IMG/VR virus record: IMGVR_UViG_3300046506_000285
Coordinates: 1 to 42,454 of that record
Strand: one strand, 5' to 3'
Length of the DNA: 42,454 nucleotides
Origin: a virus
Notes under the pieces: model-generated
Databases searched by the model: none
Told to the model about the DNA's origin: nothing
The model's input: the letters and a program-made list of their open reading frames with translations, nothing else
Made by a program: the position numbers and the translations under genes
Shown here: positions 1-42,454 of the stretch, in pieces
How the letters are laid out: every line of letters begins with the position of its first letter
How positions within the stretch are numbered: position 1 is the stretch's first letter

Positions 1-71
1 TCTATGTCCCGAGATCCTCTAACTTATTGCCAACGCAAGGAAATGACGCTCCGGCATGGGGCACCACCATC
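1..71. repeat. attL core, 71-base direct repeat
   Basis: Bases 1-71 are identical to 42308-42378, and the match stops at base 72. The window begins exactly at the repeat, so it may extend further left. A long perfect repeat flanking an integrase gene and a full phage gene set is the expected product of site-specific integration. No tRNA or tmRNA is recognisable in the core, although it ends in CACCACCA. The core is open on both strands, but no family is recognised in either reading. Confidence 0.93.
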
Positions 72-272
72 ACGAACGTCGCTTGTTTTCTATCAACAAA
101 ATGCAGGTTTTTGCCCCACCTCAAAGGCTATCTATGCGCGTGGGACAAGCTTTGTCGTTAGATTGCATGTTGTGCCCATGGTGTAGAGAAACTTGTGTTA
201 ACAGGTTTTCTTTAAACCTCTTGCGTCTGATTTTGCACAAGGCTACCAATATAGTGGCTAGAGGGAGCACAG

Positions 273-1025
273 ATGTCACAGGCGGCCGAAATCAGCAGTT
301 GGGGAATCCAATCCGCAACGGTTTCACTTTTTATAAATGGCGCTCACAAGGCTTCGCCAAGCGAATTATATCAGCTGGCATACCGCGAACGGGCGGCTGT
401 CACTAATGAGGTAACTAATCCTCAGTTTGGTACGCTTGGTCAGGCTACATCAGACCAGCAGAAGGCTACTGTGTACGCCGTGCAGCTTCAGCCTGGGCGG
501 CTTGATTTTGCTTTTGGCGCTACGCTTGGAGATGACAGTTTGCCATCCTTGCAATCCGACGTAGTTGCGGTGGTTTCCAAGTTGTGCGGCAGCACGAGCA
601 ACGCACTGCCCGCGATCGAAGAAATAGCGAGGATAGCGATCAATGTCCGTTTGGCAAAATTTTTTGCTGAATTGCCAGCGGCTAATACGGAAATAGCCGG
701 ACTGCTTCCATTTAAGTTGGAATTGGGAACAAACCGCGACTTTATTTTTCAGCTAAATTCGCGAGCAACAGAAGGCAATCTCGAGTTTAACAGAATTTTG
801 AAATGGTCCAGTGAGACGATACAATTGTTAAGCGGCGTATCCACTGACGGATCTCAAGTGATAATGCCAAGCTTTTCGAGGGAGTTGTGGGCCGCAAGTG
901 TACACTTCGACTTTAATTCCGTTGTTCCGAGACCTATCTTTAAAATAGCAGAGGCTGCGGCCGCTATCGATGTGATTGGCAAGAGCATTCTTAAAGCGCG
1001 CGAAAGTAACTTGAGGCTCGACTAA
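273..1025 (+). CDS. Hypothetical protein, first gene of a three-gene cassette
   Basis: Encodes 250 residues, mixed alpha/beta, with no signal peptide or membrane segment. I do not recognise the family. The start is chosen at ATG 273, which has GAGGGAG 6 bases upstream. The stop overlaps the next start (TAATG), so the two genes are translationally coupled. The DNA is clearly more AT-rich than the structural phage genes, which suggests a late acquisition. The position between attL and the convergent integrase is a usual place for cargo genes. A role in defence, superinfection exclusion or lysogen fitness is possible but is inference only. Confidence 0.72.
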   Translation: MSQAAEISSWGIQSATVSLFINGAHKASPSELYQLAYRERAAVTNEVTNPQFGTLGQATSDQQKATVYAVQLQPGRLDFAFGATLGDDSLPSLQSDVVAVVSKLCGSTSNALPAIEEIARIAINVRLAKFFAELPAANTEIAGLLPFKLELGTNRDFIFQLNSRATEGNLEFNRILKWSSETIQLLSGVSTDGSQVIMPSFSRELWAASVHFDFNSVVPRPIFKIAEAAAAIDVIGKSILKARESNLRLD

Positions 1026-1804
1026 TGCAGTCAACGTTGGCAAGAAAACTAATAGATGGTCGGTCGCTTGCCCTTACCTGGCCGGAAATCTCAGCCTCGT
1101 ATCTCAAGGACCATCTGCTGGGGCAAGAGTACAGCAGCTGTACCACCAGCGTGTCTCTACCCAGAGGGCTCGTTAGACGTGGCGCCGATCTCGCTTACAA
1201 AGCGATCTCAATCGCTCTTCTGGACGAAGCAAAATCTGGTGTCTGGCGCTGGCAGGAAGATCCTAAGCCTGGCACAGAGGTTTCGAGTTCATGGATGGCT
1301 CTCGATGATGCAAATTTTGTTCTGTCACCGTTCACCGCGACGAGCATATTTGATGCAATCAAGGACCTATCCGCTGGACAGACAAATTTGTGGTTGGAAC
1401 CGGCCAATGACGTAGACAGTGCAGAGCCCACCTCATTGGCGGACTCTGAAAGTGTGAAAGGCATTTCTCAGAGGCTTGGTGACCTATCTGAGGAGGCCTC
1501 AAGCGATGGAATTTCGATTTCGCTATCGTCGAAGGCGGACCTCTGGAAGTTTGTAGCGACCGCAGCACCGAGCCGCCGTCCTTCGTTGTCACTCCTCGAT
1601 ACGGGCACGATACGGGCTGTGTGGAAAAATACAGCAAAGGAGCAGGTCGCCGTACACTTCAAAGGTGACGGCAGCGCCAATTACGTGCTGTTTTATCTGC
1701 GTGAAGAAAATATGGTCCGAGACTACGGAACTGGAAAAATTGAGCACGTCAGAGAACTTATCACCGAACAAAAATTGTGGCGGCTCCTTGCCAATGAAGG
1801 GTGA
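1025..1804 (+). CDS. Hypothetical protein, second gene of the cassette
   Basis: Encodes 259 residues, soluble, with a Ser/Ala/Asp-rich middle (around residues 120-170) that looks like a linker between two folded parts. The C-terminal part, with the pattern AVHFKGDGSANYVLFYLREENM, reads like a beta sheet. No catalytic motif is seen and the family is not recognised. The start overlaps the upstream stop by one base and the end overlaps the next start by 11 bases, so the three genes form one operon and their products probably act together. Confidence 0.72.
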   Translation: MQSTLARKLIDGRSLALTWPEISASYLKDHLLGQEYSSCTTSVSLPRGLVRRGADLAYKAISIALLDEAKSGVWRWQEDPKPGTEVSSSWMALDDANFVLSPFTATSIFDAIKDLSAGQTNLWLEPANDVDSAEPTSLADSESVKGISQRLGDLSEEASSDGISISLSSKADLWKFVATAAPSRRPSLSLLDTGTIRAVWKNTAKEQVAVHFKGDGSANYVLFYLREENMVRDYGTGKIEHVRELITEQKLWRLLANEG

Positions 1805-2252
1805 CCCGCTCCCTGAGCCCGACCACGTATTGCGATACGTAAGGCCTGCCCACCTAGACAATGGCGCTCCAACGGGCAGTGCCTTTTATTCACGACCGAT
1901 TGATGAAAACAAACCATCTTACAATTGGATGGAGTGTTTTGCGGGCGAGTGCGAAGAACAAGTTGCGCAGATTCGAGGCCGCCAGCGTCTCAAGCCTGCC
2001 AAGACTGCGGTTTTGGCAAGGCTGAATATCGGCACTGTTATTAATGCGCTAAAGGAAGCGTTCCCGAAAGACTGCAAGTCGGAATTTGTTTATGATCCTC
2101 TGGAAGCGGATGAAAAATTCCAGTTCGACGACATCTCGCATTCGCTCATGACCAGTATGCCCGCCGAGGGAGAACCGTTGGTCGAAGCAATGGGCGACGT
2201 AATAGCTGAATGCGTGATCGAGCAATTTCCAGCCTGCCAAATCGCTGAGTAG
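1794..2252 (+). CDS. Hypothetical protein, third gene of the cassette
   Basis: Encodes 152 residues. The reading frame is open further upstream to 1665, but ATG 1794 is chosen because it overlaps the previous stop in the manner typical of coupled genes. The sequence begins with a DHVLRYVRPAHLDNG stretch and is followed by an aromatic and acidic segment and a basic QIRGRQRLKPAK helix. I have an impression of similarity to small conserved proteins of unknown function found in mobile elements, but I cannot name a family. It ends 6 bases before the convergent integrase stop, so transcription from the two sides collides here. Confidence 0.68.
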   Translation: MKGDPLPEPDHVLRYVRPAHLDNGAPTGSAFYSRPIDENKPSYNWMECFAGECEEQVAQIRGRQRLKPAKTAVLARLNIGTVINALKEAFPKDCKSEFVYDPLEADEKFQFDDISHSLMTSMPAEGEPLVEAMGDVIAECVIEQFPACQIAE

Positions 2253-2258
2253 CGAGGT

Positions 2259-3365
2259 TCAAAGCGGTATAATTTTGTGGATAGCCGCTGCCGCAATTTT
2301 CTTTCTACGAGCTTTCTTCGTGTATCTCGTTGTTTGATTTTTTGTCGTCCAGCCGAAAATCGCCATCAGCTCCTCATCAGTCGCGCCGTTTTCGGCAGCG
2401 ATCGTTGCGCCCGCTTTACGCAGGCCATGGGTCGAGCAGTGGAAGAGTTGAGCATCGTTGCACCAGTCGCGCATCTTGTTGCCAAGACCCTTTGTCGTGA
2501 AGGGCCTACCGAACTCCGTCACGAGCAACGTCAGATTGCCAACCTGGCTTTCGTCGATGGTCTTTTGCAGCTCAGGCAGCACCGGAATTTCGACGGTGAC
2601 ACCGCTGGTCTTCTTCGTCTTCTCCGGCCGGATCGTCAGGAGGCCATCGCGAATGTGCTGCCGACCGAGGATGGCGAGATTATTCAGCCGCAGGCCGGTG
2701 TAGAGAGCCAGATGCAGCATAAGGCGCGCTTTGCTGCCGGCGGGGTGCTTTGCCTCATACTGGCGGACTTCCTCGACGGTCCATGTGTGGAAGCCATCGC
2801 CAGAATAGAGCAGCTTTATCTTGGCGGCAGGATTGCTCTGCGCGCCCTCGATGTCGTTTTCGATCGCCCATGAAAAGAGAGCGGAAATCGCGCGGACGAT
2901 TTCGTTCTGAGCGCCTGGTGTCTCGCGCAGCTCGTCGCGCATATCCAGCACATGGCGGCGCAGCATGTCCTTATAGGGGAGATCGCCGCAGCGGGCGTCT
3001 CCGAATTTGTAATCGCAGACGTCTTCCAAAATAGTAGACCGCCGCGCCAGAAGTGTATCGTTGATCTTGCCTTTGATGCGGCGCTTGTACTGCTCAAGCA
3101 GCCAGTCGACAGTTCCCACCTCATGCTGACGCTTCAGTGTCACTTTCGCCTTTGGCGATGCTCCGGCCGGCTCATAGGCTACACCGAGGCGCGCGCAGGC
3201 GACTTCCCTATCAAAAGCTTCCGTGCCAGGACTTTCGCGCAAGCGCACCTTGGCGCGGCCGGGCGCGCGAAAGTAATAGCGCGCTTCCCGCGTACGCCAG
3301 TTGCGATCGAGGCTGACACCCTTCGGCAGTTTATCGTTGAGTTTTTTTGGCATTGTCGAAAGCAT
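2259..3365 (-). CDS. int: Tyrosine recombinase (phage integrase)
   Basis: Encodes 368 residues, the usual length for a phage integrase. It should join attP with attB and, with the adjacent excisionase, reverse the reaction. An N-terminal arm-binding and SAM-like part runs to about residue 180. The catalytic domain shows Arg226 (TGLR), a strand Lys near 252, HGLR with His313 and Arg316, Trp339 in place of the second His (FGW), and the nucleophile Tyr348. Trp at the His/Trp position is common in active family members. The start overlaps the end of the upstream HTH gene by 35 bases. An alternative start is ATG 3353. Confidence 0.95.
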   Translation of the reverse strand: MLSTMPKKLNDKLPKGVSLDRNWRTREARYYFRAPGRAKVRLRESPGTEAFDREVACARLGVAYEPAGASPKAKVTLKRQHEVGTVDWLLEQYKRRIKGKINDTLLARRSTILEDVCDYKFGDARCGDLPYKDMLRRHVLDMRDELRETPGAQNEIVRAISALFSWAIENDIEGAQSNPAAKIKLLYSGDGFHTWTVEEVRQYEAKHPAGSKARLMLHLALYTGLRLNNLAILGRQHIRDGLLTIRPEKTKKTSGVTVEIPVLPELQKTIDESQVGNLTLLVTEFGRPFTTKGLGNKMRDWCNDAQLFHCSTHGLRKAGATIAAENGATDEELMAIFGWTTKNQTTRYTKKARRKKIAAAAIHKIIPL

Positions 3366-3618
3366 TGCCTATCGTTGTAATTGCGTCAAGCGCGTCCTGC
3401 TCGCCTCCCTTGTGGGGCAGTTTGCGGAACGCATCGATCAGCTCCGCGACGTCATAGACTAGGCGCTCACCGATCATGCGCGGCTTCGGCATGGTGCCGA
3501 CCTCGACCGCCTTGTCAAAGAGGTTGGTTCCAATCCCGACAAGAGCTGCGGCCTGCTCGCGGTTGATGCCAAGCGGCGGCAGGGAATGCGGGAGGATTTC
3601 GAGCTTCATTGCCTTCAT
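3331..3618 (-). CDS. Excisionase-like helix-turn-helix protein
   Basis: Encodes 95 residues. A MerR/AlpA-type helix-turn-helix spans roughly residues 18-60 (INREQAAALVGIG, then a wing-like MPKPRMIGERLVYDVAEL). This is the typical build of a recombination directionality factor or AlpA-like regulator. ATG 3618 is chosen because GAGGAGG lies at a proper distance upstream; the longer open frame to 3639 lacks this. It overlaps the integrase start, so int and this gene are coexpressed. Role as excisionase is inferred from position and fold, not from a diagnostic motif. Confidence 0.8.
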   Translation of the reverse strand: MKAMKLEILPHSLPPLGINREQAAALVGIGTNLFDKAVEVGTMPKPRMIGERLVYDVAELIDAFRKLPHKGGEQDALDAITTIGNAFDNAKKTQR

Positions 3619-3619
3619 T

Positions 3620-3985
3620 TCAAACCTCCTCGCAGGCAAGCGGTGGCCCGCCGTTGTGACCGATCATCCCTGCCCTACGCGCTTCCCACTGCCGCAGGAT
3701 GTTGCGCTTGCGGGTGACCAACTCCAGATGCTCCGGATCGGGCCGCACGCAGAGGCGATTGCGGCAGACGTGGTCCAGTTCCTTCTTGCCGGGAATATAG
3801 CCATGCTCGTTGGTCCACATGGCGATATGGACGGCGACCGTCTGTCCCCCCAGGGACATGCGCGGATAGCCGGCGCCGCGACCGCTGTTGCCAGACGTCG
3901 GGCCGGTCCAGAGCCAGCAACCCGTTACCGGGTCGATGACGATCCGGGCCATGATCTTTTCGCGTATGCGGTCGCGGCGCGTCAT
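3620..3985 (-). CDS. HNH endonuclease, phage type
   Basis: Encodes 121 residues. The C-terminal half carries an HNH motif: LDHVCRNRLCVRPDPEHL followed by an Asn in TRKRNILRQ. The preceding GYPRMSLGGQTVAVHIAMW segment is typical of phage HNH proteins of the homing-nuclease type. The start is ATG 3985 with AAGGA 8 bases upstream; a TTG lies two codons earlier. The stop abuts the excisionase-like start, so HNH-xis-int read as one leftward transcript. It may be a freestanding homing nuclease or a DNA-processing helper. A second, different HNH gene lies beside the terminase. Confidence 0.82.
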   Translation of the reverse strand: MTRRDRIREKIMARIVIDPVTGCWLWTGPTSGNSGRGAGYPRMSLGGQTVAVHIAMWTNEHGYIPGKKELDHVCRNRLCVRPDPEHLELVTRKRNILRQWEARRAGMIGHNGGPPLACEEV

Positions 3986-4135
3986 TTGCAATATCCTTTA
4001 GTAGGCAAGCAGATAGACGCCTTGACGGGGGCAAAAATTCCTGTGCAATCTTTGAGAGTAGAATGTCGGCATTGGATCGCGCGCCAACGCGACCCAATAC
4101 CTCGCATCTCCGCATGCCTAACCCACATGGAGACG

Positions 4136-4321
4136 ATGACAGTGACAGATAGAAAAAACCTGATGGAAGGCCAGGGCGTCCGACAGCCGCAGTTCGACCT
4201 GCGCGCGCAAGGTGTCCGCCAACCTGCAACGAGCGCGGCCGCCAAACCCGGCGCAGGTCCCGGCCCAAGGCAGCCTTCACCACCCCCACGCCCCTCGGCG
4301 CCGACGGGGCCAAAAAAATGA
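4136..4321 (+). CDS. Small proline-rich protein upstream of the two-TM gene
   Basis: Encodes 61 residues (64 if ATG 4127 is used). The first half contains a short internal repeat, QGVRQP followed 10 residues later by QGVRQP. The second half is almost only Pro, Ala, Gly, Ser and Lys and ends in PTGPKK, so it is likely disordered. ATG 4136 has a GGAG 3 bases away, which is rather close. It lies 8 bases before the two-TM gene on the same strand, and this pair interrupts an otherwise leftward block. Function unknown; the gene is plausible but not certain. Confidence 0.5.
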   Translation: MTVTDRKNLMEGQGVRQPQFDLRAQGVRQPATSAAAKPGAGPGPRQPSPPPRPSAPTGPKK

Positions 4322-4329
4322 GCTAAGGC

Positions 4330-4905
4330 ATGGATCGCGACCAAGTACGGTTTAACGTCCTGCGAAACGCCCTGTATCATACATCTAGGCGGATGACGCT
4401 CGATCGCTGGAATCGATGGTTTAATTTTGCCGTCATTTTGCTCGGCGCCACAGCTATGAGCGACTTCATGAGGCACGCTGGCTTGGATGCATTGCAAGGT
4501 GTGATAGGCGCGGCTGTCGCGGCTGTCGGTGCTGCGCAGCTTGTTTTTGATTTTGGCGGTAAAGCACGAGATCATCAAAGCTTGCAGCGTGACTACTATC
4601 ATCTGCTGGCGGAGATCGAGGAGAAGATTGACGCGAACAAAAGTGATATAGCCCGGTGGTGGGCACAGATGACGCGAATCGCTGGAGACGAGCCACCGAT
4701 GTTGCGAGCGCTCGATGCCAAGGCATTTAACGATGCTCTCGGCGCTACGGATATCTACCCCCCAGAAGAGCGTCTTTATATTCCATGGCACCACCGATTT
4801 CTTGGTCAAGTGTGGGCCTACGAGGGCTACGACTACAAGAAATCGTGGGAACTGCCGGCGAACCATCCAGCTTATAGAGCTCGGATGTTGCCAAGTCAGG
4901 CCTGA
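4330..4905 (+). CDS. Two-TM protein resembling SLATT-domain proteins
   Basis: Encodes 191 residues. A basic N-terminal helix is followed by two hydrophobic segments (about 31-47 and 54-75) and then a long polar helix with HQSLQRDYYHLLAEI. This layout, with two TM helices after a basic helix and a conserved Tyr/Leu helix behind them, is that of SLATT proteins, predicted pore-forming effectors linked to nucleotide-signalling defence. Here no nucleotidyltransferase or SLOG partner is present, so an effector role is only an inference. It is the second gene of a short rightward pair and converges on the leftward gene ending at 4944. Confidence 0.75.
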   Translation: MDRDQVRFNVLRNALYHTSRRMTLDRWNRWFNFAVILLGATAMSDFMRHAGLDALQGVIGAAVAAVGAAQLVFDFGGKARDHQSLQRDYYHLLAEIEEKIDANKSDIARWWAQMTRIAGDEPPMLRALDAKAFNDALGATDIYPPEERLYIPWHHRFLGQVWAYEGYDYKKSWELPANHPAYRARMLPSQA

Positions 4906-4943
4906 CATTTTGCTTGGCGCGGCGTGACCGCCGCAGGCAATGT

Positions 4944-5489
4944 TCATCCGTGAGTTCTCCAAGCTTCAAAGGAGCTGCGTAAATCGACCCATCGTGCGGC
5001 GGCGGCGGGATCGGTATTCAGTTCGGTGCGGGATTCGATCTTCAGTACCTCGCGGACGGAGACAACAACGCGTTCGGTGTCGGCTACGTCGAGAACGCCA
5101 CGCTCTTCAACGAGGAAGCGGCGGAACAGGCGATCGTTGCACTTCATCGCGCACTCGGCAGCATAGTCAGCCGGCTTGCGATTCTTCTCTTCTTGCGCCG
5201 CGCGTTCCGATGATGCGCGGCCACGCGGCGGCGACCTGCGGCGGATGACGCCGAAAGCTTCAGCCAGAAGGCGCAGGAGGAAGGTGATATCGGCATGGGC
5301 ATACAACAGAAATTCCCGATCCTGATAGCTGCAATCCGCCGATATCGTCATGATCGCCACTGGCTGCGTGCCGGGCGCCAGGCACGCGAATATTTCCTCG
5401 CCGCGCCCGTCAAGCGACCATTCGCGGCTCGCTTCGTCGTGACGGGCGCGTACGGCTCCAAACGTACGCCTGTCTGCCTCGGTCACCAT
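4944..5489 (-). CDS. Hypothetical protein at the end of the early-left operon
   Basis: Encodes 181 residues, soluble and charged. The C-terminal half (CNDRLFRRFLVEERGVLDVADTERV) looks helical and well ordered. The family is not recognised. ATG 5489 overlaps the stop of the sliding-clamp gene (TGATG), and a GTG lies one codon earlier. Tight coupling to dnaN suggests a role in replication, repair or host takeover, but no motif supports a precise job. Confidence 0.75.
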   Translation of the reverse strand: MVTEADRRTFGAVRARHDEASREWSLDGRGEEIFACLAPGTQPVAIMTISADCSYQDREFLLYAHADITFLLRLLAEAFGVIRRRSPPRGRASSERAAQEEKNRKPADYAAECAMKCNDRLFRRFLVEERGVLDVADTERVVVSVREVLKIESRTELNTDPAAAARWVDLRSSFEAWRTHG

Positions 5490-6637
5490 CACTCAGCACC
5501 TCGCGCGTTCATGGGCGAGATGACATACAGTTCGTTGGTGCCGATCGACGGGTAGAAAACGGCATTGGGCAATGATCCGCCAAAGCGGATGATGGCATCC
5601 TGCGTGCCGATCGCGGACAGCAGCTCGCGCAACGCGTTGTTGTTGAGGCCGATGGAAAAACCAGTGTCGCCCTCATACTGGATCGGGACATAGTCGACGG
5701 CAGACTCGCCTTCGCGGCTCGACAATTCCACCCGCATCAGATCCCTCTCAAGAGTGAGCTTGATGCCGTCCTTGCCCGTCTCGGTCGCTACCAGGCAGAC
5801 GCGCGACACGGCGGCTTTCATCGAGGCGACGGTTACGAAAATCTCCCGCTGGTAGTCCGCAGGCGCGGCAGTCAGATAGGCGGCCGGAAAAATTCCGTCG
5901 ATCAGCTTCGACAGGAGCGTGACGCCGGCGCACTCGATCCGCATCAGGTTTTCGCCGATCTCGATCTTTGCCGGCTCCGTCACTTCGCCGAACAGCTTGC
6001 GGATGGCAGTCGCCGTTTTCAGCGGAATGATGATGCCGGGGAAATCGAGAAGCCGTTCTGTGCGGATCTGCACGGCGGCAAGGCTGACGCCGTCGAGCGC
6101 AGCGATGCCGATGCGCTCATCTTCCATCGGGTGCATGTAGATGCCCATCATCCATGGTCGGCCGATTTCGCTGGTCTGGACCGCGTGCGTGACTTTAGCG
6201 ATGGCTGTCGTCACTTCGGGCATTGAGATCTCGAAAGACTTGCCCTTGAGTGCCGAAGCCATCGACGGGAAATCGCTCTCGGGCAGGCTGAAAATTGAGA
6301 AGCCTGCGCGGCCGGAGCTGATACGGATCTGACCGTTATAGGAGCCTGGCATGAATTCTATTTCGGCAGATTCGGGAAGGTTGCGCACGATGTCGCGCAG
6401 GTCAGCAGCCTTGACGGTAAAGGCCATGGCGTCGCCGACCTCCATCAGCTCGCAACCTGTTTCGATCTCGATGTCGAGATCCGTGGCGCGCAGGCTGAGG
6501 TCATCGCCTTCGGGACGGAGCAACACATTGCCGAGGATCGGGATCTTGGCGCGCTTGTCGACCGCCTCAAAAACGGCATCGAGCGCCGGCAGGAGCTGAC
6601 TGCGGTGGACACGGAAATAGGTCTGCCGCTTAGCCAT
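5489..6637 (-). CDS. dnaN: Phage-encoded DNA polymerase III beta subunit (sliding clamp)
   Basis: Encodes 382 residues, the full length of a bacterial beta clamp. N-terminal HRSQLLPALDAVFEAVDKRAKIPILGNVLL, the repeated LxxTDLDIEIE fold elements and a C-terminal ELYVISPM ending (hosts usually end in YVLMPMR) identify DnaN with three clamp domains. The clamp encircles DNA and tethers polymerases and repair proteins. ATG 6637 is taken because an AGGGA lies upstream and the protein then begins MAKRQT; the open frame runs 11 codons further. A clamp is uncommon in temperate phages of this size and suggests a phage-dedicated replication or repair factor. Confidence 0.95.
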   Translation of the reverse strand: MAKRQTYFRVHRSQLLPALDAVFEAVDKRAKIPILGNVLLRPEGDDLSLRATDLDIEIETGCELMEVGDAMAFTVKAADLRDIVRNLPESAEIEFMPGSYNGQIRISSGRAGFSIFSLPESDFPSMASALKGKSFEISMPEVTTAIAKVTHAVQTSEIGRPWMMGIYMHPMEDERIGIAALDGVSLAAVQIRTERLLDFPGIIIPLKTATAIRKLFGEVTEPAKIEIGENLMRIECAGVTLLSKLIDGIFPAAYLTAAPADYQREIFVTVASMKAAVSRVCLVATETGKDGIKLTLERDLMRVELSSREGESAVDYVPIQYEGDTGFSIGLNNNALRELLSAIGTQDAIIRFGGSLPNAVFYPSIGTNELYVISPMNARGAE

Positions 6638-6842
6638 GAGCCCGATTTCCCTGCTGGCAGCGATCGGCAAGCCGCATCTCGTCGAGGGGGGGGCGAAGCT
6701 CGCAGTTCTCTCCCAGAAGATCGTAGATCATCTGGAGGATCTCGCGCCGAGGTTCGCCATCGGCTACGGCGCGATAAAGCCGCTCCACATCGCCGCGTCG
6801 GCTGTGCGAGATAGTGAGTTCACAATCCTTGCAATAGCGCAT
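6630..6842 (-). CDS. Small CxxC protein of unknown function
   Basis: Encodes 70 residues beginning MRYCKDC, so a single CxxC pair sits at the N-terminus and might bind metal. The remainder is charged and probably helical. An AGGAGG lies 6 bases before ATG 6842, the best ribosome binding site in this operon. The end overlaps the sliding-clamp start by 8 bases, which couples their translation. Family not recognised. Confidence 0.75.
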   Translation of the reverse strand: MRYCKDCELTISHSRRGDVERLYRAVADGEPRREILQMIYDLLGENCELRPPLDEMRLADRCQQGNRAHG

Positions 6843-6867
6843 CAAACGCCCTCCTGTTTGGCGATGC

Positions 6868-6984
6868 TCATTTGCGCCGCCTCTTGATCCACTTGCGGAC
6901 GATGACGGGCATCATGGCGACGATGATCGCGAGGATTGCCCAGGTGAAAGCCACAAGGATGACGTGCCGCCAGATGTCGTCCAT
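6868..6984 (-). CDS. Tiny single-TM protein (38 residues)
   Basis: Encodes 38 residues: a short polar start, one strongly hydrophobic helix (about residues 7-30, VILVAFTWAILAIIVAMMPVIV) and a very basic tail (KWIKRRRK), predicting a cytoplasmic C-terminus. It is third of three tiny membrane proteins in tandem on the early-left transcript. Its stop is 25 bases before the next start. Function unknown; a host-envelope or exclusion role would fit early expression. Confidence 0.6.
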   Translation of the reverse strand: MDDIWRHVILVAFTWAILAIIVAMMPVIVRKWIKRRRK

Positions 6985-6985
6985 C

Positions 6986-7144
6986 TCAGAAGCACCTCAT
7001 GGCGATGCCGAAACCGAGGCAGAAGAAGATCGGTCCTGCGACGCAAAGCTCCACTAGCCGGGAGCGCCAGAAATGCGCGGCAACCAACAGGGCGCACAAA
7101 TCATCCATTGAAGATTGCCGCGTGTCCGTGAAATGAAAATCCAT
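6986..7144 (-). CDS. Tiny membrane protein (52 residues)
   Basis: Encodes 52 residues beginning MDFHFTDTRQSS. One hydrophobic segment is seen near the C-terminus (ELCVAGPIFFCLGFGIAMRCF), with a weaker one before it (LCALLVAAHFW). ATG 7144 is chosen because GGAGG stands 8 bases upstream; that GGAGG overlaps the stop region of the preceding tiny gene, so the genes are coupled. A longer frame to 7171 lacks a ribosome binding site. Function unknown. Confidence 0.6.
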   Translation of the reverse strand: MDFHFTDTRQSSMDDLCALLVAAHFWRSRLVELCVAGPIFFCLGFGIAMRCF

Positions 7145-7148
7145 CGGC

Positions 7149-7286
7149 TCAGCCTCCAAGCCCATAAACAAAGAGGACTGCCGCTGCGGCCAGCAGATCG
7201 TTGATGAGGACGATCAGGAAAATGCCGGCGAAGCCGTTGCGCTTTGCCTGCCGCAGTCTGTCAATTGCCGGGGTGAAGTGATTCAT
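7149..7286 (-). CDS. Tiny single-TM protein (45 residues)
   Basis: Encodes 45 residues with a basic amphipathic N-terminal part (IDRLRQAKRNG) followed by one long hydrophobic helix (FAGIFLIVLINDLLAAAAVLFVYGLGG). GAGAGGG precedes ATG 7286 at a good distance. It is the first of three tandem micro-proteins and is separated from the XRE gene by a large hairpin at 7300-7343. Function unknown. Confidence 0.6.
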   Translation of the reverse strand: MNHFTPAIDRLRQAKRNGFAGIFLIVLINDLLAAAAVLFVYGLGG

Positions 7287-7299
7287 GGTGCCCTCTCGC

Positions 7300-7343
7300 A
7301 TCCGTTTCGGAAACCGGCCCGAAGGCCGGAAACCGAAGCGGAT
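7300..7343. repeat. Hairpin repeat, copy 1 (3' of the XRE gene)
   Basis: An imperfect inverted repeat pairs ATCCGTTTCGGAAACCGGCC with GGCCGGAAACCGAAGCGGAT around a CGAA loop. The 16 bases CGGAAACCGAAGCGGA recur in the hairpin at 7773-7842. No T run follows on either strand. It may mark RNA processing or a transcript-stabilising structure between the XRE gene and the micro-protein genes. Confidence 0.75.
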
Positions 7344-7346
7344 CGG

Positions 7347-7757
7347 TTATTGCGGGAAATGGAATGTCGTCATGTCCTGGTGGCTGGACAGGTCCATGCC
7401 AGTGACGACGGGCCTCGTCTTCGGGAAGGCGATCGCGCGGATATCGGCAAGGCGCTGTTCGGCCTCGGCAAGACGCAACGCCATGCGACTGGACGGCGCC
7501 GGCTCCGTGGGCTCACCATCGAAATAGCTGCCGATCACGTTCATGGGGCCGATACCGAGGATATGGCAGATGCGAATGAGCGTGGAGACGGCGATGCGGT
7601 TCCTGCCGTTCTCGTATTTCTGCACCTGCTGAAAGGTGATCCCGAGTGCGGAGGCAACAGCCTCCTGGCTGAGGCCAGCCTGTTTCCGATGGCGTCGGAT
7701 CACGGCGCCGATCTCGATGTCGGTGGTATGCGTGCTTTGGGATAAAGTGGGCTTCAT
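7347..7757 (-). CDS. XRE-family transcriptional regulator
   Basis: Encodes 136 residues. A Cro/CI-type helix-turn-helix spans about residues 17-75: IGAVIRRHRKQAGLSQEAV, then ALGITFQQVQKYENGRNRI. The TFQQVQKYENG form is characteristic of small alphaproteobacterial XRE regulators. The C-terminal tail (about 85-136) is a charged helix that could oligomerise. It belongs to the early-left operon and is flanked by two related hairpins. It is separate from the lysogeny repressor at 8328-8945 and may time early or late expression, or act on host promoters. Confidence 0.9.
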   Translation of the reverse strand: MKPTLSQSTHTTDIEIGAVIRRHRKQAGLSQEAVASALGITFQQVQKYENGRNRIAVSTLIRICHILGIGPMNVIGSYFDGEPTEPAPSSRMALRLAEAEQRLADIRAIAFPKTRPVVTGMDLSSHQDMTTFHFPQ

Positions 7758-7772
7758 CGGGTCGCTCTCCTT

Positions 7773-7842
7773 GACCTGCTTCCGTTTGGGAAACCGCCGA
7801 TGTCAGGGGTGGGACATGGCGGAAACCGAAGCGGAAGCGGTC
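7773..7842. repeat. Hairpin repeat, copy 2 (5' of the XRE gene)
   Basis: A long imperfect stem: GACC pairs with GGTC at the base, then GCTTCCG with CGGAAGC and CCGCC/ATGTC with GACAT/GGCGG, closing on AGGGGTGG. It shares CGGAAACCGAAGCGGA with the copy at 7300-7343. It spans the gap between the 65-residue gene and the XRE start and touches the stop of the former. Confidence 0.72.
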
Positions 7843-8038
7843 AGGCTGCGTAGCGATTGGTCTGCTGCGCGTAGAGCACCGCCGCATCATGGGCATGGCG
7901 GTCGATTTGCTCGTCGGTGTAGCCGAGGGAGCGATAGTTATCCCGCGTCAGACCTTCGCCGCGCTCCAGCGCGTGGTTTGCCATCTCCTGCGGAATGTTG
8001 CGGATGCGGATGGGGTTGTATGCGGTTGCGGTCTGCAT
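7841..8038 (-). CDS. Small protein, first gene of the early-left operon
   Basis: Encodes 65 residues. The sequence contains IPQEMANHALERGEGLTRDNYRSLGYTDEQIDRHAHDA, a predicted helical domain; no family is named with confidence. ATG 8038 has AGGAGA 6 bases upstream, whereas the longer open frame to 8281 runs through the PL operators and is not credible. As the first gene after PL it should be among the earliest phage products on induction, so a host-takeover or regulatory role is plausible. Confidence 0.72.
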   Translation of the reverse strand: MQTATAYNPIRIRNIPQEMANHALERGEGLTRDNYRSLGYTDEQIDRHAHDAAVLYAQQTNRYAA

Positions 8039-8074
8039 GGCTGTCTCCTTTTCGCCAATCCCCCGGAGACCGTG

Positions 8075-8107
8075 CCGCCGCCGCTGGGAGGAGGAGCGCG
8101 GCGGCGG
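8075..8107 (-). other. GC-rich hairpin in the PL leader
   Basis: CCGCCGCCGC (8075-8084) is perfectly complementary to GCGGCGGCGG (8098-8107), giving a 10-bp stem in the untranslated leader of the PL transcript. No T run follows in the direction of transcription, so it is not a classic terminator. It could stabilise the RNA, pause polymerase or be part of an antitermination signal. Confidence 0.6.
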
Positions 8108-8151
8108 ATTTCGGTATCCGGAGTTGGAGGAGGAGATCGCCGGACACAACC

Positions 8152-8181
8152 AACATAGGTGCGGTACATGTACCGTGTCAA
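8152..8181 (-). promoter_or_regulatory. PL-like early leftward promoter
   Basis: On the minus strand a perfect TTGACA (-35, 8181-8176) is followed after 18 bases by TATGTT (-10, 8157-8152). The palindrome 8162-8175 fills the spacer, so bound repressor would exclude RNA polymerase. The promoter points at the 65-residue gene and the whole leftward early operon. Confidence 0.75.
8162..8175. promoter_or_regulatory. Repressor operator OL, inner
   Basis: Perfect 14-base palindrome CGGTACATGTACCG placed between -35 and -10 of PL. It matches four further sites at 8191, 8949, 8983 and 9007. Confidence 0.85.
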
Positions 8182-8190
8182 CAGTAAAAA

Positions 8191-8204
8191 CGGTACATGT
8201 ACCG
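8191..8204. promoter_or_regulatory. Repressor operator OL, outer
   Basis: A second perfect copy of CGGTACATGTACCG, 29 bases from the inner OL site (about three helical turns) and just upstream of the PL -35. The spacing would allow two dimers to lie on the same DNA face. Confidence 0.85.
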
Positions 8205-8280
8205 CATTGCGCATTGGGGAATACGGTAAGAATACGGCAAGCACTCAGGCTAGGTGATTGATGGAGTGGCGTGATTCGCA

Positions 8281-8306
8281 ATAAAAAAGCCCGCCGAAGC
8301 GGGCTT
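8281..8306 (-). terminator. Terminator of the repressor gene
   Basis: AAGCCCGC (8287-8294), loop CGAA, GCGGGCTT (8299-8306): a perfect 8-bp stem followed on the minus strand by TTTTAT. It lies 22 bases past the repressor stop and should insulate PL from repressor transcription. A-rich flanks on both sides make it potentially bidirectional. Confidence 0.85.
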
Positions 8307-8327
8307 AAAAGTCTCGATTGACGAAAC

Positions 8328-8945
8328 TTACGTCAGGTCGATCGTCGACCTGACGACGCGACCGAAGATCGTCGGCAGGTTGTCATTTTCCGGATAGAGC
8401 GGTTCATGCTCGGGATTGTTCGAAACCGGCTCGAAGCGAATGGGGCTTTGACGATAGCGCTTATATGTGGCGCCGCCTTCGCCATCCTGGACGACGTAGC
8501 AAGCATTATGCACGAGGCGACGATCACTCCGATCGACGATGACGATGGAGCCGGGAGGGGAGATGCGATCCATCGAATCACCCACCACGTCCAAAGCCAC
8601 GTATTCGCCTGGGGGCAAGCCTGCAACTTCGATCTTTGGGTGGTCGTCAAGCGCGTCCACACTGTCGGCGACACCGAAGGAGCCGGCATTCACCCACGAT
8701 ATTCTGGGAATCCAGATCTTGTCTTCTGCGCCAGCGCCGAAGGCAAGCCATTCCGGCGACCTGCCGAGCGCATTCGCAACTTGGATGAGCGTGTCAAGCC
8801 GTGGCAGCACGTCCTTTGTTCGCCAATTGCGGACAAGATCCGGGGTGTTGTTGGCGCGCATGCTGAGCGCGCGCTCGGAGATGCCAAGCTTTTTTATCGT
8901 CGCGTCGATCCGCTCAAGGATCTGAGTTTTCAGCATGTCGCTCAT
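8328..8945 (-). CDS. CI/LexA-type phage repressor with S24 peptidase domain
   Basis: Encodes 205 residues. An N-terminal helix-turn-helix (about 8-65) is followed by a LexA-like self-cleaving domain with Ala87-Gly88 as the likely cleavage site, Ser124 in VVGDSMDR and Lys162 in ATYKRYR as the catalytic pair. It should hold the prophage silent and be inactivated by RecA during SOS. ATG 8945 is chosen because the longer frame to 9023 crosses the operator cluster. A palindrome at 8949-8962 lies 3 bases upstream of the start, consistent with autoregulation. The gene lies between PL and PR, as in lambda. Confidence 0.93.
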   Translation of the reverse strand: MSDMLKTQILERIDATIKKLGISERALSMRANNTPDLVRNWRTKDVLPRLDTLIQVANALGRSPEWLAFGAGAEDKIWIPRISWVNAGSFGVADSVDALDDHPKIEVAGLPPGEYVALDVVGDSMDRISPPGSIVIVDRSDRRLVHNACYVVQDGEGGATYKRYRQSPIRFEPVSNNPEHEPLYPENDNLPTIFGRVVRSTIDLT

Positions 8946-8948
8946 GTG

Positions 8949-8962
8949 CGGTATTATTACCG
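8949..8962. promoter_or_regulatory. Operator variant upstream of the repressor start
   Basis: CGGTATTATTACCG has the same CGGTA and TACCG arms as the other operators with a different centre. It is 3 bases before the repressor ATG, so occupancy should block repressor expression. A divergent centre suggests a weaker site that fills last, as OR3 does in lambda. Confidence 0.72.
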
Positions 8963-8982
8963 TGCCTAGTGTTTTGGGCGAG

Positions 8983-8996
8983 AGGTACATGTGCCG
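8983..8996. promoter_or_regulatory. Repressor operator OR, outer
   Basis: AGGTACATGTGCCG, an imperfect copy of the operator palindrome with two arm changes, directly touching the TTGACA of PR (8997-9002). It lies 24 bases from the inner OR site. Confidence 0.78.
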
Positions 8997-9027
8997 TTGA
9001 CAAGTGCGGTACATATACCGCATATAA
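8997..9027 (+). promoter_or_regulatory. PR-like early rightward promoter
   Basis: A perfect TTGACA at 8997-9002 is followed by CATATA at 9021-9026 (18-base spacer) or ATATAA one base later. The architecture mirrors PL: an operator fills the spacer. The predicted transcription start is near 9033, the position of the first ATG of the Cro-like gene. Confidence 0.75.
9007..9020. promoter_or_regulatory. Repressor operator OR, inner
   Basis: CGGTACATATACCG lies within the PR spacer and is a near-perfect copy of the operator palindrome. Confidence 0.83.
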
Positions 9028-9032
9028 GCAAC

Positions 9033-9281
9033 ATGATGTCCGTATCGGCCTTTTTGAGAGTGATGGAAGCCTATTGCCTAGCGACAAACATCGCAGAGGC
9101 GACGTTGTCGTCTCGCCTGTTCAACGACGGCAAGCGTGCTTCGCAACTGCGTGTCGGCGCAGATATTGGCGTGCGCCGTCTGGAGCGCGCGTCGCTCTGG
9201 CTCTCGCAGCACTGGCCGGAAGGGGCACAGTGGCCCGCCGACGTGGTGCGCCCGTCTATCATTTCGGAGGCTGCCGAATGA
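9033..9281 (+). CDS. Cro-like small DNA-binding protein
   Basis: Encodes 82 residues with a helix-turn-helix-like stretch: FLRVMEAYCLATNIAEATLSSRLFNDGKR followed by GVRRLERASLWLSQHWP. It is the first gene of the rightward early transcript, where lambda has cro, so it probably opposes the repressor at the shared operators; this role is inferred from position. ATG 9033 (or 9036) is used; no Shine-Dalgarno is visible and the predicted transcript may begin at or very near the start codon. A longer frame from 8991 lies inside the operators. The fold assignment is moderate. Confidence 0.75.
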   Translation: MMSVSAFLRVMEAYCLATNIAEATLSSRLFNDGKRASQLRVGADIGVRRLERASLWLSQHWPEGAQWPADVVRPSIISEAAE

Positions 9282-9404
9282 CGAGCCTCCTTTCATCTGG
9301 TGGCTTTGGCCGTCTCTTGGGCCACCGATCAGCCGCGCCGAGTTTAGCCTTTCTCCGGCGCGGCCAGTTTCCCCAGTGCCACACCCTTCACCGTGGCACC
9401 ATCT

Positions 9405-9446
9405 CCCGCCAGGGCGGCGGACCTTCGAGCCCTGGCGGGCTTTTTC
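9405..9446 (+). terminator. Strong intrinsic terminator after the Cro-like gene
   Basis: CCCGCCAGGG (9405-9414) pairs perfectly with CCCTGGCGGG (9430-9439) and is followed by CTTTTTCGTTTTT. A second hairpin, GTGCCAC/GTGGCAC (9376-9399), stands just before it. The position between the Cro-like and CII-like genes equals that of tR1 in lambda, so later rightward genes need read-through, antitermination or their own promoter. Confidence 0.9.
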
Positions 9447-9572
9447 GTTTTTGCGTGCCTCTGTCATGCGGGCCTCCGTTGATCTGTTGAGAGCATGACT
9501 AAGGCGCCTGCGGGCGCCGCACATGGAATCCTTTCTGTTTTTTGTTTCCTTGACCATGATCGGGGTGTTTTC

Positions 9573-10049
9573 GTGCGCCGTTTTTCCGAGACCGAATATT
9601 TCTCCCTGAAGCGCATTCTGGACGTTGCCTATGAGATGGCCGGCGGCGTCACCGTGTTTCAGTACGTGACGCGCGTCGTCACTTCCCAGCTTTCGAAGTA
9701 TGCGTCGACCGATGTGGAGAACGAAAAGAAGTTCATGCCGGTCGATGTTGCGCTCGATCTCGACCGCGCGGCCAAGAAGCCCATCGTCACCGCCAAGATG
9801 GCCGAGCTTCTGGGTTACCGGCTGGAGCCGTTGGAGCAGCGGATCAAGATCGAGACGCCACTTTCCGAGCGCGACGCACTGGAAATCATGGATGAGGCGA
9901 CTTCCCTTTGGACGATGACGCGTCAGGCGTTCGCGGACGGCAAGATTGACGCGCTCGAAAGGCGGCAGCTTCGCATGAAGCTGCACGAGCTGATCCGAGC
10001 CGCGCAGCGGATTATGGAAAAACTCGACGGTCTGGAGGGATGGGCATGA
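9573..10049 (+). CDS. CII-like phage regulatory protein
   Basis: Encodes 158 residues from GTG 9573; the frame is also open from ATG 9495 (184 residues), whose first 26 residues look unstructured. The order SETEYFSLKRILDVAYEMAGG, TVFQYVTRVVTSQLSKYAS, then FMPVDVALDLDRAAKKPIVTAKMAELLGYRL resembles phage regulatory CII-family proteins: helix-turn-helix N-terminus and helical C-terminal part. It lies directly behind the first terminator, like lambda cII. It may help decide between lysogeny and lysis. The start and the exact family are uncertain. Confidence 0.75.
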   Translation: MRRFSETEYFSLKRILDVAYEMAGGVTVFQYVTRVVTSQLSKYASTDVENEKKFMPVDVALDLDRAAKKPIVTAKMAELLGYRLEPLEQRIKIETPLSERDALEIMDEATSLWTMTRQAFADGKIDALERRQLRMKLHELIRAAQRIMEKLDGLEGWA

Positions 10050-10321
10050 ACAGGCGCCGCATCCCTTATGCCGGCAAGCCGGCGACTGTCTCCTATCCGA
10101 CGATCGCCAATGGCGCGTCTGTTGGACCGCGCGGTATCGCATTTCTGCGTCGGGTTGCTCTGTCGCCTCAGCCCTACCGAATGACGCTCAACGCCGACCG
10201 TATGTCGGTCGATCGTGCCTTGGCCAGCGGCTTCGTGCGCCGCGACGTGCGCGATGACCAGTGCGTCTGGATGGTCGGCAAAGGGCGGGAATTTCTGGAT
10301 CGATTGATGAGGTGCGAGTGA
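10046..10321 (+). CDS. Small hypothetical protein, possible winged helix
   Basis: Encodes 91 residues. The C-terminal two thirds (GIAFLRRVALSPQPYRMTLNADRMSVDRALASGFVRRD, then CVWMVGKGREFLDRLM) has the helix and beta-wing pattern of small winged-helix proteins, but no family is confirmed. ATG 10046 overlaps the preceding stop (ATGA), and the stop overlaps the next start, so it is part of a tightly coupled early-right operon. Confidence 0.72.
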   Translation: MNRRRIPYAGKPATVSYPTIANGASVGPRGIAFLRRVALSPQPYRMTLNADRMSVDRALASGFVRRDVRDDQCVWMVGKGREFLDRLMRCE

Positions 10322-10518
10322 TGACGAAGCGTATGAGCGCATCGCCGGTCGAAGCCATGCGGGCATTCGATTCCCTTCCGAAGCCGCTGCGGCAAGCTAT
10401 CGCCAGCGCGGCCTTCTTCTACGACCCGAATGAAATGGCGGTGCGCATCGCCAAGGGTCGGCGGCCGCAAACCATCCTGCGCGGCATCTCCCGCTTTGAA
10501 CGGAGGGTGGCGCAATGA
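10321..10518 (+). CDS. Small hypothetical protein (65 residues)
   Basis: Encodes 65 residues with AMRAFDSLPKPLRQAIASAAFFYDP, a pattern often seen in small alphaproteobacterial proteins of the DUF6525 type. No catalytic residues are evident. The start overlaps the previous stop (TGATG), and the end overlaps the methyltransferase start by 4 bases. Function unknown. Confidence 0.7.
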   Translation: MTKRMSASPVEAMRAFDSLPKPLRQAIASAAFFYDPNEMAVRIAKGRRPQTILRGISRFERRVAQ

Positions 10519-12065
10519 ATGCAGTCATCACGGCACAGCAGCGCGTGCAGGCGATCATGGACACGGCGCTACGCGACGGGAAGGTGCACAGCGCCGACCA
10601 CAACGAGCGCCGGACCTGCATCAAGCTCAACGTCAAGGGCATGTTGCAGCGCGACAGCAAGGATGCGGACCTTTGGTATCCGACCGAGCGAGCCAGGAAG
10701 AAACTGCAGCCGCCGCAGGCTATCGCGCCGGAACAGCTTGTTCCGGCAGGTGCTCGCGTCGCGATCTGGCGGAATATCGACAGCATCGACATCGGATATC
10801 GGTTGCGCGGCGCCGATCAAGCCAAGGTTGACGCGCTGAAGCCGTCCTTTCAGGAGATCGGGCAGAAGACGCCGATCACCGTTTTCGGGAAGCTCGACGA
10901 TGCCAGGGTGGTGCTGTCGGCCGGGCTACATCGGTTGCAGACGGCAACGCAGCTCGGTTGGAAGCAGGTGCTTTGCTTCCACGAGGAAGGCGACGACCTT
11001 GACCGTGAGCTTTGGGAAATCGACGAAAATCTGTGCCGCGCAGAACTGACGGCGGCCGACCGGGCGCTGTTCATCTTCCGGCGCAAAGAAATCTACCTAC
11101 TCAAACATCCGGATACCGGGCTTGGCGAAAACCAGCATACGAGGGTTCGCCAAGTTGGCGAACCCTCTGCCAAGCGGTTCTCAGCGGCGACGGCGGAAGC
11201 GACCGGGCAGAGCGAGCGTGCCATTCAGCGCGACGCGGCACGCGGCGAGAAGATTATGGACATGGCGCTGCACCGCCTGCGCGGCTCTCGCCTCGATAAT
11301 GGCTCGTTCCTCGACCGGCTGAAGCAGGTCCCGCAGGACAGGCAGGTTCTCTATGTCGAGGCTGCGCTCGACGAGGAGAAGCGCAAGGCTGCGGATGTGA
11401 AGGAGAACCGCACCAGGAAGATGCAGCACTCCCGCATGATCCGTACCTCGCTGATCAATACCATTGCGGAGCGCGGAACGCTGGTTGCGGGCGAGATGCC
11501 GCGCGCGGCTTTTGCGGTCGGCTATTGCGATGTGCCCTGGCAGCAAGAGGCATGGAGCGACGAGACCGGGCAGGACAAGGGCTTACGCTATCCATCCATG
11601 ACAGTTGACGAGTTGATGGCGCTCTGCGCTGGCGACCGCAGCCCATTCACGCGGGATGCCGTGCTCTATTTCTGGGCTACCACGAACCGGCTGCACCATG
11701 CGTTGAAGATCATTGAGGCTTGGGGCTTCGACTATGTCAGCGCCATCACATGGGACAAGGTCAATATCGGCATGGGCCGATGGGTGCGGGACCGCACCGA
11801 GCACCTTCTGATCTGCAAGCGAAGCAACTTTCCGGGCATCGACCTTTATACAGCGAAGCCGGAAAGCCTCTACAGCGAGGCGAAGACCGAGCACAGCCGA
11901 AAGCCGGTCTGGTTCGCCGAAGAGATCGAGCGGCTTTATCCAGACATGCGCAAGCTGGAGCTTTTCCAACGGAAGGACAGTTTGCAGCCCGGCGATGTCA
12001 GGCTGAACGGACGGTGGGACTTCTGGGGCAACCAGGCGGGCTCGCCGGAAAGCGAGGCGGCGTGA
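10515..12065 (+). CDS. ParB-like domain fused to MT-A70 adenine methyltransferase
   Basis: Encodes 516 residues. Residues about 80-190 carry a ParB/Srx-like domain (IDSIDIGYRLRG, then VVLSAGLHRLQTATQLGW) followed by a KorB-like helical part. Residues about 330-500 form an MT-A70 N6-adenine methyltransferase domain using SAM. The catalytic motif, normally DPPW, reads DVPW here (residues 339-342), with the conserved WATTNRLHHAL, AITWDK and TEHLLI elements still present. It probably methylates phage DNA to avoid host restriction. Whether the Pro-to-Val change affects activity is not known. No restriction enzyme partner is nearby. Confidence 0.9.
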   Translation: MNAVITAQQRVQAIMDTALRDGKVHSADHNERRTCIKLNVKGMLQRDSKDADLWYPTERARKKLQPPQAIAPEQLVPAGARVAIWRNIDSIDIGYRLRGADQAKVDALKPSFQEIGQKTPITVFGKLDDARVVLSAGLHRLQTATQLGWKQVLCFHEEGDDLDRELWEIDENLCRAELTAADRALFIFRRKEIYLLKHPDTGLGENQHTRVRQVGEPSAKRFSAATAEATGQSERAIQRDAARGEKIMDMALHRLRGSRLDNGSFLDRLKQVPQDRQVLYVEAALDEEKRKAADVKENRTRKMQHSRMIRTSLINTIAERGTLVAGEMPRAAFAVGYCDVPWQQEAWSDETGQDKGLRYPSMTVDELMALCAGDRSPFTRDAVLYFWATTNRLHHALKIIEAWGFDYVSAITWDKVNIGMGRWVRDRTEHLLICKRSNFPGIDLYTAKPESLYSEAKTEHSRKPVWFAEEIERLYPDMRKLELFQRKDSLQPGDVRLNGRWDFWGNQAGSPESEAA

Positions 12066-12361
12066 CCGCCTTTCCGCCAGATGTCGACCAACTCGACGAT
12101 GCCGAAACCGATCAGCAGCGGGCGCGCTGGCTGCTTCGCTGCTCGCTATCGCTGCTGTTGCGCGACGAAAGCCATATCCGCCGTCGCCTGCAACTGGCGA
12201 ATTTTCATCTCGGCATCGCCTACCTCGATGCCGAGCTTTCCTTTCTTCGCAACGCGCGCCGCGACGACGGTGGCCCGACCGATCTGATCGGCATCGGAGC
12301 CGCACGCGGACGCATGGACAGAATCGCATGCGGCCTGCCGCCGCGACACATGGGGGCTTGA
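12062..12361 (+). CDS. Hypothetical protein between the two methyltransferases
   Basis: Encodes 99 residues from a GTG that overlaps the upstream stop (GTGA); the stop likewise overlaps the next ATG. The sequence is helical and acidic-basic alternating (DQQRARWLLRCSLSLLLRDESHIRRRLQ), with no signal peptide. The coupling to both neighbours makes it real despite the absence of a recognised family. It may be an accessory factor for DNA modification, which is inference from context. Confidence 0.65.
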   Translation: MTAFPPDVDQLDDAETDQQRARWLLRCSLSLLLRDESHIRRRLQLANFHLGIAYLDAELSFLRNARRDDGGPTDLIGIGAARGRMDRIACGLPPRHMGA

Positions 12362-14253
12362 TGTACACCGAACAGCTATTTGACAGCCTCATGGCGTCCA
12401 GCACGGCGCCTATCCACGGAAGCGAGATCGCGCCGCACCTGCGCAAGATCATCGATAATTTTGCAGGCGGCGGCGGCGCATCCGAGGGCATCAGGCAAGC
12501 ACTCGGGCGTTCGCCGGATTATGCGCTGAACCACAGCAAGCCGGCGTTGGCGTTGCACGAGGTCAACCATCCGGAGACGATCCACCTTTCGGAAAATATC
12601 TACAAGGTCGATCCGCTGGACCATCTGGCCGGCGAACATATTGGCCTCGGCTGGTTCTCGCCGGACTGCAAGCACTTTTCCAAGGCCAAGGGCGGAAAGC
12701 CGGTCGAGCGCAATATCCGCGACCTGGCATGGACCATCGTCCATTGGGTCGAGCGTATTCAGAAAAGCGGCGGCAAGCTCGACGTGATCATCATGGAGAA
12801 CGTCGAGGAGTTCCAATATTGGGGGCCACTCGTCGAGACGGAGCGCGGCTTGATGCCCGATCCGGAGCGAAAGGGCGAGACGTTCCAGAAGTGGTGCAGG
12901 GAGCTGCGTAAGCTCGGCGGCAAGATCGAGAAGCGCGAGCTTCGCGCGCGTGACTACGGTGCGCCGACCATCCGCAAGCGCCTGTTCGTTATTGTCCGAT
13001 TCGACGGACTGAAGATCGTCTGGCCGAAACCTACCCACGGCGCACCGGATGATGCGGACGTCATAGCCGGACGCAAGCAGCCGTGGCTGATCGTGGCAGA
13101 CTGTATCGATTGGAGCATCCCATGCCCTTCGATCTTCGATACGGCAGAAGAGATATGGGAAAAGCATGGCGTTCGGGCTGTGCGTCCGCTGGCAGTCAAC
13201 TCTCATGCCCGGATCGCTCGCGGCATGGATCGGTTCGTCATCAGAGCGAAGCGGCCATTCCTAGTCAATCTGACGCATGGCGGCCGCCTGGAAGATATAG
13301 CGGAACCGGCAAGGGTGATCACTGCGGCACATCGCGGTGAAAAAGCACTCGTTGCGCCCTCGATCCAGCGCTTCAACTCTGGCGCCACGGGCGTCGACAT
13401 GCGCGACCAGATGCCGACGATCACAGCCAACGGCTTCATCAAGCGACCAGGCGGCGCCGCCCCTCTCGGCTTGCTGGCGCCAGTTCTGACCTATGCGCAA
13501 CAGGGTGGATCATGCCGGCCGGTCGACGGGCAGGCGCACACGATAACGGCCAGCGACAAGGATCAGAACGCGGTCCTGTGTGCTTTCATGGCCCAGCACA
13601 ACAGCGACAGTCGCCGCGTTGGAGGCGTCAATCCGGGCAGGCCAATGGACGAGGCCGCGTCGACCATTACGCAGAGCGGTAGCCATCAGCAATTGGTCTC
13701 AGCCTACGTCGCGCGCCAGTTCGGCACTTCGACCGGTCATGCGATCGACGTGCCGTCAGCAACCATCATGGCAGACGGACAGGGCAAGAGCCAGTTGGTG
13801 ATGCCATATCTGCAATCTTACTACGGGACGGGAGATGGCGGCTGCGAGGACGAGCCATGCCGAACGGTGACGACCAGAGACAGGTTCGGTCATGTCGAGG
13901 CCGCGATAGGCGTACCGCCCTTCACTGAGGCGCAGGCGGCTCGTGCGCGCCAAGTAGCGGACTTCATGCGCTCACATGGTCTTTGGGATGATCGTGAGTT
14001 CGTGACGATCGATTTCGACGGCATCACCTTCGTCATCGTCGATATCGGCATGCGGATGCTAACGCCGCGCGAACTCTACAACGCGCAGGGCTTCCCCCGG
14101 AGTTACGTCATCGATCGCGATGTGAACGGGAACGTCTTCTCGAAATCGGTGCAGGTGTCATGCGTCGGCAACAGCGTATCGCCGCCCGTCGCCGCCGCAC
14201 TGGTCGCCGCCAACTGCAATCATATGGCAGTGCCGGAAAGGATGGCGGCATGA
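12361..14253 (+). CDS. C5-cytosine DNA methyltransferase with repeat-built recognition domain
   Basis: Encodes 630 residues. Motif I is DNFAGGGGASEGI (32-44), the catalytic Cys103 lies in SPDCKHFSK, ENVEEF is motif VI (146-151), RARDYGAPTIRKRLF is motif VIII (195-209), and VGNSVSPPVA near the C-terminus is motif X. The region between about 320 and 530 is longer than in single-specificity enzymes and contains about five copies of a 40-50 residue unit with a PxxTIT-like core. This resembles multispecific phage methyltransferases with several target-recognition elements. The expected role is protection from host restriction. Start ATG 12361 overlaps the preceding stop. Confidence 0.93.
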   Translation: MYTEQLFDSLMASSTAPIHGSEIAPHLRKIIDNFAGGGGASEGIRQALGRSPDYALNHSKPALALHEVNHPETIHLSENIYKVDPLDHLAGEHIGLGWFSPDCKHFSKAKGGKPVERNIRDLAWTIVHWVERIQKSGGKLDVIIMENVEEFQYWGPLVETERGLMPDPERKGETFQKWCRELRKLGGKIEKRELRARDYGAPTIRKRLFVIVRFDGLKIVWPKPTHGAPDDADVIAGRKQPWLIVADCIDWSIPCPSIFDTAEEIWEKHGVRAVRPLAVNSHARIARGMDRFVIRAKRPFLVNLTHGGRLEDIAEPARVITAAHRGEKALVAPSIQRFNSGATGVDMRDQMPTITANGFIKRPGGAAPLGLLAPVLTYAQQGGSCRPVDGQAHTITASDKDQNAVLCAFMAQHNSDSRRVGGVNPGRPMDEAASTITQSGSHQQLVSAYVARQFGTSTGHAIDVPSATIMADGQGKSQLVMPYLQSYYGTGDGGCEDEPCRTVTTRDRFGHVEAAIGVPPFTEAQAARARQVADFMRSHGLWDDREFVTIDFDGITFVIVDIGMRMLTPRELYNAQGFPRSYVIDRDVNGNVFSKSVQVSCVGNSVSPPVAAALVAANCNHMAVPERMAA

Positions 14254-15401
14254 GCATTATGATCATGAGCCGCCTGTTCAAGATGAAACTTGGCGGCTGT
14301 AATAGAAAGCTTCTGGCGGTGCGCCTCGCTGATTTTGCGGACGATGACGGGCGTGGCATCTATCCGAGCGTAGCGCGTCTTGCGGCTGAGACGGAGCTCT
14401 CTGAGCGCACCGTACAGCGCATTCTTGCCGATTTCGTCAAGGACGGCATTCTTGTTGTCGTCAAAGAGGCCACCGGACGGCCCGGTGTTGCCAATGCCTA
14501 CGATTACGATTTGGGCCGGTTGTTCTCCTACGCTCCCGGCCAGACGGGTGACAGCTTGTCACCCGTCGAAGATGGTCAAGGGGTGACAATCGAGCGGGAG
14601 ACGGGTGACAAACGGAACATAGACGGGTGTCAGGGTGACACCCGAACCGTAATAGAACCACCATTAGAACCATCATCTGAGAGAGAGGGCGCGAGCGCGA
14701 TCCCGGATGAAGATCCGAAAAAGGTCGAGCGTAAGTTCAAGGCCTGGTATCCCACATGGCCGATCTATCTCCAGAGCAGCGAGAGGGCGGCACGCAGCGC
14801 GTTCCTTGCCCTGACGCCGGAAGAGCGGGCAGAATGCATCGCGAAGACGCCGGCCTTCATCGCGGCCGTCAAGGCGACGAAGCAGGCGAAGTTCACCTAT
14901 GCCGCCGTCTACCTCTCGGAGCGCGCTTGGCGGCGAATGGAAGATCCTCAAGACGAGATCGGTCCGTCGACAACCCATGCGCCATTCAGCCGGCCGTGGG
15001 TGGCGTTGCTGCTTGCTGAAGTCTTGAAGCCGATGGCAACCGCATGGCCTGTTATGACGGCCTACCAGCGTCACCAGGCATCGAGTAGCTCGGAAGCGGC
15101 GCGCGTCGTCGAGATGGAGCGGCGGTCGAAATACGGATGGCCGAAGGCATCCCAAATGGTGTCAGAGCAGAAGCCCGCGACCGTGCCTGCGTTGCTGGTC
15201 GGCATCTCCGAGCAGTTCATCGGCGTGGACCCGAAAAGCGACTTGGCGGAGAGCTGGAAGGCGATGGCCGAGCGCATGGGATGGCCGTGGCCCACTTCCG
15301 GTTTCAACCGTCTGCAACTGCCTGTGGGGCAGCCTGACGATGCCATAGCAGAATTTCAGAAGCGCTTGAACGAGGGTAAGGGCCATGATGATGCAGCATG
15401 A
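14250..15401 (+). CDS. Winged-helix replication initiator (lambda O-like in role)
   Basis: Encodes 383 residues. An N-terminal winged helix-turn-helix (about 10-75: GRGIYPSVARLAAETELSERTVQRILADFVKDGIL) is followed by a low-complexity linker (about 95-150) and a helical C-terminal domain. The linker is encoded by the iteron cluster 14544-14643, as happens in phage initiators that carry the origin inside their own gene. No helicase or helicase loader is seen nearby, so it may recruit host DnaB directly. ATG 14250 overlaps the methyltransferase stop. Initiator function is inferred from domain plan and position. Confidence 0.85.
   Translation: MSIMIMSRLFKMKLGGCNRKLLAVRLADFADDDGRGIYPSVARLAAETELSERTVQRILADFVKDGILVVVKEATGRPGVANAYDYDLGRLFSYAPGQTGDSLSPVEDGQGVTIERETGDKRNIDGCQGDTRTVIEPPLEPSSEREGASAIPDEDPKKVERKFKAWYPTWPIYLQSSERAARSAFLALTPEERAECIAKTPAFIAAVKATKQAKFTYAAVYLSERAWRRMEDPQDEIGPSTTHAPFSRPWVALLLAEVLKPMATAWPVMTAYQRHQASSSSEAARVVEMERRSKYGWPKASQMVSEQKPATVPALLVGISEQFIGVDPKSDLAESWKAMAERMGWPWPTSGFNRLQLPVGQPDDAIAEFQKRLNEGKGHDDAA
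14544..14643. other. Iteron cluster, candidate replication origin
   Basis: Six or more copies of GGGTGACA or its variant GGGTGTCA occur in 100 bases: 14546, 14557 (inverted), 14581, 14603, 14625 (variant), 14633 and inverted at 14636. Two palindromes are built from them: ACGGGTGACA-gct-TGTCACCCGT (14544-14566) and GGGTGTCA-ggg-TGACACCC (14625-14643). An A/T-richer stretch with repeated TAGAACCA follows at 14650-14672. The cluster lies inside the initiator gene. Confidence 0.75.
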
Positions 15402-16023
15402 TAAATTGGATGGCGCTCCGATTGCGGTTGGTATGGGTGAGCGGTTTGACGATCGGATGCGCCGAATCAGGGAAGGCTTGCTGATAGCCGCAACGGTTCG
15501 CGCCGCCGATGATTCGCCATGGTTTGCCATCCGTGTGATGTCCGGTCATGAAATAGCTGTGAAGAACACCATGGATGATGTCGGTGTCGAAGCTGTCGTA
15601 CCGATGCGAAAAGGGCCTGAATATCGCCGCCGGGGACGTGTCATGCCCGCCAGATTGATCCCCGCCATGACGAGCTATGTGCTTGTTCGCTTCATGCCAA
15701 GCGATGATGCCCTTATGGGAATTCGAGGCATGGATCACGTCATCGGCGTGCTTGGGGGCTGCATTAACCCGCATCGTGTCTCGAATAACGAGGTGAATAG
15801 ATTCAAGGCTTTGGCGGATGATGGCGCACTGGATTGGGAGCGCCCCACCGTCATATTCAGAGTGGGCGAGACAGTGCGCGTGAAGGATGGACCATTCGCG
15901 GCGTTCTGCGGAAAGATCGTCTCTTGTAGGGGAGACGGCAAGGGCGATGCTGTCGTCGAGGTGGGCATGTTCGGACGCATGACGGCGGTGCTGATGCCTC
16001 TTGCAATGATCGAGAAGGTGTGA
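15385..16023 (+). CDS. Phage NusG-family protein, candidate processive antiterminator
   Basis: Encodes 212 residues. A NusG N-terminal-like domain begins near residue 45 (SPWFAIRVMSGHEIAVKNTM) and continues through PARLIPAMTSYVLVRFM to DHVIGVLGG. A KOW-type segment follows (VGETVRVKDGPFAAFCGKIVS, about 160-205). About 44 extra residues precede the NGN domain. Family members bind the RNA polymerase clamp; specialised paralogues (RfaH, LoaP) promote long-range read-through of particular operons. It is the last early gene, overlaps the initiator by 17 bases and stands immediately before the late genes, which suggests it drives late transcription. ATG 15385 starts a run of three Met codons with AAGG upstream. 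Confidence 0.88.
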   Translation: MMMQHDKLDGAPIAVGMGERFDDRMRRIREGLLIAATVRAADDSPWFAIRVMSGHEIAVKNTMDDVGVEAVVPMRKGPEYRRRGRVMPARLIPAMTSYVLVRFMPSDDALMGIRGMDHVIGVLGGCINPHRVSNNEVNRFKALADDGALDWERPTVIFRVGETVRVKDGPFAAFCGKIVSCRGDGKGDAVVEVGMFGRMTAVLMPLAMIEKV

Positions 16024-16088
16024 GTACAAATCTGCCACGGATTATCCGATGATCCCGTAGTGAGCCCCTGAGAACGCCGTAGCAGGTG

Positions 16089-16163
16089 GGAACGTAAGTT
16101 CCGGGGTCGGTACACCGGTCGGACCCCGCCCTGACGGCCTCGATAGGAGGCACCGATTCAGGG
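16089..16163 (+). ncRNA. Stacked hairpins in the late leader, candidate antitermination or cos element
   Basis: Three adjacent hairpins fit in 75 bases: GGAAC-GTAA-GTTCC (16089-16102, GNRA-type loop); GGGGTC (16103-16108) with GACCCC (16122-16127); and CCCTGA (16129-16134) with TCAGGG (16158-16163), which encloses GCCTC-GATAG-GAGGC (16137-16151). No T run follows, so they are not ordinary terminators. An AGGAGG is buried in the last stem. The 162-base gap between NusG-like and HNH genes is otherwise empty in an operon where genes overlap, so the element is likely functional: an RNA loading site for the NusG paralogue, or part of cos. Confidence 0.6.
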
Positions 16164-16185
16164 TCAGTGCGAAAGCTATGAGACG

Positions 16186-16599
16186 ATGACAGGCGGCCGA
16201 GAGGTCGCCTTTGTCGTCTTAAGAGGTATGGGCAGGCTCTCATCCATAACGCCACGACTGAAGACATTGGGCGCCCGCGTTGCCACCATGTCGAGGGAAG
16301 AAGCTGAAGCCCAGCGCTTCCGTGATCGTGACCGCAACGTCGGTTGGCGCAAGTGGTACAAGACGGCACGTTGGCAGAAGCTGCGCATGGTCGTGCTGGT
16401 GCGCGATCTTTTCACCTGCCAGATGAGCGGATGCAGTCGCATCGAGCCTGATACGTCGCAACTGGTTGCCGACCACAAGATAGCGCACCATGGCGACGAG
16501 GTGTTGTTTTGGGATGAGAACAACCTGCAATGCCTCTGCAAGCCATGCCACGACAAGTTGAAGCAGATAGAGGAACGCCAAGCGTTCCGGAGTTGGTGA
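16186..16599 (+). CDS. HNH endonuclease next to the terminase genes
   Basis: Encodes 137 residues. The HNH core is CQMSGCSR, VADHKIAHHGDE, then ENNLQCLCKPCHDKLK: two CxxC-type zinc pairs around the DH and the Asn/His residues. This is the terminase-associated HNH type (as HK97 gp74), which assists cos cleavage during packaging. ATG 16186 is used; an internal ATG at 16228 (MGRLSSITPRL) fits the usual N-terminus of relatives but has its AAGAGG too close. Its presence supports cos-type packaging. Confidence 0.9.
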   Translation: MTGGREVAFVVLRGMGRLSSITPRLKTLGARVATMSREEAEAQRFRDRDRNVGWRKWYKTARWQKLRMVVLVRDLFTCQMSGCSRIEPDTSQLVADHKIAHHGDEVLFWDENNLQCLCKPCHDKLKQIEERQAFRSW

Positions 16600-16600
16600 C

Positions 16601-16855
16601 ATGCAGATAGCCATGATCGAAGGCGCAACGCGCATCATCGGCAAGAGCCAAGGTTACCTCGGCTTGCCTCTGCGAGACGAGGTGATCAACTGCGCCGTTG
16701 ACGGCGATGGCACGCCGGCCATGGTCACCGCATGGCATCCGTCGCCCGATGAACTTGCTCGCCTCAATGCGGGTGCATCGGTGCACCTTCGCATCCTCGG
16801 CACCACGCACCCGCCGGTCATGGTCGAGGTCGGCGAACCGCCCCTCGAAGGCTAG
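16601..16855 (+). CDS. Small conserved phage protein between HNH and terminase
   Basis: Encodes 84 residues: IIGKSQGYLGLPLRDEVINCAVDGDGTPAMVTAWHPSPDELARLNAGASVHLRILGTTHPPVMVEVG, which looks like a small all-beta domain. It starts one base after the HNH stop and ends 76 bases before the small terminase subunit. Proteins with this pattern occur at this place in rhizobial prophages, in my recollection, but no function is known. Confidence 0.75.
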   Translation: MQIAMIEGATRIIGKSQGYLGLPLRDEVINCAVDGDGTPAMVTAWHPSPDELARLNAGASVHLRILGTTHPPVMVEVGEPPLEG

Positions 16856-16931
16856 GCAGGGGGGGCGGTCGAAAGTCTGGAACCGCCGCCGCCCTAGACC
16901 CGCGTCCCCCTCACGTAGAGATTTTTTTCCC

Positions 16932-17414
16932 GTGAACGATATTTTCGACCTCTTCGGTAACCCCTTCGTCGTGCCTGACCGCAAGGTCGGTCGGCCCGCG
17001 CACGAGGCTACCGAGAAAACCCGCAATAGAGTCAAGATGTTAGTGGCGCTGGGATGGGCGAACCCACGCATTGCGAACGCTCTGGCGATCTCATTACCGA
17101 CTTTGCGGAAGAATTATTTTCACGAGCTGAAGAAGCGGGAAGCGGCTCGCGATCAGCTCGAAATGCGTCGTCTCGAAATGGCGTGGGAAATGGCCCAATC
17201 CGGCAACGTCGGCGCCTTCAAGGAATTCGGCCGGCTGATGGAGCGCAACGATCAGATGCTTGCGGCAGCTTCGTTCAGCGGCGGCAACTCTGGCAAAGAT
17301 GAGGAACGTACGCAGCAGGTCGGTAAGAAGGAAGCCGCCGCGCAGGCAGCGGAGACAGCCGGCGATAACAGCGAATGGGGCGACGATCTGCGCTTTCCGG
17401 GGACGGTAAACTGA
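16932..17414 (+). CDS. terS: Terminase small subunit
   Basis: Encodes 160 residues from GTG 16932; the frame remains open to 16698 without a better start. The N-terminal helix-turn-helix (GRPAHEATEKTRNRVKMLVALGWANPRIANALAISLPTLRKNYFHEL, about 18-65) is the DNA-binding part that recognises the packaging site. A helical oligomerisation region and an acidic C-terminal tail that contacts the large subunit follow. It ends one base before terL. A run of seven T precedes the start and no clear Shine-Dalgarno is seen, so translation may be weak or structure-dependent. Confidence 0.88.
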   Translation: MNDIFDLFGNPFVVPDRKVGRPAHEATEKTRNRVKMLVALGWANPRIANALAISLPTLRKNYFHELKKREAARDQLEMRRLEMAWEMAQSGNVGAFKEFGRLMERNDQMLAAASFSGGNSGKDEERTQQVGKKEAAAQAAETAGDNSEWGDDLRFPGTVN

Positions 17415-17415
17415 C

Positions 17416-19134
17416 ATGTCGGTTCATACTGACAGCGGGCAATTTCGCAGCAGATGGGTGACCGCTTGTCCTGATTGGGAAGAGCGCATCACTTCCGGTC
17501 GCTCGCTCGTGCCGGACTTGCCTCTATTTGAGGACGAAGCCGAAAAGGCACTCCGCGTATTCAAGCGCCTTCGGGTTCCTGACGTGATCGGGCAACCGAC
17601 CTACGGCGAAGCCTGCGGTCAATGGGTTTTCGATTTCGTTCGGGCGCTCTTCGGAAGCTACGATGCGAAGAAAAAGCGGCGGATGATCCGCGAATTCTTC
17701 ATGCTCGTTCCGAAGAAGAACGGCAAGAGCAGCATTGCTGCCGCCATCATGGTTACGGCGGCAATCCTCAATCATCGTCCGGAAGCGGAGCTGCTGCTGA
17801 TCGCGCCGACGAAGAAGATCGCTGATATCGCCTTCAAGCAAGCGGCGGGCATTATCCGGCTTGACCCGGAGCTATCGAAAATCTTCCATTTGCAGCACCA
17901 TCAACGGACGCTGACACATCGGATGTCTCTCGCCGTCATCGTCATCAAGGCGGCTGACGCCGACGTTATTACCGGTTCCAAGGCAACATTCATCCTCATC
18001 GACGAGACGCATGTCTTCTCGAAGAAGGCCAAGGCGCATGAGGTTTTCGTGGAGATCCGCGGCTCCCTTGCGGCACGACCGGACGGCTTTCTGTTGCAGA
18101 TCACGACGCAGTCGAAAGACCCACCCTCAGGCGTGTTCAAGGCAGAACTGGACATTGCCCGCCAGGTGCGCGACGGCAAAATGCAATTGCCGATCCTCGC
18201 GGTTCTCTATGAGCTGCCGCTACGCATGTCGAAGGATGGCGGGTGGAAGGATCCAAAGACATGGGGAATGGTCAATCCGAACCTCAATAAGTCGGTGGAC
18301 GAAGCCTTTCTGGAAGACGAGATCGTCAAGGCCGAACACGAGGGCATCGGCCAGTTGATGCTGATCGCCTCGCAGCACTTCAATGTTGAAGTCGGTTTGG
18401 CGCTGATGAACGACCGTTGGGGAGGCGCCGATTATTGGGTGCAGGCAACCGACAAGACCCTGACGCTCGAAACCATGCTTGAGCGTTCAGAAGTCATTGT
18501 CGCCGGCATCGACGGAGGCGGCCTCGACGATCTGTTCGGCCTGACGTTGATCGGTCGTGAGAGGGGAACGAAACGTTGGCTTCTTTGGAGCCGAGCTTGG
18601 GCTCACCCGGACGTGTTGCAGCGCCGTAAGGATATCGTGGCGGATTTGCTGGACTTCGCAAAGGATGGCGATCTCTGGGTATGCAAAGACGCGACGCAGG
18701 ATATCCGCGAAGCCGCTGATATCATCGTGAGGGTTCGTGACGCTGGTTTGTTGCCTGAAGAGCAAGGCGTCGGCCTCGATCCATATGGCGTCGCCGCCCT
18801 GGTTGACGAGCTGGCGTCGCGCGGCCTGCCGGATGAACTGTTCGTCTCCATCCGTCAGGGTGCGGCTCTATCGCCTGCGACATGGGGCATGGAGCGGAAG
18901 TTGAAGGATGGCACCATCGTTCACGCCGATCAGCCGATGATGGTTTGGTGCGTCTCGAATGCGAAGGTCGAAGTGCGCGGTGGCGCGGTTCTGATCACCA
19001 AGCAGACGGCGGGCCGCGCCAAAATTGACCCGCTCGTGGCTGGATTCAACGCCGGCATGCTTATGAGCCGGAACCCGGAAGCGGTTGGCGCCAACGAAGA
19101 TGGATACTTCCAGAGTTTAGCGGGGGCCGCGTGA
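17416..19134 (+). CDS. terL: Terminase large subunit, HK97-type
   Basis: Encodes 572 residues. The packaging ATPase has Walker A VPKKNGKSS (98-106) and Walker B FILIDETH (192-199). The C-terminal RNase H-like nuclease shows VAGIDGGGLDDLFG (Asp365, Asp370/371). It forms the motor that cuts concatemeric DNA and pumps it into the prohead through the portal. Length and motifs fit the phage HK97 / Terminase_1 group. It overlaps the portal start by 4 bases (GTGA). Confidence 0.96.
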   Translation: MSVHTDSGQFRSRWVTACPDWEERITSGRSLVPDLPLFEDEAEKALRVFKRLRVPDVIGQPTYGEACGQWVFDFVRALFGSYDAKKKRRMIREFFMLVPKKNGKSSIAAAIMVTAAILNHRPEAELLLIAPTKKIADIAFKQAAGIIRLDPELSKIFHLQHHQRTLTHRMSLAVIVIKAADADVITGSKATFILIDETHVFSKKAKAHEVFVEIRGSLAARPDGFLLQITTQSKDPPSGVFKAELDIARQVRDGKMQLPILAVLYELPLRMSKDGGWKDPKTWGMVNPNLNKSVDEAFLEDEIVKAEHEGIGQLMLIASQHFNVEVGLALMNDRWGGADYWVQATDKTLTLETMLERSEVIVAGIDGGGLDDLFGLTLIGRERGTKRWLLWSRAWAHPDVLQRRKDIVADLLDFAKDGDLWVCKDATQDIREAADIIVRVRDAGLLPEEQGVGLDPYGVAALVDELASRGLPDELFVSIRQGAALSPATWGMERKLKDGTIVHADQPMMVWCVSNAKVEVRGGAVLITKQTAGRAKIDPLVAGFNAGMLMSRNPEAVGANEDGYFQSLAGAA

Positions 19135-20351
19135 ACATTCTTCGGAAAATGGCGAGCGCCGTCGTTCGTACTCTTTCGCTGCGAAGCGCCGAAGGCTGGT
19201 CGCGCGGCGGTTCAGCCAGCGATGCCGGCGAGAGCGTAAACGACGCAAATGTGATGACGATCTCGTCGGTGTGGGCATGCGTGAACCTAATTTCGGGCAC
19301 GATCTCATCTTTGCCGCTGATGGTCTACCGCCCTGATGGCAGCGGAAACCGTGTCGTCGCCAAGGACCATTCGTTGTATCGAGTGCTTCACGACAGTCCG
19401 AATTACGATCAGACGGCGGTCGATTTCTGGGATTTTGTTGCGGCATCCATCGAGTTGTGGGGTAATGCCTATGCTCGAATTCTCAGGTCTTCCACCGGTA
19501 TCCTCGGCCTGATGCCGATCAATCCGGCGTGCATCAGTGCGCGCCGCCTGATGGACGGATCGATACAATACTCTTGGACGGAGGACGGTAAGTCCTACGT
19601 CGAGTCGGATCGCGGCGTGCTGCATATTCGCGGTTTCGGTGGCGACCCTCTAGGCGGTATGTCCACCCTGCATTTCGGGCGCCATGCGTTCGGGCTCGCC
19701 CGAACGATCGACAAGGCGGCGGCCAAGACATTTGCAAACGGTATGCGTCCGGGGGTCACCCTGACCTTTGAGAAGTGGCTAACGGACGCGCAGCGCAATA
19801 CGATCGAAGGCAAACTGGAAGACAAATTTATCGGCGCTGTGAATGCAGGTCGGCCTTTCATTCTCGAAGGCGGCCAGAAATTACAGGTCATCGACATGAA
19901 GCCGGAAGACGCACAGATGCTGGAATCTCGTGCCTTCTCGGTTCAAGAGGTTTGCCGCTTCTTCGGTGTGCCGCCCTTCATGATCGGCCACACCGAAAAA
20001 GTGACGAGCTTCGGCTCTGGCCTGACTGAGCAGGTTCTCGGCTTTCAGAAATTCACCCTTCGCCGTCGGCTCAAGCGCATCGAACAGGCGCTCGAAAAGC
20101 AGCTCCTCACGGCCGCCGAACGCGCCGCCGGCATGTCCATTGAATTCAATCTTGATGGTTTGCTGCGCGGCGATGCCACGGCGCGTGCGACCTTCTATCA
20201 ACAGATGACGCAGATCGGCGCGATGACGATCAACGAGGTACGCGCCCTGGAGAACTTGCCGGCCGTTACTGGTGGTGAAGTGCCTCGGATGCAGATGCAG
20301 AACGTTCCCATCACCGAAGGCGGGAAACTTCCAAATGGCTCGAACAATTGA
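19131..20351 (+). CDS. Portal protein, HK97 family
   Basis: Encodes 406 residues from a GTG that overlaps the terL stop. The segments ISSVWACVNLISGTISSLPLMVYR at the N-terminus and FGVPPFMIGHTEKVTSFGSGLTEQVLGFQKFTLRRRLKRIEQALEKQLL are diagnostic of HK97-type portals. The dodecameric ring sits at one capsid vertex, nucleates assembly and forms the DNA channel. Its end overlaps the probable upstream starts of the protease. Confidence 0.96.
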   Translation: MNILRKMASAVVRTLSLRSAEGWSRGGSASDAGESVNDANVMTISSVWACVNLISGTISSLPLMVYRPDGSGNRVVAKDHSLYRVLHDSPNYDQTAVDFWDFVAASIELWGNAYARILRSSTGILGLMPINPACISARRLMDGSIQYSWTEDGKSYVESDRGVLHIRGFGGDPLGGMSTLHFGRHAFGLARTIDKAAAKTFANGMRPGVTLTFEKWLTDAQRNTIEGKLEDKFIGAVNAGRPFILEGGQKLQVIDMKPEDAQMLESRAFSVQEVCRFFGVPPFMIGHTEKVTSFGSGLTEQVLGFQKFTLRRRLKRIEQALEKQLLTAAERAAGMSIEFNLDGLLRGDATARATFYQQMTQIGAMTINEVRALENLPAVTGGEVPRMQMQNVPITEGGKLPNGSNN

Positions 20352-20367
20352 ATTCGCGGAGTGCGCC

Positions 20368-21024
20368 ATGACGCAGAACTATGATTTTGTGCTCGATACG
20401 AAGAGTGTCGGCGATACTGGCGAGTTTGAGGGCTATGCCTCCACTTTCGGAAACGTCGACCAGGGTGGCGATGTCGTCGAGCCTGGGGCTTTCATTGAGA
20501 GTATCGTGAAGGCCAAGGCCGACAAACGCACCATTCCCATGTTGTGGCAACACGACCAACGCGAGCCGATCGGTTATTGGAAAGACATTTCCGAGGACGC
20601 GAAAGGGCTTTACGTCAAGGGACAGCTCCTTATCGACCATGACCCACTTGCCAAGCGCGCTCACGGCCTGCTCAAGGCGAAAGCAATCGGCGGCATGTCG
20701 ATCGGCTACCGGGTTCCGGCCGGTGGCATCGTCGAGGATGAAAAGCGGCGCGGTGTGAGCCGGCTGAAGACGGTCGATCTCCGCGAGATTTCCCTCGTCA
20801 CCATGCCCATGAACGTCGAGGCGCGGATAACCGCTGTAAAAACCATTCTTGAGGCCGGCAAGATGCCGACCGTCAGAGAGTTTGAGGACTTCCTGCGGGA
20901 TGCAGGCGGTTTCTCGAAAGCCCTTGCCACGGCAATCGCCAGCAAGGCCGCACCGCATCTTCGGGGGGAGCCCGAAGTACCGGAAAGTGACGCCACCCAA
21001 TTCCTGCAGGCTCTCCTGCGCTAA
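20368..21024 (+). CDS. HK97-family prohead protease
   Basis: Encodes 218 residues from ATG 20368, which has GGAG 6 bases upstream; an in-frame ATG at 20335 would overlap the portal gene. The herpesvirus-type assemblin fold is indicated by GEFEGYASTFGNVDQGGDVVEPGAF, the catalytic His in MLWQHDQREPIG and the Ser in AIGGMSIGYRV. It cleaves the N-terminal delta domain of the capsid protein inside the prohead. It directly precedes the capsid gene, the normal order. Confidence 0.95.
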   Translation: MTQNYDFVLDTKSVGDTGEFEGYASTFGNVDQGGDVVEPGAFIESIVKAKADKRTIPMLWQHDQREPIGYWKDISEDAKGLYVKGQLLIDHDPLAKRAHGLLKAKAIGGMSIGYRVPAGGIVEDEKRRGVSRLKTVDLREISLVTMPMNVEARITAVKTILEAGKMPTVREFEDFLRDAGGFSKALATAIASKAAPHLRGEPEVPESDATQFLQALLR

Positions 21025-21043
21025 TCCAACATTGGAGACTACC

Positions 21044-22345
21044 ATGAGAATGAAGATGCATTTCTATGCGTCGGCCTTTGCTGTGCTCGGCGCCATGACC
21101 GCGAACGAACGTGCCGTCGGTCGCTATCTCCGTGATGCCGGCGGCCATGAGACAAAATCGGCAAAAGAACTTGCCGACGAGGTCAAGTCTCTGTTCCAGA
21201 AATCGATGGATGAGACCAAGGAAATCGCCGAAAAGGCTCTCGGCGAAGCCAAGAAGAGCGGCGATCTGTCGACCAGTCTCAAGGAGAAGGCCGACGAGGC
21301 GTTGCTCAAGATGAATGGCCTGATGGAACAGGTTTCCGAGTTCGAGCAGAAACTCGCGCGCAATCGCAGCGATGCTGTCGATGGCGAAAAGAGCCTTGGT
21401 CAGCAGTTCGTCGAAGACGCCAAGGTCAAGGAGTTCTGCGGTCAGGGCACGCCGAGAGGCCGGGTCGACATGCAGGTCAAGGCCATCATCACCACAGCCA
21501 CAACCGACACGGCGGGCTCCATCGGGGCCGCTGTTCCTCCGACGCGTCTTGGCGGCATCATCGCGCCGCCCGAACGCCGCATGACCATTCGTGATCTGAT
21601 CACACCCGGTCGCATGGATGGCGGTGTGCTGGAATACGTGCAGGAAACCGGCTTCACCAACGGCGCCGGCATGGTTGCCGAGGGGGCAGCAAAGCCGCAG
21701 TCTGACATCAAGTTCGCGCTGAAGAACACGTCCGCGAAGGTAATCGCGCACCACTTCAAGGCGTCTCGCCAGGCCATGGAGGACTTCGCTCAGCTGATCT
21801 CTTATATCGACGGTCGTGGTCGCTATGGCCTCGCCTTCAAAGAGGAGGCGCAACTGCTCAACGGCGACGGCACAGGTCAAAATCTCCTTGGCATCGTGCC
21901 GCAGGCGACAGCTTTCTCCGCCCCCATCGCACTCACGGACCCGACAAGCATCGACATCATGCGCCTGGCGATGCTTCAGGCTGTTCTTGCGGAATATCCT
22001 GCGACGGGTCACGTCATGAACCCGATCGATTGGACCTGGGTCGAAACCCTTAAGGACTCCACCGGTCGTTACATTATCGGCAACCCGCAAGGTTCCACTG
22101 CCCCCACGCTCTGGGGCCTTCCCGTTGTTCAGACGCAGGCCATGGCGGTCGACAAATTCTTGACCGGCGCTTTCAAGCTCGGAGCTCAAATTTTCGACCG
22201 TTGGCAGGCGCGTGTCGAAATCGCCACCGAAAATGAAGACGATTTCGTCAAGAACCTGATCACGATGCTTGTCGAGGAGCGACTCGCTCTCGCTGTCTAT
22301 CGTCCGGAAGCGTTCGTCTACGGCGATTTCGGCCGCGTCGCCTAA
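21044..22345 (+). CDS. Major capsid protein, HK97 fold
   Basis: Encodes 433 residues from ATG 21044 with TTGGAGA upstream. The first 115 or so residues are a coiled-coil, Lys/Glu/Ala-rich delta (scaffold) domain expected to be removed by the protease. The capsid fold follows: AIITTATTDTAGSIGAAVPPTRLGGIIAPPERRMTIRDLI, the E-loop region and a C-terminal LITMLVEERLALAVYRPEAFVYGDF ending, all typical of Phage_capsid. It forms the icosahedral shell. Confidence 0.95.
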   Translation: MRMKMHFYASAFAVLGAMTANERAVGRYLRDAGGHETKSAKELADEVKSLFQKSMDETKEIAEKALGEAKKSGDLSTSLKEKADEALLKMNGLMEQVSEFEQKLARNRSDAVDGEKSLGQQFVEDAKVKEFCGQGTPRGRVDMQVKAIITTATTDTAGSIGAAVPPTRLGGIIAPPERRMTIRDLITPGRMDGGVLEYVQETGFTNGAGMVAEGAAKPQSDIKFALKNTSAKVIAHHFKASRQAMEDFAQLISYIDGRGRYGLAFKEEAQLLNGDGTGQNLLGIVPQATAFSAPIALTDPTSIDIMRLAMLQAVLAEYPATGHVMNPIDWTWVETLKDSTGRYIIGNPQGSTAPTLWGLPVVQTQAMAVDKFLTGAFKLGAQIFDRWQARVEIATENEDDFVKNLITMLVEERLALAVYRPEAFVYGDFGRVA

Positions 22346-22408
22346 TCTGTTCGGCTCATCACAGCGGGCGGCGAGATCCGCCCGCTTCATGAACCGAAGG
22401 AGAGTGTC

Positions 22409-22861
22409 ATGACAAAGATCGTAACCTATGACGTCATGCGTGAACACGAGGGCGACCGCTTCTACAAGACGGGCGAAACGCGTGAGCTTGCCGAGACGGA
22501 TGCGAAGCACCTGGTAGCGCTAGGTGTTCTTTCCCTGCCGGGATCCGGGCTCAAGCGCAGCCCGGCAGGCACTCCATTCGCCCAAAAGTTGGCCGCCGAA
22601 GCCGACTTTGCTGACTTCATTGAGAAGGCGAACGAGGCACGGCGCACCATCGTGGCCGAAATCGATAAGGCTCGGGCTGATGCCGATGGGCAGATCCAGT
22701 CCATTCTGGAGGAAGTCGGTAAAGCACGCTCGGACGCGGATGGGAAGATTTCGTCCATTGTGGCCGAGGTCGAAAAAGCGAAGGTGGAAGCCGCGACGAA
22801 AGCCAAGGTTGAAGAGCAGCCCGCCAATAAGGCGGAGCCAACTTCCGAGAAGACGAAGTAG
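22409..22861 (+). CDS. Head-region protein with coiled-coil repeats
   Basis: Encodes 150 residues. An N-terminal part (MTKIVTYDVMREHEGDRFYKTGETRELAETDAKHLVALGVL) looks like a small beta domain seen in head decoration or completion proteins. Residues about 80-135 hold two tandem 18-residue units with the core KAR-DADG-I-SI and a third degenerate one, predicting a long coiled coil. The C-terminus is Lys/Glu-rich. It lies between capsid and connector genes and might be a head fibre, decoration or connector accessory. Family not certain. Confidence 0.75.
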   Translation: MTKIVTYDVMREHEGDRFYKTGETRELAETDAKHLVALGVLSLPGSGLKRSPAGTPFAQKLAAEADFADFIEKANEARRTIVAEIDKARADADGQIQSILEEVGKARSDADGKISSIVAEVEKAKVEAATKAKVEEQPANKAEPTSEKTK

Positions 22862-22869
22862 GTATTGCG

Positions 22870-23436
22870 ATGAAGGTCGTCGTCATCGAACCGCCAAAGC
22901 CGGTCGTCACCAAGGAAGAGGCTAAAAGGCATCTGGTCATTGATGCCGGTCTCGTGGCTGACGACGCCTTGATTGAATCGCTCATTCTGGCCGCGACAGC
23001 CTGGCTCGATGGCCCGGCGGGCTGGCTAGGCCGCGCATTGGGTGTGCAGATCCTCGAATGGCAACGCTGCGAATGGCCCTCCAATCGTGATGCGCTGCCA
23101 TTCCCTCCCGAGATTGAAATAATCTCCGTAAAATACATTGATCCGTCAGGCGTTGAGCAGACATGGCCGTTTCCGGTGCCCCTGTATTTTAAGGATATGC
23201 CGGCTGTTCGCGGACGCGAGGGCGATGTCAAGATTCGATATCGTGCCGGCTATGGCGATCCGGATGCGAGTAACCCCGAAACATGGGTGAACAGTGCACC
23301 CGCGCCGATCAAAACCGCTATCCTGATGCTGGTAGCGCAATGGTATCGAACACGAGAACCGATCGCGATCGGTGATCAACCCTATACCCTTCCGTTCACG
23401 GTTGAAGCTTTGCTTTCGCCGTACCGTATATGGTGA
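22870..23436 (+). CDS. Head-tail connector protein (gp6-like)
   Basis: Encodes 188 residues. It begins with PPKPVVTKEEAKRHLVIDAGLVADDALIESLILAATAWLDGPAGWLGRAL, the helical signature of gp6-like connectors that attach beneath the portal. The C-terminal half is an extended beta part ending in VEALLSPYRIW, the classic PYR ending of this family. It precedes the head-closure gene and overlaps it by 7 bases. Confidence 0.9.
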   Translation: MKVVVIEPPKPVVTKEEAKRHLVIDAGLVADDALIESLILAATAWLDGPAGWLGRALGVQILEWQRCEWPSNRDALPFPPEIEIISVKYIDPSGVEQTWPFPVPLYFKDMPAVRGREGDVKIRYRAGYGDPDASNPETWVNSAPAPIKTAILMLVAQWYRTREPIAIGDQPYTLPFTVEALLSPYRIW

Positions 23437-23795
23437 ACATCATGGCCCGTTCTCGTTCAGCCGGTGACCTGTTCTTCCTTGTCGCCTTCGACATGCGCAC
23501 TGTTGTCGATGACGACGCCGGGAACACTCTTGGCGATTGGCAAGAGCAGTTCCAGTGCCGCGCGGGTTTCGCGCATCTGCGCGGCGGCGAGAGCGTCATG
23601 GCGGCCCGCCTTGAAGGGCAACATAGTCAGGTGATCTTTGTGCGTTCCTTCCCTCAGACTACGCGGTCGGTCACAACAGATTGGCGCGTCCGGGACGTTC
23701 GAACAGGCGATACCTTTAATATACGGGACATCACGCCGACCGATGATCGGCAGTGGCTCGATTTCCTGTGCCAGAAGGGAGTTGCGGACGGATGA
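23430..23795 (+). CDS. Head-tail adaptor / head closure protein
   Basis: Encodes 121 residues from ATG 23430; ATG 23442 (MARSRSAGDL) is an equally good start with GGTGA upstream. The pattern AGDLFFLVAFDMRTVVDDDAGNTLGDWQEQFQCRAGFAHLRGGESVMAARLEG resembles SPP1 gp16-like head-closure proteins. It forms the ring that plugs the filled head and receives the tail. It overlaps both neighbours, as is usual in this module. Confidence 0.88.
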   Translation: MVNIMARSRSAGDLFFLVAFDMRTVVDDDAGNTLGDWQEQFQCRAGFAHLRGGESVMAARLEGQHSQVIFVRSFPQTTRSVTTDWRVRDVRTGDTFNIRDITPTDDRQWLDFLCQKGVADG

Positions 23796-24250
23796 CTGTC
23801 ACAGGGCTGGACCGTCTGCGCTACAAGCTGACGAAGAAAATTCCGGATGCGGTGCGCAATCGCGTCAAGGAGGCTATGGAGCAGAGCGCCGAAGAGGCGG
23901 TCTCAGCCATGAAAAGTCTGGTTTCCGTCGAATCCGGAGACCTGCGCGATAGCATTGGCTGGACATGGGGTGATCCGCCCAAGGGCGCCGTCATTGTCGC
24001 CCATAGTCGGGCGAAGAGCAAAACCGGGCTCCGCATCACGATCTACGCCGGAAACGACCAGGCCTATTATGCCCGATGGGTCGAGTTTGGCACCGCACCA
24101 CACATCAACGGCGGAAAGTTCGCCGGCTCGCAAAATCCTGGCATGAGAGCGCGGCCCTTCTTCTTTCCGGGATGGCGCCTCGTTAGTCGACGCGTCAAGG
24201 GTCAGGTTACCAGGTCGGTCAAGAAGGCCGTTAAGGAAGCATCGAAATGA
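23792..24250 (+). CDS. HK97 gp10-like minor tail/head-joining protein
   Basis: Encodes 152 residues from ATG 23792, which overlaps the upstream stop (ATGA). The sequence VSVESGDLRDSIGW, ITIYAGNDQAYYARWVEFGTAPHI and MRARPFFFPGWR matches the HK97-gp10 family, in which the EFGT and RPFFxPA elements are conserved. The protein is part of the neck or tail completion complex. Confidence 0.92.
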   Translation: MTVTGLDRLRYKLTKKIPDAVRNRVKEAMEQSAEEAVSAMKSLVSVESGDLRDSIGWTWGDPPKGAVIVAHSRAKSKTGLRITIYAGNDQAYYARWVEFGTAPHINGGKFAGSQNPGMRARPFFFPGWRLVSRRVKGQVTRSVKKAVKEASK

Positions 24251-24660
24251 GTTCGCCACGGGCAGATTTTCAGGTGGCGCTTTATGACGCGATGAAGACT
24301 TCATCGGCCCTGATGGCTCTTGTGGACGCGGTCTATGACCGCGTGCCTGAAAAGCCATTCAAGGCAAAGGGAGCCTATATCAGCTTCGGTATGTCGATGG
24401 TGATCGACGACGGCGCGGATTGCATCGTGAGCGGCGCGCATACGCGTCAGATTGATGTCTGGTCGCGTAGGGTGGGATCGGTCGGATGTGCTCGCATTGT
24501 CGATGTGCTGTGCAAGGTCGTGCACGACGCCGACATTACCCTTCCCGATGACCAAGTCGTGCATACGCTCGTGGACCTATCTCGCGTCATCGAGGATCCG
24601 GACGGCCTGACCTGGCACGGCATCGTGCAGGTAACCGGCTCCATCGAGGATACCGATTGA
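24247..24660 (+). CDS. Tail terminator / tail completion protein (DUF3168)
   Basis: Encodes 137 residues. The ADFQVALYDAMKTSSALMALV start, VYDRVPEKPFKAKGAYISFG and the TRQIDVWSRRVGSVGCARI segment are typical of DUF3168 proteins, hexameric rings that cap the tail tube and dock with the head. It overlaps its neighbours by 4 and 1 bases. Confidence 0.92.
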   Translation: MSSPRADFQVALYDAMKTSSALMALVDAVYDRVPEKPFKAKGAYISFGMSMVIDDGADCIVSGAHTRQIDVWSRRVGSVGCARIVDVLCKVVHDADITLPDDQVVHTLVDLSRVIEDPDGLTWHGIVQVTGSIEDTD

Positions 24661-24839
24661 TGGCGTGGATGATCGTGCATAAGGACGGCACATTCCGGCG
24701 TCCGCAGTCGAAATATTCCTTCACCTTCGTCCCTTCGCCGCAGCCGCAGCAATGGCCGCGCGATGTCGTCGAATATGCGGTTTCCACCGGTCGGGCAGAA
24801 CGGACGATTTCGCCACGCCGCGTAAGCAGCAAAACCTAA
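24660..24839 (+). CDS. Small tail-region protein (59 residues)
   Basis: Encodes 59 residues starting MAWMIVHKDGTFRRPQSKYSFTFVPSPQPQQWPRDVVEYAV. The start overlaps the stop of the tail terminator gene (TGATG). The predicted structure is mainly beta. A small gene at this position, between terminator and tail tube, is seen in related siphoviruses, but no function is recognised. Confidence 0.7.
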   Translation: MAWMIVHKDGTFRRPQSKYSFTFVPSPQPQQWPRDVVEYAVSTGRAERTISPRRVSSKT

Positions 24840-24908
24840 TCCGCAACCGGGTCTTGGCCCATTTTTCCGCTGGTCGTTTGCCAGCGCGATTTCCCATGGA
24901 GAAAACCA

Positions 24909-25355
24909 ATGGTCAGAGCAGTTACCGAAAATTTCGCCGAGATGGTCCTGGAGGTGGAAACCGAAGTCCCCGGCGCCTTCGCAAGGATTTGCGGTCTCAC
25001 CTCCCGCACCGTGAACCGCACATCGAACATGAGCACAAGCGAGGTGCCGGATTGCGATGATGAGGCATTGCCCGCCGCCGTCGAGCGGGCCGTGCAGTCG
25101 CAGGAGGTGGCTATTTCGGCGACAGGCGTATGGGCGAAGCAATCGCACGGCATGATGTCGGACTGGTGGTATAGCGGCGCTACCAAAAATATCCGTATCG
25201 GCCACCTGAAGGCAGACGTTGGCGAAACCGAATATGAGACCGGCCCGGCCTACCTGGTCAGCCTCAACAACGTTGGCGAGCGCGGCAACAAGGTCACAGC
25301 CGAAATTGATATCCAGTTCGATGGCCTGCCGACCCGCACGCCCAAGGCGGCGTAA
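24909..25355 (+). CDS. Major tail tube protein
   Basis: Encodes 148 residues. The mainly beta sequence, with SEVPDCDDEALPAAVERAVQSQEVAISATGVWAKQSHG near the middle, fits the tail tube proteins of GTA-like siphoviruses, whose hexameric rings stack to form the tube. ATG 24909 has a GGAG 9 bases upstream. It precedes the tail assembly chaperone genes and the tape measure, which is the standard order. Confidence 0.9.
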   Translation: MVRAVTENFAEMVLEVETEVPGAFARICGLTSRTVNRTSNMSTSEVPDCDDEALPAAVERAVQSQEVAISATGVWAKQSHGMMSDWWYSGATKNIRIGHLKADVGETEYETGPAYLVSLNNVGERGNKVTAEIDIQFDGLPTRTPKAA

Positions 25356-25360
25356 GGTCG

Positions 25361-25765
25361 ATGCGCGGCGCTGATCTCACTTGGGCCGGTGGAGAGCATA
25401 CCTTTCTGCTGAATATCGACCTGCTACGGGCATTGCAGGTCAAGTGCGATGCCGGCCCTATGCATATCCTGCAGCGTCTTTCGACCGGAGAATGGTACGT
25501 CGATGACATCATCGAGCCAATCCGGCTCGGGCTGGAAGGTGGCGGCACGGAAAAGGGCGAAGCCCGCAGATTGATAACGCGGCATATCGGCAAAGACGAG
25601 CCGCTTACATCCTTCGTGCTGCTCGCCAAGGCTATCCTGATGGCGTCGCTCTACGGCGCCGAGGACGATGCGCCGGGGGAGCCGAAAGCGGGGGAGAGCC
25701 AGAATCAGACCCGCTCCCTCGCGGAAAATGGCGATGGTCCAGCTTCTATCGATGGGGCGGCGTGA
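25361..25765 (+). CDS. GTA-family tail assembly protein (chaperone, first part)
   Basis: Encodes 134 residues. GADLTWAGGEHTFLLNIDLLRALQVKC and the following helical region match the gene transfer agent family protein found between tail tube and tape measure in alphaproteobacterial GTAs and phages. It coats the tape measure during tail assembly. The last 30 residues are low-complexity and contain two GGGGGAG heptamers in the same phase, where a -1 shift would join the next frame. The stop overlaps the GTG of the second chaperone gene. Confidence 0.85.
   Translation: MRGADLTWAGGEHTFLLNIDLLRALQVKCDAGPMHILQRLSTGEWYVDDIIEPIRLGLEGGGTEKGEARRLITRHIGKDEPLTSFVLLAKAILMASLYGAEDDAPGEPKAGESQNQTRSLAENGDGPASIDGAA
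25675..25696 (+). other. Two GGGGGAG heptamers, possible -1 frameshift region
   Basis: GGGGGAG occurs at 25675-25681 and again at 25690-25696, 15 bases apart, so both stand in the same phase (zero frame G-GGG-GAG). A P-site slip GGG to GGG is possible at each. The -1 frame is open from here into the next small gene ending at 25908. Confidence 0.4.
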
Positions 25766-25908
25766 TTGCTCGCGATATCGGCGCAATGACCCTTTGGGAG
25801 TTTTCCTGCGCTACCGAAGGCCATCGCCTCGCCAATCGCACGAAGGACGATCCAACGCCCGGCATGGACGATGATCGCCTTGCAGAACTCGGCATCGACG
25901 GTTTCTAG
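25762..25908 (+). CDS. Small tail assembly chaperone (second part)
   Basis: Encodes 48 residues from GTG 25762, overlapping the preceding stop by 4 bases; it may instead be made as a -1 frameshift extension of the upstream gene. The central MTLWEFSCATEGHRLANR matches the MTLWEF-type tail assembly chaperone of alphaproteobacterial phages and GTAs. It comes directly before the tape measure gene, the usual place for the second chaperone. Confidence 0.75.
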   Translation: MIARDIGAMTLWEFSCATEGHRLANRTKDDPTPGMDDDRLAELGIDGF

Positions 25909-25947
25909 TCGTCGAGCCTCAATCCTTCCGACAATGCGGAGCTGCTT

Positions 25948-28068
25948 GTGGCAACCGATATCGAACAGCTCATTGTATCGCTGGAAGCGCGCACGAAGTC
26001 TTTCGACAATGCGCTTAACCGTTCCAACTCTCTCGCTGCCCGCAACACCAAGGTCATCGAAAAAAACTTTGCGGCGATGAACAAGAACGTGACGAGCCAA
26101 CTCAATGGCATGGCCTCGATCGGCGTCAGGGCATTCGCCCTGATTGGCGGCGCGGCCGGCGGCAAGGATCTCATCGATTCTTCCATCAAGGTCAGCAATG
26201 CCTTGAAGGTCACCGGCCTGTCGGGCCAGCAGCTCACCGATGTCTATCAGAGCCTGTTCAAATCCGCGCAAGATAACAGCGCGCCATTGGAATCGCTGGT
26301 GACGCTCTACAGCCGCGCGTCCGCCTCCTCGAAAGATCTGCATGCCAGCCAAGCCGATCTACTGAATTTTTCCGACAAGATTGCCCTTGCCCTTCGCGTG
26401 CAGGGTACGTCTGCGGAAGAGTCGTCCGGCGCGCTGCTCCAGCTTAGCCAGGCGCTCGGCAATGGTACGGTGCAGGCCGAAGAGTACAATTCTCTGCTTG
26501 ATGGTGGCCGGACGATACTTCAGGCGACGGCGGCAGGCTTGAAGGAAGCGGGCGGCTCCGTCTCCGAACTGACGAAGCTTGTGAAGTCCGGCAAGGTCTC
26601 GTCGGAAGCGTTCTTCCGCGCCTTCCTGGCTGGCGCCCCGACGCTGCAACAGGCAGTCTCAGGTTCGGAAGAGACAATATCGGGCAGTCTCATTCGTATG
26701 CAGAATGTCTTGATCGACGCCGCAGGCAAATTCAACAAGTCCGGCGAGGCATCCAAAACCTTTGCGTCTTTTGTCGATCAAGCGGCGACTACCATTAATG
26801 GCATCAATTTCGACACGCTTTTCGCCGAGATTGATCGTCTTTATAATAAGTGGCTGAACGTTCAGAACGTATTTGCCAACGGTCTGCATGTCGGTGAAGT
26901 CACCGGGCTCAACAATATCGGCAAGTGGATCGCGGGTGCCATCAACGGCGACCAGACCGCCGTTGATCCGGGCACTGGCGCGCTGTTCTATTCGACGAAG
27001 GCGGTCGGTGACCGCATCAATGATGCATTTGGCGGCGCCGATAAGCCGCAAGACAATGGCGGCCTCACTGCCGATGCGATTAGGCAGAGCGTATCAGGCA
27101 ACCGGAATGTCTCCGCCAATAAACCCGGCACTCGTCTGCCCGCTGATCCGAACGCCGCCAAACCCGCCGAGGAGGTTAAGCCCGTCAGCTTGAAGGACTA
27201 CGCCGCTCCATCCTCGAAAAAGGGCGGCAGCGGGGGGCGCGGCAAGCGCGAGCGGGACAACGACTATCAGCGTGAAACGAAGCAGATCCAGGAACACACT
27301 GACGCGCTCATGGCGCAGACGGCAGCGCAAGAAAAACTCAATCCGCTGGTAAACGACTTCGGCTATGCGACCGATTTTGCCAAGTCAAAGCAGGATCTGC
27401 TGACCGCCGCCAAAAAGGCAGACATCAAGATCACGCCGCAGGTGGAAGCTGATATCGACAAGCTCGCGACTGGCTATGCCACGGCATCCGCAGAGGCCGA
27501 TAAGCTCGCTGCGACGCAGGACAAGGTCCGTGAACGCGCGGACTTTCTGGAAAATGCAGCCTACGACGCATTCTCGTCGCTGATCCCGCAGATCAAGACC
27601 GGCAACGATGCGCTCGACAAGTTTCTGAACACGATGATCGAAGCGGTTGCGCAAGCCGCATTGCTCGGCAAGGGGCCGTTCGCCAGCGCGACCGCAACCG
27701 GCGGTCTCCTGTCCTTCGTGCCGAAGCTCTTCGGCTTCGCGGATGGCGGTATTGCTGCCCATGGTCGGCCGATGAAGCGTTTTGCCGGCGGCGGGATCTC
27801 GCGGTCTGCGGCTATCTTCGGGGAGGCTGGTGCGGAAGCCGCTGTGCCCCTGCCGGATGGACGGCGCATTCCTGTTGATCTGCGCGTGCCGGAGCGCACG
27901 GGATCGTCCGGATCGGCCTATGCGCCTGTCTATCATATCGACGCTCGAGGCGCCGACCAAGGGGCGGTTGATCGCCTTCAACGGGGCCTTGCCGAGCGCG
28001 ATCGGACGGAAAGCAAGCGCGTGGCCGCCTATAACCGCAACTCGCAAGTCAGAAAGGTACGTCCCTGA
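25948..28068 (+). CDS. Tape measure protein
   Basis: Encodes 706 residues from GTG 25948. The N-terminal 250 residues are the TMP domain (GGAAGGKDLIDSSIKVSNALKVTGLS, LVTLYSRASASSKDL, LALRVQGTSAEESSGALLQLSQALGNGTVQAEE). A Gly/Lys/Pro-rich linker (about 350-440), coiled coil (about 450-550) and a hydrophobic segment before a C-terminal FADGGIAAHGRP/GEAGAEAAVPLPDGR motif follow. It sets tail length, here roughly 100 nm by the usual 1.5 Å per residue rule, and helps DNA entry. Confidence 0.95.
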   Translation: MATDIEQLIVSLEARTKSFDNALNRSNSLAARNTKVIEKNFAAMNKNVTSQLNGMASIGVRAFALIGGAAGGKDLIDSSIKVSNALKVTGLSGQQLTDVYQSLFKSAQDNSAPLESLVTLYSRASASSKDLHASQADLLNFSDKIALALRVQGTSAEESSGALLQLSQALGNGTVQAEEYNSLLDGGRTILQATAAGLKEAGGSVSELTKLVKSGKVSSEAFFRAFLAGAPTLQQAVSGSEETISGSLIRMQNVLIDAAGKFNKSGEASKTFASFVDQAATTINGINFDTLFAEIDRLYNKWLNVQNVFANGLHVGEVTGLNNIGKWIAGAINGDQTAVDPGTGALFYSTKAVGDRINDAFGGADKPQDNGGLTADAIRQSVSGNRNVSANKPGTRLPADPNAAKPAEEVKPVSLKDYAAPSSKKGGSGGRGKRERDNDYQRETKQIQEHTDALMAQTAAQEKLNPLVNDFGYATDFAKSKQDLLTAAKKADIKITPQVEADIDKLATGYATASAEADKLAATQDKVRERADFLENAAYDAFSSLIPQIKTGNDALDKFLNTMIEAVAQAALLGKGPFASATATGGLLSFVPKLFGFADGGIAAHGRPMKRFAGGGISRSAAIFGEAGAEAAVPLPDGRRIPVDLRVPERTGSSGSAYAPVYHIDARGADQGAVDRLQRGLAERDRTESKRVAAYNRNSQVRKVRP

Positions 28069-28790
28069 TGGCGCGCTTGCTCGATTGGCCGCTAGGCCTG
28101 CGTTGGAATGCATGGAAACCATTGAATGGACCGCAGTCGATCGGCGCCGGCGCGAATACTTCCATCGGCGATATGACCCAAACCATCGCCTCCCCCTTCG
28201 GCGCGCGGCACCTGCAATTCTCCTTTCCGCCGATGCGCGGGACGCTCGTCCGGCGCGCTCGCGGACTGATTACTGCCTTGCATATGGGTGCCAACGCCGT
28301 TCGCGTCCGCCCCGGCGATTGGGATGGCATGTCGATGGCCGAAGCCGGAGTGACGATCAGCGCGGCACAAAAGCAGGATGGCTTGAACTGGTCGAACGGG
28401 TCCGCCTGGTCGAACGGTAAAAACTGGCGGTCGACAAAACCGAATGTTGCGATCGCCGTTGGCGCCGCTAAAGACGCCACCATCGTCTCGCTCTCCAATC
28501 CTTATTGGGGTCGCAAGCTGGATATGGGCGATTACATCGGCTTCTTCCCGTTTCACTTCGGCATGTACGAGGTGACGGAAGTACTGTCTCCGGGCGTCTA
28601 TCGCATCTGGCCACCGCTGCGCAAGGCGATCTCGACCCGCGATTTCGCCACCCTTTATCCCGTCATGGCGATGCGTCTGCTGTCGAACAATCTGCCCGAT
28701 GCGAATCGCAGCGCCGCCTTTCTGGAAGGGCTTACAATCTCGCTATTCGAAGTCTTCGACTACGATGTGCGGGACTATTTCACGGATTAG
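28068..28790 (+). CDS. Tail-tip protein, distal-tail region
   Basis: Encodes 240 residues. It opens with LDWPLGLRWNAWKPLNGPQSIGAG and contains an SNGSAWSNGKNW loop. In position it corresponds to the distal tail protein that follows the tape measure. Proteins with this opening occur in rhizobial siphoviruses, in my recollection, but I see no diagnostic motif. The start overlaps the tape measure stop (TGATG). Confidence 0.78.
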   Translation: MARLLDWPLGLRWNAWKPLNGPQSIGAGANTSIGDMTQTIASPFGARHLQFSFPPMRGTLVRRARGLITALHMGANAVRVRPGDWDGMSMAEAGVTISAAQKQDGLNWSNGSAWSNGKNWRSTKPNVAIAVGAAKDATIVSLSNPYWGRKLDMGDYIGFFPFHFGMYEVTEVLSPGVYRIWPPLRKAISTRDFATLYPVMAMRLLSNNLPDANRSAAFLEGLTISLFEVFDYDVRDYFTD

Positions 28791-28792
28791 TC

Positions 28793-29374
28793 ATGGCAAA
28801 CCTGTTTTCTGAAGCCGAGCGCGCGTTTCTGCGCCGCCCGCATATTGCCCGTGCCTGGTTCCTCGACATCGACCTGCCCGGCGGGCACTGGTTCGTCCAC
28901 AATGGCGCCGGTCGGGTGACGGTCGGCGGCATCGATTGGATTGGTCTCTCGGACCCGCTGGGGCGTCAGTTCGTCTCCATGTCGGCTGTAGAAGATCCAC
29001 GTTTCGGCCAGGCCGCGAAACTGGACGTTGTTCTTGCCGGCATCAACATCGATTTCCTGCGGCAGGTCAAAGACAATGCCCGCGTCATCGAGGGGCGGCG
29101 GACGGATGTCTATTGGGCGGCGTTCGATCAAGAAACACAGGAAATCTGGAGCTTCGGCCTGAAGAAGCTCTTTCCCGGTTATCTCTCCGCGCCTTCCATC
29201 CATTGGGCCGGACGCGGCGTCCGTATCGTGCCGATTACCGTCGAAAGCCTTTGGCAAAGCCAGAATTTCCCCTTCGGCGGACGCTGGACGCCCGCCGATC
29301 AGCGGCGACGCTATCCGGGTGACAAGGGCCTCGATTACGTCGGCGTCACCGTACAGGAGATCATCAAGGCGTGA
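28793..29374 (+). CDS. Tail assembly protein, DUF2163-like position
   Basis: Encodes 193 residues from ATG 28793. Mainly beta: ARAWFLDIDLPGGHWFVHNGAGRVTVGGIDWIGLSDPLGRQFVSMS, then a C-terminal RRRYPGDKGLDYVGVTVQEI. The ending with a (Y)PGD-(K/R)-G-(L/F)-(D/E)-(Y/F)-V motif is typical of tail-tip proteins that precede the NlpC-like gene. It probably belongs to the baseplate or hub. Confidence 0.82.
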   Translation: MANLFSEAERAFLRRPHIARAWFLDIDLPGGHWFVHNGAGRVTVGGIDWIGLSDPLGRQFVSMSAVEDPRFGQAAKLDVVLAGINIDFLRQVKDNARVIEGRRTDVYWAAFDQETQEIWSFGLKKLFPGYLSAPSIHWAGRGVRIVPITVESLWQSQNFPFGGRWTPADQRRRYPGDKGLDYVGVTVQEIIKA

Positions 29375-29781
29375 TCGATGTTGATGACCGTCTACGACGC
29401 CATATCGAGCGCTCCGCGACCGATCCTGTCGTCTGGGGTGAGAGCGATTGCACTGCCTGGGCTGCGCGATGGGTCGGCGATTTCCACGACAGATCGCTTG
29501 CGCTCCCTCGATGGCGCAGCCGTGAAGAGGCTTACGCCTTGATCGCCAGCGCCGGCTCTCTCGCGGCGCTCTGGTCGGATGCTCTGGCCCGTTTTGGCCT
29601 GCCTGAACGTTTCGACGCCCCGCAGGCTGGCGATGTCGGAATTATTGAAACCCGTGTCGCCGGACAGGTCGGCGTCATCTTCATTCATGACGCGCTCGTT
29701 GCCTGGCGCGGCGCACCGACCGGTGCCCGTTTCCTGCGCCCTCATCCTCAAGCCATTGTCAAAGTCTGGGCTCTTACGTGA
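29371..29781 (+). CDS. DUF6950-like tail-tip protein, degenerate NlpC/P60-type
   Basis: Encodes 136 residues from GTG 29371. WGESDCTAWAARWV gives the Cys-containing helix and a later GVIFIHDALVAWRG the His-containing strand of a papain/NlpC-like fold. In siphoviruses a protein of this kind sits between the DUF2163-like protein and the hub and may cut peptidoglycan during DNA entry. It overlaps the hub gene by 4 bases. Confidence 0.82.
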   Translation: MIDVDDRLRRHIERSATDPVVWGESDCTAWAARWVGDFHDRSLALPRWRSREEAYALIASAGSLAALWSDALARFGLPERFDAPQAGDVGIIETRVAGQVGVIFIHDALVAWRGAPTGARFLRPHPQAIVKVWALT

Positions 29782-31985
29782 AACTCAAAAGATTGCTTCT
29801 TTGGGCCAGCGCGTCCTACGCGGTAATGACGGCATATGCACATGCCGATCCGATCTCGTTGACGCTCGGCAGCTCGATTTTCAGCGCGCTCTATGCCGCG
29901 GGCGTTCCGGGTGCGATTGCCAACTTTATCGCTGTGAACGGCCTTGCCGCTGCTGCCATAGGCGCGACTGTTGCTGCCAGCATCTTCAGTCGTCCGCAAG
30001 GCGCGGCTGTAGATCCGCAGGAGGCGAAGTCGAATTTCGAGACCGGTAGCAGCTCGGTCATGGAAGGCATCGGTCGGGTTAGGGTTGGCGGGCTGAAGGC
30101 CTTCGGCAACACGGACGGATCAACACGCGCTCGTCTCATCTGCCGGCTGCAAGGTCCCGTCGATGGCGTCGAGGCTCGCTTTGTCGGCGGCCGCGAAGTC
30201 ACTGTCGAGGCGAATGGCGACATCTCTTCTCCACCATGGGCGAAGAGTGGCGGCTCCTGGGGGAAGTGGCTGGATAAACGCGGTGACGGCACGGAAACTG
30301 CGTGGTCGGAACTGATCGACCTGTTTCCCAGCCTCTGGGCGGGTGATCACAAAGTGCGCGGCATCGCCCAAAGCGTGCTGCTGTGGTTCAACCCCGGACT
30401 CGATAAGCCGAAATATCTGAGCCTCTACCAAACGGGCGTTCCAGAGACAGAAGAAATTGTACGGGCCTCGCTGATCTTCGATCCGCGCGACGGCGCTCAA
30501 TCCGGCACCAATCGTTCCACATGGAAATGGAATGACAATGGCATTCTCGTTTGTGCCCATGTGCTGCGCCGCGATCCGGCCTTCAGTTACGACCACTTCG
30601 ACTGGCCGCTGATCGCCGGAGAGGCGAATAGGGCCGACATGTTGGTGCCGACACTGACCGGCACGGAAAAGCGGTCGCGTGCGTGGGGCATCTGGTCGTG
30701 GGAAAGCGGTCGCGCCGAAACCATGCAGCAATTGCTGGATTCGGTCGGCGCTGAAATCCGCCTCACGGATGAGGGCAAAATCTGGTTCCAACTGATTGAT
30801 GATGCCTTTGCATCGGAAATCTCTTTTACCCCAGCGGACGGTTACGACATCCTTTGGCGCTCCGGCCCGGAAGCGGTGGAGCGGCCGAACATCGCTCGCG
30901 TGAAATACTATTCTCCGGAACGAAACTACGACATCGCAGAGCTGGCGCTCTCTTCCTATAATGATGACGATACCGTCATTACCGGCGTGCCGTGGGCCTT
31001 CGTGCAGGATGAGGTTGACCGCTACGGACCGAAATATATCGATATCGAGCTACCCTTCTGCCCTTCCTCATCGCAGGCCCAACGCATCGGCCGGCGCAAG
31101 TTCGCTATAGCGCGAGCCGATACCGGTTCCATCACAACGAACATGGTCGGGCTTGCTGCTTGGGGCTTGCTCTACGGAACAGTGCAGCTTCCCGACCTTG
31201 GCGATGTCCTGCCAACCCGTCTCGAGGCGCCACGTTGCGACGATGACAACGGTTCTGTCGAGATCCCCTTCACCGTCTGGCCGGCCTTAGCACCGTGGAA
31301 CCCAGCAACTGACGAGGCGCCGGCGCCCGATGTTATCCCTGAAATGGGCTATCAAACCGACATGATCACGCCGAATGCGCCCACGGCGGCGTTGCAGGTG
31401 ACCAATCCGGACGGCAGTAAGGAATTGCGAGTGGTCTTCTCCCTGCCGGCGCAGGACTTCGATACCGTCGAAGCAACCTTCCGCACCTATACGGCTAGTC
31501 TGCCGGACGCTTGGCAGGGCATGACGGAAACTCCCAATCCGCCGGCAACCAATATGGCTTATGTCGCCGGCGATTATCTCGGCATGATGATCGATGCCCG
31601 CGTGCGCGTCTTCGACGATGAGGATGGAACGTATTTCTCCGAGTTGCTGAATGTCGTCATAGGCGCCGACAACAGCCCCTGCGGACAACCCACCGTGATC
31701 AGCGCGGTTATCGAGCCGGGAACATCTGGTTCGGGCGCGTCGCCCGCATCGATCAGTATTGCCTTGAGTGCACCGGAAGTTCGGGCGACGGCGATCCGTT
31801 TTCAGCGCGAAACCACAGGCAGCTTTGTCACACTCGCGCAAACCAACGTCCGTCCGGGACAGCAGGTCAATTTCTCCGATGCGAGTTCCGCTTCGGGAAC
31901 ATGGCGCTTTCAGACGCTGACCAGCGATGGCACGGCGGGCACGCCGCGCGATTACGACATCACATTCAATCATTCCGGCAGCTAA
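29778..31985 (+). CDS. Central tail hub / host-specificity (J-like) protein
   Basis: Encodes 735 residues from GTG 29778. Hydrophobic N-terminal segments (about 5-22, then 35-70) precede a receptor-hub region with GSSSVMEGIGRVRVGGLKAFGNTDGSTRARLICRLQG and WSWESGRAETMQQLLDSVGAEIRL, the phage-tail_3-like part. The C-terminal 200 residues look like fibronectin-type domains. It closes the tail tube and contacts the host. The hydrophobic start resembles a signal or membrane-insertion segment, unusual for a structural protein but seen in hub proteins that insert into membranes. Confidence 0.88.
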   Translation: MKLKRLLLWASASYAVMTAYAHADPISLTLGSSIFSALYAAGVPGAIANFIAVNGLAAAAIGATVAASIFSRPQGAAVDPQEAKSNFETGSSSVMEGIGRVRVGGLKAFGNTDGSTRARLICRLQGPVDGVEARFVGGREVTVEANGDISSPPWAKSGGSWGKWLDKRGDGTETAWSELIDLFPSLWAGDHKVRGIAQSVLLWFNPGLDKPKYLSLYQTGVPETEEIVRASLIFDPRDGAQSGTNRSTWKWNDNGILVCAHVLRRDPAFSYDHFDWPLIAGEANRADMLVPTLTGTEKRSRAWGIWSWESGRAETMQQLLDSVGAEIRLTDEGKIWFQLIDDAFASEISFTPADGYDILWRSGPEAVERPNIARVKYYSPERNYDIAELALSSYNDDDTVITGVPWAFVQDEVDRYGPKYIDIELPFCPSSSQAQRIGRRKFAIARADTGSITTNMVGLAAWGLLYGTVQLPDLGDVLPTRLEAPRCDDDNGSVEIPFTVWPALAPWNPATDEAPAPDVIPEMGYQTDMITPNAPTAALQVTNPDGSKELRVVFSLPAQDFDTVEATFRTYTASLPDAWQGMTETPNPPATNMAYVAGDYLGMMIDARVRVFDDEDGTYFSELLNVVIGADNSPCGQPTVISAVIEPGTSGSGASPASISIALSAPEVRATAIRFQRETTGSFVTLAQTNVRPGQQVNFSDASSASGTWRFQTLTSDGTAGTPRDYDITFNHSGS

Positions 31986-32028
31986 GCCGGCCTCTCCCTA
32001 TTTCCCACATCATTTGAAGGTGACACCT

Positions 32029-35000
32029 ATGACGGTCTACACCAAGACGGCGCTTGACGTGTTTTCGCCAGTCGACGCGGCCGGCAATGTTCGCGCGGTC
32101 GATAATCAGGAAGCGCAGGTTTGGGGCGCAGAGATCGAAGCTTCGATCGTCGGGGCAGCCGCAGGCTTGGTACGCGCCAGTACTCTCGCTGAACTCAATG
32201 CTACAGCGGGAACAAGAGTTGGTCAGCCTGGCGAAGTCACGAGCGGTTCAGATGCGGGCGCCTATCGATGGAACGGTGCGGCATGGATTCGCATAGGCGA
32301 TCTCCTCAATGCATCTGCGCTTCAGACGGCGATCGACACTATCAGCGCTCATATTTCGAACCAAGGCAATCCCCACCATGTTACCAAGGAGCAGATTGGC
32401 CTTGGCAATGTCGACAATACCTCAGATGCCGACAAGCCGGTCTCAAATGCCACGCAGGCCGCCATTCTTGGCATTGCGGCCGAGTTTCCGGTGATCTGGC
32501 GTCCGGGCGACGCTCCGGAGCATTTCGTCGATTCTCTTGACGGCGGCGTTCCGGCAGTTCTCCCGCCTCTGTCCACGGGTATACAGAGATATGATGATAG
32601 CGGCCGCGTTCTTCGAGTCTCTGGAAGTGGGCTTGTCGGCTCCAGAACGCTCTATTCCCTTGAGCCAAATAAGACCTACTTGGTCGAATTTGTGGTTCAG
32701 CGCCGAACAAACACCCCGGACCCGTCCAATGATGCTGTTCGTTGTGCGATGGCTTGGTACGACCAGGGCGCAAATCGAAGTGCCGTTCCGCTGACGATAA
32801 TCCAGGATCTGACCTCACTTTCGGTTGGGTCGGGTAGAACGCTGGTCTCGGCAACAGTCTCCCGATCGGCGCGGGACGGTATAGGTCTCGTTACGCCTGC
32901 GGATGCTCGCTATGCTCGTCCCTACATCCAAACTTTCGGTGTCAGCCCTGTTACGGACATCGAGGTCATCAGATGGGAGGACATCACCCATACGACAACT
33001 TACGCTCCAGACTTAGATGCCTTGGAGGCGCGCGTAGCCGCGCAGGAATCCATCGACGCTGGCGATCGACTGACAAATATCGAGGGGCAGGTTACCGCGC
33101 CCAATGCGGTTCGCTACGCAACGGTGGCCGATCTCGCGTCGGCAAGTGTCCCCTTTTCAGCGGATTATGTCGAATTGCTCGGTTACTATAACGTCGGCGA
33201 CGGTGGAGCAAAATATTGCCGCCGAATGTCTGCACCCGAAGCCGCGCTTCCTTTGGAACACCTCTCCAACAGCGGCAGCGTACGATGGGCACCAGTAGGC
33301 GCGCACAGCCTATTGCAGCTCGGGGCGAAGAAAGATGGTGCAACCGACCTCTGGTCGTTCTTAAGCATAGCTGCCGGCTTCGGTGGAAAATGGACACTGC
33401 CCCGTGGCGATTATTCCCTGGCCGGCACCGCCCGCACCCTGACGGCCAGCGATTTTAAGCTTGAGGGAGAATTTGGCAGTCGCATTGTCGTTACGACTGG
33501 AACCGCTGTAACCGTCGGTGGGACGAGAGTGGCCATCGAAGGCATTTTCTTCGATAGTAGTCAGCCTTCGCGTGCGGGTATTCTCTTTGAACTGACGGGT
33601 ACGCAATGCTCCATTAGCCGCAACCGCTGGGCCGGCAGATTCAGCATATTCATTCGGGACAGCGGCATTGGGAACAATATCAGCTACAATAGCTTTGACG
33701 CGTTCGTCACGACGGTTTCGCCGATCATTCTGAAGGGCAAGAATTTCACCTGCGCCTTCAACTCGATGGATGATTATTTCGGATTCGGTATCCAAGCATT
33801 TGATGGTGCCACGGACGGCCTTATCGCGTGGAACACCATCAAAGCCCGTCGATGGGACCAGACTGTTACGGCGACCGCCGGTCAAACGCAGTTTACGGTT
33901 ACATGGGCGCGAGCAGACGTCCAGCGGTTCGGCATGCTCGTAAACGGCCTGCGGGTGTCTTTCACGGTGAACAGCACCGACAGCTCTCCAGGTTCGCGCC
34001 CTACTGTCACCTTTACCCTAGCTTCCGCCTTGGTGGGCGGGGAGACACTCAGCCTCTTTGCGTGGCGGTCTCTAGAAAATATCAACGTGAACTTTGGTTC
34101 GAGCGGTGTAAAGGTTATCGGCAACACGCTTGATGGGACCGGCGACGGCAACATTGTTATTGCGTCTGGGTACACGACCGCCAGCGACGCAGACTACCCT
34201 CATAATGTGCAGATCATCGGCAATATGTGCCGGAACGCCGCTGCCGGGGGCATTGGCGTAAGCAAGAGCCGTGGCGGTCTGATCATGGGCAATACAATCG
34301 TCGATGCCGGCCGAGGCCTTGCGGATGGCGCAACCGGCGCGCAAGTCTCTGAAGTGTTTATGAGCGGCATATACTTGCCGAAGGAACTGGGGTGGACCGT
34401 AACAGGAAACCGCATCGTTCGGGAAAGCGGCTACACCTACTATGGCATCGCATTCTCAATCGCAGGCGACACGTCCTACGCCAAGACTGCGGTTGGGCAG
34501 CGCCGTCATCGTGTCAGTGGCAACTTTATCGAAAATATGCAGCGCAAGCGCTATTATACCTTTGCCGACAGCTCCAATGTTTTGCGCCAAATAGACATCG
34601 ATATCGATGATCTGACTTGGTACCCGTACCCGGAAACTTTGCAGTCCCTCGTCAATACGGCCGGATGGCTTTCTCGGCCTGCAAGCACATCCTATTGGAC
34701 GACCGCGACCTTCGGATCCGGATGGACGAGAAATACCGCTCAGACATCCGGGCATCCGGTTTGCATCGAGACGAACGACAACAGCTACGCCGACTGCACG
34801 CCTTTGGGTTTTCCGCTTTTTGCAAGCGGATTTGTAAGGGTGTCCTTTAAGGCTTATGTGTCCGCCGCTGGGCAATCCGGTTACGTTACTATTGCCCATT
34901 CCACGGCGCCCGACAGCGACAGCGCACCGTCGACCACCATCAATATCACGAACACCACGCCCCAAGTCTATCAGCACGTCAGGCCGATAGACACGATCGA

Positions 35001-35094
35001 TAATTTCCTTATTCGCGTCGGCGGGGCGGTCTCTAACGGCAAGATGTACGTTACTGATATCAAGCTTGAGTACGCTCCGTCCGATGTGGGGTAA
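32029..35094 (+). CDS. Tail fibre / tailspike with beta-helix
   Basis: Encodes 1021 residues from ATG 32029. An N-terminal virion-attachment part leads to NPHHVTKEQIGLGNVDNTSDADKPVS (about 115-142), the trimeric tail-fibre repeat motif. Residues about 400-820 form a right-handed parallel beta-helix, judged by repeated N-x-(I/F) turns such as VKVIGNTLDGTG and VQIIGNMCRNAA. The last 140 residues look like a beta-sandwich carbohydrate-binding tip. It should bind and possibly cut surface polysaccharide, setting host range. Confidence 0.9.
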   Translation: MTVYTKTALDVFSPVDAAGNVRAVDNQEAQVWGAEIEASIVGAAAGLVRASTLAELNATAGTRVGQPGEVTSGSDAGAYRWNGAAWIRIGDLLNASALQTAIDTISAHISNQGNPHHVTKEQIGLGNVDNTSDADKPVSNATQAAILGIAAEFPVIWRPGDAPEHFVDSLDGGVPAVLPPLSTGIQRYDDSGRVLRVSGSGLVGSRTLYSLEPNKTYLVEFVVQRRTNTPDPSNDAVRCAMAWYDQGANRSAVPLTIIQDLTSLSVGSGRTLVSATVSRSARDGIGLVTPADARYARPYIQTFGVSPVTDIEVIRWEDITHTTTYAPDLDALEARVAAQESIDAGDRLTNIEGQVTAPNAVRYATVADLASASVPFSADYVELLGYYNVGDGGAKYCRRMSAPEAALPLEHLSNSGSVRWAPVGAHSLLQLGAKKDGATDLWSFLSIAAGFGGKWTLPRGDYSLAGTARTLTASDFKLEGEFGSRIVVTTGTAVTVGGTRVAIEGIFFDSSQPSRAGILFELTGTQCSISRNRWAGRFSIFIRDSGIGNNISYNSFDAFVTTVSPIILKGKNFTCAFNSMDDYFGFGIQAFDGATDGLIAWNTIKARRWDQTVTATAGQTQFTVTWARADVQRFGMLVNGLRVSFTVNSTDSSPGSRPTVTFTLASALVGGETLSLFAWRSLENINVNFGSSGVKVIGNTLDGTGDGNIVIASGYTTASDADYPHNVQIIGNMCRNAAAGGIGVSKSRGGLIMGNTIVDAGRGLADGATGAQVSEVFMSGIYLPKELGWTVTGNRIVRESGYTYYGIAFSIAGDTSYAKTAVGQRRHRVSGNFIENMQRKRYYTFADSSNVLRQIDIDIDDLTWYPYPETLQSLVNTAGWLSRPASTSYWTTATFGSGWTRNTAQTSGHPVCIETNDNSYADCTPLGFPLFASGFVRVSFKAYVSAAGQSGYVTIAHSTAPDSDSAPSTTINITNTTPQVYQHVRPIDTIDNFLIRVGGAVSNGKMYVTDIKLEYAPSDVG

Positions 35095-35346
35095 GGATCA
35101 AGCGAAATAGGTCTCGGCAAACTGGTTTATAACCTTGGAGACCAGCTCAGGCTTGATATCGACGTCGTCGTCCTGCCAAGTTGCCGTCGGCCGCCGCCGC
35201 TGTTGAGGCGTCGTCTGAACTGCATCACTATCTCGTTCATGAATGATCAAAACCTAGCATTGTGATTGCATCAACCTGACTCTAGCGGGCCTTGCAATAC
35301 CGATACCTGTAAACTAATACACGGGAGAGTTTAGCCGACAGGAATA
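35095..35346. other. Intergenic boundary between tailspike and moron island
   Basis: These 252 bases hold no convincing gene on the plus strand. A short open stretch on the minus strand (about 50 residues ending at 35098) lacks a good start or ribosome binding site and may be a gene remnant. The right part carries the promoter at 35292-35320. Composition changes here from the GC-rich phage genes to clearly AT-richer DNA. Confidence 0.7.
35292..35320 (+). promoter_or_regulatory. Sigma70-like promoter of the PP-loop gene
   Basis: TTGCAA (35292-35297), a 17-base spacer and TAATAC (35315-35320) give a close sigma70 match, about 27 bases before the start codon. A private promoter in the late region is the signature of a moron that is expressed in the lysogen independently of the late operon. 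Confidence 0.7.
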
Positions 35347-37158
35347 GTGACTGTGAAAATCGCAACCAATACGCCTGCCTCATTTGACAGTTTGGAACAT
35401 GAATTTGTCCAGTTGGGCGACGGTTTGGAAGATGCAGAAATCATAATCCTCATGCTAGAAAAAAATTGGGGGAGCGGGAGTATCCCAAAGATAGAAGCAA
35501 TTACGCATTGGGTTTCTGCCTATCCAGCGGACGTGCCGTGCTATCTTGTTGGTTGTGAAGTTACAATTCCTGATATGAATATAAAGCACTATCATCACAA
35601 AGGGCGTGATGACGCCATTCGGGCTCTTTGTGATGAGGTTTTGAGGAGGTCGGACGCGGTAGGCGTCCGTGGTGAGATAACATTCACTTATCTTACGCAG
35701 GAGCTAGGGATCGACCCTGGTCGCCTGCAAGTTATACACGATGCGACCTTACCAGATGAAAATGACCAGAAGCTCTTATCTTTCCTAGATCGGACAAAAT
35801 GCCCAAAGGGTCTAAAGCTTCATATTAAGTCGTTCCAGCTGAAGCCATGGGTCCTCTACGAACGACCGGTCGCGTATAGCAAAGACATAATTGTTTCAAA
35901 GCCATATATCACATGCGCGACCAAGGTTATCGCACATGCGGAAAAAAGGTGGAATCTGGCAGCGTTTTTTCGCAAAACGATTCCATTTTATTCGCCGTTC
36001 GAGTCCTCGAAATTGGCCACATGCGATAGCCCTGCATGCACGAGGGGTGCTGTGAGACTGAACGCAGATGTAAAGATAGATGGTGCCTCGCAAACTCTGT
36101 GGTGTGAAACGAGTTCAGAGTATAAAGACTTTCTCCTTCATGAGCGTTCCGACGCGTTTTTGTCCGCATTGCTGCCATTGGCGATGAGAAGCGGAAAGGA
36201 TATCCACTTCGATGCTCCGGTAACCGAGGAATTCCTCCATAACATTGAAGAAATATTGATACCGCAACTTTGCGCGCACGACCCGAAACTATATTGCTCA
36301 AAGATATTTGCGGACGTTGATTCGACTGCTCTGGACAAAGGGCACGCCGTAGCAACAGGAATGTCATGCGGAGTAGATAGCTTTTATACCACTAGTCTTT
36401 ATCTGAATTCCAAATACAACTCGATGAACCTTACCCACTTATACTGCGGGAATTATCTCTACGGGAATGACAACATAATATTTGAACGGGCCGCGATGGC
36501 GGCGAAGGATATCGGTCTGCCGTTGATTAGCACGGCCACAAACATCAATGAAGCGCTCCGTCTACCCCACCTATATACGCATTTTTTTAAAATGATGTTC
36601 GGCGTTTTGGCGTTGAGAAAGCTATTCAAAACATACTACTACTCAACAGCTCATGACTTCAGCCATTTTGATCTAAAAAAGAGCAGCACCCAAGACACAG
36701 CTGTATTCGAACTTCTGTTGTTGTACGTGTTCAGTTGCAGCGATTTCCAACTTGTCACAGGCGGCGCAAAAAGCGAGAGGCTAGAGAAAACACGCGCTAT
36801 CAGCAACTTCCCGCCCGCGCGTAAGCATCTAAATGTCTGTTTGGATCCGCACGAGAAAGTAAACTGCGGCAGGTGTGGCAAGTGCCGAAGAACATTGCTT
36901 ATGCTCGACTATCTTGGCACGCTTGATTCATTCCAGTCTGTGTTCAATATAGAAAACTACCTTAACGATAGGCTTGAGAGCTTTGTATACCTAAGCCATC
37001 AAAAAGACACTCCCGTTATGGGTGGGGTATACGAGTGTTTTGAGATCAGTGAGCCGACCCTGATCCAGCAGGCGAACGATATTGTAGCGGCGGCACGGCG
37101 GGGCGATAAAGCTGCCAGGGACCGCGTTAATCGATCATTGAACCCAGCCCTGAAATAG
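35347..37158 (+). CDS. PP-loop ATP pyrophosphatase with pyruvyl transferase-like N-terminus
   Basis: Encodes 603 residues. Residues about 1-135 include SDAVGVRGEITFTYLTQELGIDPGRLQVIHD, like the central motif of polysaccharide pyruvyl transferases but only part of that fold. The C-terminal half begins with a SxEYKDFLLHERSDAFLSALLPLAMRSGKDI region, then a PP-loop SCGVDS (340-345; usual SGGxDS) and a Cys cluster at 498, 507, 510 and 513 (CGRCGKC), likely zinc-binding as in QueC-type enzymes. Such proteins accompany surface polysaccharide loci. AT-rich and with its own promoter, it looks acquired. Substrate unknown. GTG 35353 is an alternative start. Confidence 0.8.
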   Translation: MTVKIATNTPASFDSLEHEFVQLGDGLEDAEIIILMLEKNWGSGSIPKIEAITHWVSAYPADVPCYLVGCEVTIPDMNIKHYHHKGRDDAIRALCDEVLRRSDAVGVRGEITFTYLTQELGIDPGRLQVIHDATLPDENDQKLLSFLDRTKCPKGLKLHIKSFQLKPWVLYERPVAYSKDIIVSKPYITCATKVIAHAEKRWNLAAFFRKTIPFYSPFESSKLATCDSPACTRGAVRLNADVKIDGASQTLWCETSSEYKDFLLHERSDAFLSALLPLAMRSGKDIHFDAPVTEEFLHNIEEILIPQLCAHDPKLYCSKIFADVDSTALDKGHAVATGMSCGVDSFYTTSLYLNSKYNSMNLTHLYCGNYLYGNDNIIFERAAMAAKDIGLPLISTATNINEALRLPHLYTHFFKMMFGVLALRKLFKTYYYSTAHDFSHFDLKKSSTQDTAVFELLLLYVFSCSDFQLVTGGAKSERLEKTRAISNFPPARKHLNVCLDPHEKVNCGRCGKCRRTLLMLDYLGTLDSFQSVFNIENYLNDRLESFVYLSHQKDTPVMGGVYECFEISEPTLIQQANDIVAAARRGDKAARDRVNRSLNPALK

Positions 37159-37235
37159 TCGTGAGACCAACATGCGATTTCCAGTAAACTGCCCTAGATG
37201 CCTAACCTCGGTCAGGCTGCACAAAGGTGGTTTCA

Positions 37236-38879
37236 ATGAAGCGTAGAGCTTTCGTTCAAGGTCTTGTTTTCTCGGTGGCCGCCGGCAGCGCGTTTGGCCA
37301 AAATAGCAGTATTGCCGCGCCGGCGGTTCGAACGGACCAAAAAACGAGTTGGTCGGTTTTGGATTTCCAGGGGCCGACGTTCCGCGCGAAACTCGAAAAT
37401 GCGGTTCGCGAAGCGGTAGGATCCGGAATCAATATCCAGTTGCCAGGTGGTGCGCCGCTTGACCTCGATGCACCCATTGACGTTTCCGCGCCAGACGTTG
37501 TCCGAGTATCCATATCGGGCGAGGGGATGGCTTCCACGCTTATCCGTTGTGACGGGGTGGGGCTGTCACTGAACGGAGCGCCGGGCTCGCAATACTCTTT
37601 CAAAGGTTTGTCGTTCGTCCCGCAGCGAGCAAATCAAGGCACAGCTCTGAAATTGGAATGGGCAAAAGCCGGCGCTGGAAAAGGCTTTTCGATCGAAGAT
37701 GTGGGTTTTGGCTCCAGTTCCCCTAACGACCCAAATTTCTTCTCTCGCGGGCTCGAAGTTCGAAATAAGGGCACGGGTCAGATCATTGGCTGCTGGTTCA
37801 ACGGCCTTTCCGACGCCGACCCGCAGGGTGAAGGCCTTGTGCTTGCGGCTTCGAACGACATCGTGATGACCGACACTCACATGTACAATCTCGCCTATGC
37901 ATGTCGTTCGGATGGCGCGACGAGCTTGGAGGGGTTCAAGGTCCATGGCTGCTATTTGGTACGCGTTGGGCACGGGCTATTTTTCGAAGCAAAACCGCTT
38001 GGCATTCCATATATTGAGGTGGCGCTAAGCCACATAAATGCCTGTTACGAAGGAATTCATATAAAGGGTTATGGCCAGATCAACATTGTCGATAACCTGA
38101 TCTACGGACGCAACGACATCAAGGTCGGTAACGAACAGACCGACATTTTAATCGACACATGCCCTGCAGCGACGATTGCCCGCAATAAGTTCTATAGCGG
38201 CATGGATAAATCGAAAGCGACCAAGACTGCGATTAAGGCGGTCGGCTCGATCCACAACACGAATATCTCGGACAACCTTGTAAGCGAACGAACCGTTTTT
38301 CTGGATGTTTCGGAAAATGGCAACTGGGGCGCCCAGGATATCGTGATCTCTAAAAATAGGCCCGAACGCGATTTGAAGGGAAACGTGACCGTTTCGCAGA
38401 TGTATCGCTTCACCAATAGCCCTTTGCACAAGCGTATCACCTGGGAAGCATTCGACAACGAGCTATCCACGATCGGTTCCATCGACGGACAGACGCAAGC
38501 CGGCGCCGGCAAATGGCAAGTCGTGCCGTTCGCGCCGGATCGGGGCGCTGCAGGATTGGGGATCGACTTCAAAGCATCCGACCAGCCAGGAGAATTCACC
38601 GTCCCGGCCGGTGTGACTGAGGTCGATATCGAGAGCCGCGTTCATCTCAAAGCCCCGCAGCAAAGTGGCTGTGACCTGAGGATCATGGTCGACGGCGGCG
38701 GCGGGTTCAAAGAAGTCGCATTCGGCTCCACGTTCGGAGACGAGGTGAGCGTGAGCGCTGAAACTGATGCTCTGCCTGTCGCCATCGGAAGCCGCATTCG
38801 CGTCGAAATGAAAGCCGGAGCTGGTGGCGTTGTAGACTCATCGCCACAGATGACCAGGGTGATGTTCACTCCGAAATGA
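37236..38879 (+). CDS. Tat-exported parallel beta-helix protein
   Basis: Encodes 547 residues from ATG 37236 with AAGGTGG upstream. The N-terminus MKRRAFVQGLVFSVAAGSAFGQ is a twin-arginine signal peptide with likely cleavage near residue 21. A right-handed beta-helix (about 45-390) has N-x-(I/F) turns such as NIVDNLIYGRNDI and TNISDNLVSE. The last 110 residues (about 430-547, from KWQVVPFAPDRG) form a C1q-like beta domain as in trimeric fibre tips. The mix of tailspike-like fold and export signal is unusual: it may be a periplasmic or surface polysaccharide lyase or decoy of the lysogen. A private terminator follows. Confidence 0.82.
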   Translation: MKRRAFVQGLVFSVAAGSAFGQNSSIAAPAVRTDQKTSWSVLDFQGPTFRAKLENAVREAVGSGINIQLPGGAPLDLDAPIDVSAPDVVRVSISGEGMASTLIRCDGVGLSLNGAPGSQYSFKGLSFVPQRANQGTALKLEWAKAGAGKGFSIEDVGFGSSSPNDPNFFSRGLEVRNKGTGQIIGCWFNGLSDADPQGEGLVLAASNDIVMTDTHMYNLAYACRSDGATSLEGFKVHGCYLVRVGHGLFFEAKPLGIPYIEVALSHINACYEGIHIKGYGQINIVDNLIYGRNDIKVGNEQTDILIDTCPAATIARNKFYSGMDKSKATKTAIKAVGSIHNTNISDNLVSERTVFLDVSENGNWGAQDIVISKNRPERDLKGNVTVSQMYRFTNSPLHKRITWEAFDNELSTIGSIDGQTQAGAGKWQVVPFAPDRGAAGLGIDFKASDQPGEFTVPAGVTEVDIESRVHLKAPQQSGCDLRIMVDGGGGFKEVAFGSTFGDEVSVSAETDALPVAIGSRIRVEMKAGAGGVVDSSPQMTRVMFTPK

Positions 38880-38898
38880 CGCCTCATGGGCGTTTTTT
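38879..38898 (+). terminator. Terminator of the beta-helix gene
   Basis: ACGCC (38879-38883), loop TCATG, GGCGT (38889-38893), followed by TTTTT. It directly overlaps the stop codon of the beta-helix gene and separates it from the convergent small gene. Confidence 0.8.
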
Positions 38899-38899
38899 G

Positions 38900-39145
38900 T
38901 CAGTTGAACTCGCTTACTCTTACAATTCGGAAATTCCTGATCTGAGTTATGGAATACCGTTCGTCCGGATCCTCCCTCAATTCCATCCCTACTAGGTCAG
39001 GGGTCCCGTCATCCGGGCATGCAACGAGTATAGTTCCTGGATCAATGAGCGATCGGTTCATCTCTTTAATCGCTGCTTCGAAGCTGTCGTTCTTAAAATA
39101 GATAACGGCCAGGTCGTCGGTAGGCGGTTGAAATCTGTAAAGCAT
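38900..39145 (-). CDS. Small hypothetical protein in the moron island
   Basis: Encodes 81 residues, mixed alpha/beta: DLAVIYFKNDSFEAAIKEMNRSLIDPGTILVACPDDGTPDLVGMEL. No family is recognised. GAGA stands 4 bases before ATG 39145. A weak promoter-like TTGACG-18-TAGCCT is seen upstream at 39206-39177 on the minus strand. It converges with the beta-helix gene across the terminator. The gene is probable because of its own-strand position beside other moron genes and its compact coding pattern. Confidence 0.55.
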   Translation of the reverse strand: MLYRFQPPTDDLAVIYFKNDSFEAAIKEMNRSLIDPGTILVACPDDGTPDLVGMELREDPDERYSITQIRNFRIVRVSEFN

Positions 39146-39274
39146 TTTCTCTGCACAGGTTGCGAATGTTGGATTTAGGCTAAGCCGCTGCGAACGCGGC
39201 CGTCAACTTCGAAAGTCTCGTTCACCTTAAGGGCTCGCTTGCGCAGCTCATTTTATTCTCCTGAAAGACACCCC

Positions 39275-39398
39275 GTGAAACCCAAGCTTACCCTGAATCC
39301 AGAATGGATCCTGAAATTATGGGCCGCGCCAGCCCCCCGGCGCGATAACCCTGTTGTCATCCAATTGAAGCATGTGGTCTCGGTGATATTGGGGAGGG
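39275..39398 (+). pseudogene. Remnant of a holin-like (40334-type) gene
   Basis: A GTG at 39275 opens a frame beginning VKPKLTLNPEWILKLWAAP, and the 20 or so bases around the start (GACACCCC then GTGAAACCCAAGCTTACCC) closely parallel those at 40324-40353 (GACAACCCC then ATGAAACCGAAACTCGTCC). The similarity fades within about 20 codons and the frame runs into the glycosyltransferase gene on the other strand. It appears to be a 5' fragment left when the adjacent minus-strand gene was inserted. Confidence 0.45.
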
Positions 39399-40190
39399 TC
39401 AGCGGTATCTGCGTTTTTCCTCAAACCCATGGTAGAGGTAATGCCGACGAGGGTTCATGCCCGCCGCTTTCACATCTGGGTTGATCGATAAATAGACATT
39501 ATCGTCGAAATCGCGCGGTAGTCTTACGGGGGAAACTAATATCGGCCAATCGAAAATGCTATTGCTGCGTACGTCTTCGTCAACAGAAGTAGGCGAAAAG
39601 CCGGTGATCCAAGCACAAAAATTCCAGGAGAGCTGGTCGCGCTTGGAAAACCGAAGTAGCTGCGAATGCCATTCGAAACATGTGTTCCGCATATCTGCGC
39701 TGTTGTGATCTCGAAGCAAGAATGGGTTTGTGTTTAGGCCGTTGTTAGCTGGATATCCCAGACTGCGATATAGTTCCATCTGCCGATCTATGATCTCCGG
39801 ATCATCATAGCGTCGAATTTTGACCGCATCCGCCTCGGCATAGACGCAATTTCGCTCGGAGTGACGGAGCGATACCATTTGGTCATCTTTGAACCGATCG
39901 AAGATTGATGATGGCGATGATTTCAACCTTATGGTGTTGTCCATGTATAGGCTGCGCTCGTATTCTGGAAGGAAAAGATGCGGCAGTTGTTTGTAGCGTT
40001 TGGATAGCCTGGCGGGGTCGATCGCTGGGCTATTCACAAGCACAAATCGCCAAACGCTGGATTTGAGATCTGGATCATCGGTGAAACAAACATAGTCCAC
40101 GCTTGGGTCGCCATAGTCAGAGTCAGCAAAAAACTCTGAATATCCAAACATGCATGTATAGACTACATGCCTATTACCAGTGGCAGTCAT
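39399..40190 (-). CDS. DUF616-type glycosyltransferase
   Basis: Encodes 263 residues from ATG 40190, with AAGGT 7 bases upstream; the frame is open to 40313 but without credible start. VVYTCMFGYSEF (9-20), DYVCFTDDPDL (32-42), RYKQLPHLFLPEYERSLYMDNTIRL (65-89) are the hallmark segments of DUF616 glycosyltransferase-like proteins; DNT (84-86) may take the place of a DxD metal motif. The last 40 residues (NVYLSINPDVKAAGMNPRRHYLYHGFEEKR) match a short domain often appended to polysaccharide enzymes. AT-rich, opposite to the lysis genes, probably modifies host surface glycans. Confidence 0.82.
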   Translation of the reverse strand: MTATGNRHVVYTCMFGYSEFFADSDYGDPSVDYVCFTDDPDLKSSVWRFVLVNSPAIDPARLSKRYKQLPHLFLPEYERSLYMDNTIRLKSSPSSIFDRFKDDQMVSLRHSERNCVYAEADAVKIRRYDDPEIIDRQMELYRSLGYPANNGLNTNPFLLRDHNSADMRNTCFEWHSQLLRFSKRDQLSWNFCAWITGFSPTSVDEDVRSNSIFDWPILVSPVRLPRDFDDNVYLSINPDVKAAGMNPRRHYLYHGFEEKRRYR

Positions 40191-40333
40191 TAAACTTACC
40201 TTTTTCGACCTGACGTTGCGGCAATCCTTCTTACAGGGCCGGTTGATCCTTCTGCAAAGAAAATCGCAATGATCCACGCGAAGTTCTTCGCGGCGGTCCG
40301 CTCCCCGCTGCACCGTTCCACAAGGACAACCCC

Positions 40334-40582
40334 ATGAAACCGAAACTCGTCCCGCATGCGGGTCGGGTGCTTAAACGTTCGCTTAGTCTGCGGATGATCG
40401 AGGCTTTCCTCGTGATTACGCTGTTGGACTTGGCGGCGGCGGTAGCACCTTCGCTCGCGGCGTACCTTTCGTTCAATCCGATCTGGCTTCTTGCTGCTGC
40501 GTCCATCTGCGGATCGCTGGCATGGGCTGCACGATTCATCCTTCAACCAAAGATCTCAGGAGATCGCGATGCCGATCAATAA
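40334..40582 (+). CDS. Holin-like two-TM protein (DUF7940-like)
   Basis: Encodes 82 residues with two hydrophobic segments (about 21-45 and 49-69) and short polar ends (MKPKLVPHAGRVLKRSLSLR, then QPKISGDRDADQ). A small two-TM protein directly upstream of the endolysin is a good holin or membrane-lysis candidate; such proteins in rhizobial phages resemble DUF7940. The end overlaps the endolysin start by 14 bases. Confidence 0.78.
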   Translation: MKPKLVPHAGRVLKRSLSLRMIEAFLVITLLDLAAAVAPSLAAYLSFNPIWLLAAASICGSLAWAARFILQPKISGDRDADQ

Positions 40583-41171
40583 GCTCCGCGCCACGCCGCG
40601 CGCAAAGGCGCTTATCGCCTCTATCGTGGCCGTCACCGTCGCCGGTTATGTCGCGATCTTTCCGGGGCAGCCGAAGGTTCATGACGACGTCGCTCTAGCG
40701 ATCAGGACCGCGATGCCGTGGGAGGGGCGCCAGCTCGTCGCCTATCTCGACCGAATCGCAAAACCGCCAATCATGACCGTCTGCGATGGCGACACGGACG
40801 ATGTTCGGCCCGGCCTCGTCGAAACGCCGGCCGGCTGCGACCAGCGAACGGCCATGAAGATGGAGAAGCGGTATCGTCCCGCGCTCGTCGCTTGCGTCGC
40901 TAAATGGGAGGAGCAGCCGCTATCCTGGCGCGGCATGATGCTTTCGCTCTCGTGGAACATCGGGACGGGTGGGGCTTGTGGATCGACCGCAGCCAGGATC
41001 GTCAATGATGCGACGCGGCTGAACAAGCGTCCTGATTATGTTTCCAGCTGCATCGCGGTTACAGCCTTCAACAAAGCTGGCGGTCGAATGATCATCGGTC
41101 TAGCCAAGCGCCGCGAGATGGGTGACGCCTCGCGCATTGGCGAAGGTGAGCTTTGCGTGAGTGGCCTCTGA
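40569..41171 (+). CDS. GH24 endolysin (T4-type lysozyme) with signal-anchor
   Basis: Encodes 200 residues from ATG 40569 (GGAG 9 bases upstream). A hydrophobic N-terminal helix (about 14-31, ALIASIVAVTVAGYVAIF) looks like a signal-arrest-release anchor. The muramidase site has Glu52 and Asp61 (E-x8-D), then Thr70, with the D-to-T spacing three residues longer than usual. Pairs of Cys are present (72, 95, 114 region and later), which could form disulfides in the periplasm. It cleaves the glycan chain of peptidoglycan at lysis. Confidence 0.9.
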   Translation: MPINKLRATPRAKALIASIVAVTVAGYVAIFPGQPKVHDDVALAIRTAMPWEGRQLVAYLDRIAKPPIMTVCDGDTDDVRPGLVETPAGCDQRTAMKMEKRYRPALVACVAKWEEQPLSWRGMMLSLSWNIGTGGACGSTAARIVNDATRLNKRPDYVSSCIAVTAFNKAGGRMIIGLAKRREMGDASRIGEGELCVSGL

Positions 41172-41566
41172 TGTTCGGCAACCTCTCAGACATCATCAAA
41201 ATCCCGGTTGCCATTCTGATCGGAATTCTCCTCACCGCCGTTGTGCTTATCTTTTTTTACGAAGGCCTACGCCTGCCTATCGTCGGGCAAGTGATCGATG
41301 GTCGAGTGCAGTCGGCGGCGAAAGTCGCCACGTCCCAAATGGTGGCCAAGTTCGAGCGCGACTCCTTGGCTTTCCAACTAGCCAAGGAGAGGCGCGACCG
41401 CATTCATGCGGAGCAAGTGACCATAGAGACATCGAAACGCGCTGATGTGGCTCTCAGGGCCAAGACGGACGCAGAGCAGGCGCTTGAGGCGCGGATCAAG
41501 GCCGACACAGACCCAGACGGCGGCCGATGGACTGAGGAAGACGAAAAATGGAACGCAAAGCGCTGA
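41171..41566 (+). CDS. Rz-like inner-membrane spanin candidate
   Basis: Encodes 131 residues from ATG 41171, overlapping the endolysin stop (TGATG). One N-terminal TM helix (about 11-31, IPVAILIGILLTAVVLIFFYE) precedes a long coiled coil (about 50-115: MVAKFERDSLAFQLAKERRDRIHAEQ). This is the shape of an i-spanin that spans the periplasm to the outer-membrane partner. Its end overlaps the next gene by 19 bases in another frame, as Rz and Rz1 often do. Confidence 0.8.
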   Translation: MFGNLSDIIKIPVAILIGILLTAVVLIFFYEGLRLPIVGQVIDGRVQSAAKVATSQMVAKFERDSLAFQLAKERRDRIHAEQVTIETSKRADVALRAKTDAEQALEARIKADTDPDGGRWTEEDEKWNAKR

Positions 41567-41862
41567 TCCTGATACTGCCGATCGCTCTCGCCCTCATGAG
41601 CACCAAAGGGTGCCAGACGCTCGATGCGCGAATGGAGAAGGCGGCCGAGGCGCAAGGTCAAGCGCAGGCCTCGTCTCCACTGCCACCGATGCCGGACGCG
41701 TGCACTGCTCATGTCGCCCGCATTGTTCCCAGGGTGGGCGAGAAGTTCCGTTGGATCAATCAGCGATGGGAGGTCACCGCTGATAACCGCGACCGCCAAG
41801 CCGATGATTGTGCGGCGTGGGATAGGGATCGCCGGGAGGGACATCAAGACAAACCACAATGA
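41548..41862 (+). CDS. Rz1-like lipoprotein / outer-membrane spanin candidate
   Basis: Encodes 104 residues. A hydrophobic N-terminal signal (KALILILPIALALMSTKGC) ends in a Cys that could be lipidated, although the STKGC context is not a canonical lipobox. A Pro-containing stretch (SSPLPPMPDAC) follows, as usual in o-spanins. The gene starts inside the preceding coding region. Charged C-terminus. Spanin identity rests on context and the putative lipobox. Confidence 0.68.
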   Translation: MERKALILILPIALALMSTKGCQTLDARMEKAAEAQGQAQASSPLPPMPDACTAHVARIVPRVGEKFRWINQRWEVTADNRDRQADDCAAWDRDRREGHQDKPQ

Positions 41863-41951
41863 GTCCTCGCATCCTCTTCACTCTCTTCCTGCTATCGGCC
41901 GGAACGCCCGCATGCGCGATCACTGCTGGCCTCATGTCCATTTCCCACTGA
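41859..41951 (+). CDS. Possible 30-residue secreted peptide
   Basis: Encodes 30 residues: MSPRILFTLFLLSAGTPACAITAGLMSISH, a short basic end, hydrophobic core and APAC-like Cys typical of a signal peptide. The ATG overlaps the previous stop (ATGA). It is too short to classify and might be a minimal lysis lipoprotein or chance. It is listed because it continues the overlapping lysis operon. Confidence 0.4.
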   Translation: MSPRILFTLFLLSAGTPACAITAGLMSISH

Positions 41952-41961
41952 AAGAAACGAG

Positions 41962-42219
41962 ATGACGCTAATGGACCCCACCGCAATTCCCGCCAACCGT
42001 TTCAACGAACTGCCGTCCGAGACTCAGGAATTTCTCTCCCAGCTTCGGGAGGATGATATCGAGTTGCTGAAGGACGGACTTGAGCTTGTGCGATCGACAA
42101 AGACCGTAGGGCGCTTCATGCGATGGGTTATCCTCGGATTCCTCGCCACCATGGTCGGCGCCGTGTCGTTCTACGAAAACACGCTGAAAATAATCGCTTG
42201 GTTTCATACCCAGAAGTGA
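41962..42219 (+). CDS. Small C-terminally anchored membrane protein, holin-like
   Basis: Encodes 85 residues (82 from ATG 41971). The soluble N-terminal half (RFNELPSETQEFLSQLREDDIELLKDGLELVRSTKTVGRFM) precedes one TM helix (about 55-70, WVILGFLATMVGAVSFYENTL). This pattern is frequent at the right end of rhizobial prophages beside lysis genes, in my recollection. Holin, antiholin or lysogeny-conversion roles are all possible. Confidence 0.75.
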   Translation: MTLMDPTAIPANRFNELPSETQEFLSQLREDDIELLKDGLELVRSTKTVGRFMRWVILGFLATMVGAVSFYENTLKIIAWFHTQK

Positions 42220-42307
42220 GAGCTAAAGCCGAGCTTCCAAAGCTGCTGCCAAACGTCGTTCGAGTGAGACATCACGAACGAAAAGCATAGGCTTTTCACC
42301 CCTACCC

Positions 42308-42378
42308 TCTATGTCCCGAGATCCTCTAACTTATTGCCAACGCAAGGAAATGACGCTCCGGCATGGGGCACCACCATC
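42308..42378. repeat. attR core, 71-base direct repeat
   Basis: Identical to bases 1-71 and 88 bases beyond the last phage gene. Sequence to its right (42379-42454) is presumed host DNA. The phage end also carries CATCACGAACG at 42270-42280, which is found at 68-78 beside attL. Confidence 0.93.
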
Positions 42379-42405
42379 CGGCGGAACAGCCAAATTTCAC
42401 CCAAC

Positions 42406-42426
42406 AAAAAACCCGCACAGAGCGGG
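42406..42426 (-). terminator. Host terminator beside attR
   Basis: GCGGG (42422-42426) and CCCGC (42412-42416) form a stem around ACAGA, followed on the minus strand by a run of six T. It should end a leftward host gene lying beyond the right edge of the window, so attB lies about 30 bases downstream of that terminator. Confidence 0.75.
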
Positions 42427-42454
42427 CCTTCCGATTCGAACGTTTAATTGGCTG

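Follow-up and report, generated by a model that had tools for sequence, protein, structure and literature searches.

A phage NusG paralogue and its co-diverging leader RNA form a candidate antitermination switch ahead of the putative late genes in Rhizobiales phages

In a viral genome of 42,454 bases (IMG/VR virus record IMGVR_UViG_3300046506_000285, the whole of which is the window analysed here) the gene of a NusG paralogue is directly followed on its 3' side by a conserved structured RNA of about 140 nt (16039-16180), behind which a terminator hairpin and the putative first late gene are located. Judged by sequence comparison, the same NusG-RNA pair is present in many unrelated viruses and appears to evolve together. 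We consider it probable that the phage NusG paralogue is recruited via its own leader RNA and that RNA polymerase then passes the terminator into the late operon. An earlier note on this DNA had proposed such a late-gene antitermination, and the comparisons described below support this interpretation.

The 5' end of nusG overlaps with a replication-initiation gene (rep); the N-terminal MMQH of the NusG protein is conserved and coincides with the overlap at the rep stop codon (15385-15401). On the 3' side an HNH gene, a short open reading frame, a small-terminase-like open reading frame and TerL follow in this order. That the open reading frame just before the intergenic gap encodes 212 residues with an NGN and a KOW domain, as had been read from the sequence, is confirmed by Pfam (NusG, PF02357; 3.7e-14), by PHROG (membership of phrog_6386, "transcription antiterminator"; 6.5e-45 over residues 42-212) and by AlphaFold2. 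The model (mean pLDDT 89.4) comprises NGN, KOW and an N-terminal helix; in this single prediction KOW forms a beta-barrel, though it may also adopt a second, alpha-helical autoinhibited state of the RfaH type. Foldseek matches the predicted structure to NusG, RfaH and the NusG-RNA complex 8f5g. The protein scores below the curated cut-offs for housekeeping NusG (TIGR00922; 71 versus 135.7 bits), UpxY (NF033644; 53.8 versus 100 bits), LoaP (NF033641; 40.3 versus 125 bits) and RfaH (TIGR01955; 17.1 versus 144.5 bits), and separate host NusG genes form a clade of their own apart from the phage paralogues. By its sequence, the phage protein is not LoaP, RfaH, UpxY or Q. Since phrog_6386 also matches housekeeping NusG, which makes this profile a poor probe for genome scans, genome searches were instead based on the aligned phage proteins. 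Elsewhere in the window, a protein of 516 amino acids (10515-12065) has an N-terminal half that matches ParB-like families and a C-terminal part that matches an MT-A70 methyltransferase.

The 162-base gap behind nusG folds more stably than its dinucleotide shuffles (z -2.5), and with the gap extended to 16230 the z value amounts to -4.0. The three adjacent hairpins described for this gap in the earlier note are indeed present, yet they are not separate but parts of one larger fold with a long-range closing helix, P1, which begins about 15 nt past the nusG stop codon (Table 1). The hairpin with the GTAA loop is found as described (GGAAC-GTAA-GTTCC, 16089-16102) and belongs to P2. The end assigned to the element, 16185, had to be revised, as the element reaches to about 16218 and the terminator hairpin had been cut off. 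In an alignment of the full leader from 30 relatives, 96.2% of the cells of the 44-pair fold are paired, compared to at most 44% in slid registers. Compensatory base changes in homologues, which had been named as a test, occur at 15 of the 44 pairs (covariation score 0.165 versus 0.084, 0 of 500 shuffles); P1 has both-side changes at 3 pairs, and P2 shows compensatory changes in its closing helix as well as in its inner hairpins. For the P3/P4 core, an alignment of 55 non-redundant sequences yields 99.2% paired cells (92.0% shuffled), 6 pairs which change on both sides and a covariation score of 0.274 (0.125 shuffled, 0 of 500), while slid registers score at most 0.12. The ratio of G-U pairs to A-C mismatches in this alignment, 12 to 1, speaks for an RNA that is read from the + strand.

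The consensus core of the aligned phage relatives reads CC(C/T)TGA - variable stem - CGAYTCARGG - N - CAGTGC-GNAA-GCTATG and is succeeded in these genomes by a terminator hairpin and then the next gene. P4, of which the window holds a single copy, is the most invariant part: its GC pairs never vary, and its loop is GC[GNAA]GC in 65 and GC[KACA]GC in 13 (GACA 4, TACA 9) of 78 non-redundant copies. The idea that the hairpins constitute the loading element is retained in altered form, the candidate now being the RNA of about 140 nt with its CAGTGC-GNAA-GCTATG core, while the GTAA hairpin falls into the variable part. A second subtype, to which L012, L013, L016 and L020 belong among others, preserves the topology but differs in sequence. 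At another locus (L216, G596:C10) GTGC..GCTATG is kept, a GAA triloop replaces the GNAA tetraloop and the upstream stem is different. Searched with the Rfam covariance models, the gap gave no match at the gathering threshold and none at E<=5. A small coding gene within the gap was rejected because the distances from the stop codon to the motif occupy all three residues modulo 3.

Table 1. Features of the NusG-RNA locus and its surroundings (positions in the window)
Feature	Position	Strand	Evidence
Phage NusG paralogue, NGN + KOW, 212 aa	15385..16023	+	Pfam PF02357, phrog_6386, AlphaFold2, Foldseek
P1 5' strand, long-range closing helix, pairs with 16118-16126	16039..16050	+	100% of cells paired
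P2 subdomain, 16064-16068/16103-16107 around hairpins 16075-16088 and 16089-16102	16064..16107	+	Compensatory changes
Small hairpin CGG-TACA-CCG within the 5' domain	16108..16117	+	98.8% of cells paired
P1 3' strand	16118..16126	+	Full-leader covariation alignment
P3 outer stem CCCTGA/TCAGGG, 16129-16134/16158-16163	16129..16163	+	Covariation in 55 relatives
P3 variable inner stem GCCTC/GAGGC	16137-16141/16147-16151	+	Covariation in 55 relatives
P4 near-invariant mini-hairpin CAGTGC-GAAA-GCTATG	16165..16180	+	78 non-redundant copies
P5 intrinsic-terminator hairpin AGGCGGCC-GAGA-GGTCGCCT with short U-rich tail	16191..16218	+	Terminators after relatives' elements
Putative first late gene, HNH endonuclease (most likely start)	16228..16599	+	Relatives' starts; phrog_589 alignment
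Cos-like block GGGGGGGCGGTCGAAAGTCTGGA..CACGTAGAGATTTTTTT, upstream of terS	16857..16930	+	Conserved in Rivra, Nsp-JY10, L002

A blastn search with the gap matched six phage records, two being copies of one phage, with 73-85% identity over 106-196 nt: Sinorhizobium phi2LM21 and phi3LM21, Agrobacterium Rivra, Rhizobium PPF1 and Nsp-JY10. The NusG proteins of these phages are only 28-45% identical to that of the window. The cassette of Nsp-JY10 (L009), recorded as a Nostoc phage, is of the Rhizobiales type, so that its recorded cyanobacterial host is doubtful. Scanning for the DNA core without regard to proteins led to about 95 loci in total, from phages and prophages of Rhizobiales. Among viral contigs the core pattern is present in 39 stretches, and wherever the flank suffices a NusG-like open reading frame ends 125-149 nt upstream. 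A looser pattern run over 84,980 bacterial and archaeal species returned 65 stretches, 56 of which, all from Rhizobiales, have a NusG open reading frame 87-183 nt upstream. The nine stretches without it comprise seven scattered off-phylum matches (about 7.5 expected by chance according to our estimate); of the other two, L087 lies within coding sequence and L096 has no more than 57 nt on its upstream side. Genera which harbour the element include Rhizobium, Agrobacterium, Ensifer, Brucella, Shinella, Martelella, Hoeflea and Mesorhizobium, amongst others.

A covariance model of this family-1 element, named R1, was run on seven phage genomes; each has a single strong copy (62-79 bits, with the runner-up at 13 or below), and no further strong copy is present elsewhere in the window or these seven genomes. 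The Rhizobiaceae contain 37 R1 copies in 34 of 348 genomes, every one of the 37 directly 3' of a NusG paralogue (by coordinates; three loci were read). A search at the level of the order (297 genomes) yielded only two matches regarded as real, the remainder, near 20 bits, being judged noise. The P3/P4 core is shared even by clades whose NusG proteins have only about 21-25% identity with that of the window. Apparent insertions that separate the core from the terminator or late genes are seen at L031, L044, L046, L058, L066, L067, L088 and L116, that of L058 resembling a tRNA-Met gene.

Across 68 loci, the distances between NusG proteins correlate with those between the RNA 5' domains (r=0.72, 0 of 500 permutations), whereas Rep, whose gene overlaps the other end of nusG, yields r=0.13. 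As partial correlations, NusG and RNA remain at 0.72 when Rep is controlled for, and Rep and RNA are at -0.08 when NusG is controlled for. The adjacency of nusG and RNA contributes to this co-divergence by linkage; linkage alone, however, would predict KOW, which is encoded nearer to the RNA, to follow it more closely than NGN, while the reverse order is observed (NGN 0.69, KOW 0.57). Since the 5' domain tracks NusG, we regard it as the candidate specificity determinant.

NusG paralogues without R1 mostly belong to other clades. One well-supported clade (100/98) has, at the position of R1, a structured block of another kind (GGACGAGCCGAMAGAGTCGCAC..GCGCCATCGGCCCCAGGTGA..; family 2), which exhibits compensatory changes of its own and, according to a DNA scan, also occurs in viral contigs. 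It was located downstream of nusG at L220, L222-L224, L228, L232-L235 and L239-L244, and no obvious intrinsic terminator was seen after the family-2 elements. Further RNA variants are present 3' of nusG at L218/L219, L225-L227 and L217. Given several mutually distinct RNA types, namely family 1 with its subtypes, family 2 and the further variants, specific NusG-RNA pairing may have arisen anew several times among the phages of a single host order. On balance, we lean towards a separate class of phage late switch consisting of NusG-type antiterminators, each with a dedicated co-evolving leader RNA, in a cassette which moves from phage to unrelated phage and whose specificity is repeatedly re-invented.

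Behind 67 of 77 elements an intrinsic terminator is found within 130 nt of the core, compared to 2.9% of 2,184 control windows; two of the ten elements without one (L040, L091) are near misses. The sequence classes of these terminators vary between clades, and the distance between core and terminator ranges from 5 to 91 nt, as would be expected if RNA polymerase itself were altered and there were no local block of the hairpin. The P5 stem of the window comprises 16191-16210; its U-tract is weak (TTTGTCGTC) and a stricter terminator scan did not list it. The ATG at 16186, previously taken as the start of the first late gene, sits in the 5' flank of the terminator hairpin, and the start used by the relatives corresponds to 16228. 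Because in relatives the next ATG typically lies 14-18 nt past the terminator stem, we place the start most likely at 16228, in frame with the 16186 ATG, which enlarges the true gap from 162 to about 204 nt. The alignment to phrog_589 begins at residue 22 of the longer open reading frame. Promoter-like sites do not occur above chance in the late region. A riboswitch-like attenuator was rejected, as no signal of alternative pairing between leader and terminator was obtained: the complementarity of the terminator arms to their own leader does not exceed that to swapped leaders (5' arm 5.52 nt own versus 5.54 nt swapped; 3' arm 5.98 versus 6.04), which renders mutually exclusive folding unlikely. 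A strong terminator-like hairpin (GAGCCCTGGCGGGCTTTTTCGTTTTT) is also present in the presumed early region (9427-9452), with no copy of the RNA element nearby.

According to the mechanism which we propose, early transcription would pass rep and nusG and subsequently produce the folded leader RNA. By default, without phage NusG, RNA polymerase would stop at P5 directly before the first late gene. Sufficient phage NusG would engage RNA polymerase transcribing or paused at the leader, with the P1/P2 5' domain, which is specific to each clade, and the near-invariant core of P3 and P4 together serving as loading signal. RNA polymerase would thereby adopt a termination-resistant form and read into the late operon, from 16228 to about 38.9 kb (about 22.7 kb). 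The near-invariant core may contact a common partner such as RNA polymerase or may itself be a pause, and, by analogy, P4 could act as DNA in the transcription bubble.

An unlikely alternative extends this last notion to recruitment by non-template DNA in the manner of RfaH at ops, with RNA polymerase pausing at GCTATG (between its final T and G), GC[GNAA]GC being read in the bubble and the fold only setting the pause. The ops hairpin consists of the pair C3:G8 and the loop G4-A7 (PMC5995543). The invariant GC-GNAA-GC-TATG of P4 has a geometry like that of GC-GGTA-GC-GTG in ops, and its never-varying GC pairs would suit such a role. The motif is short, however, so that the resemblance could be due to chance, and ops itself was rejected as a component of the window, which contains four two-mismatch matches (4.4 expected), none of them in the gap. 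Moreover, a DNA-only model needs neither a covarying fold of about 140 nt nor the correlation with NGN. We regard it as quite improbable that the RNA acts on RNA polymerase by itself, as an antiterminator or pause element like HK022 put, with NusG as a helper or acting mainly elsewhere. A large compact RNA immediately ahead of a terminator and a core shared by such divergent NusG clades would fit this, but the element was never found without a NusG gene where flanks exist, and its 5' domain tracks NusG.

Very improbable, in our view, is that RNA and hairpin represent the 3' end of the nusG mRNA, acting in autoregulation or stability, as a 3'-UTR small RNA, or to restrain the late genes during lysogeny. 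Such a role would account for an element beginning at the nusG stop codon and a terminator directly following nusG; an ordinary 3' end, however, does not need a conserved fold of about 140 nt, and no better placed late promoter-like site above chance is available. The rival raised in the earlier note, namely that the hairpin block is the cos or packaging site used by HNH and terminase, can hardly be upheld despite its position ahead of HNH-TerS-TerL and its strong DNA conservation. The Rep-NusG-RNA cassette precedes three kinds of module: HNH-TerS-TerL, modules without a recognisable HNH gene, and modules with dissimilar TerL, the terminases of phi2LM21, phi3LM21 and PPF1 showing no detectable similarity to that of the window. 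We rejected a packaging site tied to its own terminase because one and the same RNA is succeeded by unrelated terminases, and because a cos-like block is located about 0.7 kb downstream, beside terS. This block lies outside the switch and, judged by its conservation, marks the probable packaging site. The linear record of PPF1 begins about 120 bp before terS, and both of its ends share GGCCGGGGCGAC.

NusG paralogues are known to regulate host operons, to which a 12-nt DNA element (RfaH) or one small RNA hairpin (LoaP) recruits them. LoaP appears to resemble the proposed action of the phage NusG-leader pair most closely. Its leader RNA hairpin is accompanied by a pause and a NusA-dependent intrinsic terminator downstream (PMC12691694). 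As in the dfn and mln operons of Bacillus velezensis, a NusG paralogue is combined with a leader hairpin and then an intrinsic terminator (here in 67 of 77 cases) before a long operon, and the predicted fold of the phage protein matches the NusG-RNA complex 8f5g. In contrast to LoaP, with its UNCG-type leader hairpin, the P4 loop is GNAA or KACA, the RNA is a multi-helix structure of about 140 nt, the proposed targets are phage late genes instead of antibiotic clusters, and nusG is located directly upstream of its own putative target. With RfaH the phage system would share recruitment of a NusG paralogue at one specific site, in addition to the hairpin geometry of P4, but its KOW domain is modelled as a beta-barrel.

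Lambda Q/qut is a late-gene switch which is encoded just upstream of its target and acts through a terminator. The same arrangement of switch gene, late target and terminator is proposed here, yet the protein belongs to the NusG rather than the Q family, a leader RNA takes the place of a promoter-embedded DNA site, and no late promoter was recognised in the window. UpxY of Bacteroides capsule operons is likewise a NusG paralogue encoded beside its target operon, although the genomic context differs. In HK022, structured nascent RNA (put) is tied to phage antitermination. The leader described here, for which antitermination is proposed, is also a structured phage RNA; unlike put, it is invariably accompanied by the gene of a putative protein partner, and it matches no Rfam family. 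No prior description of this NusG-leader RNA system was found in open-access papers.

If our interpretation is correct, a NusG paralogue fills the role in temperate phages of rhizobia that Q has in lambda, and the RNA involved is much more elaborate. The dozens of NusG-RNA pairs available in nature would then allow recognition by the NGN domain to be tested directly through swaps, and the element would supply orthogonal antiterminators for alphaproteobacteria.
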